From positions 115,449 to 163,846 of the IMG/VR virus record IMGVR_UViG_3300030085_002431: a stretch of DNA of 48,398 nt; one strand, given 5' to 3'. Below are positions 1 to 48,398 of this stretch, in pieces. The number at the start of each line of letters is the position of its first letter. Within the stretch, counting starts at the first letter, position 1. Source of the DNA: a virus. The position numbers and the translations under genes are program-made. The notes beneath the pieces are model-generated. The model did not search any database. It saw only the letters and a program-made list of their open reading frames with translations, and was not told the origin of the DNA.

Positions 1-2
1 CT

Positions 3-1583
3 GATATGGCTATCGGCAGATATGTTGCACAAAGGGCGGGAATCGGTATCAACGCAGGCAGAATCCGTGGCATCAACGCTAAAATCAGAGGCGGAGAGGT
101 ACAACACACAGGTGTGGTCCCCTTCCTTAAAAAGTTTGAATCAACTGTGCGATGCTGCACACAAAACGGCATCAGAGGTGGTTCAGCTACAGTCCACTTT
201 CCTATCTGGCATCAGGAAATCGAAGACATCATCGTCCTGAAGAACAACAAAGGAACTGAAGACAATCGTGTTCGTAAACTCGATTACTCAATCCAAATCT
301 CTAAACTCTTCTATGAACGATTCATCACCGATGGAGAAATCTCACTTTTCTCTCCGCACGACGTTCCTGGTCTGTATGATGCTTTTGGTACTCCTGGATT
401 TGACGACTTGTATGTGGGTTATGAACGAGATCAGTCTATTCCAAGAAAGACTATCGGAGCTCAAGAACTCATTCTGGACCTTCTGAAAGAACGTGCAGAG
501 ACTGGTCGTTTGTATCTTATGAACATTGACCACTGCAACTCCCACTCTTCCTTCAAGGATAAAGTGGAGATGAGTAACCTGTGTCAGGAAATTACACTCC
601 CCACCAAACCACTCCAACATATCGATGACCCAGAGGGTGAAATTGCTCTTTGTATTCTTTCTGCAGTCAATGTTGGTAAGGTGAAAGATAATGATGAGTT
701 TGAAGAACTCTGCAGTCTTGCTGTACGTGGTCTTGAAGAACTTATTGACTACCAAGATTATCCTGTAGTTGCCGCAGAGAAGTCCACAAAGGCACGTCGT
801 TCCCTTGGAGTAGGATTTATTGGTCTGGCACATTATCTTGCCAAACTAGGTTTCTCCTACGACTCTCAAGAAGCATGGGATGCCGTTCATGGTCTTTCAG
901 AATCTTTCCAGTATTACCTCCTTAAGGCATCAAATGAGGTAGCAAAAGAAAAAGGTGCTTGTGAATACTTTAATCGGACCAAGTACTCAGATGGACTTCT
1001 TCCGATTGATACATATAAGCAGGATGTCGATGAAGTTTCATCTATAGAATATCAACATGATTGGGAGTCTCTTAGAGTATCTATCTCCAAATACGGACTG
1101 CGACACAGCACGTTGTCCGCACAGATGCCATCGGAGAGCAGTTCCGTTGTGTCAAATGCAACAAATGGAATCGAACCACCTAGAGGATACTTGTCCGTTA
1201 AAAAGAGCAAAAAAGGACCCCTTAAGCAGATTGTTCCGCAGTATACCTCGTTAAAGAATAACTACACACTGTTGTGGGATATGACCTCTAATGAGGGTTA
1301 TATCAATGTCGTTGCAGTGATGCAAAAATTCTTTGACCAGGCAATTTCTGGCAACTGGAGTTATAATCCAGAGAACTATCCAGACAATGAGGTTCCTGTT
1401 TCAGTAATGGCACAAGACTTCTTGACAACATACAAGTTGGGATGGAAAACTAGTTACTATCAGAATACATATGACAACAAAACTGATGAGGTAAAGGAGG
1501 CATCAGACAAAGCAGACGCAGACCTAATCGCAGAAATTTTAAGTTCAGAAGGAGAAGAAGATTGTGAATCCTGTAAAATTTAG
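3..1583 (+). CDS. nrdA: Ribonucleoside-diphosphate reductase class Ia, large subunit (5' truncated by window)
   Basis: The reading frame is open to the window edge, so the N-terminal part, with the ATP cone and first redox cysteine, lies outside. The enzyme reduces ribonucleoside diphosphates to dNDPs. Visible family hallmarks are the IGINAGRIRGI and FEATVRCC-like block at the start and the active-site NLCQE stretch (radical cysteine codon at 582-584), with GEIALCILSA carrying the partner cysteine. Further on are the SSVVSNATNGIEPPRG nucleotide-loop region, the YYQNT pair of radical-transfer tyrosines, and a C-terminal CESCKI tail with the CxxC that passes electrons to the active site. It overlaps nrdB by 20 bases, so the subunits are translationally coupled. 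In phage these genes supply dNTPs beyond what the host makes. Identification is secure. Confidence 0.97.
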   Translation, partial: DMAIGRYVAQRAGIGINAGRIRGINAKIRGGEVQHTGVVPFLKKFESTVRCCTQNGIRGGSATVHFPIWHQEIEDIIVLKNNKGTEDNRVRKLDYSIQISKLFYERFITDGEISLFSPHDVPGLYDAFGTPGFDDLYVGYERDQSIPRKTIGAQELILDLLKERAETGRLYLMNIDHCNSHSSFKDKVEMSNLCQEITLPTKPLQHIDDPEGEIALCILSAVNVGKVKDNDEFEELCSLAVRGLEELIDYQDYPVVAAEKSTKARRSLGVGFIGLAHYLAKLGFSYDSQEAWDAVHGLSESFQYYLLKASNEVAKEKGACEYFNRTKYSDGLLPIDTYKQDVDEVSSIEYQHDWESLRVSISKYGLRHSTLSAQMPSESSSVVSNATNGIEPPRGYLSVKKSKKGPLKQIVPQYTSLKNNYTLLWDMTSNEGYINVVAVMQKFFDQAISGNWSYNPENYPDNEVPVSVMAQDFLTTYKLGWKTSYYQNTYDNKTDEVKEASDKADADLIAEILSSEGEEDCESCKI

Positions 1584-2763
1584 AGTCAGTTCGGACGATG
1601 AGTTTAATAAAAAGATGACTAGCGTTAAAGGCATGACTGTCTTTAACACAGATAAGACAGAACTTAAAAAACAACCTATGTTCTTTGGTGCTCCTCTTGG
1701 AGTTCAAAGATATGATTCCTACAAGTATCCTATCTTTGATAAACTAACCACTCAGCAACTAGGTTATTTTTGGAGACCAGAAGAAGTCTCCCTTCAAAAA
1801 GACAGGTCAGATTACAAGACCCTTCGTCCTGAACAAAAGCATATCTTTACTTCTAATCTGAAGTATCAGATTCTGCTTGACTCTGTTCAGGGTCGTGGTC
1901 CTGGTATGGCATTCATTCCTTATTGCTCTCTTCCTGAACTGGAAGCATGTATGGAAGTCTGGGGATTCATGGAAATGATTCATTCCCGTTCCTATACTTA
2001 CATCATTAAGAATGTCTACCCTGATGCTGCAGAGGTATTTGATACTATTCTTGATGATGAAAGAATCATTGATCGTGCTAAGAGTGTTACTCAGGCATAT
2101 GATGATTTCATTCAAGCAGCACAACAGTATGGTAATACTAGTGAGTGGGAGATGGCACAAGAGGGTGCTGGATATTTCCGTGAAAACCGTAAAGAACTAA
2201 AGAGAAAACTATATAGAGCAGTTGCCAACGTCAATATCCTAGAGGGGATTAGATTCTATGTTTCGTTTGCTTGCTCGTTTGCGTTTGGTGAACTCAAACT
2301 TATGGAAGGATCCGCTAAAATCATCTCTCTCATCGCAAGAGACGAAAATCAGCATCTTGCAATTACTCAAAACATCCTCAACAAGTGGAGTTCAGGGGAT
2401 GACCCAGAGATGGCAGAAATTGCTAAAGAGGAAGAAGAGTGGGTGATTGGTGCTTTCCGCAACTGTGTTAATGAAGAGAAGGAATGGGCAAACTATCTGT
2501 TCAAAGATGGTTCCATGATTGGTCTTAATGACAAACTTCTCCATAATTATGTTGAGTGGGTTGCTAATCGTCGTATGAAGTCGATTGGTCTCAAACCAGT
2601 GTTTGATATTCCTGCTAAGAACAATCCTCTTCCTTGGACAGAGCATTGGATTTCTTCAAAAGGTCTTCAAGTTGCTCCTCAAGAAACAGAAGTTGAGTCT
2701 TATGTTGTTGGTGGAATCAAGCAAGATGTCAAGAAAGACACATTTAGTGGATTCAAACTCTGA
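1564..2763 (+). CDS. nrdB: Ribonucleoside-diphosphate reductase class Ia, small (radical) subunit
   Basis: The 399-residue protein has the R2 di-iron fold. FWRPEEV carries the first metal ligand, EMIHSRSYTYII has the ExxH ligands with the adjacent tyrosine, and IARDENQHL has the second ExxH. It houses the tyrosyl radical and pairs with NrdA. I chose the GTG at 1564 because AGGAG at 1550-1554 lies 9 bases upstream, inside nrdA. An ATG at 1633 (MTVFNTDK) matches the start position of T4 NrdB better but has AAAGG only 1-2 bases away, so a 376-residue form is possible. A strong terminator follows directly. Confidence 0.95.
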   Translation: MNPVKFRVSSDDEFNKKMTSVKGMTVFNTDKTELKKQPMFFGAPLGVQRYDSYKYPIFDKLTTQQLGYFWRPEEVSLQKDRSDYKTLRPEQKHIFTSNLKYQILLDSVQGRGPGMAFIPYCSLPELEACMEVWGFMEMIHSRSYTYIIKNVYPDAAEVFDTILDDERIIDRAKSVTQAYDDFIQAAQQYGNTSEWEMAQEGAGYFRENRKELKRKLYRAVANVNILEGIRFYVSFACSFAFGELKLMEGSAKIISLIARDENQHLAITQNILNKWSSGDDPEMAEIAKEEEEWVIGAFRNCVNEEKEWANYLFKDGSMIGLNDKLLHNYVEWVANRRMKSIGLKPVFDIPAKNNPLPWTEHWISSKGLQVAPQETEVESYVVGGIKQDVKKDTFSGFKL

Positions 2764-2784
2764 CAAATTGAATATTTTGTGGTT

Positions 2785-2813
2785 AAATAGGGGTAGTTAA
2801 TACCCCTATTTTT
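2785..2813 (+). terminator. Rho-independent terminator after nrdB, abutting the glgP start codon
   Basis: An 11-bp perfect stem (2785-2795 with 2801-2811) has a GTTAA loop and runs into a T tract. The next base is the A of the glgP ATG, so there is no room for a Shine-Dalgarno outside the hairpin. The hairpin may limit read-through or hide the glgP start. Confidence 0.8.
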
Positions 2814-5204
2814 ATGCCAACTACTGATATACGCAGTGGAATCAATGAACGTCTCCTTTATACATTAGGAAAAAGACCAGAGGATGCCACTGTAAATGAT
2901 GTATATAAAGCATTATGCTATGCCGTAAGGGATAGAATGGTTTCCGATTATCTTGAAGAGAAACCAGCACAGAAAGAAGTTGCATATCTCTCTGCTGAGT
3001 TCTTGATTGGACCTCAGTTAGGAAATAATCTTTTCAATCTAGATATACAGAAAGAAGCAGAGACTGCGGTAAAAGAATACGGATATACCCTTGATGATGT
3101 CTTAGAGGAGGCATGTGAACCTGGACTAGGAAATGGTGGTCTGGGTCGTCTTGCTGCTTGCTACATTGAGTCCTTGTCAACTCTCAAGGTTCCTGCAGTT
3201 GGATATGGAATCCGATATAAGTATGGTATTTTTAAACAGAGTATCAAAGATAACAAGCAGGTAGAAGTAACGGATAACTGGTTACATGGTGATTGGCCAT
3301 GGGAACTTTGCTATCCTGACCAGTCGGTTACAGTCTCATTTGGTGGGAAGGTAGAGCACTACACTTCAGATAAGAATAACTACAGAACTCGTTGGGTTCC
3401 TGAAGAGCAAGTAGTTGCTGTCCCTTATGATGTTTTGCAGGCAGGATATAAGGTCAATAAGTGCAATAAACTTAGACTATGGAGAGCAGATGCTATTGAT
3501 GTATTTGATTATTCTGCTTTCAATAGTGGGGATTACTTTGGTTCAGTTGAAAATAGAGTAGCATCAGAAACTATCTCTAAGGTTCTTTATCCAAATGATG
3601 AAACTACACAGGGAAAAGAACTGAGACTCAAGCAACAGTTCTTCTTTGTTAGTGCTTCTATCCAAGATATGGTAAGAAGTCTCAAGGAAAGAAATCTACC
3701 ACTGGAAGATTTCCATGAGCATTATCAAGTTCAATTAAATGATACCCACCCATCAGTTGCAGTTGCTGAACTGATGAGAATTCTCACTGATGAGAATCAT
3801 ATGGATTGGGATTTGGCATGGGATATCACAAACAAGTCTATTGCATATACAAACCATACACTACTTCCAGAGGCACTGGAGAAGTGGGACCTAACCTTGT
3901 TTGGTAACTTACTCCCAAGGCACCTAGAAATAATCTATGAAATCAATCATAGGTTCTTGCAGATTGTTCGACTGAGATATCCTGGTGATGATGATATGCT
4001 TAGAAAGTTGTCCATCATTGACGAGTCTGGAAAACGTTCAGTTCGGATGGCACACCTTGCAACAGTTGGGTCTCATCATGTGAATGGTGTTGCAGAAATC
4101 CATTCTGATTTGGTGAAGACAAAACTAATGCCAGAGTTCTATGCTCTTTGGCCTCACAAGTTTACTAATGTTACTAATGGTGTGACACCACGTCGATGGT
4201 TGGCATGTTCAAATCCAGACCTAGCAAAAGTTCTTAATCACTATGTTGGACCTGAGTGGGTATCAGATACTAGTCTCTTAAGTCACTTGGAAAATCATGT
4301 TGATGATAGTGAACTTCTAGAGAAACTAAACTTAACAAAACTAGAGGGAAAACGTAAACTGTCTCGATATATACAAAACACACTTGGTATATCGGTTGAT
4401 CCGACAAGTATGTTTGACGTACAGGTAAAGAGGATTCATGAGTACAAACGACAGCATCTCCTTGCTTTATGGATTGTTAGTAGGTATATGTACATTAAGA
4501 ATCACAAAGACGATTATGTTGTTCCTCGTACAATAATCTTTGGTGGTAAGGCAGCACCTGGATATTGGATGGCAAAACTAATCATCCAATTTATTTGCAA
4601 CCTTGCCGAGACAATCAATTCCGACCCAGACATGGATGGAAAGTTGCGTGTTGTATTCTTACCTAACTACAGTGTTAAGTTGGGTGAGAAGGTTTATCCT
4701 GCTGCAGATTTGTCGGAGCAAATTTCTACTGCTGGTAAGGAAGCATCTGGTACTGGTAATATGAAGTTCCAAATGAACGGTGCTTTAACTATTGGAACAC
4801 TTGATGGTGCAAACGTTGAGATTAGGGACCTTGTAGGTGAAGAAAACTTCTTCTTGTTTGGTAACACTGAACCAGAGATTGAAGAACTTTGGAAGAATGG
4901 ATATAATCCTAAACTCTTTATGAGTGCTGGATTGTTTAATTCTCTTGAACTTATTTCCTCAGGTCATTTCTCCAATGGTGATAAAGAAGTATTCAAACCT
5001 CTGGTCTTGGATATCATGAACAAAGACCCATTCTGTGTTGCTGCTGACTTTGATGATTATTGTCGTGCTCAAAGTGTAGTAGATACATGTTGGGGTAATA
5101 GAGAAGAGTGGAATAAAAAAGCACTCATTAATATTGCACGTTCTGGTTTCTTTTCTTCTGATAGGTCTATTGAAGACTACTGTGATAATATCTGGAAGAT
5201 GTAG
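2814..5204 (+). CDS. glgP: Glycogen/alpha-glucan phosphorylase (GT35)
   Basis: This 796-residue protein is full length for the family (bacterial enzymes are about 800-840 aa). It would phosphorolyse alpha-1,4-glucan to glucose-1-phosphate. Motifs in order are YLSAEFLIG near residue 57, EPGLGNGGLGRLAACYIES near 106, QLNDTHP, HLATVGSHHVNGVA, TNGVTPRRWL, DVQVKRIHEYKRQ, GGKAAPGY and the pyridoxal-phosphate signature EASGTGNMKFQMNG, whose cofactor lysine is K651. All catalytic blocks look intact. It sits between nrdAB and virion-type genes, with a terminator on each side, so it is its own unit. It is not among the cyanophage metabolic genes I know as common; with zwf and gnd in the same window it suggests mobilisation of host glycogen. 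The start ATG follows a hairpin and has a weak ribosome site. Confidence 0.96.
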   Translation: MPTTDIRSGINERLLYTLGKRPEDATVNDVYKALCYAVRDRMVSDYLEEKPAQKEVAYLSAEFLIGPQLGNNLFNLDIQKEAETAVKEYGYTLDDVLEEACEPGLGNGGLGRLAACYIESLSTLKVPAVGYGIRYKYGIFKQSIKDNKQVEVTDNWLHGDWPWELCYPDQSVTVSFGGKVEHYTSDKNNYRTRWVPEEQVVAVPYDVLQAGYKVNKCNKLRLWRADAIDVFDYSAFNSGDYFGSVENRVASETISKVLYPNDETTQGKELRLKQQFFFVSASIQDMVRSLKERNLPLEDFHEHYQVQLNDTHPSVAVAELMRILTDENHMDWDLAWDITNKSIAYTNHTLLPEALEKWDLTLFGNLLPRHLEIIYEINHRFLQIVRLRYPGDDDMLRKLSIIDESGKRSVRMAHLATVGSHHVNGVAEIHSDLVKTKLMPEFYALWPHKFTNVTNGVTPRRWLACSNPDLAKVLNHYVGPEWVSDTSLLSHLENHVDDSELLEKLNLTKLEGKRKLSRYIQNTLGISVDPTSMFDVQVKRIHEYKRQHLLALWIVSRYMYIKNHKDDYVVPRTIIFGGKAAPGYWMAKLIIQFICNLAETINSDPDMDGKLRVVFLPNYSVKLGEKVYPAADLSEQISTAGKEASGTGNMKFQMNGALTIGTLDGANVEIRDLVGEENFFLFGNTEPEIEELWKNGYNPKLFMSAGLFNSLELISSGHFSNGDKEVFKPLVLDIMNKDPFCVAADFDDYCRAQSVVDTCWGNREEWNKKALINIARSGFFSSDRSIEDYCDNIWKM

Positions 5205-5209
5205 TCATA

Positions 5210-5231
5210 GGGGGCATTGCCCCCTTTTTTT
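5210..5231 (+). terminator. Rho-independent terminator after glgP
   Basis: GGGGGC (5210-5215), a 3-base loop and GCCCCC (5219-5224) are followed by seven T residues. The T tract merges into a late-promoter box, so one unit ends and the next starts within 30 bases. Confidence 0.85.
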
Positions 5232-5238
5232 ATAAATA
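5231..5238 (+). promoter_or_regulatory. T4-type late promoter box TATAAATA
   Basis: An exact TATAAATA sits 20 bases before the ATG at 5259. In T4 and T4-like cyanophages this octamer is the late (gp55-type) promoter. Late expression agrees with the virion-like gene downstream. Confidence 0.65.
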
Positions 5239-5258
5239 AAAGAAACTGTGTCCATAAG

Positions 5259-7940
5259 ATGTCAAATATAGATGACGTAAAAAATCTGTATGAGGGAATT
5301 GCGGCAGAAGCATATAAAATGCCTGATCGAGTTGACCCAGCAGATATTAGAAAAGCACAACGTGCAAAGAAAGTAAGAAACCTTGCAACCGATGGTGCTA
5401 CTGAAGGTGAAAGGGCAGCAGCAGAAAGAAAGACTAAAGGTCCTAAGATGTTTGGTGAAGGTAAGTACTCCAACTCTGAGACTTATGTAAAGGGTACTGC
5501 ACCAGTTAGAGCAACTTATGGTGGGAAAACTGAATCTTTTCCTAAAGAAACTTATAAGAAGAAATCAAAAAAGAACGTAACTGAAGATACTTGTCCAGTT
5601 TGTGGGTTTGATCCATGCCAGTGCCTAGAAGGTACTTTGGTTGAGAAGAAGAAAGATTGTGTCAAGGCAGACAAAAAGACCATGCACAATTGTGCTAAGA
5701 AAGTCTGCTCTGAGCAGTGGGGTGTTGGTGAGTGCATCTATGGACAACATGCTGTCCCTGATGCTGAAGGTAACGTCGCATGGTATGACGTATTGTTCGA
5801 GCATGGCATCGAGAAAGGTGTAGATATCTCGACACTGGAAGTCCTGGAAGAAGGTTCACATAATGAGCATGTTGAGCACAGTGCTGAACTCACTGAAAAG
5901 AAGAAAGATGAGGCAAATATTGGTGGTGGCAACCTAAAGAAACTTGCTAAGAAAGCAACTAAGAGAGTTGACTCCAATGTAGATGGCACTGTAAACAGCA
6001 GTGACATGAAGGATTCTGATGTCGGTGAGTTTGTACCTGGACCAACTGGTGGCAAGGTAAAGACTAAGGCAAGATTTGAGAACTGGAGAAGTGATATGCA
6101 TCCTCTCGTTGAGAGGACTATGACTGCTAAAGATAAGAAGAAAGAAGACCGTCTCAAGGATAAGTATGATGATTCTGAGATGAAGCAGAATATGATTGAT
6201 AAGTACGGAAAGGAAGAAGGTGAAAAGATTTATTATGCAACAATCCGTAAGCAGGCAATGAAGGAGGAGATTGATAAGAGAAGAGCACCAGCAGAGCTGG
6301 TTTCTAGACTGAGTGCGAAACGTGAAGGTCACATGGCACAGGATGGACCTAACAAAGCAGCATATGATGCTAAGCAGAGACTCCTTGCTAAGTCAAAAGC
6401 AAAAAGAGTTGATGAAGCAAAGTTCTTCCCTAATGCAGAAGACCCATTTGGTGCAACTGATAGACTTAAGAAGGTAAAACGTCCTGGCACAATCAAAAAC
6501 AAAGGTGCTGGATATAAGGAGGGACAATCACTCAAGCACACTATCTTGAAGAAAGAAGGTCGCAAGGGTAAGGAAGGTATTGAATCTGCTGTTACAAGTC
6601 AAAAAGATAAACTAAGACAAAGAGGAAGACTTGCTGTTCCAACTCCTAAAGCCGTTTCTGATATGAGAAAGGCAAGTCTTGAAAAGTCTATGAGTAAAAA
6701 ATCAAAGACTCCAGACCATGAGACTACTAGAGCAAAACTTGATAAGTCTCTGAAGTCTAAGTTGGGTGGTGACAGCAAGATGCAAAAGGCAGCAGATGAT
6801 ATTCTGTCTAGGGCAGCAAAAGATTCGGCAGTTGGTCCAGAATCTAAAGCAGCAGCATCTAGAGTCTTTAGTGGAAATATCAGTGGTAAGGGTGAAGAGA
6901 AACTAGTTGGTGGTGGTAAGCAACCAACTAAGAGACAGAGAGCAAAACTCAATATGAGCAGAGACCTTGCGAAAGCAGGTGTTTCAATGAAAAAGGAACC
7001 ATCCAAGAAAGTTAGTAGAAAACTTGAAAATACAACAGCAGGTGGTCCAGTAAAAGTTGTTAAAGCAGCACAAGATAAAAACAATAGTCCAAAGAAAGAC
7101 AAAAGGTCTGAACCAAAGAGAAAAATCAAAAAGTCTCTTGGTGAGGAATACCTTGCACTCTATGGAGATGTGATTGCAGCACTTCTCGATTCCGAGTATG
7201 CAATCAACGAAGAGTCTGCAAACAATCTATTTGATTGCATGACTGAGGATGCTCTTACTGTAATCACTGAGCAGTATCTAGAGGAAAAAGCAAGAGGCAC
7301 TAGAAAGAAATCTACTGCACACATCTATGATATGGACGAGACTCTTTATGGTCATGACCACTCTAAGGTAAGAGTCCACGTCAATGATAAGTCTGGTAAG
7401 AGAATTCAGAGTCTGAGCAATCAGGAGTTCAATACTCACAAACTAGATAAAGCTAAGGGTCATAAGTATGACTTCTCCGAGTTCGGTAGTTCAAAGACTT
7501 TCCAAAAGTCTGCGAAACCACTCAAGAAGATGATTAAGCATATGAAGAGACAGAAGGCAAGAGGATATGATACCCATATCGTCACTGCACGTTCTGACTT
7601 TGATGATAAGAAGCATCTTGCAAAGCAGCTCAATAAGCATGGTGTTGACATCACACCAAATAAGAAAGGGACACACACTCACCTACACCGTTCTGGTAAT
7701 GAAGAGGGTGATGATGTAGGTAAGAAGAAGCAAAGAGTTCTTTCAAGACTTGCTAAGAGACATGGGTACAAAAAAATCCACATGTACGATGATGCCGAGA
7801 AAGTCCATAAGGCAACTCATGGAAAGACTCCTGGCACTAAAGTCAAAGGACATATGGTAAAACCAAATAAAAAAGGTGAGGTTACTTCCCGTCCTTACAA
7901 ACCTACCAAACCTGGAACTGGTAGAAATAACAACAAATGA
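5259..7940 (+). CDS. Large lysine-rich phage protein with CPxC cluster and C-terminal HAD phosphatase-like domain
   Basis: The 893-residue start at 5259 gives MSNIDDVKNLYEG, the same opening as the next gene; the frame extends upstream only through a terminator. Residues 112-122 hold CPVCGFDPCQC, a possible zinc site. A second cysteine region (CVKADKKTMHNCAKKVC) follows, then a DSNVDGTVNSSD loop like a dockerin/EF-hand calcium site, and long Lys/Ala-rich stretches. From about residue 680 there is a HAD-type domain: YDMDET (D691, D693) as motif I, HIVTARS as motif II and MYDDAEK (D844, D845) as motif IV. These are the residues needed for a phosphohydrolase. The late promoter and low complexity suggest a virion-associated protein; substrate unknown. 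Confidence 0.8.
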   Translation: MSNIDDVKNLYEGIAAEAYKMPDRVDPADIRKAQRAKKVRNLATDGATEGERAAAERKTKGPKMFGEGKYSNSETYVKGTAPVRATYGGKTESFPKETYKKKSKKNVTEDTCPVCGFDPCQCLEGTLVEKKKDCVKADKKTMHNCAKKVCSEQWGVGECIYGQHAVPDAEGNVAWYDVLFEHGIEKGVDISTLEVLEEGSHNEHVEHSAELTEKKKDEANIGGGNLKKLAKKATKRVDSNVDGTVNSSDMKDSDVGEFVPGPTGGKVKTKARFENWRSDMHPLVERTMTAKDKKKEDRLKDKYDDSEMKQNMIDKYGKEEGEKIYYATIRKQAMKEEIDKRRAPAELVSRLSAKREGHMAQDGPNKAAYDAKQRLLAKSKAKRVDEAKFFPNAEDPFGATDRLKKVKRPGTIKNKGAGYKEGQSLKHTILKKEGRKGKEGIESAVTSQKDKLRQRGRLAVPTPKAVSDMRKASLEKSMSKKSKTPDHETTRAKLDKSLKSKLGGDSKMQKAADDILSRAAKDSAVGPESKAAASRVFSGNISGKGEEKLVGGGKQPTKRQRAKLNMSRDLAKAGVSMKKEPSKKVSRKLENTTAGGPVKVVKAAQDKNNSPKKDKRSEPKRKIKKSLGEEYLALYGDVIAALLDSEYAINEESANNLFDCMTEDALTVITEQYLEEKARGTRKKSTAHIYDMDETLYGHDHSKVRVHVNDKSGKRIQSLSNQEFNTHKLDKAKGHKYDFSEFGSSKTFQKSAKPLKKMIKHMKRQKARGYDTHIVTARSDFDDKKHLAKQLNKHGVDITPNKKGTHTHLHRSGNEEGDDVGKKKQRVLSRLAKRHGYKKIHMYDDAEKVHKATHGKTPGTKVKGHMVKPNKKGEVTSRPYKPTKPGTGRNNNK

Positions 7941-7949
7941 CTTGTCCCA

Positions 7950-7973
7950 AGTGGCAGAACCCTCTCTGCCACT
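7950..7973 (+). other. Perfect hairpin between two virion-type genes
   Basis: AGTGGCAGA (7950-7958) and TCTGCCACT (7965-7973) form a 9-bp stem with a 6-base loop. No T tract follows, so it is more likely an mRNA-stabilising or processing hairpin than an intrinsic terminator. Confidence 0.5.
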
Positions 7974-7987
7974 GAGAATAAATAAAC

Positions 7988-7995
7988 GATAAATA
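7988..7995 (+). promoter_or_regulatory. Late-promoter-like box GATAAATA
   Basis: GATAAATA lies 38 bases before the ATG at 8033, with a second AATAAATA ten bases upstream. It matches the NATAAATA late motif described for T4-like cyanophages. The call rests on the motif alone. Confidence 0.45.
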
Positions 7996-8032
7996 TAATT
8001 ATAACGAAGGTAAAATCCACTACCCTAGAAAG

Positions 8033-9370
8033 ATGAATAGAGAAGACTTAGGTGCGCTGAAAAATTTGTATGAAGGATTGCAATCATCTCCTTCATCCGA
8101 GACAGATAAACCAACAGTAACCAAAACAATCACAACTGGGTTGGACATTTACGAGTCCCAAATCCAAAATACAACTACTGAAGAAACTGCATCTAATGTG
8201 CTTTCTGAGGAAGTAGAAACTGTGACAAAAATTACAGCATCTACACCTTCAACAACTCCTTTAAAGAATACTACAGGAACCTTCTCTGAGGCATCATGGG
8301 GAACCATGTCCACAGTTAAGGATATCGCAGATATCTATTCTAATCTATACGAGAAGAAAGATCAAGATAAAGATGGTGATAATGACTTTGATGATGTTCG
8401 CATTGCGAGAATGATTGCTTCTGGCATGTCCAGAGAAGAAGCAATGAAGAAAGTCAAGGAAGATCCTAAAGGTGATGAAGTAAAGGAAGAGACCGAGACT
8501 GTAGATGAAGTCTACAAGGGTAAGCACGGTCAATCTGATAAAGAGTATGCTGCTTCCCGTTCACAGGGTGGCAAGATGATTTCTGGTGATGACAAGATGA
8601 GTGGTGCTGAATACACTCACGGTCGTAGAGTCAAGGCAGCAAACCCTGGAATGCAACCTGATGTAGGTGGCAAGACCAAGCCCAAGTCCCAGGGTAAAAT
8701 GGACAGAGGTACAAAAGCAGACCTCATGTACCGCAAAGCAAATCTTAAGAAAGCAAACGAGGAAACTGAAATGGCAAATGAGTACGAAGTCTACAATGTA
8801 GTCTCCACTTATCTTCTGGAGAACAACTTTGCAGAATCACAAGAAGGTGCTGATGCAATCATCGAGAACATGAGTTCTGAGTGGGTAGAGCAAGTTATCG
8901 AAGAGTACAACGAGTATGTAGATGAGTACAACCTCTTCCTTGAGGAACTCGATGCAGTTGGTGTAGACCTCGATGAGTGGACCGATGAGGAACTAGAAGA
9001 AGCATACAAGAAGCTTCCATTCCGCAAGATGGTCAAGCAGGCAAAGAAGACTGGTAAGTCCCTCGACGACGTTATGAAGGTCTCCCAGAGCCACAACCCA
9101 TCCAGAGTAAAGGGTCGTTCTGAAGCAAACAAGATGGCAGGTGCTATCACTGGAGGACGTGCAGCAGACCGTAACCCACCAAAGGCAGATAAGTCTAAGG
9201 ACGAGCCAGGTGGATATGGTGATATGTCCAAGTACACTGGTGACATCTATGCTAAGAAGTTCAAGCCAGGTAAGACAGTTCCTAAGGTAATGAAGTTCGG
9301 CAGACCTTTCGGTAAGTACAAGCCAAGAAGCATCAAGTTCGATGACATCAAGAAGCAAGGTCTCGATTGA
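8033..9370 (+). CDS. Virion-associated-type acidic/lysine-rich protein
   Basis: The 445-residue protein begins MNREDLGALKNLYEGL, sharing the LKNLYEG opening with the 893-residue protein before it. It has a Thr/Ser-rich N-terminal third, then DQDKDGDNDFDD (from D110), a calcium-loop-like repeat followed by a helix (MSREEAMKKV). A helical acidic domain (EYEVYNVVSTYLLENN... VDEYNLFLEELDAVGV) comes next, and a basic C-terminus. The acidic helical domain resembles the stretch near residue 630 of the previous protein, so the two are probably paralogues or share modules. I do not recognise a function; a structural or injected protein expressed late is the best guess. It ends at a terminator. Confidence 0.8.
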   Translation: MNREDLGALKNLYEGLQSSPSSETDKPTVTKTITTGLDIYESQIQNTTTEETASNVLSEEVETVTKITASTPSTTPLKNTTGTFSEASWGTMSTVKDIADIYSNLYEKKDQDKDGDNDFDDVRIARMIASGMSREEAMKKVKEDPKGDEVKEETETVDEVYKGKHGQSDKEYAASRSQGGKMISGDDKMSGAEYTHGRRVKAANPGMQPDVGGKTKPKSQGKMDRGTKADLMYRKANLKKANEETEMANEYEVYNVVSTYLLENNFAESQEGADAIIENMSSEWVEQVIEEYNEYVDEYNLFLEELDAVGVDLDEWTDEELEEAYKKLPFRKMVKQAKKTGKSLDDVMKVSQSHNPSRVKGRSEANKMAGAITGGRAADRNPPKADKSKDEPGGYGDMSKYTGDIYAKKFKPGKTVPKVMKFGRPFGKYKPRSIKFDDIKKQGLD

Positions 9371-9396
9371 GACTCAACTTAAAACTGTATCACACG

Positions 9397-9420
9397 GCAC
9401 CCTTGACAGGGTGCTTTTTT
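9397..9420 (+). terminator. Terminator whose loop is TTGACA
   Basis: GCACCC (9397-9402) and GGGTGC (9409-9414) enclose the loop TTGACA, followed by six T residues. The loop doubles as a promoter -35 element (next entry). Confidence 0.85.
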
Positions 9421-9431
9421 ATGCCTAAAAT
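9403..9431 (+). promoter_or_regulatory. Sigma70-type promoter embedded in terminator
   Basis: TTGACA (9403-9408) forms the terminator loop, then a 17-base spacer and TAAAAT (9426-9431). Spacing and -35 are consensus. It would drive the GIY-YIG-like gene at 9493; CTAAATA at 9465-9471 may add late transcription. Confidence 0.55.
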
Positions 9432-9492
9432 GACTCTGTGGAGTTTCAAGGTTATATTGTAGCCCTAAATACTTCATAATACTTTTTATATA

Positions 9493-9933
9493 ATGAGTAC
9501 TTATGAAAATCCTTGGGTGTTCTTGGAACGAGATTTTGATAGCTCTGATGTTGGGGACCACTTTGGGTTTGTGTACCTCATTACCAATCTCAAGAACCAA
9601 CGACAGTACATTGGGAGAAAGTATTTTTGGTCGTTCCGAACCCCAAAAGGTAAGAAACGAAAAGTAAAGTCAGAGTCTGACTGGAAAAAATATTATGGTT
9701 CTTGTCCAGAACTAAAAGAGGATATAAAAAAGTTTGGTAAGGAAAATTTTCGTAGAGAAATTATATCTTTACATCAAACTAAAGGCAAAGTGAACTACGA
9801 AGAAACCAGACAACTCTTTGTGAACGGTGTGTTGACCGAATCTCTTGACGATGGCACACCCAAATACTATAATAGTAATGTCCTAGGACGATATTATCGT
9901 AAAGATTACTTCAATGAACAGTCTGGAAACTGA
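9493..9933 (+). CDS. GIY-YIG-like putative endonuclease
   Basis: In this 146-residue protein, GFVYLITNLKNQRQYIGRK (residues 24-42) matches the GIY-x10-YIG core of the GIY-YIG nuclease family, with the following arginine/lysine in place. After it come a basic stretch (KGKKRKVKSESDWKKYYGS) and a region typical of small phage GIY-YIG proteins. It could be a stand-alone (homing-type) nuclease or a DNA-processing protein. A TATATAATGAG stretch just before the ATG could act as an extended -10. It overlaps the next gene by 20 bases. Confidence 0.7.
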   Translation: MSTYENPWVFLERDFDSSDVGDHFGFVYLITNLKNQRQYIGRKYFWSFRTPKGKKRKVKSESDWKKYYGSCPELKEDIKKFGKENFRREIISLHQTKGKVNYEETRQLFVNGVLTESLDDGTPKYYNSNVLGRYYRKDYFNEQSGN

Positions 9934-10108
9934 AATCATCTGCAACACTATCATTCAAAGTCATATTGACAGAATGCATCAACTATGTGATGATAAAAAG
10001 TTCATGGAAGCAGAAAGTCTTTACATGGAAATTCAACAGTGGGTTATTGAAAAGGATAATTTAGACGTTCTAACTCTTCCTTTGATTCCTGCTTCTGAAT
10101 TTGAATAA
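9914..10108 (+). CDS. Small hypothetical helical protein
   Basis: The 64-residue protein (MNSLETEIICNT...) is mostly predicted helix and acidic, with no recognised motif. The start overlaps the preceding nuclease-like gene, and the stop is one base before the tRNA-Gly gene, so it is co-transcribed with both. Confidence 0.6.
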   Translation: MNSLETEIICNTIIQSHIDRMHQLCDDKKFMEAESLYMEIQQWVIEKDNLDVLTLPLIPASEFE

Positions 10109-10109
10109 T

Positions 10110-10180
10110 GCGAGTGTGGTGTAGCGGTAACATGCGAGCCTTCCAAGCTCTTGTCACGGGTTCGATCCCCGTCACTCGCT
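10110..10180 (+). tRNA. tRNA-Gly (anticodon TCC)
   Basis: A complete cloverleaf is visible. Acceptor GCGAGTG (10110-10116) pairs with CACTCGC (10173-10179), and there is a D arm with AGCGGTA loop. The anticodon loop CTTCCAA gives anticodon TCC, and the T arm ACGGG/CCCGT has loop TTCGATC. The discriminator is T and CCA is not encoded. It would read GGA/GGG codons, which are frequent in these phage genes. Confidence 0.92.
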
Positions 10181-10196
10181 TGATTAAAATAGAACA

Positions 10197-10445
10197 ATGA
10201 CTACAGTAAGATGCAAAAATTGTAATGTAGAATTGACAAGTACTAGCAAAGTACAATGTTGCGGATGCGACAACCAAATGATGATAGTTGATGATAAAAT
10301 AGGAGCAGTGAATCTCGATTTAGTTGAGATAGTTAATACTTCCTATAAAAAAGAAGGTAAAAACGTTCTTAGCAATGAGGATTTACAGTACCAAGAATCA
10401 AGACGTACACGAAAAGTAAGAAGAATAGACTTTGAAGAAAAGTAA
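10197..10445 (+). CDS. Small zinc-ribbon-like protein
   Basis: The 82-residue protein has CKNC near residue 6 and CCGC at residues 21-24, together giving a likely four-cysteine zinc ribbon at the N-terminus, then an acidic middle and a basic C-terminus (RRTRKVRR). The layout suits a small nucleic-acid or protein-binding factor. It follows the tRNA by 16 bases. Function not recognised. Confidence 0.65.
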   Translation: MTTVRCKNCNVELTSTSKVQCCGCDNQMMIVDDKIGAVNLDLVEIVNTSYKKEGKNVLSNEDLQYQESRRTRKVRRIDFEEK

Positions 10446-10552
10446 ATTTCTTAATTTTTACTTAATGAGTGTTACGGGATGAACACATTTATGGTCAAGT
10501 GAGGCACTAGTTATTATTATATAATAAGTATAACTTCACGGAGACTAACCAC
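10446..10552 (+). promoter_or_regulatory. Intergenic stretch with probable early promoter
   Basis: No gene is seen. TATATAATAAGTAT near 10520 contains a perfect TATAAT -10. No good -35 sits at 17 bases, so it may act as an extended -10. The same TATATAATAAGTAT word recurs at about 31732. It would serve the run of small genes starting at 10553. Confidence 0.4.
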
Positions 10553-10714
10553 ATGGACAAATACACCTACGAGAATTGGGTGAAGATTAAAGAAACATTT
10601 GAAGAATCGGGTAACACCGAGAATATGTTTTATCAACGTGCATGTGCTATAGTAGGAGGGCAACCAGACCCTATTGATGCGAAGTTAAACCCAGATGAGT
10701 CACAGGATGGATGA
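10553..10714 (+). CDS. Small hypothetical protein (53 aa)
   Basis: The ATG at 10553 follows CGGAGACT, a clear ribosome site. The product, MDKYTYENWVKIKETFEESG..., is acidic and helical with no known domain. Its end overlaps the next gene by 20 bases. It is the first of a tight run of nine short genes leading into gnd. Confidence 0.65.
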   Translation: MDKYTYENWVKIKETFEESGNTENMFYQRACAIVGGQPDPIDAKLNPDESQDG

Positions 10715-10910
10715 GATTAAACCGCCGCACTATGTCACTCGGGAAGAGTGTCAGGAGATGATTGATGATGCCATACGACAACATAATCGTAATGCTGCGA
10801 TTATCTCAATGTGTGTTGGCTGGGTTGTTCTTGCACTTTTTTCTGAGGGTCTGCTTCGACTTATTGGAGTGATTCCACCAGTATTACCATGGCTGAATCC
10901 ACATTTATAG
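10695..10910 (+). CDS. Small membrane protein
   Basis: The 71-residue protein has a soluble N-terminus (MSHRMDEIKPPHYVTREECQ) and one long hydrophobic segment (AAIISMCVGWVVLALFSEGLLRLIGVI). A start at the internal ATG at 10707 is also possible and would reduce the overlap with the upstream gene. Function unknown. Confidence 0.65.
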   Translation: MSHRMDEIKPPHYVTREECQEMIDDAIRQHNRNAAIISMCVGWVVLALFSEGLLRLIGVIPPVLPWLNPHL

Positions 10911-11071
10911 ATTGGTTAGGAACAATTTTATTGTTCCTTTTTGGTATAACAATGCTTGTTCAGGGACATTTTATATTTCATGGTAAGCATGGATACAAGC
11001 ATTCGGAAAGAGAAAAACTAAAGATGGGTAATGCCCGAAAACAGGTAGAAGAGTTATTCAAAGACAAATGA
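10889..11071 (+). CDS. Small membrane protein
   Basis: This 60-residue protein has an N-terminal transmembrane helix (WLGTILLFLFGITMLVQG) and a basic cytosolic tail (SEREKLKMGNARKQVEELFKDK). It overlaps its neighbours on both sides (22 bases upstream, 4 downstream). Function unknown. Confidence 0.65.
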   Translation: MAESTFIDWLGTILLFLFGITMLVQGHFIFHGKHGYKHSEREKLKMGNARKQVEELFKDK

Positions 11072-11244
11072 ATCCAGACCAAAAAAGAGAGTTTTACAAA
11101 TCTCTCAGGGAACGAATCAATCAGTTAAGAATGAACCATTTGTTTGAAGAACCATGTCCATTGTATGAACCAGAGTGGGATGAAGATTATATTTGGGATT
11201 GTAGATTAAGTTACGACCATCATCACGAAGAGGAAGGAGCATGA
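11068..11244 (+). CDS. Small acidic hypothetical protein (58 aa)
   Basis: The ATG at 11068 overlaps the previous stop (ATGA). The protein, MNPDQKREFYKSLRERINQL..., ends in a His/Glu-rich tail (DHHHEEEGA) that could bind metal. It has no recognised family, and GGAGC near its end serves the next gene. Confidence 0.65.
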   Translation: MNPDQKREFYKSLRERINQLRMNHLFEEPCPLYEPEWDEDYIWDCRLSYDHHHEEEGA

Positions 11245-11363
11245 CAGGAGAAGAGTGGATGATATTCATCCAATTCCTATCTCATATTCTGTACATGTAT
11301 GTTGCATTTTTGAGTGGGGTACTTCTTGGTTATGTTATTGGATTTAGAAACGGGAGCATGTAA
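11241..11363 (+). CDS. Very small membrane protein (40 aa)
   Basis: MTGEEWMIFIQFLSHILYMY... has a single hydrophobic helix ending in GYVIGFRNGSM. Four-base overlap upstream and a TAATG overlap downstream, plus AGGAGC before the start, support translation. Function unknown. Confidence 0.6.
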   Translation: MTGEEWMIFIQFLSHILYMYVAFLSGVLLGYVIGFRNGSM

Positions 11364-11575
11364 TGAAATATCAGTTGACTTTGATACTATGCTTTGCACC
11401 ACTTGTGGTTATCTACATAGTAATGAAACTAGCCGTTTGGTTATCTGCCATCAATGCTGAATCGGATTATGTCAGAAAAGAACCTCTACGAAAACGAGGA
11501 CCCTATGTGGAGGACCCATATGCTGATGTTGACGAAGAGGAAGAGGAATATGGAGATCGCACAGATTATCGATGA
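11363..11575 (+). CDS. Small membrane protein with acidic tail
   Basis: The 70-residue protein has an N-terminal hydrophobic helix (LTLILCFAPLVVIYIVMKLAVWL) and a strongly acidic tail (DPYADVDEEEEEYGDRTDYR). Its start overlaps the upstream stop in TAATG. No family recognised. Confidence 0.65.
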   Translation: MKYQLTLILCFAPLVVIYIVMKLAVWLSAINAESDYVRKEPLRKRGPYVEDPYADVDEEEEEYGDRTDYR

Positions 11576-11693
11576 TTCCCTAAAAGAATATTACTCTGAA
11601 ATAGGTAAAGATGTTCCGAAATGGAAACAATCGCAACCACAGTGGTGGATTGATTACCTAGATAGTCTTGGTATTGATCCTAGGAATCCATGA
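11550..11693 (+). CDS. Small hypothetical protein (47 aa)
   Basis: I chose the ATG at 11550 (MEIAQIIDDSLKEYY...) because GAGGAAGAGG lies just upstream. A start at 11454 would make 79 residues but overlap the previous gene by 122 bases and add an unlikely N-terminus. It ends WWIDYLDSLGIDPRNP. Function unknown. Confidence 0.6.
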   Translation: MEIAQIIDDSLKEYYSEIGKDVPKWKQSQPQWWIDYLDSLGIDPRNP

Positions 11694-11773
11694 GTCTTTT
11701 ATTTGTAATTGTTCTTATGACGTTGTTAATTTCAGGAATGCAATTAACATGGGCAGGTAGATACAGAGGGTAA
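11690..11773 (+). CDS. Tiny membrane peptide (27 aa)
   Basis: MSLLFVIVLMTLLISGMQLT WAGRYRG is one hydrophobic helix plus a short basic end. It overlaps the previous stop by four bases (ATGA) and stops two bases before the next ATG. The coupling favours a real gene, but at this size it could be chance. Confidence 0.45.
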   Translation: MSLLFVIVLMTLLISGMQLTWAGRYRG

Positions 11774-11774
11774 A

Positions 11775-12014
11775 ATGAAAAATGAATCTGACAAAGAAAA
11801 AGAAAAACGGGAAAGGATAGAACAAGTTTCCAGGCATCTTCACCCTCATGATGATGAACCTGACCCCACAGCATATATGGGTAACTACAATTTTCCTCAG
11901 ATGCTGTTTGCTTTCTGCGTCGGATTCGCAACAATGTTTGTCTTAGCAGTAGATGAGATAAACGATTTTAAAGGGTGTCCACTCCCAGAATATTTTTTAA
12001 ACGAGAGAAAATGA
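11775..12014 (+). CDS. Small single-pass membrane protein
   Basis: The 79-residue protein has a charged N-terminal half (KNESDKEKEKRERIEQ) followed by a hydrophobic helix (QMLFAFCVGFATMFVLAV). It overlaps the gnd start by four bases, so it is coupled to it. Function unknown. Confidence 0.65.
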   Translation: MKNESDKEKEKRERIEQVSRHLHPHDDEPDPTAYMGNYNFPQMLFAFCVGFATMFVLAVDEINDFKGCPLPEYFLNERK

Positions 12015-13060
12015 AAGTAGGAATGATTGGTCTTGGACGAATGGGGGAAGGTATGTCCCGTCGTCTTATAGCAGCAGGTCACGAAGTACATGGGTATCGC
12101 AACAACTATAAAAAAGCTGAAGAACAATTTGAGAAGGGTTATATCAGTGGATGTACCACTTCTCTGGAAAGCCTTGTTCAAGTAGTTCATTCAGGTAAGG
12201 GAACTCTTACCCAGGAAGAGTCAAAAAATCCTGGTGTTTTTATGATGGTTGTACCAGCAGAAACAGTAGAGGAAACTATCAATGAGCTACTACCATTTTG
12301 TGTGGAAGGCGATATTATTATTGATCATGGCAATAGCAATTTTAAGGACTCTAGACGGAGAGCAGAACGGTTATCTAAACTTGGCATCTCGTATATTGAC
12401 TGCGGTACTAGTGGTGGTGTTTACGGTTTGGAGCGTGGATACTGTCTTATGGTTGGTGGTGCAAATACTGCAGTATCCACCTGCTCTCCAATCTTTAGGG
12501 CACTCGCACCAGGGATTGGCTCAGCACCAAGAACTGATCCAACAACAAGGGCAACAAGTGCCGAGTATGGTTGGTTACATTGTGGACCACCTGGAGCAGG
12601 TCATTTTGTAAAGATGGTTCATAATGGAATCGAATATGGAATCATGCAAGCATACGCAGAAGGATTTGGTATCCTGCATGAAGCAAATACTGGGGCAGCA
12701 TACGTTGCTGCAGGTGATGCTGAAGTTGCTCCAATGGATAATCCAGAAGACTATCAGTATGATATTGACGTTTCTGAAGTGGCTGAGTTATGGCGTCGTG
12801 GTAGTGTGGTTGGCAGTTGGTTGCTTGACCTTACCGCTGATGTACTACGCGGTAATAGAGAGCTTAGCAAGTTCGATGGAGGAGTATCAGACAGTGGTGA
12901 GGGTCGTTGGACTGTTCACGCTGCTGTGGATCTTGGCGTACCCGCTCCTGTCATCAGCAGTGCGTTGTGGGCTCGTTTTGAGTCACGCCGTCTTGGTGCT
13001 TTCACGGCCAAGGTTCTAAATGCTATGAGAGCAATGTTCGGAGGACATGATGTTAGGTAA
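12011..13060 (+). CDS. gnd: 6-phosphogluconate dehydrogenase, decarboxylating (short form)
   Basis: The 349-residue enzyme would convert 6-phosphogluconate to ribulose-5-phosphate, CO2 and NAD(P)H, the third step of the oxidative pentose phosphate pathway. It has an N-terminal Rossmann GLGRMG (G7-G12), the substrate-binding CGTSGGVYGLERGYCLMVGG block from C131, and PGAGHFVKMVHNGIEYG with catalytic K201 and N205. The length fits the short GndA/YqeC-type class rather than the 470-residue form. The start at 12011 overlaps the upstream stop in ATGA; a start at 11975 would only add residues read from the previous gene. It works with zwf at 46.1 kb. Confidence 0.95.
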   Translation: MKVGMIGLGRMGEGMSRRLIAAGHEVHGYRNNYKKAEEQFEKGYISGCTTSLESLVQVVHSGKGTLTQEESKNPGVFMMVVPAETVEETINELLPFCVEGDIIIDHGNSNFKDSRRRAERLSKLGISYIDCGTSGGVYGLERGYCLMVGGANTAVSTCSPIFRALAPGIGSAPRTDPTTRATSAEYGWLHCGPPGAGHFVKMVHNGIEYGIMQAYAEGFGILHEANTGAAYVAAGDAEVAPMDNPEDYQYDIDVSEVAELWRRGSVVGSWLLDLTADVLRGNRELSKFDGGVSDSGEGRWTVHAAVDLGVPAPVISSALWARFESRRLGAFTAKVLNAMRAMFGGHDVR

Positions 13061-13181
13061 TTTTCTTATATACATCTGTATTCCATTTGTGTTGACAACA
13101 CTATATTTTGGAACTAAAGGTGGATATTATGACACAGATAAGTATGATGGTGATGGAACAGCACATAAAGTACTTAAATGA
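13050..13181 (+). CDS. Small membrane protein (43 aa)
   Basis: The ATG at 13050 lies inside the end of gnd, with CGGAGG 7-10 bases upstream. The product has an N-terminal hydrophobic helix (LGNFLIYICIPFVLTTLYFG) and an acidic tail with Tyr and Asp. It overlaps the next start in ATGA. Function unknown. Confidence 0.6.
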   Translation: MLGNFLIYICIPFVLTTLYFGTKGGYYDTDKYDGDGTAHKVLK

Positions 13182-13339
13182 ATCACGTTCAACTGTTCGT
13201 TAGGTCAGTAATGCAAACTCCATGGTGTCTAGGTGTCATGGGGTTTTTCTTAGTTTTTGTGCCTATTATTGGTATGCACTTAGTCCACAAGTATGGTTGG
13301 GAGCACTGGGAACCCTTTGACAAACGGTCTCACAAGTGA
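13178..13339 (+). CDS. Small membrane protein (53 aa)
   Basis: MNHVQLFVRSVMQTPWCLGV... has one transmembrane helix (GVMGFFLVFVPIIGMHLV) and a His/Trp-rich C-terminus (KYGWEHWEPFDKRSHK). It is coupled by ATGA to the previous gene. An internal start at 13211 would give 42 residues. Its 3' end contains the -35 of the promoter for the next gene. Confidence 0.6.
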   Translation: MNHVQLFVRSVMQTPWCLGVMGFFLVFVPIIGMHLVHKYGWEHWEPFDKRSHK

Positions 13340-13345
13340 TACTAT
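13317..13345 (+). promoter_or_regulatory. Near-consensus sigma70 promoter
   Basis: TTGACA (13317-13322), a 17-base spacer and TACTAT (13340-13345) precede the Phd-like gene at 13371, with the -35 inside the upstream coding region. The arrangement is nearly ideal for host RNA polymerase, suggesting early transcription. Confidence 0.65.
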
Positions 13346-13370
13346 ATACTTATAACAATACTTTAATTGT

Positions 13371-13565
13371 ATGGGTCATAAGTTTGAGAATTTCCCAGTA
13401 ATTCCTATCGCACAGTTCCAAGAAAACTTTGATGAATATATGGAGGATATTGAAGAAAATAAATCCTCATATATTATTGAAACAGAAGATGGGCAGAGAG
13501 CAGTAATGGTTCCTGCTGATGATGATATGATTAGAATGTATACTGACCATGAAGAAGGTTGCTAA
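13371..13565 (+). CDS. Phd/YefM-like antitoxin-fold protein (orphan)
   Basis: In this 64-residue protein, IPIAQFQENFDEYMEDIEEN followed by SYIIETEDGQRAVMVPADD matches the Phd/YefM layout: an N-terminal helix after a short strand, then paired strands of the type 'I.t..G.pvAvlv...'. Such proteins bind DNA as dimers and neutralise a partner toxin. No toxin gene is adjacent; the next gene is an oxygenase. It may be a transcription regulator or a phage decoy antitoxin against a host toxin. It has its own strong promoter. The similarity is by eye. Confidence 0.55.
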   Translation: MGHKFENFPVIPIAQFQENFDEYMEDIEENKSSYIIETEDGQRAVMVPADDDMIRMYTDHEEGC

Positions 13566-14268
13566 AGACCCATATATTTGGGAAGTTCCAAATTCATTGA
13601 CTGATGAGTTTTGTGATGATTTAATTAAAAAATTTGAAGAAGATCCAGGACACGATATGTATAAAGGTGTTACTGGTGAAGGATATAATCCAAATATAAA
13701 AGAAACTCTTGACCTGGCAATTTCTGCTAATAGTATTCACTGGAAAGAAGAAGATAGTTTTATTTGCAAAAAACTTACCAAATCTTCAAATGAATACTAT
13801 GCTCATATAAAGAAAACTATTGATAACTGTGTCATTTTTAATGATGTCATTAACTTAACTGACGATGGATATCATATTCAAAAGTATGTACCCAACACTG
13901 GATTTTATACTTGGCATAATGATTATCATTTTAATGATGAACTGGGAAGTAGAATCTTGACATTTATTTGGTATTTGAATACAGTAGATAATGGTGGTGA
14001 AACTGAGTTCACTAATGGGGTGAAAATTAAAGCAGAAAAAGGAAAACTTCTTATGTTCCCATCTACTTGGACATATAGTCATAGAGGGTGTATGCCATAT
14101 TCTAATGATAAGTATATTCTTACTGGGTGGTTATACAATGGATGGTATAAAAATATGGACAGTCAAGAGTACAAAAATGCTTGTGAAGAACACAGACAAC
14201 AAAAATTGAGTATTAAAGAACAAAATGAAAGCTCGATTAGCAATCTGGTGAATGCAGCAAACTCATAA
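13549..14268 (+). CDS. 2-oxoglutarate/Fe(II)-dependent oxygenase (prolyl 4-hydroxylase-like)
   Basis: The 239-residue protein has the double-stranded beta-helix ligands. WHNDY gives H123 and D125, SHRG gives distal H178, and K188 is placed to bind 2-oxoglutarate; GGETEF lies between, as in the P4H superfamily. Such enzymes hydroxylate protein, nucleic acid or small-molecule substrates; the target here is unknown. It overlaps the Phd-like gene by 17 bases. Its last 12 codons and stop fall within a tRNA gene, the TAA stop being in the anticodon loop. Confidence 0.85.
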   Translation: MKKVAKDPYIWEVPNSLTDEFCDDLIKKFEEDPGHDMYKGVTGEGYNPNIKETLDLAISANSIHWKEEDSFICKKLTKSSNEYYAHIKKTIDNCVIFNDVINLTDDGYHIQKYVPNTGFYTWHNDYHFNDELGSRILTFIWYLNTVDNGGETEFTNGVKIKAEKGKLLMFPSTWTYSHRGCMPYSNDKYILTGWLYNGWYKNMDSQEYKNACEEHRQQKLSIKEQNESSISNLVNAANS

Positions 14269-14303
14269 TTTGCCTAAGGAGAGTTCGATCCTCTCATCGA
14301 GCA
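14231..14303 (+). tRNA. tRNA with anticodon CAT (Met, or Ile2 if modified)
   Basis: The cloverleaf is perfect. Acceptor GCTCGAT (14231-14237) pairs with ATCGAGC (14296-14302), the D stem is GCA/TGC and the anticodon stem GCAAA/TTTGC has loop CTCATAA. The T stem is GAGAG/CTCTC with loop TTCGATC, and the discriminator is A. Elongator Met or lysidine-modified Ile identity cannot be decided by eye. The 5' half overlaps the end of the oxygenase gene. Confidence 0.9.
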
Positions 14304-14516
14304 TAGTCTTGGGATGACTTAAAAAGCACCCTGGTCGGGATGGGTTCTTACGACCCCTCGGGTTTCTTGCTTTTCCATAAGAGCAAGTGGTGGAGCTAAG
14401 TGCTATCGAATATACCCCGCAGGATAAGGGTTAAGCCTGCTGGTGCGGACATCTGCAAAGGTTTCTTGTTTTTCCTTACGTCTAAAAAAACAAGTGGCGA
14501 GCCTGCATACTAACGG
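14304..14516 (+). ncRNA. Structured non-coding region, candidate cis-regulatory RNA upstream of the epimerase
   Basis: No reading frame of note runs through these bases, yet they are rich in pairing. GGGTT/GACCC brackets a CTTAC loop near 14345. Two similar hairpin units follow: CTTGC...GCAAGTGG (about 14367-14392) and CTTGTTTTT...AAAAAACAAGTGG (about 14465-14496), each preceded by GGTTT. A GCAGG...CCTGC hairpin nested in CCGC...GCGG lies near 14420-14450. A terminator follows and then a GDP-mannose epimerase gene. The wcaG and manA RNA motifs are known structured leaders of sugar-nucleotide genes in cyanophages, so this may be one of them or a new relative. That assignment is inference from context. 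Confidence 0.55.
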
Positions 14517-14545
14517 AGAGGGGGTTTACAATGACCCTCTTTTTT
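14517..14545 (+). terminator. Terminator (or attenuator) before the epimerase gene
   Basis: AGAGGG (14517-14522) and CCCTCT (14535-14540) form a stem with a 12-base loop, followed by T residues. ATGACC in the loop lies 18 bases before TATACT (14555-14560), so the hairpin may also overlap a promoter for the glycan genes. Confidence 0.65.
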
Positions 14546-14588
14546 AGTATGATATATACTATGGTTTATTATAAGTCTCTGATTTAAC

Positions 14589-15641
14589 ATGGGTCAATAT
14601 GTAAAGAAGGCACTAGTCCTTGGTGCTGGTGGATTCATTGGAAGTCACATGGTCAAACGTCTCCGTTCCGAAGGTTATTGGGTACGGGGTGTGGACCTTA
14701 AACGTCCTGAGTTTTCTCCTACTGAAGCAAATGAATTTGTTCAGGGGGACCTACGTGATGTAGATTTTGTCAGTCGTGTACTTCAGTACAAGGGGGATCG
14801 TGGCAATTTCTATAATTCTGTTCCTTATAGGTACATTGGTGCCTTTGATGAAATCTATCAGTTTGCTGCTGACATGGGTGGTGCTGGTTTCGTCTTTACT
14901 GGTGAAAACGATGCTGACATTATGCATAATAGTGTTAGTATTAATTTGAATGTTCTTGAAGAGCAACGTAAATTTAATGAACAACTCGGTAAAAATACTA
15001 CTAAAATTTTCTACTCTGGTTCTGCTTGCATGTATCCTGAGCATAACCAACTTGATCCCAATAATCCTGATTGTCGGGAGTCTTCTGCTTATCCCGCAAA
15101 TCCAGACTCTGAGTATGGTTGGGAAAAGTTGTTTAGTGAACGTCTATATCTGGCTTACAATCGCAACCACGGGATTCCTGTACGTGTTGCTCGATATCAT
15201 AACATCTTTGGACCCGAAGGTACGTGGCAAGGAGGAAGAGAAAAAGCTCCTGCTGCGATTTGTAGAAAGGTGGCTTATCTTCCGTCTGAGGGAGGTGCTA
15301 TCGAAGTATGGGGAGACGGAGGACAGACAAGAAGTTTCCTCTTCATCGACGAGTGCATCGAAGCAACCAGAAGACTGATGGACTCTGACTTCCTTGGACC
15401 TGTGAACATTGGTTCTGAGGAGATGGTTACTATTAATGAACTTGTAGATACTGCTGCTAGGGTTGCAGGCAAAGAAGTTCTTAGGATGCATATCGATGGA
15501 CCTCTTGGTGTTCGTGGACGTAATTCCAACAACGACCTTGTTCGTGAGAAACTTGGTTGGGATTATTCTCAAACCTTAGAAGAAGGAATTCGTAAAACAT
15601 ACGAATGGATTTGTTCTCAAATTGATATTGTTGGAGAGTGA
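14589..15641 (+). CDS. GDP-mannose 3,5-epimerase-like NAD-dependent epimerase
   Basis: This 350-residue extended SDR has the NAD site GAGGFIG (G12-G18) and the catalytic YGWEK (Y176, K180). It closely follows plant GDP-mannose 3,5-epimerase: FAADMGGAGF, YSGSACMYPE, RYHNIFGPEGTW, QGGREKAPAAICRK (from G211), RSFLFIDECIEATRRL, NIGSEEMVTINEL and GVRGRNSNNDL. That enzyme turns GDP-D-mannose into GDP-L-galactose or GDP-L-gulose. Here it heads the glycan cluster, downstream of the structured leader. GDP-L-galactose is a 6-hydroxy analogue of GDP-L-fucose, so it could feed the fucosyltransferase-like genes that follow (inference). Confidence 0.88.
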   Translation: MGQYVKKALVLGAGGFIGSHMVKRLRSEGYWVRGVDLKRPEFSPTEANEFVQGDLRDVDFVSRVLQYKGDRGNFYNSVPYRYIGAFDEIYQFAADMGGAGFVFTGENDADIMHNSVSINLNVLEEQRKFNEQLGKNTTKIFYSGSACMYPEHNQLDPNNPDCRESSAYPANPDSEYGWEKLFSERLYLAYNRNHGIPVRVARYHNIFGPEGTWQGGREKAPAAICRKVAYLPSEGGAIEVWGDGGQTRSFLFIDECIEATRRLMDSDFLGPVNIGSEEMVTINELVDTAARVAGKEVLRMHIDGPLGVRGRNSNNDLVREKLGWDYSQTLEEGIRKTYEWICSQIDIVGE

Positions 15642-15643
15642 GT

Positions 15644-16306
15644 ATGAGTACATTAGTTTATGTTGGTGCCAATGAAGGAGTATCTTTATGGGGACTGATT
15701 GAGCATTTTGATGAGGTTCATGTATTTGAACCTGACCCAGAAATTTTTGCAAAGTTGAAAAAAAGATATCAGCAGTTTGAGTGGGTTACTCTTAACAATG
15801 CTGCATGTTCAGATAAAGATGGTGAGAGTTCTTTCTTTGTAACTAATAATAGAGTTGCTAGTAGTCTTGGTGCTGGTAGTGAAGAGTTTCAGGGGTTTGG
15901 TGATTACAATAAAGTAATGAAAGAGGTTACTGTAAAAACCATTAACCTTTCTAAATATCTTGAAGAAAAAGGAATCGAAGACATTGACCTTTATTATTCC
16001 GATTGTCAGGGAAGTGACCTTACTGTTCTGAATACTATTAAAGAATGGGTTGATGCTGGAAAGATTAAAGAAATTTTCACAGAAACACATAACAATGGAA
16101 GGTTGTTGTATGAAGGTTTAGATAATCAGTTTGAAGGTTTTGTGAAAATCTTATCTAAAAACTATGACTTCATTCATGCAAGTCTAGGATGTGAACAAGC
16201 AAGACTTGTGGGTGCTGAAGATATTCCAGATAGCAATCCAGAGTTTGATAGTTATTGGAGATTGAAAAATAATCCACCAGGCATCGGAGTTCATCTGAGA
16301 GCTTGA
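15644..16306 (+). CDS. FkbM-family methyltransferase
   Basis: The 220-residue SAM-dependent methyltransferase has VYVGANEG at the N-terminus (SAM site), VFEPDPE as motif II and DLYYSDCQGSDL as the FkbM acidic motif. FkbM enzymes O-methylate sugars and other small groups. I chose the ATG at 15644 with GGAG at 15633-15636; a GTG at 15638 overlapping the epimerase stop is possible. A second FkbM gene lies at 17970, suggesting two different methylation positions. Confidence 0.85.
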   Translation: MSTLVYVGANEGVSLWGLIEHFDEVHVFEPDPEIFAKLKKRYQQFEWVTLNNAACSDKDGESSFFVTNNRVASSLGAGSEEFQGFGDYNKVMKEVTVKTINLSKYLEEKGIEDIDLYYSDCQGSDLTVLNTIKEWVDAGKIKEIFTETHNNGRLLYEGLDNQFEGFVKILSKNYDFIHASLGCEQARLVGAEDIPDSNPEFDSYWRLKNNPPGIGVHLRA

Positions 16307-16334
16307 TATATGTACACGAAATTACTATTGTATA

Positions 16335-17192
16335 ATGAAAATTACAGTACTTGGTTCTAGTGGGCAAATTGGTGCCTACCTTACAGAATATCTTAGAAGA
16401 AAAGGTCACACTGTTCATGAATTTGATGTCGTAAATGGTCGGCACCATGATGCAACAGTTATTCCTAATGCAGAACTACATCGAGTCATTTACGATACTG
16501 ACTTTGTGTTCTTTCTTGCGTTTGATGTTGGTGGGTCACGATACCTTAAAAAGTATCAACATACCTTCAAGTTCATTGACAACAACACCAGGTTGATGAC
16601 ACAGGCATTTGGTCTGATTGAAAAGTATAAGAAACGGTTTGTGTTTGCTTCATCTCAGATGAGTAACATGTCTTACTCTCCATATGGTGTAATGAAACGT
16701 GTAGGAGAACTCTACACAATGGCACTTAAGGGACTTACTGTTAAGTTCTGGAATGTTTATGGTATTGAGAAAGACCATGACAAAGCACACGTTATTACTG
16801 ACTTCATCCGTAAGGGATTTGAAGAAGGTGATTTTGAAATGATGACTGACGGTACTGAAGAACGTCAGTTTCTCTATGCAGAGGACTGCTGTGAGGCATT
16901 AGAGACAGTGATGAATTCCTATACTGAATTTAAACCAGAAGACCCTCTCCACATTACTTCCTTTAGAACAACCACTATTAAGGAAGTTGCTGCAATTATC
17001 CAAGGACTCTTTTCTCGTATTGGAAAGACAGTTCATATTTCACCTGGACTTGCAAAGGATAGTGTTCAGTTAGACAAGAGAAACGAAGCAGATAATTACA
17101 TCATGGATTGGTGGTTGCCTCAGACCAGTATTCAAGATGGTATTAAGGCAGTGTTTGATGAGATGGCAAAGGAATATGACGTTCAAAATTAA
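16335..17192 (+). CDS. NAD-dependent sugar epimerase/dehydratase (extended SDR)
   Basis: This 285-residue protein has GSSGQIG at residues 8-14 (NAD binding) and SYSPYGVMKRVGE with the YxxxK catalytic pair. VKFWNVYGIEKD and EERQFLYAEDCCEAL are typical of the nucleotide-sugar epimerase family. The substrate cannot be told from sequence; modification of an NDP-hexose is likely. It overlaps the next gene by 17 bases. Confidence 0.8.
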   Translation: MKITVLGSSGQIGAYLTEYLRRKGHTVHEFDVVNGRHHDATVIPNAELHRVIYDTDFVFFLAFDVGGSRYLKKYQHTFKFIDNNTRLMTQAFGLIEKYKKRFVFASSQMSNMSYSPYGVMKRVGELYTMALKGLTVKFWNVYGIEKDHDKAHVITDFIRKGFEEGDFEMMTDGTEERQFLYAEDCCEALETVMNSYTEFKPEDPLHITSFRTTTIKEVAAIIQGLFSRIGKTVHISPGLAKDSVQLDKRNEADNYIMDWWLPQTSIQDGIKAVFDEMAKEYDVQN

Positions 17193-17973
17193 TTTATATT
17201 GTAACGATAGACTAGAACCATCATCTTCAGATAAGAACGAACAAAAGTTCACTGACTGGGCATATGATGGTTCTGGTGTGGTTGACTTTTATGTCAATCA
17301 GAGAGCACTAGAACCATTTAGTAAGGTCAATGAAAGACCAACTTACATTTGGTTGCTAGAATCAAAACAAATCATTCAACCTTACTATGATTGGATTCTT
17401 GCAAACTACGACTTTGTTGCTTCCCGAGTGGACGGTATTATTAGTTGCGATAAAGAACTTTGTGCAAAGTACCCAAAGTTCATGTACTCGGTAACCAATG
17501 CTGCTCCTTGGGTGGTTGACCGTCAAATCTTTGAGAAGACTAAACTTGTTTCGATGATTTCTTCTAATAAGAGAATGATTCCTGGACATTTGAAGAGACT
17601 TGAGTTTGTTGAAAAGTTCAAGAACCAAGTTGACCTGTATGGTCGTGGATTCCAAGAGATTGATTGTAAAGAAGATGGTTTGCGTGACTATATGTTCTCT
17701 ATTGCCGTAGAGAATGCTGTGTATGATACTTATTTCACAGAGAAACTAACAGACTGTTTTGCTACTGGTACTATTCCAATCTTCTATGGGTGCAGAGGAG
17801 TTACTGAATACTTTAATGAAGATGGAATTATCTTCTTGGATGATGACTTTGATGTATCTACATTGACTGAAGAACTTTATTATTCTAAAATGGATGCTAT
17901 AAAGGATAACTATCAACGTTCACTGGAGTTTCCAGTAGCAGAAGATTATATCTACACTAACTATTTCAAATGA
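17176..17973 (+). CDS. GT10-like (alpha-1,3/4-fucosyltransferase-type) glycosyltransferase
   Basis: The start at 17176 (MTFKINLYCNDR, 265 aa) is preferred; upstream codons read through the previous gene. The C-terminal half has the GT10 signature: KLVSMISSNKR, HLKRLEFVEKF, VDLYGRGF, KEDGLRDYMFSIAVEN and YFTEKLTDCFATGTIPIFYG. This family transfers L-fucose from GDP-fucose. It may use GDP-L-fucose from the host or the GDP-L-galactose expected from the epimerase at 14589. The stop overlaps the next start by four bases. Confidence 0.8.
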   Translation: MTFKINLYCNDRLEPSSSDKNEQKFTDWAYDGSGVVDFYVNQRALEPFSKVNERPTYIWLLESKQIIQPYYDWILANYDFVASRVDGIISCDKELCAKYPKFMYSVTNAAPWVVDRQIFEKTKLVSMISSNKRMIPGHLKRLEFVEKFKNQVDLYGRGFQEIDCKEDGLRDYMFSIAVENAVYDTYFTEKLTDCFATGTIPIFYGCRGVTEYFNEDGIIFLDDDFDVSTLTEELYYSKMDAIKDNYQRSLEFPVAEDYIYTNYFK

Positions 17974-18620
17974 TTTACAAATATTTTAAAGATAACAATG
18001 TCAAAGTTGAAGGTGCTATTCATGTAGGGGCACATCGTGGTGAAGAAATCTATGACTACGAGAAACTCGGAGCAAAGAAGGTTGTATGGATTGAACCTAA
18101 TCCAGAAGTATTTGAAGAATTAGTTTGTTTCCTTGAAAATGCGGAGACCAGTGTAGAATCCACTGGTTTTTGTGTTGCTGCTGGAGATAGTGATAATGAT
18201 GAGATTGATTTTCATGTATGTTATGGACCAGATGCTGGGTACATGGTTGGTAACAAGGGTTGTTCTTCTCTCTTGAAACCTTGTAGTGACCAAATGAAAG
18301 AGTGGCACCAGAAAACTATTCAAGTTGAAGTTGCAAAACTAGACAGTATTATTATAGATAATGAACTTTCATTTGAGGATTATCAAATTCTTGACATGGA
18401 TACTCAAGGTGCAGAATTGATGGTTCTTAAAGGTGCTGATGAAGTTTTGAATCATGTAAAATACATCACTACTGAAGCAACTTGGAATAATCCAGACTAT
18501 CAAGGTGGGGTTATGTTTGATGAACTAACTGAGTATCTCAATAGTAAAGGATTTACTCATGTAGAAACTTTTGAACATACTGAAGATTGGGGTGACGCAT
18601 TGTTTGTGAAGGAAGACTGA
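17970..18620 (+). CDS. FkbM-family methyltransferase
   Basis: The 216-residue protein has AIHVGAHRGEE (SAM loop), VVWIEPNPE, LDSIIIDNELSFEDYQILDMDTQGAELMVLKGA-type FkbM core (written here as key parts IDN, LDMDTQG and LKGA) and a TEAT C-terminal motif. It probably O-methylates a sugar of the glycan made by this cluster. It differs clearly from the 15644 copy, so it is not a recent duplicate. Coupled by overlap to both neighbours. Confidence 0.85.
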   Translation: MIYKYFKDNNVKVEGAIHVGAHRGEEIYDYEKLGAKKVVWIEPNPEVFEELVCFLENAETSVESTGFCVAAGDSDNDEIDFHVCYGPDAGYMVGNKGCSSLLKPCSDQMKEWHQKTIQVEVAKLDSIIIDNELSFEDYQILDMDTQGAELMVLKGADEVLNHVKYITTEATWNNPDYQGGVMFDELTEYLNSKGFTHVETFEHTEDWGDALFVKED

Positions 18621-19462
18621 TGGCAATTTCATATAATCAACTAGGTTCTAATGGTCGTCTGGGTAACCAGATGTTCCAGTATGCAGGTCTTCGTGGTATT
18701 GCTGCTAATCGTGGATTTGATTGGTTGATTCCACCACAGGATGCGGAGTCTACATGTAATTATGGTCTTTTTGATTGTTTCAGAATGCAGTCAGTTGAAG
18801 ATAAAAATATTGGATTCGGGCAAGGTCCCACACTTACTACAGGAAATTTTCATTTCGATGAAGAACTGTTTAATAGTTGTCCAGACAATACTAACTTAAA
18901 TGATTATCTTCAAACTGAAAAGTATTTTAGTGGAATAGAAAAAGACATTAGATGTGACTTTGCGTTTAAAGATGACATCTATACTGATTGTAAAGAAATT
19001 ATAGATGAAGTCGGTGACTGTATCTTTATTCATGTCCGTAGAGGAGATTATATTGCTACTCCAGACCACCACCCATGCCTAACTGAAGAATACTATTTGG
19101 AAGGTCTCTCTCACTTTGATAAAGATATTCCTGTTCTTGTTTTTTCTGATGACTTAGATTGGTGCAACCAACAAAAGTTTTTGGAAGGAGATAGGTTCTT
19201 GATTTCTGAAAATCATGTAACTTATTCTAATAAAATTAAACTTGGTGATGGTACATTTCAGCACTCACTTGTTCCTTATTGGGATATGTGCTTGATGACT
19301 ATGTGTAAAGGTGCTATAATTGCAAATAGTTCTATGTCCTGGTGGGGAGCATGGCTACAGAATGATGCTGGTAAAGTAGTAGCACCAAAGAGATGGTTAG
19401 GAAAAGCATTTTCTAACTATAACATGTCTGATGTTACCCCTGATCGTTGGGTAAAAATTTAA
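18620..19462 (+). CDS. GT11 alpha-1,2-fucosyltransferase-like protein (copy 1)
   Basis: The 280-residue protein has all three GT11 motifs: GRLGNQMFQYAGLRG at residues 11-25, IHVRRGDY near 137 (the GDP-binding HxRRxD signature) and IANSSMSWWGAWL near 235. GT11 enzymes transfer L-fucose in alpha-1,2 linkage from GDP-fucose. Two more copies occur at 21352 and 23840. The first base of its ATG is the last base of the previous stop. Confidence 0.9.
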   Translation: MAISYNQLGSNGRLGNQMFQYAGLRGIAANRGFDWLIPPQDAESTCNYGLFDCFRMQSVEDKNIGFGQGPTLTTGNFHFDEELFNSCPDNTNLNDYLQTEKYFSGIEKDIRCDFAFKDDIYTDCKEIIDEVGDCIFIHVRRGDYIATPDHHPCLTEEYYLEGLSHFDKDIPVLVFSDDLDWCNQQKFLEGDRFLISENHVTYSNKIKLGDGTFQHSLVPYWDMCLMTMCKGAIIANSSMSWWGAWLQNDAGKVVAPKRWLGKAFSNYNMSDVTPDRWVKI

Positions 19463-19476
19463 TTTATCAAAATAAA

Positions 19477-20403
19477 ATGGAAGTTATTTACGGGAGAAGC
19501 AGAGGTCAATATGATGACCCTGTTTTCAATTTAGGATTTGAAGCATACACAGATGTAGCAAGGGATTGCTATTTGTTTTTGTCTGACTTTCATAATAACA
19601 TTACTTCTTCTGCATTTAACGATAAAGAAAAGGTAGTCCTCACACTGGAAGAACCAAATTTTTGCCTCTCTAATAGGCAAGATTTGGGATGTGTTACTGC
19701 TCATACATACGCAGATAAAATCTTGACACTTTGCCCATATACAGCAGAGTGTTTTGATGAAAGAGAGCAATGCTGGTTTCCTATTGATGATAAATTTGAA
19801 CCAGAAAATAAGGAAAAGGAAATAGATTTCTTTTATATTGGACAAGCACCCACGTTCCCTGCTGGGTCTTTTAAGTCATACTTTGATAATGTTTTAGTTC
19901 CAAACTATAATACTCAACTTGGATTTTGGCATAATGCTGGAACAGACCACATAGGTAGGTTTAATGCAAGTGTCACTAATGTAAATTATGCAGGAAAACT
20001 TGAGTATTTTGCTAAGGCAAAAGCAACTCTAGTTCATGGTATTGATAACTTCTGGAGACATGGTAGTTCCCCTCAGCAATTTTTAGATTTTCCTAGATCA
20101 TTTTATAATAAGGCATTCACTCATCTTGAGGATGGTATTATTCCACAACTCAAGTCCAGAGTTTTTGAAGCAGCATTGTGTAAGACTCTTATGCTTTGTC
20201 AAAGAGACCCTTGGAATGTTATTGAATACTATTTTACTCCAGGAGAAGATTTCATATACATCGATAATGAAAACCACTTGAAGGAAGTAGCAGAGGATGT
20301 TATCAATAACTACGATAAGTATAATTTTATGGTAGAAAATGCATACAATAAGTTAAAGAATAACTACACCACTAAACACTTTGTTGATAAATTCTTAAAA
20401 TGA
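19477..20403 (+). CDS. Glycosyltransferase-like protein (GT1/CgeB-type C-terminus)
   Basis: In the 308-residue protein from ATG 19477, the C-terminal third carries KSRVFEAALCKTLMLCQR, FTPGEDFIYIDNENHLKEVA and NNYTTKHFVDKF. This is the pattern of the glycosyl transferase group 1_2 domain (CgeB-like), in which a retained glutamate-containing helix binds the sugar nucleotide. The N-terminal half is divergent. An upstream TTG at 19447 would overlap the GT11 gene. Acceptor and donor are unknown. Confidence 0.7.
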   Translation: MEVIYGRSRGQYDDPVFNLGFEAYTDVARDCYLFLSDFHNNITSSAFNDKEKVVLTLEEPNFCLSNRQDLGCVTAHTYADKILTLCPYTAECFDEREQCWFPIDDKFEPENKEKEIDFFYIGQAPTFPAGSFKSYFDNVLVPNYNTQLGFWHNAGTDHIGRFNASVTNVNYAGKLEYFAKAKATLVHGIDNFWRHGSSPQQFLDFPRSFYNKAFTHLEDGIIPQLKSRVFEAALCKTLMLCQRDPWNVIEYYFTPGEDFIYIDNENHLKEVAEDVINNYDKYNFMVENAYNKLKNNYTTKHFVDKFLK

Positions 20404-21320
20404 AAAAGTACATTGTAACTACTACTATTAATCCTCCAACAAAAGCAACTCATCTTTATGCAGATAAAGAGGATTGGACTCTTGTAGTTGTTGGTGATAC
20501 AAAGACACCACATGAAGAGTACGAGAAATTAAACTGTGTTTATCTTTCTCCTGAGCAACAAGAGGAGATGTGTCCAGAACTGTCTGATATTATTGGGTGG
20601 AAATCAATCCAAAGAAGAAACCTTGGATTTGTATATGCATATAATCAAGGTGCAGATATTGTTGCTACTGTTGATGATGATAATATTCCATATGATGATT
20701 GGGGTAAGAACGTTGTAGTTGGTCAAACCATTGAGTGTGACTTGTATGAACCAGATGAAAGGGTATTTGACCCCCTGTCCGTTACCAACACTCCAAATAT
20801 TTGGCATCGGGGATTCCCCATCGAATTGCTTCAGGACAGGCATAGGGTTGAATATAAAGGAAAGACTCAAAGAAAGGTTTTGGTTCAGGCAGACCTTTGG
20901 GATGGTGACCCTGACATTGATGCAATGGCAAGACTTACGATGAAACCAATCGTAAAATATGAAGTAGAAAAACCATATTGTTCTAATACTATTTCTCCAT
21001 TTAATAGTCAGAATACATTCCTTGCTAGAGAAGTTATTCCTTTTTATTCAGTATTTCCTCACGTTGGTCGTATGGATGATATTTGGGGTGCTTATGTACT
21101 TCAGAAGTATTTTCCCAATAGTGTGGTCTATAACAAAGCATCTGTTTACCAAGATAGAAATGTTCAAGATTTGGTGACCAATCTCGAAAAGGAAGTCATT
21201 GGTTATAGAAATACAATGAAGTTCATTGATAATCTAGAATATTGGAACTACACAGCTCTGTCACCTATTCCAGAAAGAACAGTTGACTACTGGAAAGCAT
21301 ATAGACAATGCTTTAAATAA
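20400..21320 (+). CDS. STELLO/DUF288-like glycosyltransferase
   Basis: This 306-residue protein begins KYIVTTTINPPTKATHLYA and continues DWTLVVVGDTKTP, VYLSPEQQ, RRNLGFVYAYNQGADIVATVDDDN. This order matches the DUF288/STELLO family, known from plant Golgi proteins with putative glycosyltransferase fold. VDDDN supplies the DxD metal site and QADLWDGDPDIDA a second acidic loop. The overlap with the upstream stop is four bases. Activity in phage is unknown; sugar transfer in the same glycan is likely. Confidence 0.75.
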   Translation: MKKYIVTTTINPPTKATHLYADKEDWTLVVVGDTKTPHEEYEKLNCVYLSPEQQEEMCPELSDIIGWKSIQRRNLGFVYAYNQGADIVATVDDDNIPYDDWGKNVVVGQTIECDLYEPDERVFDPLSVTNTPNIWHRGFPIELLQDRHRVEYKGKTQRKVLVQADLWDGDPDIDAMARLTMKPIVKYEVEKPYCSNTISPFNSQNTFLAREVIPFYSVFPHVGRMDDIWGAYVLQKYFPNSVVYNKASVYQDRNVQDLVTNLEKEVIGYRNTMKFIDNLEYWNYTALSPIPERTVDYWKAYRQCFK

Positions 21321-21351
21321 GTGATAAAATAGTAACTAGTAGAGGTTGTCA

Positions 21352-22221
21352 ATGCTTAGTTTTAATAAACTTGGAAAGTCAGGTCGTCTGGGTAACCAGA
21401 TGTTTCAGTATGCAGCACTAAGAGGTATTGCTGCGAATCGTGGATTTGATTGGGTTATACCTCCTCCAGAAGCAGGAGGTATTGGTGACTTTGGTGAAGA
21501 GAATAATTACTGCATGTTTGATACATTTAAAATGCCACATGCAACTAGAGAGCATCAAGCAATTTCTAATACTCAACAGTGGGCAGTATGGAAAGAGTTT
21601 CACTTTAATGAGCAACTCTTTAATGAGTGTCCAGACAATGTAAACCTTGATGGATATTTTCAATCAGAAAAGTATTTCAAGAACGTTGAAAAAGAAATTA
21701 GAGAAGATTTTATCTTCCAAGATGAAATCTTAAATCCATGTAAAGAGATGATTGATAGTCTCGGTGATGGTCGTAAGATTTTCTTACACATTCGTAGAGG
21801 TGACCCTAAACTTCAGTGGGCATATGTCAATCTTCAGAATGCACATCCACTTCAAACTTGGGATTACTATGAAAAGGCACTTGCTGAATTTCCTGATGAT
21901 ATTCCTGTCATTGTATTCTCTGATGTTATTGAGTGGTGTCGTGAACAAGAATTCTTCAAACCAGACAGATTCATACTCTCAGAGTCAACTGATGAATTTT
22001 CTGATGGGCAACGAGTACCATGGACTGACCTTTGCTTGATGAGTCTTTGTACTGATGCTATCATTGCCAATTCTTCGTTCTCTTGGTGGGGTGCTTGGTT
22101 GATGGAGAATAAAGATAAGAAAATTATTGCACCTAAGAAATGGTTTGGACAGCAGTTTTCTCACTATGATATGAGTAACCTGATTCCTAAAGATTGGATT
22201 GAAATTATGGATGAGGGTTGA
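21352..22221 (+). CDS. GT11 alpha-1,2-fucosyltransferase-like protein (copy 2)
   Basis: The 289-residue protein from ATG 21352 is preceded by AGAGG at 21341-21345. It has GRLGNQMFQYAALRGIAANRG near residue 9, FLHIRRGDP near 145 and IANSSFSWWGAWL near 237. It is clearly paralogous to the copies at 18620 and 23840, and the first 80 bases of the motif block are nearly identical at DNA level. The middle, acceptor-side part differs, suggesting a different acceptor. Confidence 0.9.
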   Translation: MLSFNKLGKSGRLGNQMFQYAALRGIAANRGFDWVIPPPEAGGIGDFGEENNYCMFDTFKMPHATREHQAISNTQQWAVWKEFHFNEQLFNECPDNVNLDGYFQSEKYFKNVEKEIREDFIFQDEILNPCKEMIDSLGDGRKIFLHIRRGDPKLQWAYVNLQNAHPLQTWDYYEKALAEFPDDIPVIVFSDVIEWCREQEFFKPDRFILSESTDEFSDGQRVPWTDLCLMSLCTDAIIANSSFSWWGAWLMENKDKKIIAPKKWFGQQFSHYDMSNLIPKDWIEIMDEG

Positions 22222-22222
22222 T

Positions 22223-23035
22223 ATGGATTTATCTTTTATTATTCCTATTAAGATTGAGTCTCTAGACCGTCTTAGAAACTGTATTACAATTCTCAGTTAT
22301 CTTCGTAACGTAGTTCCTGATGCAGACATCTACATTAAAGAGGTAGATGAGAAGTCAAAGTTTACTCAGTATGTTCTTCCTGAAGTTCAGAAGAATGCTG
22401 ATACTTCTAAAATTCATCATACGTTTCAAGAAAATCCAGATGATGCTTTGTTCCATAGAACAAGATACATCAATGATTTGTTTCTACAAACTAATAGTAA
22501 AGTAGTTTGGCATTACGATATTGATGTTCTCTTTCCAAGAGATACTTATCTAGCAACATATAATATGATTGCTAATCATGGTTATGACTTCGTATATCCT
22601 TTTGGTTGTGGTCCTTACCAGAATGCAATCAATTATGATGATGCAATGTATGAAAGATTTATTAACTCTGGATATAATCTAGAATTATTAAAAACTGATT
22701 ATTTCAGATTACCAGCAACTGTAGGATTCTCTCAGGTTTTTAATGCTGAGTCCTATGCTAAGTTTGGATTTATGAATGAGAACTTTGTTTCCTGGGGATG
22801 TGAAGACTGTGAACTATATTACAGAATGAATATTCTTGGATATAAAGTTGGTCGTGTCATGCATGACGTGTATCATCTAGAGCACTCTAGAACATTCAAC
22901 TCTCACTATCACAATCCTAAGTTTAACGAAAACAATCAATTGTGGCAGTGGTTTAGACATCAAGATGTTGATGTTGTTAGAAAGTATTATGAAGACCAGA
23001 AGTATGTAAAAGAACGGAGGGCACAATGGACCTAA
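22223..23035 (+). CDS. GT7 C-terminal-like (galactosyltransferase-type) glycosyltransferase, copy 1
   Basis: The 270-residue protein opens MDLSFIIPIKIES with a GT-A strand. WHYDIDVLFP is the DxD site. GFSQVFNAESYAKFGFMNENF-type sequence plus VSWGCEDCELYYRM and YHLEHSRT match the GT7 C-terminal galactosyltransferase domain. I chose the ATG at 22223 by alignment with its neighbour, which also starts MDLSF. An ATG at 22211 is an alternative. A tandem paralogue follows directly. Confidence 0.8.
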   Translation: MDLSFIIPIKIESLDRLRNCITILSYLRNVVPDADIYIKEVDEKSKFTQYVLPEVQKNADTSKIHHTFQENPDDALFHRTRYINDLFLQTNSKVVWHYDIDVLFPRDTYLATYNMIANHGYDFVYPFGCGPYQNAINYDDAMYERFINSGYNLELLKTDYFRLPATVGFSQVFNAESYAKFGFMNENFVSWGCEDCELYYRMNILGYKVGRVMHDVYHLEHSRTFNSHYHNPKFNENNQLWQWFRHQDVDVVRKYYEDQKYVKERRAQWT

Positions 23036-23853
23036 GTTTTTTGATTCCAACTAAGATTGAATCTGAAGATAGACTTAGAAATGTATGTACTGTTCTTGGA
23101 TTTTTATTAAACAACTTTGATGCTCAGATTCTTATTAAGGAAGTAGATGATGAGCAAAACGTAAAGAAGTTTGTCTTTCCTTTAATCTATAAAAGATTTA
23201 CATGTATTCCTGATAACCTTCATTACCTTTATGAAAAACCAACAACTGAGTATTTTCATAAGACAAAAATTCTCAATGATTTGATTGAGGAATCTGAAAC
23301 AACAGTTGTTGCTAACTATGACACTGATGTAATTCTTCCAACTCGTTGCATTCAAGCAGCATATGAACTAATTGCAAATGGAACTTCTGATGCTGTATAT
23401 CCATATGCTGTAGGACCATATCAGAAAGCAGTTAGATATTCACCTGAAATGTTTGATGAGTTCTTTAACTCTCCTATGGGTGATAACGACATTGCTACCA
23501 CACTTGAAAAAGATTTTTACGTTAGTAGTTCTACAATTGGTTGGTGTCAGTTCATCAGAAAAGAAAACTATATTAATTCTTTCATGATGAATGAGTCTTT
23601 TGCAGCATGGGGTCCAGAAGATTGTGAGTTACATTATCGTTTACTTGCAATGGGAAATAAGGTTGACAGAATACAACAATATGTTTATCATTTAGAACAC
23701 TCCCGTACCCAAGATTCTTGGTTCAATAATCCGAAGTGGCAAGAAAATATGAAACTGTGGGAGTGGATTCGGACTCAAGATAGGGAACAACTATCTTCAT
23801 ACTATAGAAACCAGGAATACTTTAAGGAGAGAATTGTAAATGCTGGCATTTAA
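23026..23853 (+). CDS. GT7 C-terminal-like glycosyltransferase, copy 2
   Basis: The 275-residue paralogue of the preceding protein has MDLSFLIPTKIES, ANYDTDVILP (DxD), VGPYQKAVRYS, FAAWGPEDCELHYRL and YHLEHSRT. It overlaps the previous gene by 10 bases and the third GT11 gene by 14. The pair probably arose by tandem duplication and then diverged in acceptor specificity. Confidence 0.8.
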   Translation: MDLSFLIPTKIESEDRLRNVCTVLGFLLNNFDAQILIKEVDDEQNVKKFVFPLIYKRFTCIPDNLHYLYEKPTTEYFHKTKILNDLIEESETTVVANYDTDVILPTRCIQAAYELIANGTSDAVYPYAVGPYQKAVRYSPEMFDEFFNSPMGDNDIATTLEKDFYVSSSTIGWCQFIRKENYINSFMMNESFAAWGPEDCELHYRLLAMGNKVDRIQQYVYHLEHSRTQDSWFNNPKWQENMKLWEWIRTQDREQLSSYYRNQEYFKERIVNAGI

Positions 23854-24697
23854 TGGTTTGGGTAACAATGGTCGTCTGGGAAACCAGATGTTCCAGTATG
23901 CAGCACTGAGAGGCATTGCTGCATTTAAAGGATATGATTGGTGTATTCCTCATTGGAATACACCTAGGGTAGATAACTATAGTCTTGGTAATTGCTTCCA
24001 GATGGGTAGTGTTCAACCCTCTAACATGAAAATCCTGGATAATGGATATGCCCCAACAGTGATTGAAAGATACTTTCATTATGATGAGGAGATGAAATCT
24101 CTTTGTCCTAATGATGTTTCTATTCATGGTTTCTTTCAAACCGAAAAATATTTCGCACATATTATAGATACCATTCGTAGAGATTTTACTTTCCACGATG
24201 AAATCTTGAATCCATGTAAAGAGATGATTGATTCTCTTGATAAGCAACCTCTATTCCTCCATGTTCGTAGAGGTGACCCAAATCTCGTTGATGCTCGGGG
24301 ATTTAAGTGGTCATATACTGAATGCTCTGACCAGCATCCTCCTCAACCTCTTGCTTACTATGAAGAAGCACTCAAGGAGTTTCCTGAGGACCAACCAGTT
24401 GTTGTTTGTTCTGACTCTCCTGAGTGGGTTAATGACCAGGAATTCTTTAATGATGATAGATTCTTAGTATCTGAACCTGAAGATAAGTATCCTGATGGTT
24501 CTTACACACCTTATGTGGACCTCTGTCTTATGAGTTTGTGTAAGGGTGCAATTATTGCTAACTCATCATTGTCATGGTGGGGTGCATGGTTGCAAAATGG
24601 TGCAGGAACTGTTGTTGCACCTAAGACCTGGTTTGGTCCGACTTATGCTGACAAAGATACTAGTGACCTTTATTGTGAAGGTTGGAAAGTTATCTAA
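23840..24697 (+). CDS. GT11 alpha-1,2-fucosyltransferase-like protein (copy 3)
   Basis: The 285-residue protein has GRLGNQMFQYAALRGIAAFKG near residue 9, FLHVRRGDP and IANSSLSWWGAWL. It shares DEILNPCKEMIDSL and SDSPEWVNDQEFF-like blocks with copy 2, so copies 2 and 3 are closer to each other than to copy 1. The donor is GDP-fucose or a close analogue. Confidence 0.9.
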   Translation: MLAFNGLGNNGRLGNQMFQYAALRGIAAFKGYDWCIPHWNTPRVDNYSLGNCFQMGSVQPSNMKILDNGYAPTVIERYFHYDEEMKSLCPNDVSIHGFFQTEKYFAHIIDTIRRDFTFHDEILNPCKEMIDSLDKQPLFLHVRRGDPNLVDARGFKWSYTECSDQHPPQPLAYYEEALKEFPEDQPVVVCSDSPEWVNDQEFFNDDRFLVSEPEDKYPDGSYTPYVDLCLMSLCKGAIIANSSLSWWGAWLQNGAGTVVAPKTWFGPTYADKDTSDLYCEGWKVI

Positions 24698-25299
24698 TGG
24701 GTAAGAATATATTCTTCATATTTGGAACAGTGAGAACTAGAAGCACCTGGTTCTCTAACCTGTTTACATATAAAGATAGTTTTTGTTATAATGAGGAATC
24801 CAGATATTTGAGAAGTCTGGATGAAATTTATGAACGTATTGATAGAAGACCAGAGAAAAACGTAGGATTCTCTGACCCAGAGATGTTTCATTATGTTGAT
24901 AAAATTCATGAGATGTTTCCTAATGCAAAGTATTTGCTTTTAGACCGTGAGTATGATAAGTGCTTAGCATCACATCACCTCATGTCAGATTTTCCTGTAA
25001 AACAAATGGTTCCCAAGTTTCAATTTTGGGCATGTAATACAGAATATTTGAAAAGAAATGTCAAATACCATAAAATTCATTTCGATGAAATGGATGATAT
25101 GAAAAAAGTACAGAAGTGTTGGGAATATATTCTTCCAGATTGCCACTTTGATGTTGGTAGATACAATCAACTAACAGCAATGGCAATCAAAGTGACTATC
25201 TCTACTAAACCAGAACTGCCCTACGACGATTGTATCGCACCTTATTTCGATTATGACCACCCAGTTTTCAACTCTAGACAAAAACAAAGCAGCATTTAA
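24697..25299 (+). CDS. Sulfotransferase-like protein
   Basis: The 200-residue protein from ATG 24697 overlaps the previous stop by one base. FIFGTVRTRSTWFSNLF (residues 7-23) resembles the PAPS 5'-phosphosulfate-binding loop of sulfotransferases (GxxRSGTTWL type). AKYLLLDREYDKCLASHHL resembles the 3'-phosphate-binding region (RDP...SHH). It would sulfate a sugar in the glycan if PAPS is available from the host. Similarity is moderate. Confidence 0.65.
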   Translation: MGKNIFFIFGTVRTRSTWFSNLFTYKDSFCYNEESRYLRSLDEIYERIDRRPEKNVGFSDPEMFHYVDKIHEMFPNAKYLLLDREYDKCLASHHLMSDFPVKQMVPKFQFWACNTEYLKRNVKYHKIHFDEMDDMKKVQKCWEYILPDCHFDVGRYNQLTAMAIKVTISTKPELPYDDCIAPYFDYDHPVFNSRQKQSSI

Positions 25300-26065
25300 G
25301 CTAAAGGGATTTGGTCCTGTATACTACATCAACCTTGATGGGCAACCAGAAAGGAAAGAGTATATGGAAGAGCAGTTCAAGTATTGGGAGATTGAGAACT
25401 ATACTCGTATCTCTGGATATGATGGACGTGACGATGACCTTAGTGATATAATTAAGGGACGTTATCCTGAGATGATGACACCAGGTGAGATTGGATGCAC
25501 CACTTCTCACCTGAAAGCAATTAAGGAGTTCTATGAAAATAGTGATGAACCTTATGCTATCATTGTCGAGGATGACCTTGATTTGCAACTAGTTCATAAC
25601 TGGTGCTTTACATGGAAAGAGTTTTACTCTAAGATTCCATACGATTGGGATGTTGTTCAACTCGCAATCATCTGTACGGGAAACCTCCATATTTCCCTAC
25701 ACAAGAGATTCGTAAATGATTTCTCTACTGCTGCCTATGTGATTTCACGTCACCACGCAGCAAAACTTGTCAAACTTCACTGCAGAGGTGACAAATATAA
25801 ACTGGACAATGGTGTTAAACCTCGTGCAGTTGCAGATGATTTAATCTACAACTCAGGTAATACCTTCTCTGTACCAGTGCTTCTGTATAAGATTGCTCTT
25901 GGGTCTTCTATCCACCCAGACCATATTGACATTTTCCATCGTTCGAGTCATGATGGTCTTCTGAATTGGTGGCAACAGAACGGTGCCAACGTTCAACTTG
26001 ATGCTTTGATGACTTATGACCCGTACTACGGTCGGGTATCCGAACCAGAAAAGCAACAAACTTGA
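25253..26065 (+). CDS. GT25-like glycosyltransferase (LPS/collagen-type)
   Basis: In this 270-residue protein VYYINLDGQPERKEYM, GEIGCTTSHLKAIKEF and YAIIVEDDLDL are the hallmarks of family GT25, used in LPS outer-core synthesis. The overlap with the previous gene is 47 bases, long for this cluster, but no later start preserves the first motif. It ends the glycan cluster. Confidence 0.85.
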   Translation: MTTQFSTLDKNKAAFKLKGFGPVYYINLDGQPERKEYMEEQFKYWEIENYTRISGYDGRDDDLSDIIKGRYPEMMTPGEIGCTTSHLKAIKEFYENSDEPYAIIVEDDLDLQLVHNWCFTWKEFYSKIPYDWDVVQLAIICTGNLHISLHKRFVNDFSTAAYVISRHHAAKLVKLHCRGDKYKLDNGVKPRAVADDLIYNSGNTFSVPVLLYKIALGSSIHPDHIDIFHRSSHDGLLNWWQQNGANVQLDALMTYDPYYGRVSEPEKQQT

Positions 26066-26095
26066 CATTAACCAATTCTTAGGATAGTATAAATA
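26062..26095 (+). promoter_or_regulatory. Overlapping sigma70 and late promoters
   Basis: TTGACA (26062-26067), a 17-base spacer and TAGTAT (26085-26090) are followed in overlap by TATAAATA (26088-26095). Both would serve the secreted protein at 26213. The -35 overlaps the stop of the GT25 gene. Confidence 0.65.
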
Positions 26096-26212
26096 CTTAA
26101 CCTTTTGCAAAACTTCACACTTAGTTACAAAAGGCACAAAACGAAGACATGTCGAGTCTTCTATCATCTGTGGGTTGAACTCCACAAGTAAAAATTAAGA
26201 GGTATTAATTCA
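26096..26212 (+). promoter_or_regulatory. Structured 5' leader with three hairpins
   Basis: CCTTTTG/CAAAAGG (26101-26107 with 26128-26134), GAAGAC/GTCTTC (26143-26148 with 26156-26161) and TGTGG/CCACA (26169-26173 with 26182-26186) are successive perfect stems. They precede AAGAGGT and the ATG at 26213. It may stabilise a highly expressed mRNA. Confidence 0.5.
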
Positions 26213-26584
26213 ATGATTAAGTCTATTTTCGCAGCAACTGCTGCTCTTTCCGTATCCGCTGGTGCTGCTGTTGCAGGTCCCTACGTTAATGTAGAGGCAA
26301 ATGCAGGTTGGACTGGTGATGACTACACTGGTTCCGTTACCGACATCCACGTAGGCTACGAGGGTGCTCTCGGTGATTCTGGTGCTTCATACTACGTACA
26401 GGGTGGCCCTGCGATCGTGGCTGTGGACGGTGCTGACACCGAGACTGAGTTCTCTGGTAAAGCAGGTGTTGGCGTCCCCGTTACCGATGCAATCGGAGTA
26501 TATGGTGAGGTTTCCTTCCTGACCACAGACGACTCTGACGACCTCGGCGTTGGTGGTAAATTGGGTGTTAAATACTCCTTCTGA
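26213..26584 (+). CDS. Small secreted beta-rich (outer-membrane-like) protein
   Basis: The 123-residue protein has a clean signal peptide (MIKSIFAATAALSVSAGAAVA|GPY). The mature part alternates short strands and Gly/Asp turns and ends in KLGVKYSF, an aromatic C-terminus as in beta-barrel outer-membrane proteins; about eight strands would fit. Codons are richer in C-ending forms than in the neighbours. A dual promoter, long leader and strong terminator suggest high expression. A host-envelope role, such as modifying the surface of the infected cell, is possible but not shown. Confidence 0.75.
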   Translation: MIKSIFAATAALSVSAGAAVAGPYVNVEANAGWTGDDYTGSVTDIHVGYEGALGDSGASYYVQGGPAIVAVDGADTETEFSGKAGVGVPVTDAIGVYGEVSFLTTDDSDDLGVGGKLGVKYSF

Positions 26585-26619
26585 GTAGAGTAGACATATA
26601 AACATCTAGGTGTTAGATT

Positions 26620-26642
26620 GGGGTGCGACGGCACCCCTTTTT
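26620..26642 (+). terminator. Rho-independent terminator
   Basis: GGGGTGC (26620-26626), loop GACG, GCACCCC (26631-26637) and five T residues end the secreted-protein unit. Confidence 0.85.
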
Positions 26643-26643
26643 A

Positions 26644-26835
26644 ATGTTCAAAAAGATTCTACTTTCTCCTGTCACTCACTTCAATATCTTAATCGTAGGA
26701 TTTTTTATTCTTGTTGGTGTGATGCACAATAACTATCATCATCGTATGGATGAAGATGTTCATGGTTATGTGAGAAAATTTTGTGAAAAGAATCTTGAGA
26801 AATGTCAGGATATTGTTGAAGGAGATGATTACTGA
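26644..26835 (+). CDS. Small membrane protein
   Basis: The start at ATG 26644 gives 63 residues; the frame upstream runs through the terminator and is not used. One hydrophobic helix (FNILIVGFFILVGVMH) is followed by a charged tail with two cysteines (FCEKNLEKC). No ribosome site is obvious because the T tract is adjacent. Confidence 0.55.
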   Translation: MFKKILLSPVTHFNILIVGFFILVGVMHNNYHHRMDEDVHGYVRKFCEKNLEKCQDIVEGDDY

Positions 26836-26838
26836 ATA

Positions 26839-27312
26839 ATGAGTAACGTACAGTTCAAAAAACATCGAGTCTTTCGGGAGACCGACTCTGTTATTTTCTA
26901 CGACATTTCTGTAGAGAATTCAAATGCATCGGACCTAGTAGTGCATACTGGACCTGCAATCTCCCCTCCTAATGATATTGTTGGTGCAAAACAATTTTAT
27001 ATTCATCGTCATCAGACTGATAACAATCGTGTTCTTTCTGGTGTCCGTACCTTTGAGTTGATTAATCCTGAGTGGAAGTATCCATATCACATTGTTCACC
27101 TTAATCGGTCCTCTGGTGCCCTTGTAATCCCAACCAACACATATCATCGTTCTATTTCTGGTGAAGATGGTTCAATCGTCATTAACCAGGCAATTAGAGA
27201 CGATGAATTTAATGCTGATACTGAGTTTGTTCCTGTATCTACAGCACAAAATAAACAAATATATGATATTCTATCTCATGAAAAGCCAGTGATTCATAAC
27301 ATTGGTGAATGA
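26839..27312 (+). CDS. Cupin-fold protein
   Basis: In this 157-residue protein, QFYIHRHQTDNNRVLSGVRTFELI and GALVIPTNTYHRSISGEDG fit the two cupin motifs, with HxH and a distal His available for a metal. It ends with a helical tail. RmlC-like cupins are frequent hypothetical proteins in T4-like cyanophages; the substrate is unknown. It starts four bases after the previous stop. Confidence 0.65.
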   Translation: MSNVQFKKHRVFRETDSVIFYDISVENSNASDLVVHTGPAISPPNDIVGAKQFYIHRHQTDNNRVLSGVRTFELINPEWKYPYHIVHLNRSSGALVIPTNTYHRSISGEDGSIVINQAIRDDEFNADTEFVPVSTAQNKQIYDILSHEKPVIHNIGE

Positions 27313-27331
27313 TAAGTATATTTTACTACAG

Positions 27332-27359
27332 AGCACCCCTTGACAGGGGTGCTTTTTTT
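27332..27359 (+). terminator. Terminator whose loop is TTGACA
   Basis: GCACCCC (27333-27339) and GGGGTGC (27346-27352) enclose TTGACA, with an extra A-T pair and a run of seven T residues. It is almost the same element as at 9397. Confidence 0.88.
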
Positions 27360-27368
27360 ATATATACT
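27340..27368 (+). promoter_or_regulatory. Sigma70 promoter embedded in terminator, driving hli
   Basis: TTGACA (27340-27345) in the hairpin loop, a 17-base spacer made of the stem and T tract, and TATACT (27363-27368) form a near-perfect promoter. AGGAGG lies before the hli ATG at 27396. Confidence 0.7.
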
Positions 27369-27395
27369 ATGTAAAGAATTATTACAGGAGGTAAC

Positions 27396-27599
27396 ATGAC
27401 CGTAACAACCAACGAATATGGACAAAATAATCTCTTTGCCAAAGAGCCCCAAATGGTGGTAGAATCCTACAACCGTAAGGGACTGTATTCTCCCCAGCAG
27501 TTTGCCGAGGTCTATAATGGACGTTGGGCAATGATGGGTATTGTCAGTGGCTTGATTTCGTATGCAACAACTGGTAAACTGTTCTTTGGTATCTTTTGA
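27396..27599 (+). CDS. hli: High-light-inducible protein
   Basis: The 67-residue single-helix chlorophyll-binding protein has FAEVYNGRWAMMGIVSGLISYATTG with the ExxNGRxAMxG light-harvesting signature. The C-terminal GKLFFGIF is the usual Hli end. Hli proteins bind and protect pigments under light stress; phage copies are thought to protect host photosystems during infection. It has AGGAGG as ribosome site and its own promoter, and heads a unit with ferredoxin and a second hli. Confidence 0.95.
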   Translation: MTVTTNEYGQNNLFAKEPQMVVESYNRKGLYSPQQFAEVYNGRWAMMGIVSGLISYATTGKLFFGIF

Positions 27600-27617
27600 A
27601 TTTTTGTAAAGTAAACT

Positions 27618-27911
27618 ATGGCTTTTAATATTACTCTTCGTCAACCCGATGGTACTGAAACCGTTATTCCTTGTGAAGACGACCAGTATATTCTAGATGC
27701 TGCTGATGAAGCAGGAGTTGACCTGAACTATTCTTGTCGTGCGGGTGCATGTTCTTCTTGTGCAGGTAAGATTGTTTCTGGTACGGTTGACCAATCCGAT
27801 CAGTCTTTTCTTGATGATGACCAAATCGAAGCAGGTTTTGTGCTAACATGTGTGGCGTACCCAACCTCTGATTGTGTCGTAGAGACTGAGAAAGAGGAAG
27901 AACTTTATTGA
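27618..27911 (+). CDS. petF: Plant-type [2Fe-2S] ferredoxin
   Basis: The 97-residue protein has cluster ligands C40, C45, C48 and C78 in the exact plant-type spacing ([12 protein letters not shown] and VLTCVAYP). It accepts electrons from photosystem I and passes them to reductases; phage ferredoxins can support phage reductive enzymes such as bilin reductases or ribonucleotide reduction. No ferredoxin-dependent bilin gene is in this window. It sits 19 bases after hli. Confidence 0.96.
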
Positions 27912-27916
27912 TTATC

Positions 27917-28069
27917 ATGCCAGACCCTGATGCATTATGGAAGGATATGCAGAAACTCGACGATATGTACGAAGAGTTACTGTGGCATCCAGATGATGAG
28001 TTACAATTCACTCATGATGGAGTGAAGATTATTATCACAAACAAAACCTTAGAGGATAAACAACAATGA
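27917..28069 (+). CDS. Small acidic hypothetical protein (50 aa)
   Basis: MPDPDALWKDMQKLDDMYEE... is acidic and helical with HPDDELQFTHDGVKIII in the middle. It overlaps the small hli start in ATGA, so translation is coupled. Family not recognised. Confidence 0.65.
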   Translation: MPDPDALWKDMQKLDDMYEELLWHPDDELQFTHDGVKIIITNKTLEDKQQ

Positions 28070-28185
28070 AAGACTTCTTTAACGAAAAAGCAGAAAACCT
28101 TAACGGTCGAATGGCAATGGTTGGTTTCGTTGCTGCCGTTGGTGCATATCTGACTACAGGACAAGTAATCCCAGGAGTATGGTGA
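28066..28185 (+). CDS. hli: Minimal high-light-inducible protein (39 aa)
   Basis: MKDFFNEKAENLNGRMAMVG followed by FVAAVGAYLTTGQVIPGVW is a complete Hli core: ExxNGRxAMxG and the GQVIPG end. It is among the shortest of the family. The start overlaps the previous stop (ATGA) and the stop overlaps the next start (TGATG). It differs from the first hli, being closer to the classic NGRxAMxGFVAAxGAY form. Confidence 0.9.
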   Translation: MKDFFNEKAENLNGRMAMVGFVAAVGAYLTTGQVIPGVW

Positions 28186-28310
28186 TGTTAGCCCTAGCAG
28201 GACTTTTGCTAGGGGCATTCATTCTTGGGTCCGTCCTAGTCGAAGATGAACATGATGATGGTGATGGACCAGATGGTGGTCTTATGACTCCCGTGTATAA
28301 CCCTATTTGA
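28185..28310 (+). CDS. Very small membrane protein (41 aa)
   Basis: MLALAGLLLGAFILGSVLVE plus an acidic Gly/Asp tail ending MTPVYNPI. The start is coupled to the hli stop. One membrane helix, with a tail suited to facing the cytosol or lumen. Function unknown, but co-transcription with hli suggests a thylakoid role (inference). Confidence 0.55.
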   Translation: MLALAGLLLGAFILGSVLVEDEHDDGDGPDGGLMTPVYNPI

Positions 28311-28315
28311 TTATT

Positions 28316-28678
28316 ATGGAAGAAACTCTTGCTGCAAAACGTAAAGCAATTGCAGTCTGCAATCAAGGTGTTGTTCAACAACTCTATGATGTCATCGCAG
28401 AACTAGGATGGGACTGCTATGACGATGTTGTCGTAGAGATTGGTGGCACGTCTGTGTATGAAATTGAAGGTGCTGGCACTAAGTGGGCACCTGTAAAAGG
28501 CACCCGTAAGTATAATAAGGATGCCTTTATTGTTATTAAAAATAAGTCTAGGGACCAGATGATTTTCTCTAATCCTAACCCTGACCTTAAAGCACATCAT
28601 CTCAAGACTGAGAAAGAACTTGCTGCTGAACTCAAAAGGTCAGATGATGCAAAAATGTACGAAACTTACAGCAAGTAA
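28316..28678 (+). CDS. Conserved-type hypothetical protein (120 aa)
   Basis: This soluble protein, MEETLAAKRKAIAVCNQGVV..., has an alpha-beta pattern and a C-terminal helix (KTEKELAAELKRSDDAKMYE). No catalytic motif was recognised. I prefer the ATG at 28316 over the TTG at 28307. It lies two bases before the next gene, in the hli/ferredoxin unit. Confidence 0.7.
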   Translation: MEETLAAKRKAIAVCNQGVVQQLYDVIAELGWDCYDDVVVEIGGTSVYEIEGAGTKWAPVKGTRKYNKDAFIVIKNKSRDQMIFSNPNPDLKAHHLKTEKELAAELKRSDDAKMYETYSK

Positions 28679-28680
28679 AA

Positions 28681-28869
28681 ATGGAAAACCTGACTGAACT
28701 TCTAACTTATTATGTAATTGTTGCCTTCGTATTTGTCGGAGCACCAGGAGTTTTCTTCTTCATTGTATTCATGCCTGCCCTTCAAAATACTAAGGGTAGA
28801 ATGGTTGGATATAAGGACCATAAGACATATGGTGATAGTACAATTTACGAAGTAAATCGAACTACTTGA
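28681..28869 (+). CDS. Small membrane protein
   Basis: In this 62-residue protein, TELLTYYVIVAFVFVGAPGVFFFIVFMP is one long hydrophobic region, followed by a soluble tail. Size and layout recall small photosystem subunits, but I cannot match it to a named one. Last gene of the hli/ferredoxin unit. Confidence 0.6.
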   Translation: MENLTELLTYYVIVAFVFVGAPGVFFFIVFMPALQNTKGRMVGYKDHKTYGDSTIYEVNRTT

Positions 28870-29008
28870 TTGTTAAGTACATCTTAAACGAGAATTTCAT
28901 ACTAAATAGTAAAATCCAATATCGGATAAACCACCCAAGGAGAGTTCTGTGAGTAATTAATTTTTACATTAAGATGTAGGACTCTTTGTTGGATACCATT
29001 CAAAAGGT
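28870..29008 (+). promoter_or_regulatory. Non-coding stretch with long-range inverted repeat and late-box-like motif
   Basis: TACATCTTAA (28878-28887) and TTAAGATGTA (28969-28978) are perfect complements 81 bases apart and could close a large stem. CTAAATA occurs near 28903. ATACC/GGTAT forms a small hairpin over the next ATG. AAGGAGAG near 28937 is followed by GTG and an immediate stop, so it is no gene. Confidence 0.4.
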
Positions 29009-29203
29009 ATGACGCATTTAACGAGAGATGTGCTTGTAAAGTCTATTGTTGCCGAAGAAGTTCGGGATATGAAAGGTGACGGTTACCTAGAAGCACTCAA
29101 AAATCTCTATCATAAATGGGAACACGTATCTAGTGATGAACTGTGTACCCGATACAACGAAATAAAAGAAACACATATAACGAAGGAACACCTCAAACCT
29201 TGA
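29009..29203 (+). CDS. Small hypothetical protein (64 aa)
   Basis: MTHLTRDVLVKSIVAEEVRD... is helical. EALKNLYHKWEHVSSDELCTRY contains a LKNLY stretch like the start of the two large proteins at 5259 and 8033, possibly by chance. A hairpin covers its start codon. Confidence 0.55.
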   Translation: MTHLTRDVLVKSIVAEEVRDMKGDGYLEALKNLYHKWEHVSSDELCTRYNEIKETHITKEHLKP

Positions 29204-29206
29204 CCC

Positions 29207-29241
29207 TTGACAAGACCCCCTATAGGCATGTACTATAGGGG
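29207..29241 (+). promoter_or_regulatory. Sigma70 promoter with inverted repeat across the spacer
   Basis: TTGACA (29207-29212), an 18-base spacer and TACTAT (29231-29236). CCCCTATAG (29217-29225) and CTATAGGGG (29233-29241) are a perfect 9-bp inverted repeat spanning spacer and -10, a plausible operator. It precedes the lysozyme gene. Confidence 0.55.
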
Positions 29242-29262
29242 TTCACTGATGAGAGACTTGAA

Positions 29263-29832
29263 TTGATTAGGATTTTAGCTACAATTGCATTACTAAGTGC
29301 TTCATGTACTGCAGCAACACTTGATGCAGACTTGAATCCAGATACTTCTATGCCTATTGAAGTTAAAGAATCTCGTTGGGAGTGTCCTGATTGCACACCT
29401 AACGAACAATATGTCCTCAAACAACTACAAGAAAAAACCAAAATTAGAGACCGTAATGCACTTGCAACACTGTTGGGAAACATTAAACAGGAAAGCAACT
29501 TCCATCCCAACATATGCGAGGGAGGGGCTAGAGTTTCTTATGGGGATTGCACTCGGGGTGGGTATGGCCTTATTCAGTGGACCAGCCTAGGTCGTTATAT
29601 GGCTCTTGGTAAATTCTGTGAAAAATATGGATGTGACCCAAGCAGTCTAGAAGGACAAACTCGTTTCATGATTAACGAGACAACTTTTCAACGTTACCTT
29701 CCAGAGTTTGAAGGTCGTGGATTTAGTATCCATCAATACATGGTTCCTGCTTATTATTGGTTAGGATGGGGAATCAAAGGAAACCGAGAGGTTTATTCGC
29801 ATAACTATTATCAGAAACTCGTTTGGCAATGA
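29263..29832 (+). CDS. Phage tail-lysozyme-like lipoprotein
   Basis: The 189-residue frame starts with TTG at 29263; the only nearby ATG (29247) is out of frame. MIRILATIALLSASC is a lipoprotein signal with lipobox LSAS-C15. The mature domain has ATLLGNIKQESNFHP, GGYGLIQWTSLGRYMAL and EGQTRFMINE, matching the phage tail lysozyme family, where the Glu of the QES motif is the likely catalytic acid. A lipid-anchored muralytic enzyme facing the periplasm could serve lysis or, less likely, superinfection control. The next gene starts at its stop. Confidence 0.75.
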   Translation: MIRILATIALLSASCTAATLDADLNPDTSMPIEVKESRWECPDCTPNEQYVLKQLQEKTKIRDRNALATLLGNIKQESNFHPNICEGGARVSYGDCTRGGYGLIQWTSLGRYMALGKFCEKYGCDPSSLEGQTRFMINETTFQRYLPEFEGRGFSIHQYMVPAYYWLGWGIKGNREVYSHNYYQKLVWQ

Positions 29833-30275
29833 TTTTTAAAGCAATCAAAGAGACCCTAGGTCAAGTGTTTCATTCTCCTGAAGCATCTGGAACATGGGGA
29901 ACGGATGATGTTAAACTTCCATTTTGGGATGATGCAGACATTGAATGTGCAATTGATGAAGAAGTTGTGGACTGCAGTGAAATGGACAGTCCTCCTTATG
30001 TCGGTGTTCCTGCTCCTGCGTACCTAGAGGATGATGAATGGTTTGGTCCTGCTCCAGTTCTTACAGAAAAGCAGGAAGCATACATTCAACTTGAAGAAGC
30101 AACTGAAAGACTTCATGAAGATATGCGTAAAGAGTCTGGAAAAGTCGAGTCTGAAAATATCCATGAAGAACTGTATAAAATGGCAAGTAAGAACTGGAAC
30201 ACTGTGAGTGAGACTCAGGGTGGTTCAGAGAACTTCCAAGAAGGTCCTAATGGATGGAGTTCAGGAATCCGATGA
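29829..30275 (+). CDS. Acidic hypothetical protein (148 aa)
   Basis: The start at ATG 29829 overlaps the lysozyme stop in ATGA. The protein is Glu/Asp-rich (WDDADIECAIDEEVVDC, YLEDDEWFGPAPVLTEKQEAY) with a helical centre and a polar C-terminus. No domain was recognised. Placed in the lysis-like operon. Confidence 0.65.
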   Translation: MIFKAIKETLGQVFHSPEASGTWGTDDVKLPFWDDADIECAIDEEVVDCSEMDSPPYVGVPAPAYLEDDEWFGPAPVLTEKQEAYIQLEEATERLHEDMRKESGKVESENIHEELYKMASKNWNTVSETQGGSENFQEGPNGWSSGIR

Positions 30276-30487
30276 CAACACTTGACGACTGGCGTTATAA
30301 TGACGACAGGATGCTTGTCAGAGAACAGGCATTGAAAATCTTGATGTCAAAGTTTGGTCATGTTATGGATGGGGTAGTTCCTAAGTATTCCCCACAGTCC
30401 ATCTATGAGTGTGCTCATGATTGGGTTTCTCAAGGACACAACACGACTGCTGGCATCGTTAAATATTATGAGGCTTATTATCAATGA
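30272..30487 (+). CDS. Small hypothetical protein (71 aa)
   Basis: MTTLDDWRYNDDRMLVREQALK... is soluble and helical. I chose the ATG at 30272 for its four-base overlap; an ATG at 30254 would overlap by 22 bases. No family recognised. Confidence 0.65.
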   Translation: MTTLDDWRYNDDRMLVREQALKILMSKFGHVMDGVVPKYSPQSIYECAHDWVSQGHNTTAGIVKYYEAYYQ

Positions 30488-31155
30488 AAACTTTTTTGAC
30501 TGCGTTGGTTGCTGCTGCTGCAGTTTCTCTTCCTGCCTTTGCTGACAACTCTAAAATCACCAAGGGTTTTCATACTATGGATGCAATGGGGTGTATGCTA
30601 CTTCGAGAGTGTACAAATGGAGTCGATAAGGTCGAAAGCATCGCAACTATTGCTGATGAGTATCCCGATATTGATTTTAATATTGTTGCTGACGAGTTCA
30701 ACGCAATGCTCGTTGCTTTTGAACAGATCGGAGTTGGGGTGTTTCTAGCAGATAGTAAGTATTTTCCACACAGTCATCGTGGTGTTTATCATACTGTTGG
30801 TAATAACTTCTTTCTTAATAGGAAGTATATGGACAGTACCAATTATCTGATGCAGGTAATGCGTCATGAGGGTTGGCACGCTGCACAGGACTGTATGGCA
30901 GGAACTATCGAGAATAGTTTGATTGCTATTATCAAACCTGAAGATGAAGTTCCTATTGTTTGGCGTGTTCTGGCAGAACGTACCTATCCTAAAAATGCAG
31001 TTCCTTGGGAAGCAGAAGCATCGTGGGCAGGTCGCACTGAGAATATGACCATGGAAGCACTTCAGGCATGTGCAGCAGGTAAGATGTGGGAAGTGTATGA
31101 ACCCACTCCTCTGACTCGTAAGTATCTTGTTGAAGAGGGTTATATCAAGGATTGA
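30484..31155 (+). CDS. Secreted putative zinc metalloprotease (HEGWH)
   Basis: The 223-residue protein has a clear signal peptide (MKTFLTALVAAAAVSLPAFA|D). MRHEGWHAAQD places H128, E129 and H132 as an HExxH zinc site on a helix, and E176 or E178 downstream (PWEAEASW) can be the third ligand, as in gluzincins. It would act in the periplasm or medium. Its position between a lysozyme and holin-like proteins suggests a part in lysis or envelope remodelling. The assignment rests on the motif and signal peptide; the family is not recognised. Confidence 0.7.
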   Translation: MKTFLTALVAAAAVSLPAFADNSKITKGFHTMDAMGCMLLRECTNGVDKVESIATIADEYPDIDFNIVADEFNAMLVAFEQIGVGVFLADSKYFPHSHRGVYHTVGNNFFLNRKYMDSTNYLMQVMRHEGWHAAQDCMAGTIENSLIAIIKPEDEVPIVWRVLAERTYPKNAVPWEAEASWAGRTENMTMEALQACAAGKMWEVYEPTPLTRKYLVEEGYIKD

Positions 31156-31164
31156 TAAATAAAA

Positions 31165-31476
31165 ATGCCTTGCCTCTTTAAAATGCCAGTATCACCTAAG
31201 GATACGGTGGTAAAAAAAGAGGAAACCAAAAAGGAAAACAAATTTGAATGGGCTGATGAAGGGGTTTCGACCCTTGTGAGAGTTATTATATTGGGATGGT
31301 CAGCAGCAATACTGACCCTTAACTATGTAAGTATTCCTGGTATTCCTCAGAAGAACATCGATCCAACTTTCATAGCCAGTGTTTTTACAGGAACTTTAGC
31401 GACCTTTGGGGTTGTTCCTGCTAAAAAGAAAGAAGAAAAACCAGAAGTAGAGACTAAAGAGAAGGTTGAAAAATGA
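31165..31476 (+). CDS. Two-helix membrane protein, holin-like
   Basis: The 103-residue protein has hydrophobic segments STLVRVIILGWSAAILTLNY and FIASVFTGTLATFGVV, separated by a short Pro-rich turn, and charged Lys/Glu-rich ends. Size and topology fit a class II holin, and a lysozyme gene lies 1.3 kb upstream. No holin family was recognised, so the call is contextual. Confidence 0.5.
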   Translation: MPCLFKMPVSPKDTVVKKEETKKENKFEWADEGVSTLVRVIILGWSAAILTLNYVSIPGIPQKNIDPTFIASVFTGTLATFGVVPAKKKEEKPEVETKEKVEK

Positions 31477-31646
31477 GAGACGGAGGCAAATGGAGAGCAT
31501 ACTACCTAGAACATCGAGGAGGATTATCTCCATGCCAACAAAAACTTCTCATTGAAGGTCCAAAGTCTCTCTCCCAAGCATGGCAATTAAATGCTATGTG
31601 GTATGATTACCAAAAGAGATTCTTGAAAGATGAACCTAGTTCTTAG
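31473..31646 (+). CDS. Small basic hypothetical protein (57 aa)
   Basis: MRDGGKWRAYYLEHRGGLSP... is basic and aromatic-rich, with KSLSQAWQLNAMWYDYQKRFL. It overlaps both neighbours by a few bases (ATGA upstream, 17 bases downstream). Family not recognised. Confidence 0.6.
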   Translation: MRDGGKWRAYYLEHRGGLSPCQQKLLIEGPKSLSQAWQLNAMWYDYQKRFLKDEPSS

Positions 31647-31785
31647 ACCACTATCTGATATTAACGACCCCACATGGAGTGTCATAATTTCCCTCGTCAT
31701 TCTTTTGGCGGGGGTTTTTTATGTTATTGTCTATATAATAAGTATGGCAAATAATGAATTAAACGATGAGCGACCTGACGAATAA
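31630..31785 (+). CDS. Small membrane protein (51 aa)
   Basis: MNLVLRPLSDINDPTWSVII... has one transmembrane helix (VIISLVILLAGVFYVIVYII) and an acidic tail. It overlaps the genes on either side by 17 and 20 bases. A hairpin with T tract lying inside it is therefore read as coding rather than a terminator. A TATAAT at 31734-31739 lies within it. Confidence 0.6.
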   Translation: MNLVLRPLSDINDPTWSVIISLVILLAGVFYVIVYIISMANNELNDERPDE

Positions 31786-32155
31786 GGATGCTGAACAAGA
31801 CTCTAAACTTGCTGTCTTGGAAAGTAAGATTGAAAGTTATCGAGAACGCATCATTGCGCTTGAGGGAGAAACAAAAGATGTTTCTGTCATTGATAGCACT
31901 CTAGAGAATGCTATTCGTCGTATTGAGATGGTTCACCAACGTATTGATAGAACAGAAGAGAAACTTAAGCAAGTTGAACAGAAAGTTCTAGACAATAAAA
32001 TTTGGATTCAAAGAGCATCTGCTGTCATTGGTGCAGCAGTTACTATTATTGGACTTATTGCTGCCATGCCATCAGACGCAGATGCTCAGGAGGCATATTA
32101 TGGGAGCAATGACACCCCCCAGCAGGAAGTCGTGTTACAACTTCCGAGTAGTTGA
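31766..32155 (+). CDS. Coiled-coil protein with C-terminal membrane helix
   Basis: In this 129-residue protein, residues 12-78 are a heptad-rich coiled coil (LAVLESKIESYRERIIALEGE... IDRTEEKLKQVEQKVL). A hydrophobic helix follows (ASAVIGAAVTIIGLIAAM) and a short polar tail with AQEAYYG. The layout resembles phage proteins of the hemolysin-XhlA/holin-associated type. Close to the lysozyme cluster; a lysis role is possible. Confidence 0.6.
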   Translation: MSDLTNKDAEQDSKLAVLESKIESYRERIIALEGETKDVSVIDSTLENAIRRIEMVHQRIDRTEEKLKQVEQKVLDNKIWIQRASAVIGAAVTIIGLIAAMPSDADAQEAYYGSNDTPQQEVVLQLPSS

Positions 32156-32561
32156 AATCAATAGAGTTGTTGATGGTGATACCATCGATGTAACTATTGA
32201 CTTAGGTTTTGACCTTTTTAAAAAAGAAAGGGTAAGAGTTGCAGGTGTTGACACACCAGAAAAACGCACAAGAGACCTAGAGGAAAAGGAGTTAGGAATT
32301 GAGGCAACGAATTGGCTCAAAGAGAAGTTGGATGGTGCCATTAGTGGGGATGACGATCTTGTTATTCGTACTGAGCTTGTTGGTGGTATGGGCAAGTATG
32401 GTCGTCTTCTCGGATGGCTTTACATTGGAGACAGTGAACTTTCCTTGAACGAAATAATGATTGAGGAAGGTTATGCCTGGTCATACGACGGTGGAACTAA
32501 ACAAAAAAACTTTGAAGAACTTAGAGAAATTCGTCGTGCTAAAGGCACGTTGGTATCATGA
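32100..32561 (+). CDS. Thermonuclease-like (SNase family) nuclease
   Basis: The start at 32100 (153 aa) has AGGAGG at 32088-32093. VVEINRVVDGDTIDVTIDLG and RVRVAGVDTPEKR give the SNase acidic metal ligands and catalytic Arg. KYGRLLGWLYIGD and LNEIMIEEGYAWSY are the second half. It probably hydrolyses DNA or RNA with Ca2+. A start at 32028 would overlap the preceding gene by 128 bases with an out-of-place leader. Confidence 0.85.
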   Translation: MGAMTPPSRKSCYNFRVVEINRVVDGDTIDVTIDLGFDLFKKERVRVAGVDTPEKRTRDLEEKELGIEATNWLKEKLDGAISGDDDLVIRTELVGGMGKYGRLLGWLYIGDSELSLNEIMIEEGYAWSYDGGTKQKNFEELREIRRAKGTLVS

Positions 32562-32737
32562 CCTTTAAAAAGAAAAAGAGAAGCCTGGGCTGGCACATCG
32601 AGCAGAAACTTGATGACACAGCAATGTGGCACAAGAGAGTTATTCGCAACATTCAAAAGAAGTACGACCTGACAAATTACAATCTTTTATGGATTGCATT
32701 TGCTAAGGGAGTTCTACTTGGTTTAATTATACTGTGA
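32558..32737 (+). CDS. Small basic membrane protein (59 aa)
   Basis: MTFKKKKRSLGWHIEQKLDD... has a basic N-terminus and a C-terminal hydrophobic helix (LLWIAFAKGVLLGLIIL), a tail-anchored layout. It overlaps the nuclease stop by four bases. Function unknown. Confidence 0.6.
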   Translation: MTFKKKKRSLGWHIEQKLDDTAMWHKRVIRNIQKKYDLTNYNLLWIAFAKGVLLGLIIL

Positions 32738-32744
32738 GGACACC

Positions 32745-32990
32745 ATGCAGAAACTAATCAATGTACTTGCACTTGCGTCTTTTGCTGTATCTGCTGCCGT
32801 TGTTGGTGGTGGCACTTGGTTATATCTTAACAAGGATGTCTTAATTGAAAGAGCAAGAGAGAGGGCAGCAGCTGCGGCAACGGAAGCAGTGGCAGGAGCA
32901 CTTCCTGGTCTCATCGATGCTGCTATGCCAGAAATGCCTGAAATGCCTAAGCATACAGGTGGTGCTATTCCACCAGTGAGGATGCCATGA
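32745..32990 (+). CDS. Small membrane-anchored Ala/Pro-rich protein
   Basis: The 81-residue protein has an N-terminal helix (VLALASFAVSAAVVGGGTWLYL), an Ala-rich helical stretch (ERARERAAAAATEAVAGAL) and a MPEMPEMP tail. Overlaps the next gene by four bases. Function unknown. Confidence 0.65.
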   Translation: MQKLINVLALASFAVSAAVVGGGTWLYLNKDVLIERARERAAAAATEAVAGALPGLIDAAMPEMPEMPKHTGGAIPPVRMP

Positions 32991-33649
32991 AACCATACTG
33001 GGAAACTAACAAAGAAGAACCTGGAGATTACTATCCAGAACCAAAGACTGAAGAACCAAAAGTAAAAGGTACGTCACCATTGAAGATGGTTGCCATTGCT
33101 GCTGGTTCACTTTTTGCAATATCACATATCGGTCTTTTGGGTTATCTTGTAAGACAACCTGAACAACCTAGAGTTCCACAAGTTCCAACAATTAATATTC
33201 CCCGTGGGGATTATTCTTCATATACCATCAAAGCAGGAAAGGATGGATATGAAATTCAATATAAAGCAAATGACCCTGCTATTCTTGAGTCAGAAAGGTC
33301 TTTGAATCTTAATCAGAATAAGAAAGGATTGTTTGGTGGTGGCACTGAACAACGCAATGAGTATCGTCGTGACCAATACACCATGGACGGAACCCGTAAC
33401 ATCGGGGGAGGTGCAATAGGTGAAGAGGGAAAGATGAATGCCCAAAGCGCAGAGTGTATAGCGGCGGACGCTGGAGCACGGTCACAAGGTGCAATGGCAG
33501 GTAGTTCTATTGCTGCTGGTTTAGTTGTTCCTGCGGTTGCTAACATTCCTTATGTTGGATGGTTAGCAGGTGGTTGGGCATTACTCTTAGGACAAAGAGC
33601 AGGTTCTTCAATCGGTTCACAAGTTGGACAAGTATTTAATGATTGTTAA
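32987..33649 (+). CDS. Membrane-anchored structural-type protein (220 aa)
   Basis: A soluble Pro-rich N-terminus is followed by a transmembrane helix (MVAIAAGSLFAISHIGLLGYLV), a Pro/Gln linker and a Gly-rich middle (GLFGGGTEQ). The C-terminal Ala/Gly segment (GSSIAAGLVVPAVANIPYVGW... GSSIGSQVGQV) has a glycine-zipper look. Glycine zippers insert in membranes, so it may be a DNA-entry or pore-forming virion protein (inference). Confidence 0.6.
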   Translation: MKPYWETNKEEPGDYYPEPKTEEPKVKGTSPLKMVAIAAGSLFAISHIGLLGYLVRQPEQPRVPQVPTINIPRGDYSSYTIKAGKDGYEIQYKANDPAILESERSLNLNQNKKGLFGGGTEQRNEYRRDQYTMDGTRNIGGGAIGEEGKMNAQSAECIAADAGARSQGAMAGSSIAAGLVVPAVANIPYVGWLAGGWALLLGQRAGSSIGSQVGQVFNDC

Positions 33650-33664
33650 ATAGAAAGAAAACAC

Positions 33665-33877
33665 ATGTCAGAGTTTAACACTCCTCATAGAGACCCCTGG
33701 TACTCTATGATTAAAGAGTGTCAGGATGCCGTAGATAGGCATACCCAGATGTACTTAGAAACATATGATGTATTTCATTTGAATCAAGCAGATTTAATAA
33801 GACTCTACATGTGTAGATTGAAAGAGTGGATTACTAAGAATGAATCGGAGATGAACGATGCCTGCGGAGATTCCTAA
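33665..33877 (+). CDS. Small hypothetical protein (70 aa)
   Basis: MSEFNTPHRDPWYSMIKECQ... is helical and soluble. It overlaps the next gene by 20 bases. Family not recognised. Confidence 0.65.
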   Translation: MSEFNTPHRDPWYSMIKECQDAVDRHTQMYLETYDVFHLNQADLIRLYMCRLKEWITKNESEMNDACGDS

Positions 33878-34691
33878 TATTGGTACTAAGGACATTAGAA
33901 TCAAAACATTACGGATTAATGATATTAGAGTTCCTGAGGTTACTACTTGGGATAGAGATACTTCTTTGGCTATTCCTTATGCTGCACCAGTTACGGTAGA
34001 TATAGGTAGTCCTATTGTTGATATTCCTGGATGTGTTGAGGCACATGAGGTAGATGAAAACAATATGTTGGAAGATGCTGACCCAAAAGGCACTGAAACC
34101 TTTTGTGATGCAGGAATTCCATCTTACAATCCGATTGATTATAATAAAGGAAAATTAAAGTTTGAGCGTGAGACTCCAGTACCACCAGTTGCACCACCAC
34201 CAAAAAAGGAAACACCAGAACCAGAAGTAAACACACCCAAGACACCAGATACTTCAGGAGCAACTGCAGAGATTGAATGTCCTACCCAGAAACAATTGTC
34301 GGAGGAACCTGTTGGTTTCATCTTCGACAGTGGTAGGAAAGTTGTTATTGGATATAAGTTAGAAGGAACTGAATGTATTCGATTAGTTGAAGATGTTCCA
34401 ATCATTCAACAAGCCATAAATGGATTACCCCCAACGGGGACCGTAATCACCACTGGGGGTATTGCTGTTGTTGCTACTACTTCTGCACTGCTTGCTAAAC
34501 CTTTCGCAGATATACTTCTGAAGGTTATCAAACCTACAGTCAAGAAGGTTCTTAAAAAGGTTGCTCAGATTAGAGGCAAGAAGATTAAGGTCGAATCTGT
34601 ATCGGACCGCCGAGCAGAGCAGCGGATTCGGAATGAAGCGATTGCAAAGCTTCGGTCTGTTGCGGTGAAGAGCCAGAAGAAGAAGAAGTAG
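33858..34691 (+). CDS. Proline-rich virion-type protein (277 aa)
   Basis: The N-terminal beta-rich region (IRIKTLRINDIRVPEVTTW) is followed by a Pro/Lys linker (PVPPVAPPPKKETPEPEV), a domain with a CPTQKQL start and a hydrophobic Gly/Ala segment (GTVITTGGIAVVATTSALLA). A highly basic C-terminus (VKKVLKKVAQIRGKKIK... KSQKKKK) could bind DNA. Its last 107 bases overlap, tail to tail, the minus-strand gene at 34585. No family recognised. Confidence 0.65.
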   Translation: MPAEIPNIGTKDIRIKTLRINDIRVPEVTTWDRDTSLAIPYAAPVTVDIGSPIVDIPGCVEAHEVDENNMLEDADPKGTETFCDAGIPSYNPIDYNKGKLKFERETPVPPVAPPPKKETPEPEVNTPKTPDTSGATAEIECPTQKQLSEEPVGFIFDSGRKVVIGYKLEGTECIRLVEDVPIIQQAINGLPPTGTVITTGGIAVVATTSALLAKPFADILLKVIKPTVKKVLKKVAQIRGKKIKVESVSDRRAEQRIRNEAIAKLRSVAVKSQKKKK

Positions 34692-35514
34692 TAGGTTCTG
34701 GAATAGTGTGTGCGTGAGGTTTGATGTAAGTGACATCTCGTACCATTACATCAGCACAAATAGAATAATAAGGACTCTTGGGATGGAAACTGATTCCCTC
34801 CTTTAATAATTGTCCACAATTTTTTAGTCTCGCAATCTCAAAGTCTAACCGCTTGTTGGCAGTTAATTGTTGTTGCAACTTAATCTGTGTTTCTGCTGCT
34901 TCTTTGCAGAGTGCTTGTGCTTTTTTGTCTAGCGGTGTAGACCAGGTTAGTGAGAATCCTAACCCAAGACTGTAATTATCTTTCTGTCCTGTTCTTGTAG
35001 GAACATTGTATAAAATGGAGCCTGGACTATCTGGTGCTCCATCGGGAATATCATTTCCATCATCATCAAAATCACCAGTCAAATCCCTCATGTCATAAAC
35101 GGGAGACGGGTAATATGCTTCATACGGTCTCATGAACGAAGTTGTTCCAGTTACATACGGGGTGAAGTTTCTGGTAGCACCTTGACATTGGACTCCACCC
35201 CCATAAGTATTCGTAATGTAGGGTCCTTGTAATACCTGGATTGCCTGATTAGTGACGGAGCCACTACTATTAGCAACAGGAGCAGCAGTAGCGGAGACAC
35301 CACCAACAGTTTCTGCCAAAGATTGAGATGGGAATAATCCACTAAGTATTATTGGGAGAATATACTTGTAGTATCTGTTACCGAGGTTACCTCGGTTGTT
35401 CTTTGTATAATTGTGTGGTTTGACAGCCCTGGGCCTTTTACGGTCTCGGTAAACTGGAACGCTGCTCCTGGGGTTGTCTGTGTGAATGTTGGTTTTGAAC
35501 CCACTCCAGTCCAT
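34585..35514 (-). CDS. Secreted phage protein with Ca-loop-like motif (start uncertain)
   Basis: The frame from ATG 35514 gives 309 residues, but its first 55 codons overlap the upstream gene in another frame. The sequence YYKYILPIILSGLFPSQSLA|ETVGG, just past the upstream stop, looks like a signal peptide. No ATG, GTG or TTG lies between 35514 and that peptide, so a rare ATT/ATA start, a frameshift from the upstream frame or the long form must be used. The mature part has DFDDDGNDIPDG (calcium-loop-like), four cysteines and a helical segment (CKEAAETQIKLQQQLTANKR). Function unknown. Confidence 0.6.
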   Translation of the reverse strand: MDWSGFKTNIHTDNPRSSVPVYRDRKRPRAVKPHNYTKNNRGNLGNRYYKYILPIILSGLFPSQSLAETVGGVSATAAPVANSSGSVTNQAIQVLQGPYITNTYGGGVQCQGATRNFTPYVTGTTSFMRPYEAYYPSPVYDMRDLTGDFDDDGNDIPDGAPDSPGSILYNVPTRTGQKDNYSLGLGFSLTWSTPLDKKAQALCKEAAETQIKLQQQLTANKRLDFEIARLKNCGQLLKEGISFHPKSPYYSICADVMVRDVTYIKPHAHTIPEPTTSSSSGSSPQQTEALQSLHSESAALLGGPIQIRP

Positions 35515-35792
35515 GTTGAATTCACTCCTTCAATGGTTACATTAGTTGTATGAGGCGTTGGTGAAAGGTTTCCAGATGCAGTAACACCTGAACCTGTAGC
35601 AGAGTATTGATACCCTGTGTTATAGTCCATCGAATTGATGGTCTCAGTGATTGTTTGTGTTGTTTCAGTATGGCTGGTCATTGAGCCCTGGGTGAAGTTT
35701 GGTACAACAGGAACAGAGTGTCCAGGTTGCACCAAACCATGTATTACACCAAGAACCAATCCCAATCCGATTGCTTCTTGTAGTCTAGTCAT
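35349..35792 (-). CDS. Thr/Ser-rich secreted-type protein (147 aa)
   Basis: The N-terminus (TRLQEAIGLGLVLGVIHGLV) is hydrophobic and signal-like; the rest is rich in Thr, Ser and Gly (TTQTITETINS, TGSGVTASGNLS), as in beta-structured surface proteins. It starts within the stop of the gene before it (TGATG) and ends where the next signal-like sequence begins. Second of a three-gene minus-strand operon. Confidence 0.65.
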   Translation of the reverse strand: MTRLQEAIGLGLVLGVIHGLVQPGHSVPVVPNFTQGSMTSHTETTQTITETINSMDYNTGYQYSATGSGVTASGNLSPTPHTTNVTIEGVNSTWTGVGSKPTFTQTTPGAAFQFTETVKGPGLSNHTIIQRTTEVTSVTDTTSIFSQ

Positions 35793-36289
35793 CAGTCGAT
35801 TACAGTAACTTCAGAGACGAATTGTCCGATTGCACTGGATCCAGCTCCGCCTGCGGTTACCGTAATTGCACCAGCACTGGTTACAGTACCAGCTAGGTCT
35901 CCTGCAGTTCCAGCTGAGTAAGAAGTAACTGAACCAAAGTTAGGAATTGCACCTACAGTTGCAGCACTAGTAGGTAGTGCATCACCCTGTGTATAAGATT
36001 GACTGAAACTAAATGCTGCACCTGCGGTATCTTGTGTTGCAGCAATGGTTCCTGGGCTGTAAACACCACTGGTAATAGTACCAGCAGAAACTGTGTTTGC
36101 AGTTGATCCGTCCGTAGTATCAATATTTGAACCTGCGATACTGAACGAGGATCCGATTCTTGAAGCAGTTGAACGCGCAGCATCTACGGTCAGTTGAACA
36201 CTAGATGCATGTTTAGTAACAAGTCCGCCTGCATTTGCTGCAGATGCGGTCATCAGAAGCATACCCAAAGTAATCGCTAGTCTCTTCAT
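35792..36289 (-). CDS. Secreted Ala/Gly/Ser/Thr-rich protein (165 aa)
   Basis: A clear signal peptide (MKRLAITLGMLLMTASAANA|GG) is followed by a low-complexity beta-type sequence (TITSGVYSPGTIAATQDTAG, GTVTSAGAITVTAGGAGSS) without cysteine. It may be a surface or extracellular matrix protein. First gene of the minus-strand operon, with CTAAATA on that strand upstream. Confidence 0.7.
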   Translation of the reverse strand: MKRLAITLGMLLMTASAANAGGLVTKHASSVQLTVDAARSTASRIGSSFSIAGSNIDTTDGSTANTVSAGTITSGVYSPGTIAATQDTAGAAFSFSQSYTQGDALPTSAATVGAIPNFGSVTSYSAGTAGDLAGTVTSAGAITVTAGGAGSSAIGQFVSEVTVID

Positions 36290-36316
36290 TTAAAATTCCA
36301 AGTGCGTCTTCACGAC

Positions 36317-36336
36317 TATTTAGCAAACTATAAATA
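36317..36336. promoter_or_regulatory. Divergent late-promoter-like boxes
   Basis: CTAAATA on the minus strand (TATTTAG at 36317-36323) faces the minus operon. TATAAATA on the plus strand (36329-36336) faces the oxygenase gene at 36363. This is the only divergent intergenic region in the window. Confidence 0.5.
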
Positions 36337-36362
36337 TTTTCACAAAGATTTTTGTATGTCTG

Positions 36363-36905
36363 ATGACAACACGTACTGCAGCACTAGTGATTGATAATTT
36401 TCTTAGTGAAGAACAGTGGCAATGGATACAAAACAATCTTGCTGACTTCATGAATACCGATGGATTTGTCGAAAATATTCATGAACCATACAAGACTGGA
36501 TTGGGGTGGATTGTTGATAAGTTAAAAGAGTTAGGTTTATATCAAGAACATTGGGAACAGACTATTCCTTCATGGTCTTTTATTAATACTTTACCACCAG
36601 GAATTGATAGAGAGTCTTCTGGAACTGGTTATCACATTGACTTTGGTGGTTTCATATATTATGCTCACCCTACATGGGATGAATCATGGGGTGGAAATTT
36701 GATGTTTGAGAACTGTGATGTTGATAAAATTGTTCCAATGCCAAATAGATTTGTTTGGATAAACCCAAAGGTTCCTCATGGAATCGAAGTTGTTAATAAT
36801 ACTGCACCACACAATAGAATTACTATTGTTGGATGGCCAGAGGGTTGTGTAGAATATAGTGCTGCTACGATGCAGATAAATACTCCTATGGGAGATACTG
36901 TTTGA
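36363..36905 (+). CDS. 2-oxoglutarate/Fe(II)-dependent oxygenase
   Basis: The 180-residue protein has YHIDFGG with H91 and D93, PHGIEVV with H139, and R152 in HNRITIVGW as the 2-oxoglutarate-binding residue. GGNLMFE lies between, giving the full jelly-roll set. It is shorter than and different from the copy at 13549. The target is unknown; adjacency to a giant virion-type protein suggests that protein as a candidate substrate (inference). Confidence 0.85.
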   Translation: MTTRTAALVIDNFLSEEQWQWIQNNLADFMNTDGFVENIHEPYKTGLGWIVDKLKELGLYQEHWEQTIPSWSFINTLPPGIDRESSGTGYHIDFGGFIYYAHPTWDESWGGNLMFENCDVDKIVPMPNRFVWINPKVPHGIEVVNNTAPHNRITIVGWPEGCVEYSAATMQINTPMGDTV

Positions 36906-36910
36906 TAGGA

Positions 36911-39900
36911 ATGGGAAGTTCTAATACATTTTCAAAAGCATTGAAGCACCTGAAGGCATCTAGACCTTCAAGTCTTCATGAAGAGGTTCCTACAAATAAT
37001 ACGCAGAATTTATATAGAGTAGAACCAATGACATTCCAGGAGACGCATCCTGGAGTAGACGCACCAGATTTCGATCAGGATGGTGATGGTTCATCTGGGT
37101 ATACTGGTACTGATACCTCAGGTCTTTTCATGCCTGATGGTACGATTAGAGTAGCTGAACCACCTGGAGATACGAGTGCCATTCTCGGACCAATGGCATC
37201 CATGTGGTATGCATGGGGAAATTTTAGTACGTTTGGATATATTAGACAGTCTGACCGTAAGATGGTCAACCTAGGAAGAATTACTGGAAAACTTTCCGAC
37301 TGGGATGGTGTCAGTAATTTTACTTCTTATAATAATGACTTCACTATTGATCAAGCAGTTTGGTTTAGAGATGTAGAAAAGTATGGTGGAATTAGTAATG
37401 ACCCAGCAGAGGCAAACTATAGGGCATTCTATCCTGGTCCACCATCAAATACTCCAGACCAGTATGGTAGATACTATTGTACAACTACGGGAAGACCTAA
37501 GAATCGAAGAACGGGAACCAATCCACCAAACAGAGGACCCGAAGGTTCTGGATTCCCATGGGGTAGTGGTAGTAATCCTAACAGAAGAAGAAGAGGAGGA
37601 CAGGGAGGTAGACCTGGTGGTTCCTCTGGCAACAGAGGTGGATATGGAGGAGGTAATTTCCCTGGTTCTGGAGGACCAGGAGGTCAAGGTGGTGAAGGTG
37701 GACCACCTAAACCACCAAAGGAACCACCAATTGATCCAGACACAGGAAAACCTACAAAGCAACCTACACCTGCGGAACTTAATGCAGCAGCAAAGTATGT
37801 TGAGTACTTGGCACAAAAATCAGTTAATGACCCAGGTTCATTAACACCTACGGAACGAGAAAGGTTTCAGGCATATAGTGGAGAGAACAGTGTTTTTAAA
37901 CCCACTGTTGATGCCGTACTTAACAGAGCAAATCTTACTCCAGCACAAGCAGGTAAAATTGCAACTAATATGGCTGGTGGAACTCCATTTAATCCTTCTT
38001 TGCAGGCATATGGAGGCAGTTCTAAAGGTCTTGGTGGTGAAATTAAATTGGGTCAGCATGGAACTGGACAGCAAGCTGCTCAAGGAATTAAAAAAGATGG
38101 ATTTAGAGCAGGCAGTCGTCAAAATGTTTATGGAACTAAAGGTGTCTTTATAGATCCTTCTGCGAGTGGAGCAGCAGCAGACGACTTTGCCCGAGCTGGT
38201 GCTGCAGCAGAAGCAGGTGGTAGAGGAACTGCAGGAAGAACTGCCGCACAGAGAGCAGCAGACTTAAAAGCAGCAGGTCAAGGAGCAGGAAAAGGAACAA
38301 AAATTCCAGTTGCATATAAACCTGGAACTGGTTCCAGGATGAATATTCCTGGAACAAAATATGCTGAAGTTGGTGTAGATGCTAGCAAGGCAACCAAAGG
38401 TGCAAGACTTGCCCAGAATGCTATTACTAAGTATCCTAATAGTGCGAAAGCTCAGCAGTTAATAACAAAAGGTGCAACAACTACTGCATCTAAAGGTGCT
38501 GCTAGAACTGTGGCAAAAACTCTTGGCAAGGCAGTTCCTTTTGCAGGAGCAGCTATATCAGTTGCTGATGCTGCCGATAGAATTTCTAAGGGTGATGTTG
38601 CTGGTGCATTGTTAAGTGGATTAACAGCAGTTCCTGGTCCAGTTGGTTGGACAGCACTTGCTACTCAGATAGTAACTGATAGTACTGGTTTAACTGGTGG
38701 TGGTTCTCGTCCAACTTCTGTAAAAGAGGAGAATGAATATAGTAGTTATCAAGAATATGTTGATAAAGCCAAAGAAGTTATTGATAGAGATAAAGTAAAT
38801 CTTGGTAAGGACGAGGATCTGCTGAATGTTCTTAAATCAGAACTTGGTTTGCACGATAAACTAAGTGATAAGGATAAGGAATACTTAGTTGACCTTTTTG
38901 ATAACTCTAAGGATGTAAATCCTGAAGAAGTTTCTTCTTTCTTGAATAAGATAATTAAAAAACTTTCATCGGGTGAAAAGAAAGTTCCTAAGTCTTCACT
39001 ACCAAGACTTCCAAAAAGAACTAATAAAGATTCTTCTGTAAATGAATCTCACACCTTAGATGTAGTTAAAAACATCAAAAAACCTGTAGTTATTGAAGAG
39101 AAGAAGGAGAAAGTAAAACGTCGTCCTAGAGTCATTGGTTCTGAACCAAGAACTCTCAATACTAGTTTGATGAAACAGGCAGAAGTTCCTGCATCATTCA
39201 AGAAACCAGAAGAGAGAATGTGGGGCAAGTATGAAAGAGAGCAAAATGCAAGAGCATCTCAGGATAGAAAGAACGTTGTTCTAGACCATCTTGGTAATGC
39301 AGACCAAGCATGGGAATATCTTCTCGATAGAAATGCTGGTAAGAGAAGTTTTGCTGGATACTTTGAGAAGGATGGAACTCCAAGAACCATCTTTACTGAT
39401 GGTAAGGTGAAGACAGTAACCCGTGAAGAAAAAATTGGCACAGATACCCTTATCTTCTTTACTGACGAAGAGGGTAAGAAAGGAAGTATTCTTCAGTCTG
39501 AATACAATGAACTTCAAGACCAAGCACATACACAGCAGATGTTTGCGGAGTATGAGGCAACAGTTTCTTCTGCTAAGGAAGAAGAAAATGACTTTGATAA
39601 GATTGCAAATAAACTAGAATTAAAAGCAGAAAGGAATCCTACTAATGATAAGATTCAATCAATGCTTTCTAGTTACAGAGCATTGTCTCATCTTAGGAAA
39701 GAAGATAAAAAGCAAGAAGCACACTTTACTTCTTGGAAATCTACAATCGATGGAAAGATTACTAGTAACTTCCAATCATGGGTTGACTCTGTTGGACAAG
39801 AGACTGCTGATGCAGTAGCTGTAACTGAAGCTATGACTTCGGGTGACATGTTTGTACGTACCCAATTAGAACCTACTGGAGAAGAAATAAGAGTACCTGT

Positions 39901-42319
39901 ACCAAGTGATTCTTTTAGGTATAACCAAAGTGATGCAGTTACAACTACAGGTGGTGTGGTTAAATTTGGTGAGGTTGCTCCTCATAATTACGATAGTCAG
40001 TACTGGTGGAGGCAGACGGCATCAACTAACTATATTACAACTACAGATGTACCTGGAGAACAAACTGTTACTCACGTAACCTTTGATGTTGATTTGGGAA
40101 CTGGGATTGATGCTCCCTTACCTAATCATCCTTTGAAGGTTGAGTATAGTATGGTTTATAGAGACTCTAACGGAAATGCATATAATGCTGGGACTGGAAC
40201 TCTGGGTAATATAACTGCTGGTGGAAAGACTAGTTTTGAATTGCCAAAATATCATGAATATTTTGAAATCAGTTTTGACCTGACGGTTGATGGAACTTGG
40301 ATGCGTTCTTATGAACTAGATTACCAACGTAGAATGTTTGTTGGTACAACTCTTGCAGGAGCAACACTTACTCAGGCTGATGCTGAGGGGAACATTGGTC
40401 CAATAGCGATGATTCTCGATGTTTTACGCCATCCAGGTCCTTTTGATGATGATGCGGACGATACGATGCATGTTCTTTTATTTAATGGATTTTCATCGAG
40501 AATAAGTGGTCTACCTGGTGGATCTGGGGGAGGTTTAGGATCAGATAGAGAATATCTCTATAATCTTATAAGAAGTCAGTATGCTCATCTTAAAGATAGG
40601 TATGCACTAACATACACAATAAACAGTATGGGTCTGACTAGAGTAGCTCCAATAACGGTGTGGGTTCCTCTTGATAGTCCAGAAGCAGTGAGCTTTATGA
40701 GAACAGCACCAGAAATGCAAGGACTAACTCCTGCACAAAGACTTAAAAAACTTAAGGAAATGCTTGAAGCTGGTAATGAGTATCTAATTAAGATGCTTGG
40801 ATATCAAGGTTCTACTGCAACTCCTGATGGTTATAACACTGAAGTTGCTTTGGATACCATTCCTTATGAGGAACCATCTCCAGGTCCAGGGGGATATAAA
40901 CCACCTGGAAGTTATGATCCTAATAAGTTCTATGACTTGAAAACTGACCCAAGTCAATTACCATCTCCAAATCTTCCTTCTACTGGACCTGGTAGATCGA
41001 GTGTTCCTGATGGTACAGAAGTTGCTGCTAGTTATCCAAAAATGGATCCTTTGGATAAACTCCTGAAGGATATTGATGATGCAGATAAAAAACTTAAAAA
41101 TCAACCACCAGGAACTAGACCAGGTAAGGGAAGAGGCATGGGAGATAGATGGGATTTCAATAAATTTGTTAAAGGAAAAAATAATACCGTTGTTGCTCAT
41201 CATGAGCCAAAGGGTAAGTATCTGGCTGACTCCAAGACGTTCAAGAAAAAGTCATTTTCAAATTGGTACAGTTCCATGGAGTCTGAAATTTCAGACAAAG
41301 TGGTTGAGGATACTAAAAAGTTAATTGAAGGTATGACTTCTGGATCATTATTTCAAGCAAATCTTCCAGCAATGGGTGATGTTCCTCTAGATACAGTTTC
41401 TGATACCTCTATCAGTGATTCTGATCTTTTGCAACCTTATCAAGATTATGGAGACCCTGATTATGCAATTAGTGCTCAAATACAGACTCTAGGAACTGTT
41501 GATGCATCTGAATATGATACTTTGAAACTTACTATAGGTGGTTCTTTTAATAGTAGAGTTGTTGATGGTTCTTCACTAGATGATAAAATTAGTATAGGTG
41601 TGCTAGTTGGTGGAACTTATGCTGGAAATTATCTTGCACATGATTTGGATGCTGGTACTCACATCATTTCAATTCCATCAAGGTTCCAAAAAGCAAATGT
41701 GAAATTTGATGCTCTTACGATTACTGCTATTCAAGGAGTTACTGGCTCTAGATCAATAACAAACATAGAATTCCAGAGAAGGAATTCTAAAACAATTTTT
41801 GTTTCTTTGGATTCTCCAGAGGCAGTTAACTTTATAAGAACTGACCCAATGATGAAGGGACTAACTCCTCAACAGCAACTTGATAAACTTAAGGAAATGC
41901 TTGAGGCTGGTAATGAATATCTCCTACAACAACTTGGGTATATTGGTTCTACTGCAACTCCTGGTCCTGATGAAGTTGCACAGGCATTGCCATACACTGA
42001 TGAGGATGATGCTTTTGATAATCCTTACTATGATGACCCATTTAAGGACCCTGGTGATTTGGATGATAGTGATGATGAGAGCACTTGGGACTTTGCAAGC
42101 ACTGATTCTGATACCGAGATTGCTCAGGCAGAACCACTAAGCATGAACACTCCTGGTGGTGTTCAGGGCACTGCTAAAGATTATACTTATGATCCTCATA
42201 TGAAAACATGGGTTCCTAACATTTCTGACGTTGAAAAAAGAGCGGCAGGTCGAAGATCAAAATTTAGAATGGAGTCTGTAGAGAAACTAAATACTCATAC
42301 AAAGGAAATCGAACAATGA
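36911..42319 (+). CDS. Giant virion-type protein with Gly-rich linker, possible ADP-ribosyltransferase-like region and duplicated C-terminal module
   Basis: The 1802-residue product starts MGSSNTFSKALKHLKASRPS. D53-G60 (DFDQDGDG) is calcium-loop-like. Residues about 200-275 are Gly/Arg/Pro-rich (GGQGGRPGGSSGNRGGYGGG). GQHGTGQQAAQGIKKDGF (H383-T385) and YGTKGVFIDPS, then TKIPVAYKPG, follow the HGT...I..GF...G.GVF pattern of ADP-ribosyltransferases. An Ala-rich hydrophobic segment (ISVADAADRISKGDVAGALL) and charged coiled regions follow. Two copies of a module (M-TSG..F, beta-domain, LDSPEAVxFxRT, LKEMLEAGNEYL, GSTATP) lie at roughly 950-1310 and 1450-1690. It is probably structural; alternatives include an injected effector. 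Confidence 0.75.
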   Translation: MGSSNTFSKALKHLKASRPSSLHEEVPTNNTQNLYRVEPMTFQETHPGVDAPDFDQDGDGSSGYTGTDTSGLFMPDGTIRVAEPPGDTSAILGPMASMWYAWGNFSTFGYIRQSDRKMVNLGRITGKLSDWDGVSNFTSYNNDFTIDQAVWFRDVEKYGGISNDPAEANYRAFYPGPPSNTPDQYGRYYCTTTGRPKNRRTGTNPPNRGPEGSGFPWGSGSNPNRRRRGGQGGRPGGSSGNRGGYGGGNFPGSGGPGGQGGEGGPPKPPKEPPIDPDTGKPTKQPTPAELNAAAKYVEYLAQKSVNDPGSLTPTERERFQAYSGENSVFKPTVDAVLNRANLTPAQAGKIATNMAGGTPFNPSLQAYGGSSKGLGGEIKLGQHGTGQQAAQGIKKDGFRAGSRQNVYGTKGVFIDPSASGAAADDFARAGAAAEAGGRGTAGRTAAQRAADLKAAGQGAGKGTKIPVAYKPGTGSRMNIPGTKYAEVGVDASKATKGARLAQNAITKYPNSAKAQQLITKGATTTASKGAARTVAKTLGKAVPFAGAAISVADAADRISKGDVAGALLSGLTAVPGPVGWTALATQIVTDSTGLTGGGSRPTSVKEENEYSSYQEYVDKAKEVIDRDKVNLGKDEDLLNVLKSELGLHDKLSDKDKEYLVDLFDNSKDVNPEEVSSFLNKIIKKLSSGEKKVPKSSLPRLPKRTNKDSSVNESHTLDVVKNIKKPVVIEEKKEKVKRRPRVIGSEPRTLNTSLMKQAEVPASFKKPEERMWGKYEREQNARASQDRKNVVLDHLGNADQAWEYLLDRNAGKRSFAGYFEKDGTPRTIFTDGKVKTVTREEKIGTDTLIFFTDEEGKKGSILQSEYNELQDQAHTQQMFAEYEATVSSAKEEENDFDKIANKLELKAERNPTNDKIQSMLSSYRALSHLRKEDKKQEAHFTSWKSTIDGKITSNFQSWVDSVGQETADAVAVTEAMTSGDMFVRTQLEPTGEEIRVPVPSDSFRYNQSDAVTTTGGVVKFGEVAPHNYDSQYWWRQTASTNYITTTDVPGEQTVTHVTFDVDLGTGIDAPLPNHPLKVEYSMVYRDSNGNAYNAGTGTLGNITAGGKTSFELPKYHEYFEISFDLTVDGTWMRSYELDYQRRMFVGTTLAGATLTQADAEGNIGPIAMILDVLRHPGPFDDDADDTMHVLLFNGFSSRISGLPGGSGGGLGSDREYLYNLIRSQYAHLKDRYALTYTINSMGLTRVAPITVWVPLDSPEAVSFMRTAPEMQGLTPAQRLKKLKEMLEAGNEYLIKMLGYQGSTATPDGYNTEVALDTIPYEEPSPGPGGYKPPGSYDPNKFYDLKTDPSQLPSPNLPSTGPGRSSVPDGTEVAASYPKMDPLDKLLKDIDDADKKLKNQPPGTRPGKGRGMGDRWDFNKFVKGKNNTVVAHHEPKGKYLADSKTFKKKSFSNWYSSMESEISDKVVEDTKKLIEGMTSGSLFQANLPAMGDVPLDTVSDTSISDSDLLQPYQDYGDPDYAISAQIQTLGTVDASEYDTLKLTIGGSFNSRVVDGSSLDDKISIGVLVGGTYAGNYLAHDLDAGTHIISIPSRFQKANVKFDALTITAIQGVTGSRSITNIEFQRRNSKTIFVSLDSPEAVNFIRTDPMMKGLTPQQQLDKLKEMLEAGNEYLLQQLGYIGSTATPGPDEVAQALPYTDEDDAFDNPYYDDPFKDPGDLDDSDDESTWDFASTDSDTEIAQAEPLSMNTPGGVQGTAKDYTYDPHMKTWVPNISDVEKRAAGRRSKFRMESVEKLNTHTKEIEQ
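39760..41965 (+). repeat. Internal duplication within the 1802-residue protein
   Basis: Bases about 39760-40825 and 41260-41965 encode two copies of one module. Shared landmarks in order are EAMTSGDMF / EGMTSGSLF, a beta-rich stretch, VPLDSPEAVSFMRT / VSLDSPEAVNFIRT, GLTPAQRLKKLKEMLEAGNE / GLTPQQQLDKLKEMLEAGNE and GYQGSTATP / GYIGSTATP. DNA identity is strongest over the KEMLEAGNEYL part. Confidence 0.75.
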
Positions 42320-42588
42320 AAGGGAAGAAGAAACCATCATTTGATGAGTTCATGAAAAAAACTGGTTACTATGAGGGGAAACCTTCTCCTATGGGTTTCC
42401 CTACAGACCCACCACCTGAGATGGTGAACGGGTATCATCCCGACCTTGTGACTCCTGAAGGACAGGAGAAACAGTCTCAACGATTTAATAAAATGGACCC
42501 GACTACTGCACAGATGGCAATGGGGGCACCAACAGGAAATCCGAAGATAGATGCGAAGGTAAAGAAGGCAGCACGGATGCCAAAATGA
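42316..42588 (+). CDS. Small basic hypothetical protein (90 aa)
   Basis: MKGKKKPSFDEFMKKTGYYE... is basic and Pro/Met-rich (PTDPPPEMVNGYHPDLVTPE), ending KVKKAARMPK. It overlaps the giant gene by four bases and ends at a terminator, so it is the last gene of that unit. Family not recognised. Confidence 0.65.
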   Translation: MKGKKKPSFDEFMKKTGYYEGKPSPMGFPTDPPPEMVNGYHPDLVTPEGQEKQSQRFNKMDPTTAQMAMGAPTGNPKIDAKVKKAARMPK

Positions 42589-42598
42589 TAAGTGGCAC

Positions 42599-42622
42599 AA
42601 GGGGGTTTCGACCCCCTTTTTT
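42599..42622 (+). terminator. Rho-independent terminator with TTCG tetraloop
   Basis: AAGGGGGT (42599-42606), loop TTCG, ACCCCCTT (42611-42618) and T residues. A UUCG tetraloop with a G/C stem is a very stable terminator. Confidence 0.9.
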
Positions 42623-42676
42623 ATGTGGTATTATTAAGAGGTGGAGGAAACACCACTTCTCCACTGAAACGATGGG

Positions 42677-42711
42677 TTGACAACCGTACAAACCCATGGT
42701 ACTATAAATAA
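42677..42711 (+). promoter_or_regulatory. Overlapping sigma70 and late promoters of psbA
   Basis: TTGACA (42677-42682), a 17-base spacer and TACTAT (42700-42705) overlap TATAAATA (42704-42711). psbA could thus be read by host-type polymerase early and by the late phage form afterwards. Confidence 0.7.
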
Positions 42712-42875
42712 ATCAACGACGAAGAAGTTTACATTTCTTAATCCGTTGGACCACACCCCTTAAACCGAGACCTCTAGGGTGTCAAAATTACGTCTCTCAT
42801 ACCAACCCTGGAGGGTAGGGTTGGAATATTATATTCAGTGTTCCCCGCACTATTACATAACCCTTTTTCAAAACA
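42712..42875 (+). promoter_or_regulatory. Long psbA 5' leader with hairpins
   Basis: About 160 bases without a gene. CCAACCC (42802-42808) and GGGTTGG (42818-42824) form a 7-bp hairpin, and CACCCCT...AGGGTG near 42752-42782 a second. No Shine-Dalgarno is obvious before the ATG, as is common for psbA. Confidence 0.45.
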
Positions 42876-43958
42876 ATGGCAAACGCTACTCTTTCACGCC
42901 AACAAGGCGCATCCACTTGGGAAAACTTCTGCGAGTGGGTAACTTCAACCAATAACCGTCTCTATGTCGGTTGGTTCGGTGTGCTGATGATTCCAACTCT
43001 GTTGGCAGCCACTATCTGCTTCATCGTTGCATTCATTGCAGCACCCCCCGTCGATATTGACGGTATCCGTGAACCCGTTGCTGGTTCACTTATGTATGGT
43101 AACAACATCATCTCTGGTGCAGTTGTTCCTTCTTCAAACGCAATCGGACTCCACTTCTACCCTATTTGGGAAGCTGCTTCACTGGATGAATGGCTTTACA
43201 ACGGTGGTCCTTTCCAGTTGGTAATCTTCCACTTCCTGATTGGCATCTATGCTTACATGGGTCGTGAGTGGGAACTTTCCTATCGTCTCGGTATGCGTCC
43301 TTGGATTTGCGTTGCATACTCTGCACCTGTTGCAGCAGCATCCGCAGTCTTCCTGGTCTATCCTTTCGGTCAAGGTTCGTTCTCTGACGCAATGCCTCTC
43401 GGCATCTCTGGTACTTTCAACTACATGCTTGTCTTCCAAGCAGAGCACAACATTCTGATGCACCCCTTCCACATGCTGGGTGTCGCAGGTGTCTTCGGTG
43501 GTTCACTGTTCAGTGCAATGCACGGTTCACTGGTTACCTCCTCTCTGGTTCGTGAAACAACTGAATCTGAGTCCCAGAACTACGGTTACAAGTTCGGTCA
43601 AGAAGAAGAGACTTACAACATCGTTGCCGCACACGGTTACTTCGGTCGTCTTATCTTCCAATACGCATCCTTCAACAACTCCCGTTCACTGCACTTCTTC
43701 CTCGCAGCATGGCCTGTTGTTGGTATCTGGTTCACTGCTCTTGGTGTCAGCACCATGGCATTCAACCTGAACGGTTTCAACTTCAACCAGTCCATCCTTG
43801 ATGGTCAGGGTCGTGTCCTCAACACTTGGGCAGACGTTCTTAACCGTGCTGGTCTGGGTATGGAAGTCATGCACGAACGTAACGCACACAACTTCCCCCT
43901 CGACCTTGCTGCTGCTGAGTCCACTCCTGTGGCACTTACCGCACCTAGCATCGGTTGA
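42876..43958 (+). CDS. psbA: Photosystem II D1 protein
   Basis: The 360-residue D1 is full length. It has the five helices, the [22 protein letters not shown] lumenal block, [33 protein letters not shown] with the P680 and iron histidines, and NFPLDLA before the processed C-terminal tail ([14 protein letters not shown]). GREWEL carries Glu at the position equal to D1 residue 130, the form linked with high-light D1. Unlike most neighbours the gene prefers C-ending codons (TTC, AAC, TAC), suggesting acquisition from a host. It replaces light-damaged D1 during infection. Confidence 0.99.
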
Positions 43959-43975
43959 TACACTGAAAACTGAAT

Positions 43976-44011
43976 AATAAATAAAGGGACCCGAAAGGGT
44001 CCCTTTTTTAA
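43976..44011 (+). terminator. Terminator after psbA, with late-like AATAAATA just before
   Basis: AAAGGGACCC (43983-43992), a GAAA tetraloop, GGGTCCCTTT (43997-44006) and a T tract. AATAAATA at 43976-43983 runs into the stem; its promoter role is doubtful. Confidence 0.88.
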
Positions 44012-44020
44012 TGGCAATAA

Positions 44021-44278
44021 ATGGGTAAAAGAAAAAGCACCTGGAGAATCTGGGCAAAAGCACTAGGAGCAAAGGAGGGCAAGAATGACAGAGAGGCAGA
44101 CACAGTGGCTATCATACGCACTGTTATACTTGTTTCTTATATGGTCACTAACGTTGCTATTGTAGCCAACGCAGTAAGACATTGGAATGCAAACGATACA
44201 TGTGTAAATAGTAGTAGTAGTCTAGGGCACACAACCCAGTTGGGTTCCGATGTACAAGGAACCTCACCTCACCGTTAA
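44021..44278 (+). CDS. Small membrane protein (85 aa)
   Basis: A basic N-terminus (MGKRKSTWRIWAKALGAKEG) is followed by one hydrophobic helix (TVAIIRTVILVSYMVTNVAIVANAV) and a polar Ser-rich tail. It overlaps the next gene by 29 bases. Function unknown. Confidence 0.6.
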   Translation: MGKRKSTWRIWAKALGAKEGKNDREADTVAIIRTVILVSYMVTNVAIVANAVRHWNANDTCVNSSSSLGHTTQLGSDVQGTSPHR

Positions 44279-44453
44279 AAATGCTGAGTGTAATAAATTA
44301 TGGTATGAGTGGTATGAACTTTTTAATAATCCAGAAACAAGACACAGTGAAGAGACCAAACGACTAAGAAAAAAATGGTGCAAATGTGTTGATGAACTTA
44401 GTGTCATGCTTCATCAAGCATACTTAGACATGCCGCATAAACCCCCGATGTAG
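44250..44453 (+). CDS. Small basic hypothetical protein (67 aa)
   Basis: MYKEPHLTVKNAECNKLWYE... is helical and basic (RHSEETKRLRKKWCKCVDEL) with three cysteines. Family not recognised. Confidence 0.65.
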   Translation: MYKEPHLTVKNAECNKLWYEWYELFNNPETRHSEETKRLRKKWCKCVDELSVMLHQAYLDMPHKPPM

Positions 44454-44461
44454 GAGAACGT

Positions 44462-44722
44462 ATGGATTTCGATTTAGATATGGAGGATTTTACAATCATC
44501 CAAAATGCTCTTCACTATTATAAGAAAGTAGAGAAGAGAGGAAATTTCAGACAGTACGATACGGAAAGAATTAATGCTCTTAGAGATAAACTTGCAGAGC
44601 AAATCTCACCCAGTACAATTAAGAGTACAGTTTTCTCCTACAGTTCTACTGCAGACACTGCAGAGACTTATAGACTAAAGAAGATTAAAGAAGACGAGAA
44701 CATCTCATTTAAGTATGAATAA
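44462..44722 (+). CDS. Small hypothetical protein (86 aa)
   Basis: MDFDLDMEDFTIIQNALHYY... is a soluble helical protein; TERINALRDKLAEQIS resembles a coiled coil. GGAGAACGT lies before the ATG. Family not recognised. Confidence 0.65.
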   Translation: MDFDLDMEDFTIIQNALHYYKKVEKRGNFRQYDTERINALRDKLAEQISPSTIKSTVFSYSSTADTAETYRLKKIKEDENISFKYE

Positions 44723-44749
44723 ATAATTAAAGTTCGGATATCCGCACAT

Positions 44750-45001
44750 ATGAAGTGTGAAGAGGCTTGTTACGCACTCAAACTTGAATGTGCATTACGA
44801 GATTTAGGTTTCGTAGATATCGGTTGGAAGACCGTTGCTCACGCAGGTATATTCTTTGTACAACCAGTAGGCATCCCAGATGAACCCGAAGGGGATCTTC
44901 TGGGATTTTCTGTATCAATACCATACAGAACTGATTACAACAAAAGGTATCGTTTGTTAGGAACTGCTAAAAAAGCACTCGATTTTGCTCAAGGTATTTG
45001 A
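44750..45001 (+). CDS. Small hypothetical protein (83 aa)
   Basis: MKCEEACYALKLECALRDLG... is a small alpha-beta protein with a Cys-rich start and GDLLGFSVSIPYRTDYNKRY. No ribosome site is obvious. Family not recognised. Confidence 0.65.
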   Translation: MKCEEACYALKLECALRDLGFVDIGWKTVAHAGIFFVQPVGIPDEPEGDLLGFSVSIPYRTDYNKRYRLLGTAKKALDFAQGI

Positions 45002-45030
45002 CTACATAGTGTAGTTGCAAATACTTATAG

Positions 45031-45354
45031 ATGAAGTTCTTTTTTGCACTGTTAGCAACCCTTTTCTTCTCTGCTCCTGCATGGGCAGTAGATGTTCAGA
45101 TGGGTTCTAATGGAAATCTAGTTTTCGATCCAGCAGAAGTAACTATCTCCGCAGGAGAATCAGTTCACTTTGTCAACAATATGCTCCCACCACACAACGT
45201 AGTTGTAGAAGACCATCCAGAATTAAGTCACGAAGCCCTGGCAATGTTACCAGGTGAAGAATTTGACGTTGAATTCACAGAGGCAGGTGACTATACTTAT
45301 TGGTGTGCCCCTCATAAAGGAGCAGGCATGATTGGTACTGTACATGTAGAGTAA
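45031..45354 (+). CDS. petE: Plastocyanin
   Basis: The 107-residue protein has a signal peptide (residues 1-19, ending APAWA) for transfer to the thylakoid lumen. Copper ligands are H55 (PPHNVV), C92 and H95 (YWCAPH) and M100 (GAGMIG), all in the usual spacing. It carries electrons from cytochrome b6f to photosystem I or a terminal oxidase. The stop overlaps the PTOX start by one base, so the two are made together. Confidence 0.97.
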   Translation: MKFFFALLATLFFSAPAWAVDVQMGSNGNLVFDPAEVTISAGESVHFVNNMLPPHNVVVEDHPELSHEALAMLPGEEFDVEFTEAGDYTYWCAPHKGAGMIGTVHVE

Positions 45355-45857
45355 TGAAAAAGTTCAACACTGTTGTATTAAACATCACTGTTGCAATCAT
45401 TGATTTTTTATATCAAGGTAGAGACTACCAGAGATTTTGGGTGCTTGAGGAGATTGCTCGGGCACCCTATTTTGCGTTTTTAAGTGTATTGCATTTGAGG
45501 GAATCCATGGGCCTAAGAGGTCCAGAACACATCTATTTGATGGAGGAACATTTTGCTCAAACTCTTAACGAAACAGAACATCTGGAATATATGGAAAGTA
45601 GGGGTGGCAATTCTTATTGGATTGATCGTTTCTTTGCCAAGCACCTCGTACTTGTCTACTATTGGGTCAACGTGGTTTATTATTGGGTGGCTCCTCGCCT
45701 TGCTTACCATCTCTCCTATGAAGTAGAAATTCATGCAGCAGAAACTTATGGCAAGTATCTTGCTTTGAATGGTCCAGATGAAAAGATTTTGGAAATTTTA
45801 AATGATGAATTAGAGCACTCTAGAGAATTGTCGCAAGCAATGGAGACTATCAAATGA
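45354..45857 (+). CDS. PTOX: Plastid-type terminal oxidase (plastoquinol oxidase)
   Basis: The 167-residue di-iron oxidase has the four alternative-oxidase motifs. LEEIARAP carries E33, NETEHLEYM carries E73 and H76, YEVEIHAAETY carries E124 and DELEHSREL carries E152 and H155. It oxidises plastoquinol with O2, a safety valve for electrons from photosystem II. With plastocyanin it would let the phage keep photosystem II-driven ATP synthesis without carbon fixation (published hypothesis for cyanophages). Shorter than plant PTOX, as expected for cyanobacterial forms. Confidence 0.95.
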   Translation: MKKFNTVVLNITVAIIDFLYQGRDYQRFWVLEEIARAPYFAFLSVLHLRESMGLRGPEHIYLMEEHFAQTLNETEHLEYMESRGGNSYWIDRFFAKHLVLVYYWVNVVYYWVAPRLAYHLSYEVEIHAAETYGKYLALNGPDEKILEILNDELEHSRELSQAMETIK

Positions 45858-46021
45858 ACGAGAAGTTAACCCTGAGGGATTGTCCGCATTGCTCGGGGAG
45901 TTTAGTATCAGCGGAAATAAGTGAAGCAGTAAAACCATACTGTGAACCTGGTGCATTCCACTCATCACTTCTTTTGTCAGATGATGGGTGGGTGTGTCCA
46001 CATTGTGGAGAACTGGTATGA
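45854..46021 (+). CDS. Small zinc-ribbon protein (55 aa)
   Basis: MNEKLTLRDCPHCSGSLVSA... ends DDGWVCPHCGELV. Two CPHC knuckles about 40 residues apart form a zinc ribbon. It overlaps the PTOX stop and the next start by four bases each. Partner unknown; translation coupling ties it to petE-PTOX. Confidence 0.7.
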   Translation: MNEKLTLRDCPHCSGSLVSAEISEAVKPYCEPGAFHSSLLLSDDGWVCPHCGELV

Positions 46022-46107
46022 AAACATATCAATCTGCTATAATTATATTCAGTGCTATTACACTCTTAGTTATTTGGAGTGTTAATACTGCGTATCCAAT
46101 TAGTTAA
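46018..46107 (+). CDS. Tiny membrane peptide (29 aa)
   Basis: MKTYQSAIIIFSAITLLVIW plus SVNTAYPIS is a single-helix peptide, the size of the smallest photosystem or cytochrome b6f subunits. It is coupled by ATGA to the zinc-ribbon gene and lies seven bases before zwf. It may be a real micro-subunit, but chance cannot be excluded. Confidence 0.45.
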   Translation: MKTYQSAIIIFSAITLLVIWSVNTAYPIS

Positions 46108-46114
46108 GTAAAAT

Positions 46115-47443
46115 ATGGAATTAACAAAAGGCATCGTTATCTTTGGTGCCACGGGAGACCTTTGCAAAAGGAAACTTATACCTGCCCTTTTTAAATTATG
46201 GGAAAAGGGTCTCCTTCCACATAACTTTTTAATTACTGGTGCATCTCGTAGAGAGAGGTCACCACAACAGTGGAAAGAATCCCTTGGTAATTATCCAGAA
46301 GAATTTCTTCATCAACTAGATTACATCTCAGCGGACTTAGACAATGTTGACACTCTCAGTCACCTTCCTAATTACCTGCACGATAATACTTATTTCCTTT
46401 CGGTTCCTCCCGAAAGATATGCTAACGCTATTATCAATCTCAAAGAGGCAGGTAAACTCGATGACCCCGAAGCATCCCGTGTGGTTATTGAGAAACCCTT
46501 TGGGTACGATTTTAAATCTGCTGATAATCTACAGTCTGTGGTGGAGCGACATTTACGCGAGAAGCAAGTCTATCGCATTGACCATTATCTTGGCAAAGAT
46601 ACTGTTAATAACATACTTGCTACTAGGTTTGGCAATATATTTCTTGAACCTATCTGGAATCGTCAGTGCGTAGACGAAGTACAAATTTTTGCTTCTGAAA
46701 CTATTAGTTGCGATGGTCGTGCTCAATACTATGACACTGCTGGTGCAGTTCGTGACATGCTTCAGAACCATATGCTTCAGGTTCTATCTCTGATTGCTAT
46801 GGAGGCACCATGTAGAATGGATGCTAGAGAAATTAGGAGAGAGAAAACTAAAGTTCTTGCTGCTACCAGACTGGGACATAAAGTAATCTTTGGTCAGTAT
46901 GCTGGGTATAGAGAAGAGGAAGGAGTAGGTGAAGAATCTCTAACTCCAACGTTTGTTGCGGGTGACTTGTATATTGATAACTGGAGATGGCAGGGTGTTC
47001 CTTTTTACTTCTTGACTGGAAAGAGTATGCCTTATGGATGTGTTGAAGTTGTTATTAAACTAAAAGAACCCCCGCTAAAATTATATGAAGGTGAAGTTAA
47101 CGACCGTATTGTCATTCGTCTGCAGCCTAATCCTCATTTGGATATTCGCATGGACATTAAATCTCCTGGCCTTGGTAATGATCTTGAACTCGCTACTCTC
47201 ACACACAACTACCCCCAAGACAGGTCCATCGATGGATACGAAAAACTCCTATACGATGCCATCAACGGAAACCAATCCAACTTTGTCCACGCAGATGAAG
47301 TGATGGAGTCTTGGAGAATTGTTGATGACCTTCTATGTACTGGTGATGAATGCCCTATTCAAACCAGACCATACATTTATGAAAGTGGTTGGGGTCCACA
47401 ATCAAAAACAGACTCAATTACTAACTGGGATTATCCTGCATAA
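46115..47443 (+). CDS. zwf: Glucose-6-phosphate 1-dehydrogenase
   Basis: The 442-residue enzyme oxidises glucose-6-phosphate to 6-phosphogluconolactone with NADP+. FGATGDLCKRKLIPAL (G11-L16 region) is the coenzyme fingerprint, EKPFG precedes it in the active site and RIDHYLGK (R154-K161) is the family signature with the substrate lysine and catalytic histidine region. It is shorter than the roughly 500-residue host enzyme, mainly in the first 120 residues. It opens the oxidative pentose phosphate pathway whose later step is gnd at 12 kb; the lactonase and phosphoglucomutase must come from the host. Confidence 0.97.
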   Translation: MELTKGIVIFGATGDLCKRKLIPALFKLWEKGLLPHNFLITGASRRERSPQQWKESLGNYPEEFLHQLDYISADLDNVDTLSHLPNYLHDNTYFLSVPPERYANAIINLKEAGKLDDPEASRVVIEKPFGYDFKSADNLQSVVERHLREKQVYRIDHYLGKDTVNNILATRFGNIFLEPIWNRQCVDEVQIFASETISCDGRAQYYDTAGAVRDMLQNHMLQVLSLIAMEAPCRMDAREIRREKTKVLAATRLGHKVIFGQYAGYREEEGVGEESLTPTFVAGDLYIDNWRWQGVPFYFLTGKSMPYGCVEVVIKLKEPPLKLYEGEVNDRIVIRLQPNPHLDIRMDIKSPGLGNDLELATLTHNYPQDRSIDGYEKLLYDAINGNQSNFVHADEVMESWRIVDDLLCTGDECPIQTRPYIYESGWGPQSKTDSITNWDYPA

Positions 47444-47468
47444 ATTATTAAGTATTAGTAATATTTTT

Positions 47469-47771
47469 ATGGAAAAATACGTGCCCAGGGAAATGTGGAC
47501 TGTATATGATTCGGTTGGACGAAAAGTTGCCGACTGTGGTTGGGAACGTGATGCTGCTATATTGGCAGAACGTCGCAATGGAACTTATCGCAGAAACAAT
47601 ACCGACCTCCCTGGTCCCGTAATTGACGTTGAGGTTCAGAAAGCATTACCTACATCTAATGTAGTAATTACGTCTGAACCTGAGAAGGAACCTGTAGAGG
47701 TTCCAAAACAATTAGAAACTTTTACCTTTAGACTTTCTGAATCTGAATGGGAAGCCGTTGACCTACACTGA
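47469..47771 (+). CDS. Hypothetical protein (100 aa)
   Basis: From ATG 47469, MEKYVPREMWTVYDSVGRKV... is soluble. CGWERDAAILAERRNGTYRRN is followed by an acidic Val/Pro/Glu stretch and a C-terminal FRLSESEWEAVDLH. The frame extends upstream into zwf but that part is a shadow. Family not recognised. Confidence 0.65.
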   Translation: MEKYVPREMWTVYDSVGRKVADCGWERDAAILAERRNGTYRRNNTDLPGPVIDVEVQKALPTSNVVITSEPEKEPVEVPKQLETFTFRLSESEWEAVDLH

Positions 47772-47784
47772 GTAAGATTGCTCA

Positions 47785-47818
47785 TTGACCCCTATTGTAA
47801 AGTTGTGTAAACTAAATA
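47785..47818 (+). promoter_or_regulatory. Overlapping sigma70-type and late-box promoter before the psbD unit
   Basis: TTGACC (47785-47790), a 17-base spacer and TAAACT (47808-47813) overlap CTAAATA (47812-47818). This is the same two-in-one layout as at psbA and at 26062. Confidence 0.6.
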
Positions 47819-47827
47819 GGTCAGGTT

Positions 47828-48082
47828 ATGAGAGAACTCATGATTGGTAAACTCGATCCAGAGGAACGTGTTTTGGAAGAATTACAAGTCTTCCAGCAGA
47901 CCTCGGACGCACCATATGACCGTCACGTTTATCAAGTAAAGATGAACGGTGAGTCATTCATTGTCGAAGACTACGAAGACCTTAGAGCACTTTGGTTTCA
48001 ACAATTAAGAAACTTTAGTGGTGTTACTGTAGAAGTCTTAGACGTTCAGAAAAAGAAAAAATCTAAAGGAGGTTTCAAGTAA
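47828..48082 (+). CDS. Hypothetical protein upstream of psbD (84 aa)
   Basis: MRELMIGKLDPEERVLEELQ... is soluble alpha-beta, with VYQVKMNGESFIVEDYEDLRAL and a lysine-rich end (KKKKSKGG). Its stop touches the psbD ATG and its last codons contain the GGAGG ribosome site of psbD, so the two are coupled. Function unknown. Confidence 0.7.
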   Translation: MRELMIGKLDPEERVLEELQVFQQTSDAPYDRHVYQVKMNGESFIVEDYEDLRALWFQQLRNFSGVTVEVLDVQKKKKSKGGFK

Positions 48083-48398
48083 ATGGTTGCATCTACATTA
48101 CAACCGCAACGGAGGGAATGGTTCGATGTCTTGGATGACTGGCTTAAACGAGACCGCTTTGTATTTGTGGGTTGGTCTGGATTACTACTTTTTCCCACTG
48201 CTTATTTGGCAATTGGTGGCTGGCTTACTGGCACGACGTTTGTTACGAGCTGGTATACCCACGGACTGGCGTCTAGTTATCTTGAGGGTGCTAATTTCCT
48301 CACGGCAGCTGTGTCAACTCCTGCTGATGCTATGGGTCATTCTCTTCTTCTACTTTGGGGTCCTGAGTCTCAGGGGGACTTTCAGCGGTGGCTCCAAC
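48083..48398 (+). CDS. psbD: Photosystem II D2 protein (3' truncated by window)
   Basis: The first 105 codons are visible: [60 protein letters not shown] and [17 protein letters not shown] match D2 throughout, up to the second helix. GGAGG at 48068-48072 precedes the ATG. It supplies the D2 half of the photosystem II core along with psbA. Confidence 0.98.

Follow-up and report, generated by a model that had tools for sequence, protein, structure and literature searches.

The stretch at 14304-14516 of the window (48,398 nucleotides, a portion of the 250,613-base virus record IMGVR_UViG_3300030085_002431) is a four-module RNA of the wcaG family from a T4-like cyanophage. Comparison with more than 100 relatives suggests, as far as sequence can tell, that the array closes the message upstream of it, instead of acting as the switch for the downstream sugar gene that it had been taken for, and we give an even chance to the reading in which wcaG arrays are pseudoknot RNAs of phages that form the 3′ ends of upstream transcripts and are not 5′ leader attenuators. 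Marine T4-like phages commonly carry wcaG RNAs, for which a role in regulating exopolysaccharide genes is restated in recent papers; a literature search found no published cyanophage transcriptome with wcaG coverage. Were the 3′-end reading true, the hunt for a sugar ligand would be misdirected, and the family would offer a model of the ways in which lytic phages set, protect or read past the ends of transcripts. Coordinates are those of the window, and all features given are on the plus strand.

The array adjoins a tRNA-Met (CAT) gene (14231-14303; ARAGORN; Rfam tRNA, 52.6 bits), as it does in near relatives, and the final 38 bases of a 2OG-Fe(II) oxygenase open reading frame (ORF; 13549-14268) lie within this gene. 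On the other side, an NAD-dependent epimerase/dehydratase (14589-15641; Pfam PF01370, 4.5e-35) is the first gene of a glycan cluster (14589-21320) holding two epimerases, two FkbM methyltransferases, GT10 and GT11 fucosyltransferase-like families and another glycosyltransferase. No ORF of at least 60 amino acids was found within 14304-14516, nor from tRNA-Met to the epimerase start codon at 14589. The wcaG covariance model (RF01761; gathering score, 42 bits) matched twice in tandem, at 14303-14401 (50.1 bits; modules M1 and M2) and 14411-14508 (43.0 bits; M3 and M4); four relatives matched too, and 14 control genomes gave 0 matches. Because both tandem matches exceed the gathering score, the RNA is real and the earlier note, which had proposed a structured RNA free of reading frames between a tRNA and the epimerase gene, guessed the family correctly in naming wcaG. 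Its other candidate, manA (RF01745), was rejected, since the covariance model had no match across the whole 250.6-kb virus record though it does detect manA in S-CREM1, the positive control. In S-CREM1 itself (L001, 4518-4732), the manA RNA occupies nearly the exact interval from tRNA-Leu to tRNA-Asn and, from its placement, also resembles an RNA released by tRNA processing more than a 5′ leader. The minimum-energy fold of the whole stretch was unremarkable (z = −1.32), so the case for a structured RNA is built on the covariance model and on covariation and not on folding energy.

Together the two matches form one four-module chain, whereas Rfam models two modules. Every module consists of a small hairpin or an H-type pseudoknot and, after it, a conserved UGG junction (UGGUCGGGA, UGGUGGAG, UGGUGCGGA and UGGCGAGCCUG), and all helix arms were verified by script. 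M1 (14305-14340) has the hairpin AGUC/GACU (14305-14308 with 14316-14319) and junction UGGUCGGGA; its hairpin type shows many compensatory stems among relatives. A loop-tail pairing GGG/CCC (14311-14313 with 14329-14331) is assigned tentatively: in M1-type hairpins of relatives, loop and tail letters correlate (C with G, T with A at one position) in a way that a simple antiparallel helix does not explain, and they possibly mark a tertiary contact. A spacer hairpin, GGGUU/GACCC (14341-14359; arms, 14342-14346 with 14352-14356), separates M1 from M2 (14360-14395), which has the hairpin CUUGCU/AGCAAG (14366-14371 with 14382-14387) and junction UGGUGGAG; all six pairs of the homologous hairpin covary across 69 relatives. 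M3 (14419-14449) has the hairpin GCAGG/CCUGC (14419-14423 with 14436-14440) and junction UGGUGCGGA, which is overlapped by a small hairpin, UGCGG/CUGCA (14444-14457), in place of the usual GGG..CCC hairpin; it is invariant in eight near relatives and hence gives no covariation signal either way. M4 (14458-14505) is an H-type pseudoknot of AAGG/CCUU (14458-14461 with 14474-14477) and CUUGUU/AACAAG (14465-14470 with 14489-14494), with junction UGGCGAGCCUG. M2 and M4 share the GUUUCUUG..CAAG hairpin type. The sequence elements singled out in the earlier note were all recovered by script: the tandem GGTTTCTTG...CAAGTGG units recur at 14361-14390 and 14460-14497, and its GGGTT/GACCC hairpin and nested GCAGG/CCTGC element are the spacer and M3 stems. 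Among eight near-identical relatives compared (the window included), stem changes appeared in L220, where the M3 stem becomes GUUGG/CCAAC through two compensatory changes, and in L246, where the spacer hairpin reads AGUCC/GGACU instead (by eye).

The array shares its junctions, hairpins, kind of host virus and type of downstream gene with the published wcaG RNA (RF01761; Weinberg et al. 2010, PMC2864571), and it differs in having four modules and in a position that resembles a transcript 3′ end, with a promoter downstream, not a 5′ leader. The wcaG junctions UGGUGCGGA and GUGGCGAG are exact in the second copy; the first has UGGUCGGGA and GUGGUGGAG, variants common in relatives. A similar array of four modules occurs in S-CREM1, where the Rfam annotation covers just the final two. 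Since modules hold fixed places in an ordered array in S-CREM1 and others, tandem duplication of the entire wcaG unit is not favoured. Across relatives, junction order is largely fixed and hairpin types are swapped among positions. Variable module number, interchangeable hairpins, conserved junctions and ends set by a terminator or tRNA would suit a trans-acting or decoy RNA, a freed pseudoknot array that titrates a toxin or an RNA-binding protein of host or phage; however, no binding partner is known, and the largely fixed junction order suits one assembly more than independent repeats, and we regard such a role as very unlikely. Type III antitoxin-like repeats, considered on account of the pseudoknots, were set aside: no toxin gene was seen, and the modules are ordered and non-identical.

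Relatives were gathered from cultured phages, through an epimerase search and through three scans (two by pattern, one by exact sequence), which gave 206 arrays, of which 133 non-redundant arrays with flanks were retained. Cultured phages with wcaG include S-PM2, Bellamy, S-SM2 and S-CREM1. Terminators, promoters and ORFs were called by simple scripts (some upstream "genes" are weak), and the metagenomic contigs in the sample are uneven and related. Covariation, which the earlier note had named as a check on its own proposal, was strong: in the 69 relatives having two canonical modules, 97.8% of cells were paired, and the number of cells with both partners changed was 233, compared with 55.8 for shuffles and no more than 26 for slid versions. 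The last module is an H-type pseudoknot because its loop pairs with the four bases preceding its hairpin; in the same 69 relatives 97.5% of the cells of this helix pair, and three of its four pairs show double-sided changes. Under a looser count, in which the offset could vary and pairing is therefore favoured, all four pairs formed in 110 of 122 arrays. Helix types include CTGG/CCAG, CCTG/CAGG, CAGG/CCTG, CCAG/CTGG, CTAG/CTAG and CGAG/CTCG. This covarying helix, present in the last module here and in the wider family, is absent from the scored Rfam wcaG model, and the main text of the 2010 paper (PMC2864571) names no pseudoknot for wcaG.

An intrinsic terminator (14517-14545; stem AGAGGG/CCCUCU, then TTTTTT; −15.6 kcal/mol, z = −3.7) stands immediately after the array; the terminator-like stem that the earlier note placed at the close of the region thus exists but lies just past the end given there. 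Inside the terminator is a promoter-like site (14525-14553; 10/12 matches), with a −35 TTTACA (14525-14530), 17 nucleotides (nt) and a −10 TATGAT (14548-14553), so that the predicted −35 box sits in the terminator loop and the −10 box after the U-tract; TTTACA is invariant in the eight near relatives. Intrinsic terminators followed 104 of the 133 arrays, nearly always 2 to 18 nt away, compared with 5.4% of random and 4.7% of upstream windows. A sigma-70-like site (a TTG/TTT −35-like sequence in the loop and, 16 to 18 nt on, a −10 with at least 5/6 matches) was embedded in 83 of these 104 terminators, with a 17-nt spacer in 78; TTGCAT, TTGACA and TTTACA were the commonest loop sequences. Overall, sigma-70-like sites lay just downstream of 96/133 arrays and just upstream of 9/131 (control, 17.5%). 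Because the control windows, here and for the terminators, are mostly coding, any intergenic site should show a degree of enrichment. The composite motif known from T4-like phages as PeSL (Comeau et al. 2014, cited in PMC4503421) likewise joins, as titles and citations describe it, a terminator stem-loop to an early-type promoter; by that definition 14517-14553 and 83 of the 104 relatives with a terminator carry a PeSL-type composite, here directly after the array.

Distinct regions upstream of epimerase homologues (n = 72), fetched regardless of wcaG, separate the two elements. wcaG was present at 35 of them, and these had a terminator in 34 cases and a −10 box in all 35, at 22 to 56 nt before the start codon; the 37 loci without wcaG had a terminator in 6 and a −10 box in 33, at a similar distance. 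The Fisher P value for the wcaG-terminator association across the 72 loci (3e-13) is optimistic because the loci are related. The promoter-like site goes with the epimerase gene, and the terminator goes with wcaG.

The array would thus be transcribed as the 3′ end of an upstream unit (the 2OG oxygenase and tRNA-Met) whose transcript would stop at the terminator at 14517-14545, and the epimerase would be expressed from its own early-type promoter, the −35 box of which lies in the terminator loop. Since transcripts from the epimerase promoter would exclude the array, the array would be a 3′-terminal or intercistronic RNA. Most simply, it may be a structured 3′ end protecting the upstream transcript, or may be cut out of it; in this window, a cut at the tRNA 3′ end would leave it a clean 5′ end. 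PhotoRC-II (RF01717; 42741-42837, 77 bits), another cyanophage structured RNA labelled cis-regulatory in the same window, has a sigma-70-like promoter upstream (42677-42705), the psbA start at 42877 and no terminator-promoter between; as its promoter precedes the element, it shows the geometry expected of a true 5′ leader.

An attenuator in an epimerase leader, by comparison, does not fit an arrangement in which wcaG and the terminator would end the upstream message and the epimerase would restart from its own promoter. Such a leader, a ligand-binding riboswitch acting on the downstream gene by attenuation, was the family proposal of 2010, which marks wcaG as a possible riboswitch (PMC2864571), and the earlier note likewise envisaged a riboswitch attenuating the glycan cluster. 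It would account for the conserved complex structure, the terminator directly after the array and the enrichment of sugar-nucleotide enzymes among downstream genes. The array does lie upstream of an exopolysaccharide-type gene, the position of a leader, yet the gene's own promoter-like site lies between them, and promoter-like sites are scarce just upstream of arrays. Nor did contiguous pairing that would exclude the terminator show a clear excess over swapped arms: the longest pairing of terminator arms with their own arrays was 7.22, against 7.12 (standard deviation, 0.06) with arms swapped, and the arms vary freely (80 distinct in 99), so an attenuator working through alternative pairing was rejected. 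tRNA genes also follow arrays. On this evidence the riboswitch reading, including the version in the earlier note, appears rather unlikely.

Among the 29 arrays for which no terminator was scored, about half had a tRNA gene next, usually tRNA-Gly with a GC-rich hairpin between; in several the tRNA gene began about 25 to 35 nt past the last junction, which suits the 3′-end reading. Several others had a start codon within about 20 nt, as in L207, L332 and L334, where the array stands 15 to 20 nt before the start codon, and these cases count against that reading.

Linkage to glycan genes is real: in the set not fetched via the epimerase, 38 of 85 downstream genes fell in one sugar-nucleotide cluster, and the largest upstream cluster was 19 of 89. 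This excess and the presence of wcaG at 35 of the 72 epimerase loci favour a cis link to the downstream gene; the linkage may be a cis effect, with processive antitermination its most plausible form, or may reflect co-moving cassettes. An antiterminator of the Bacillus subtilis EAR or phage HK022 put type would have the nascent array bind RNA polymerase, so that late transcripts pass the terminator into glycan genes or tRNAs. The intercistronic location ahead of a terminator, the excess of glycan genes downstream and the co-occurrence of wcaG and terminator all suit it, and alternative pairing is not needed. EAR (the epsC motif) is likewise a structured intergenic RNA in an exopolysaccharide operon and acts on several terminators (PMC7858274), but it comes from different organisms, no sequence relation to the array was found and Rfam reported no EAR-family match here. 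Several arrays lack a following terminator, and the downstream genes have a promoter-like site of their own, which also counts against antitermination; weighing these points, we consider it unlikely, though possible. Taking 3′-end formation and an action on RNA polymerase together, the chances seem to us evenly balanced that wcaG is, instead of a metabolite riboswitch, a phage family of modular arrays of pseudoknots whose role is to close upstream transcripts (or to act on RNA polymerase at that point) and which are coupled to an overlapping terminator-promoter, in which case the cis-regulatory leader label would be wrong and the Rfam model would cover only the last two modules.

Upstream flanks are in keeping with a 3′ position in part of the sample. 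The upstream stop codon lay −25 to +16 nt from the match start in 42 of the 119 arrays with a same-strand upstream ORF, and many other stop codons lay about one or two modules farther off. CTAAATA, which we take to be the cyanophage late promoter motif, occurred 226 to 259 nt upstream in 10 of 39 stop-adjacent arrays, before a small phage ORF ending at the array (control, 1.1% of random 130-nt windows). In this window no CTAAATA was found near the array, a point against the 3′-end reading, and a search for the array's own upstream promoter identified none. Gene orientation was uninformative as a test of 5′ versus 3′ position because nearly all neighbouring genes share one strand.

When 84,980 genomes of bacteria and archaea were scanned with a strict pattern, which misses divergent copies, this window's array among them, three places were found, two of them wcaG by Rfam, and both confirmed matches are on marine metagenome-assembled contigs. 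With at least one of the two on a cyanophage contig, the scan counts against a riboswitch, and an origin in host genomes was rejected. These wcaG contigs, L345 and L347, are filed under a Rhodobacteraceae and a Euryarchaeota metagenome-assembled genome. L347 shows the same ORF-wcaG-terminator-epimerase arrangement as in phages; it is clearly a cyanophage contig, and its filing is probably a binning error.
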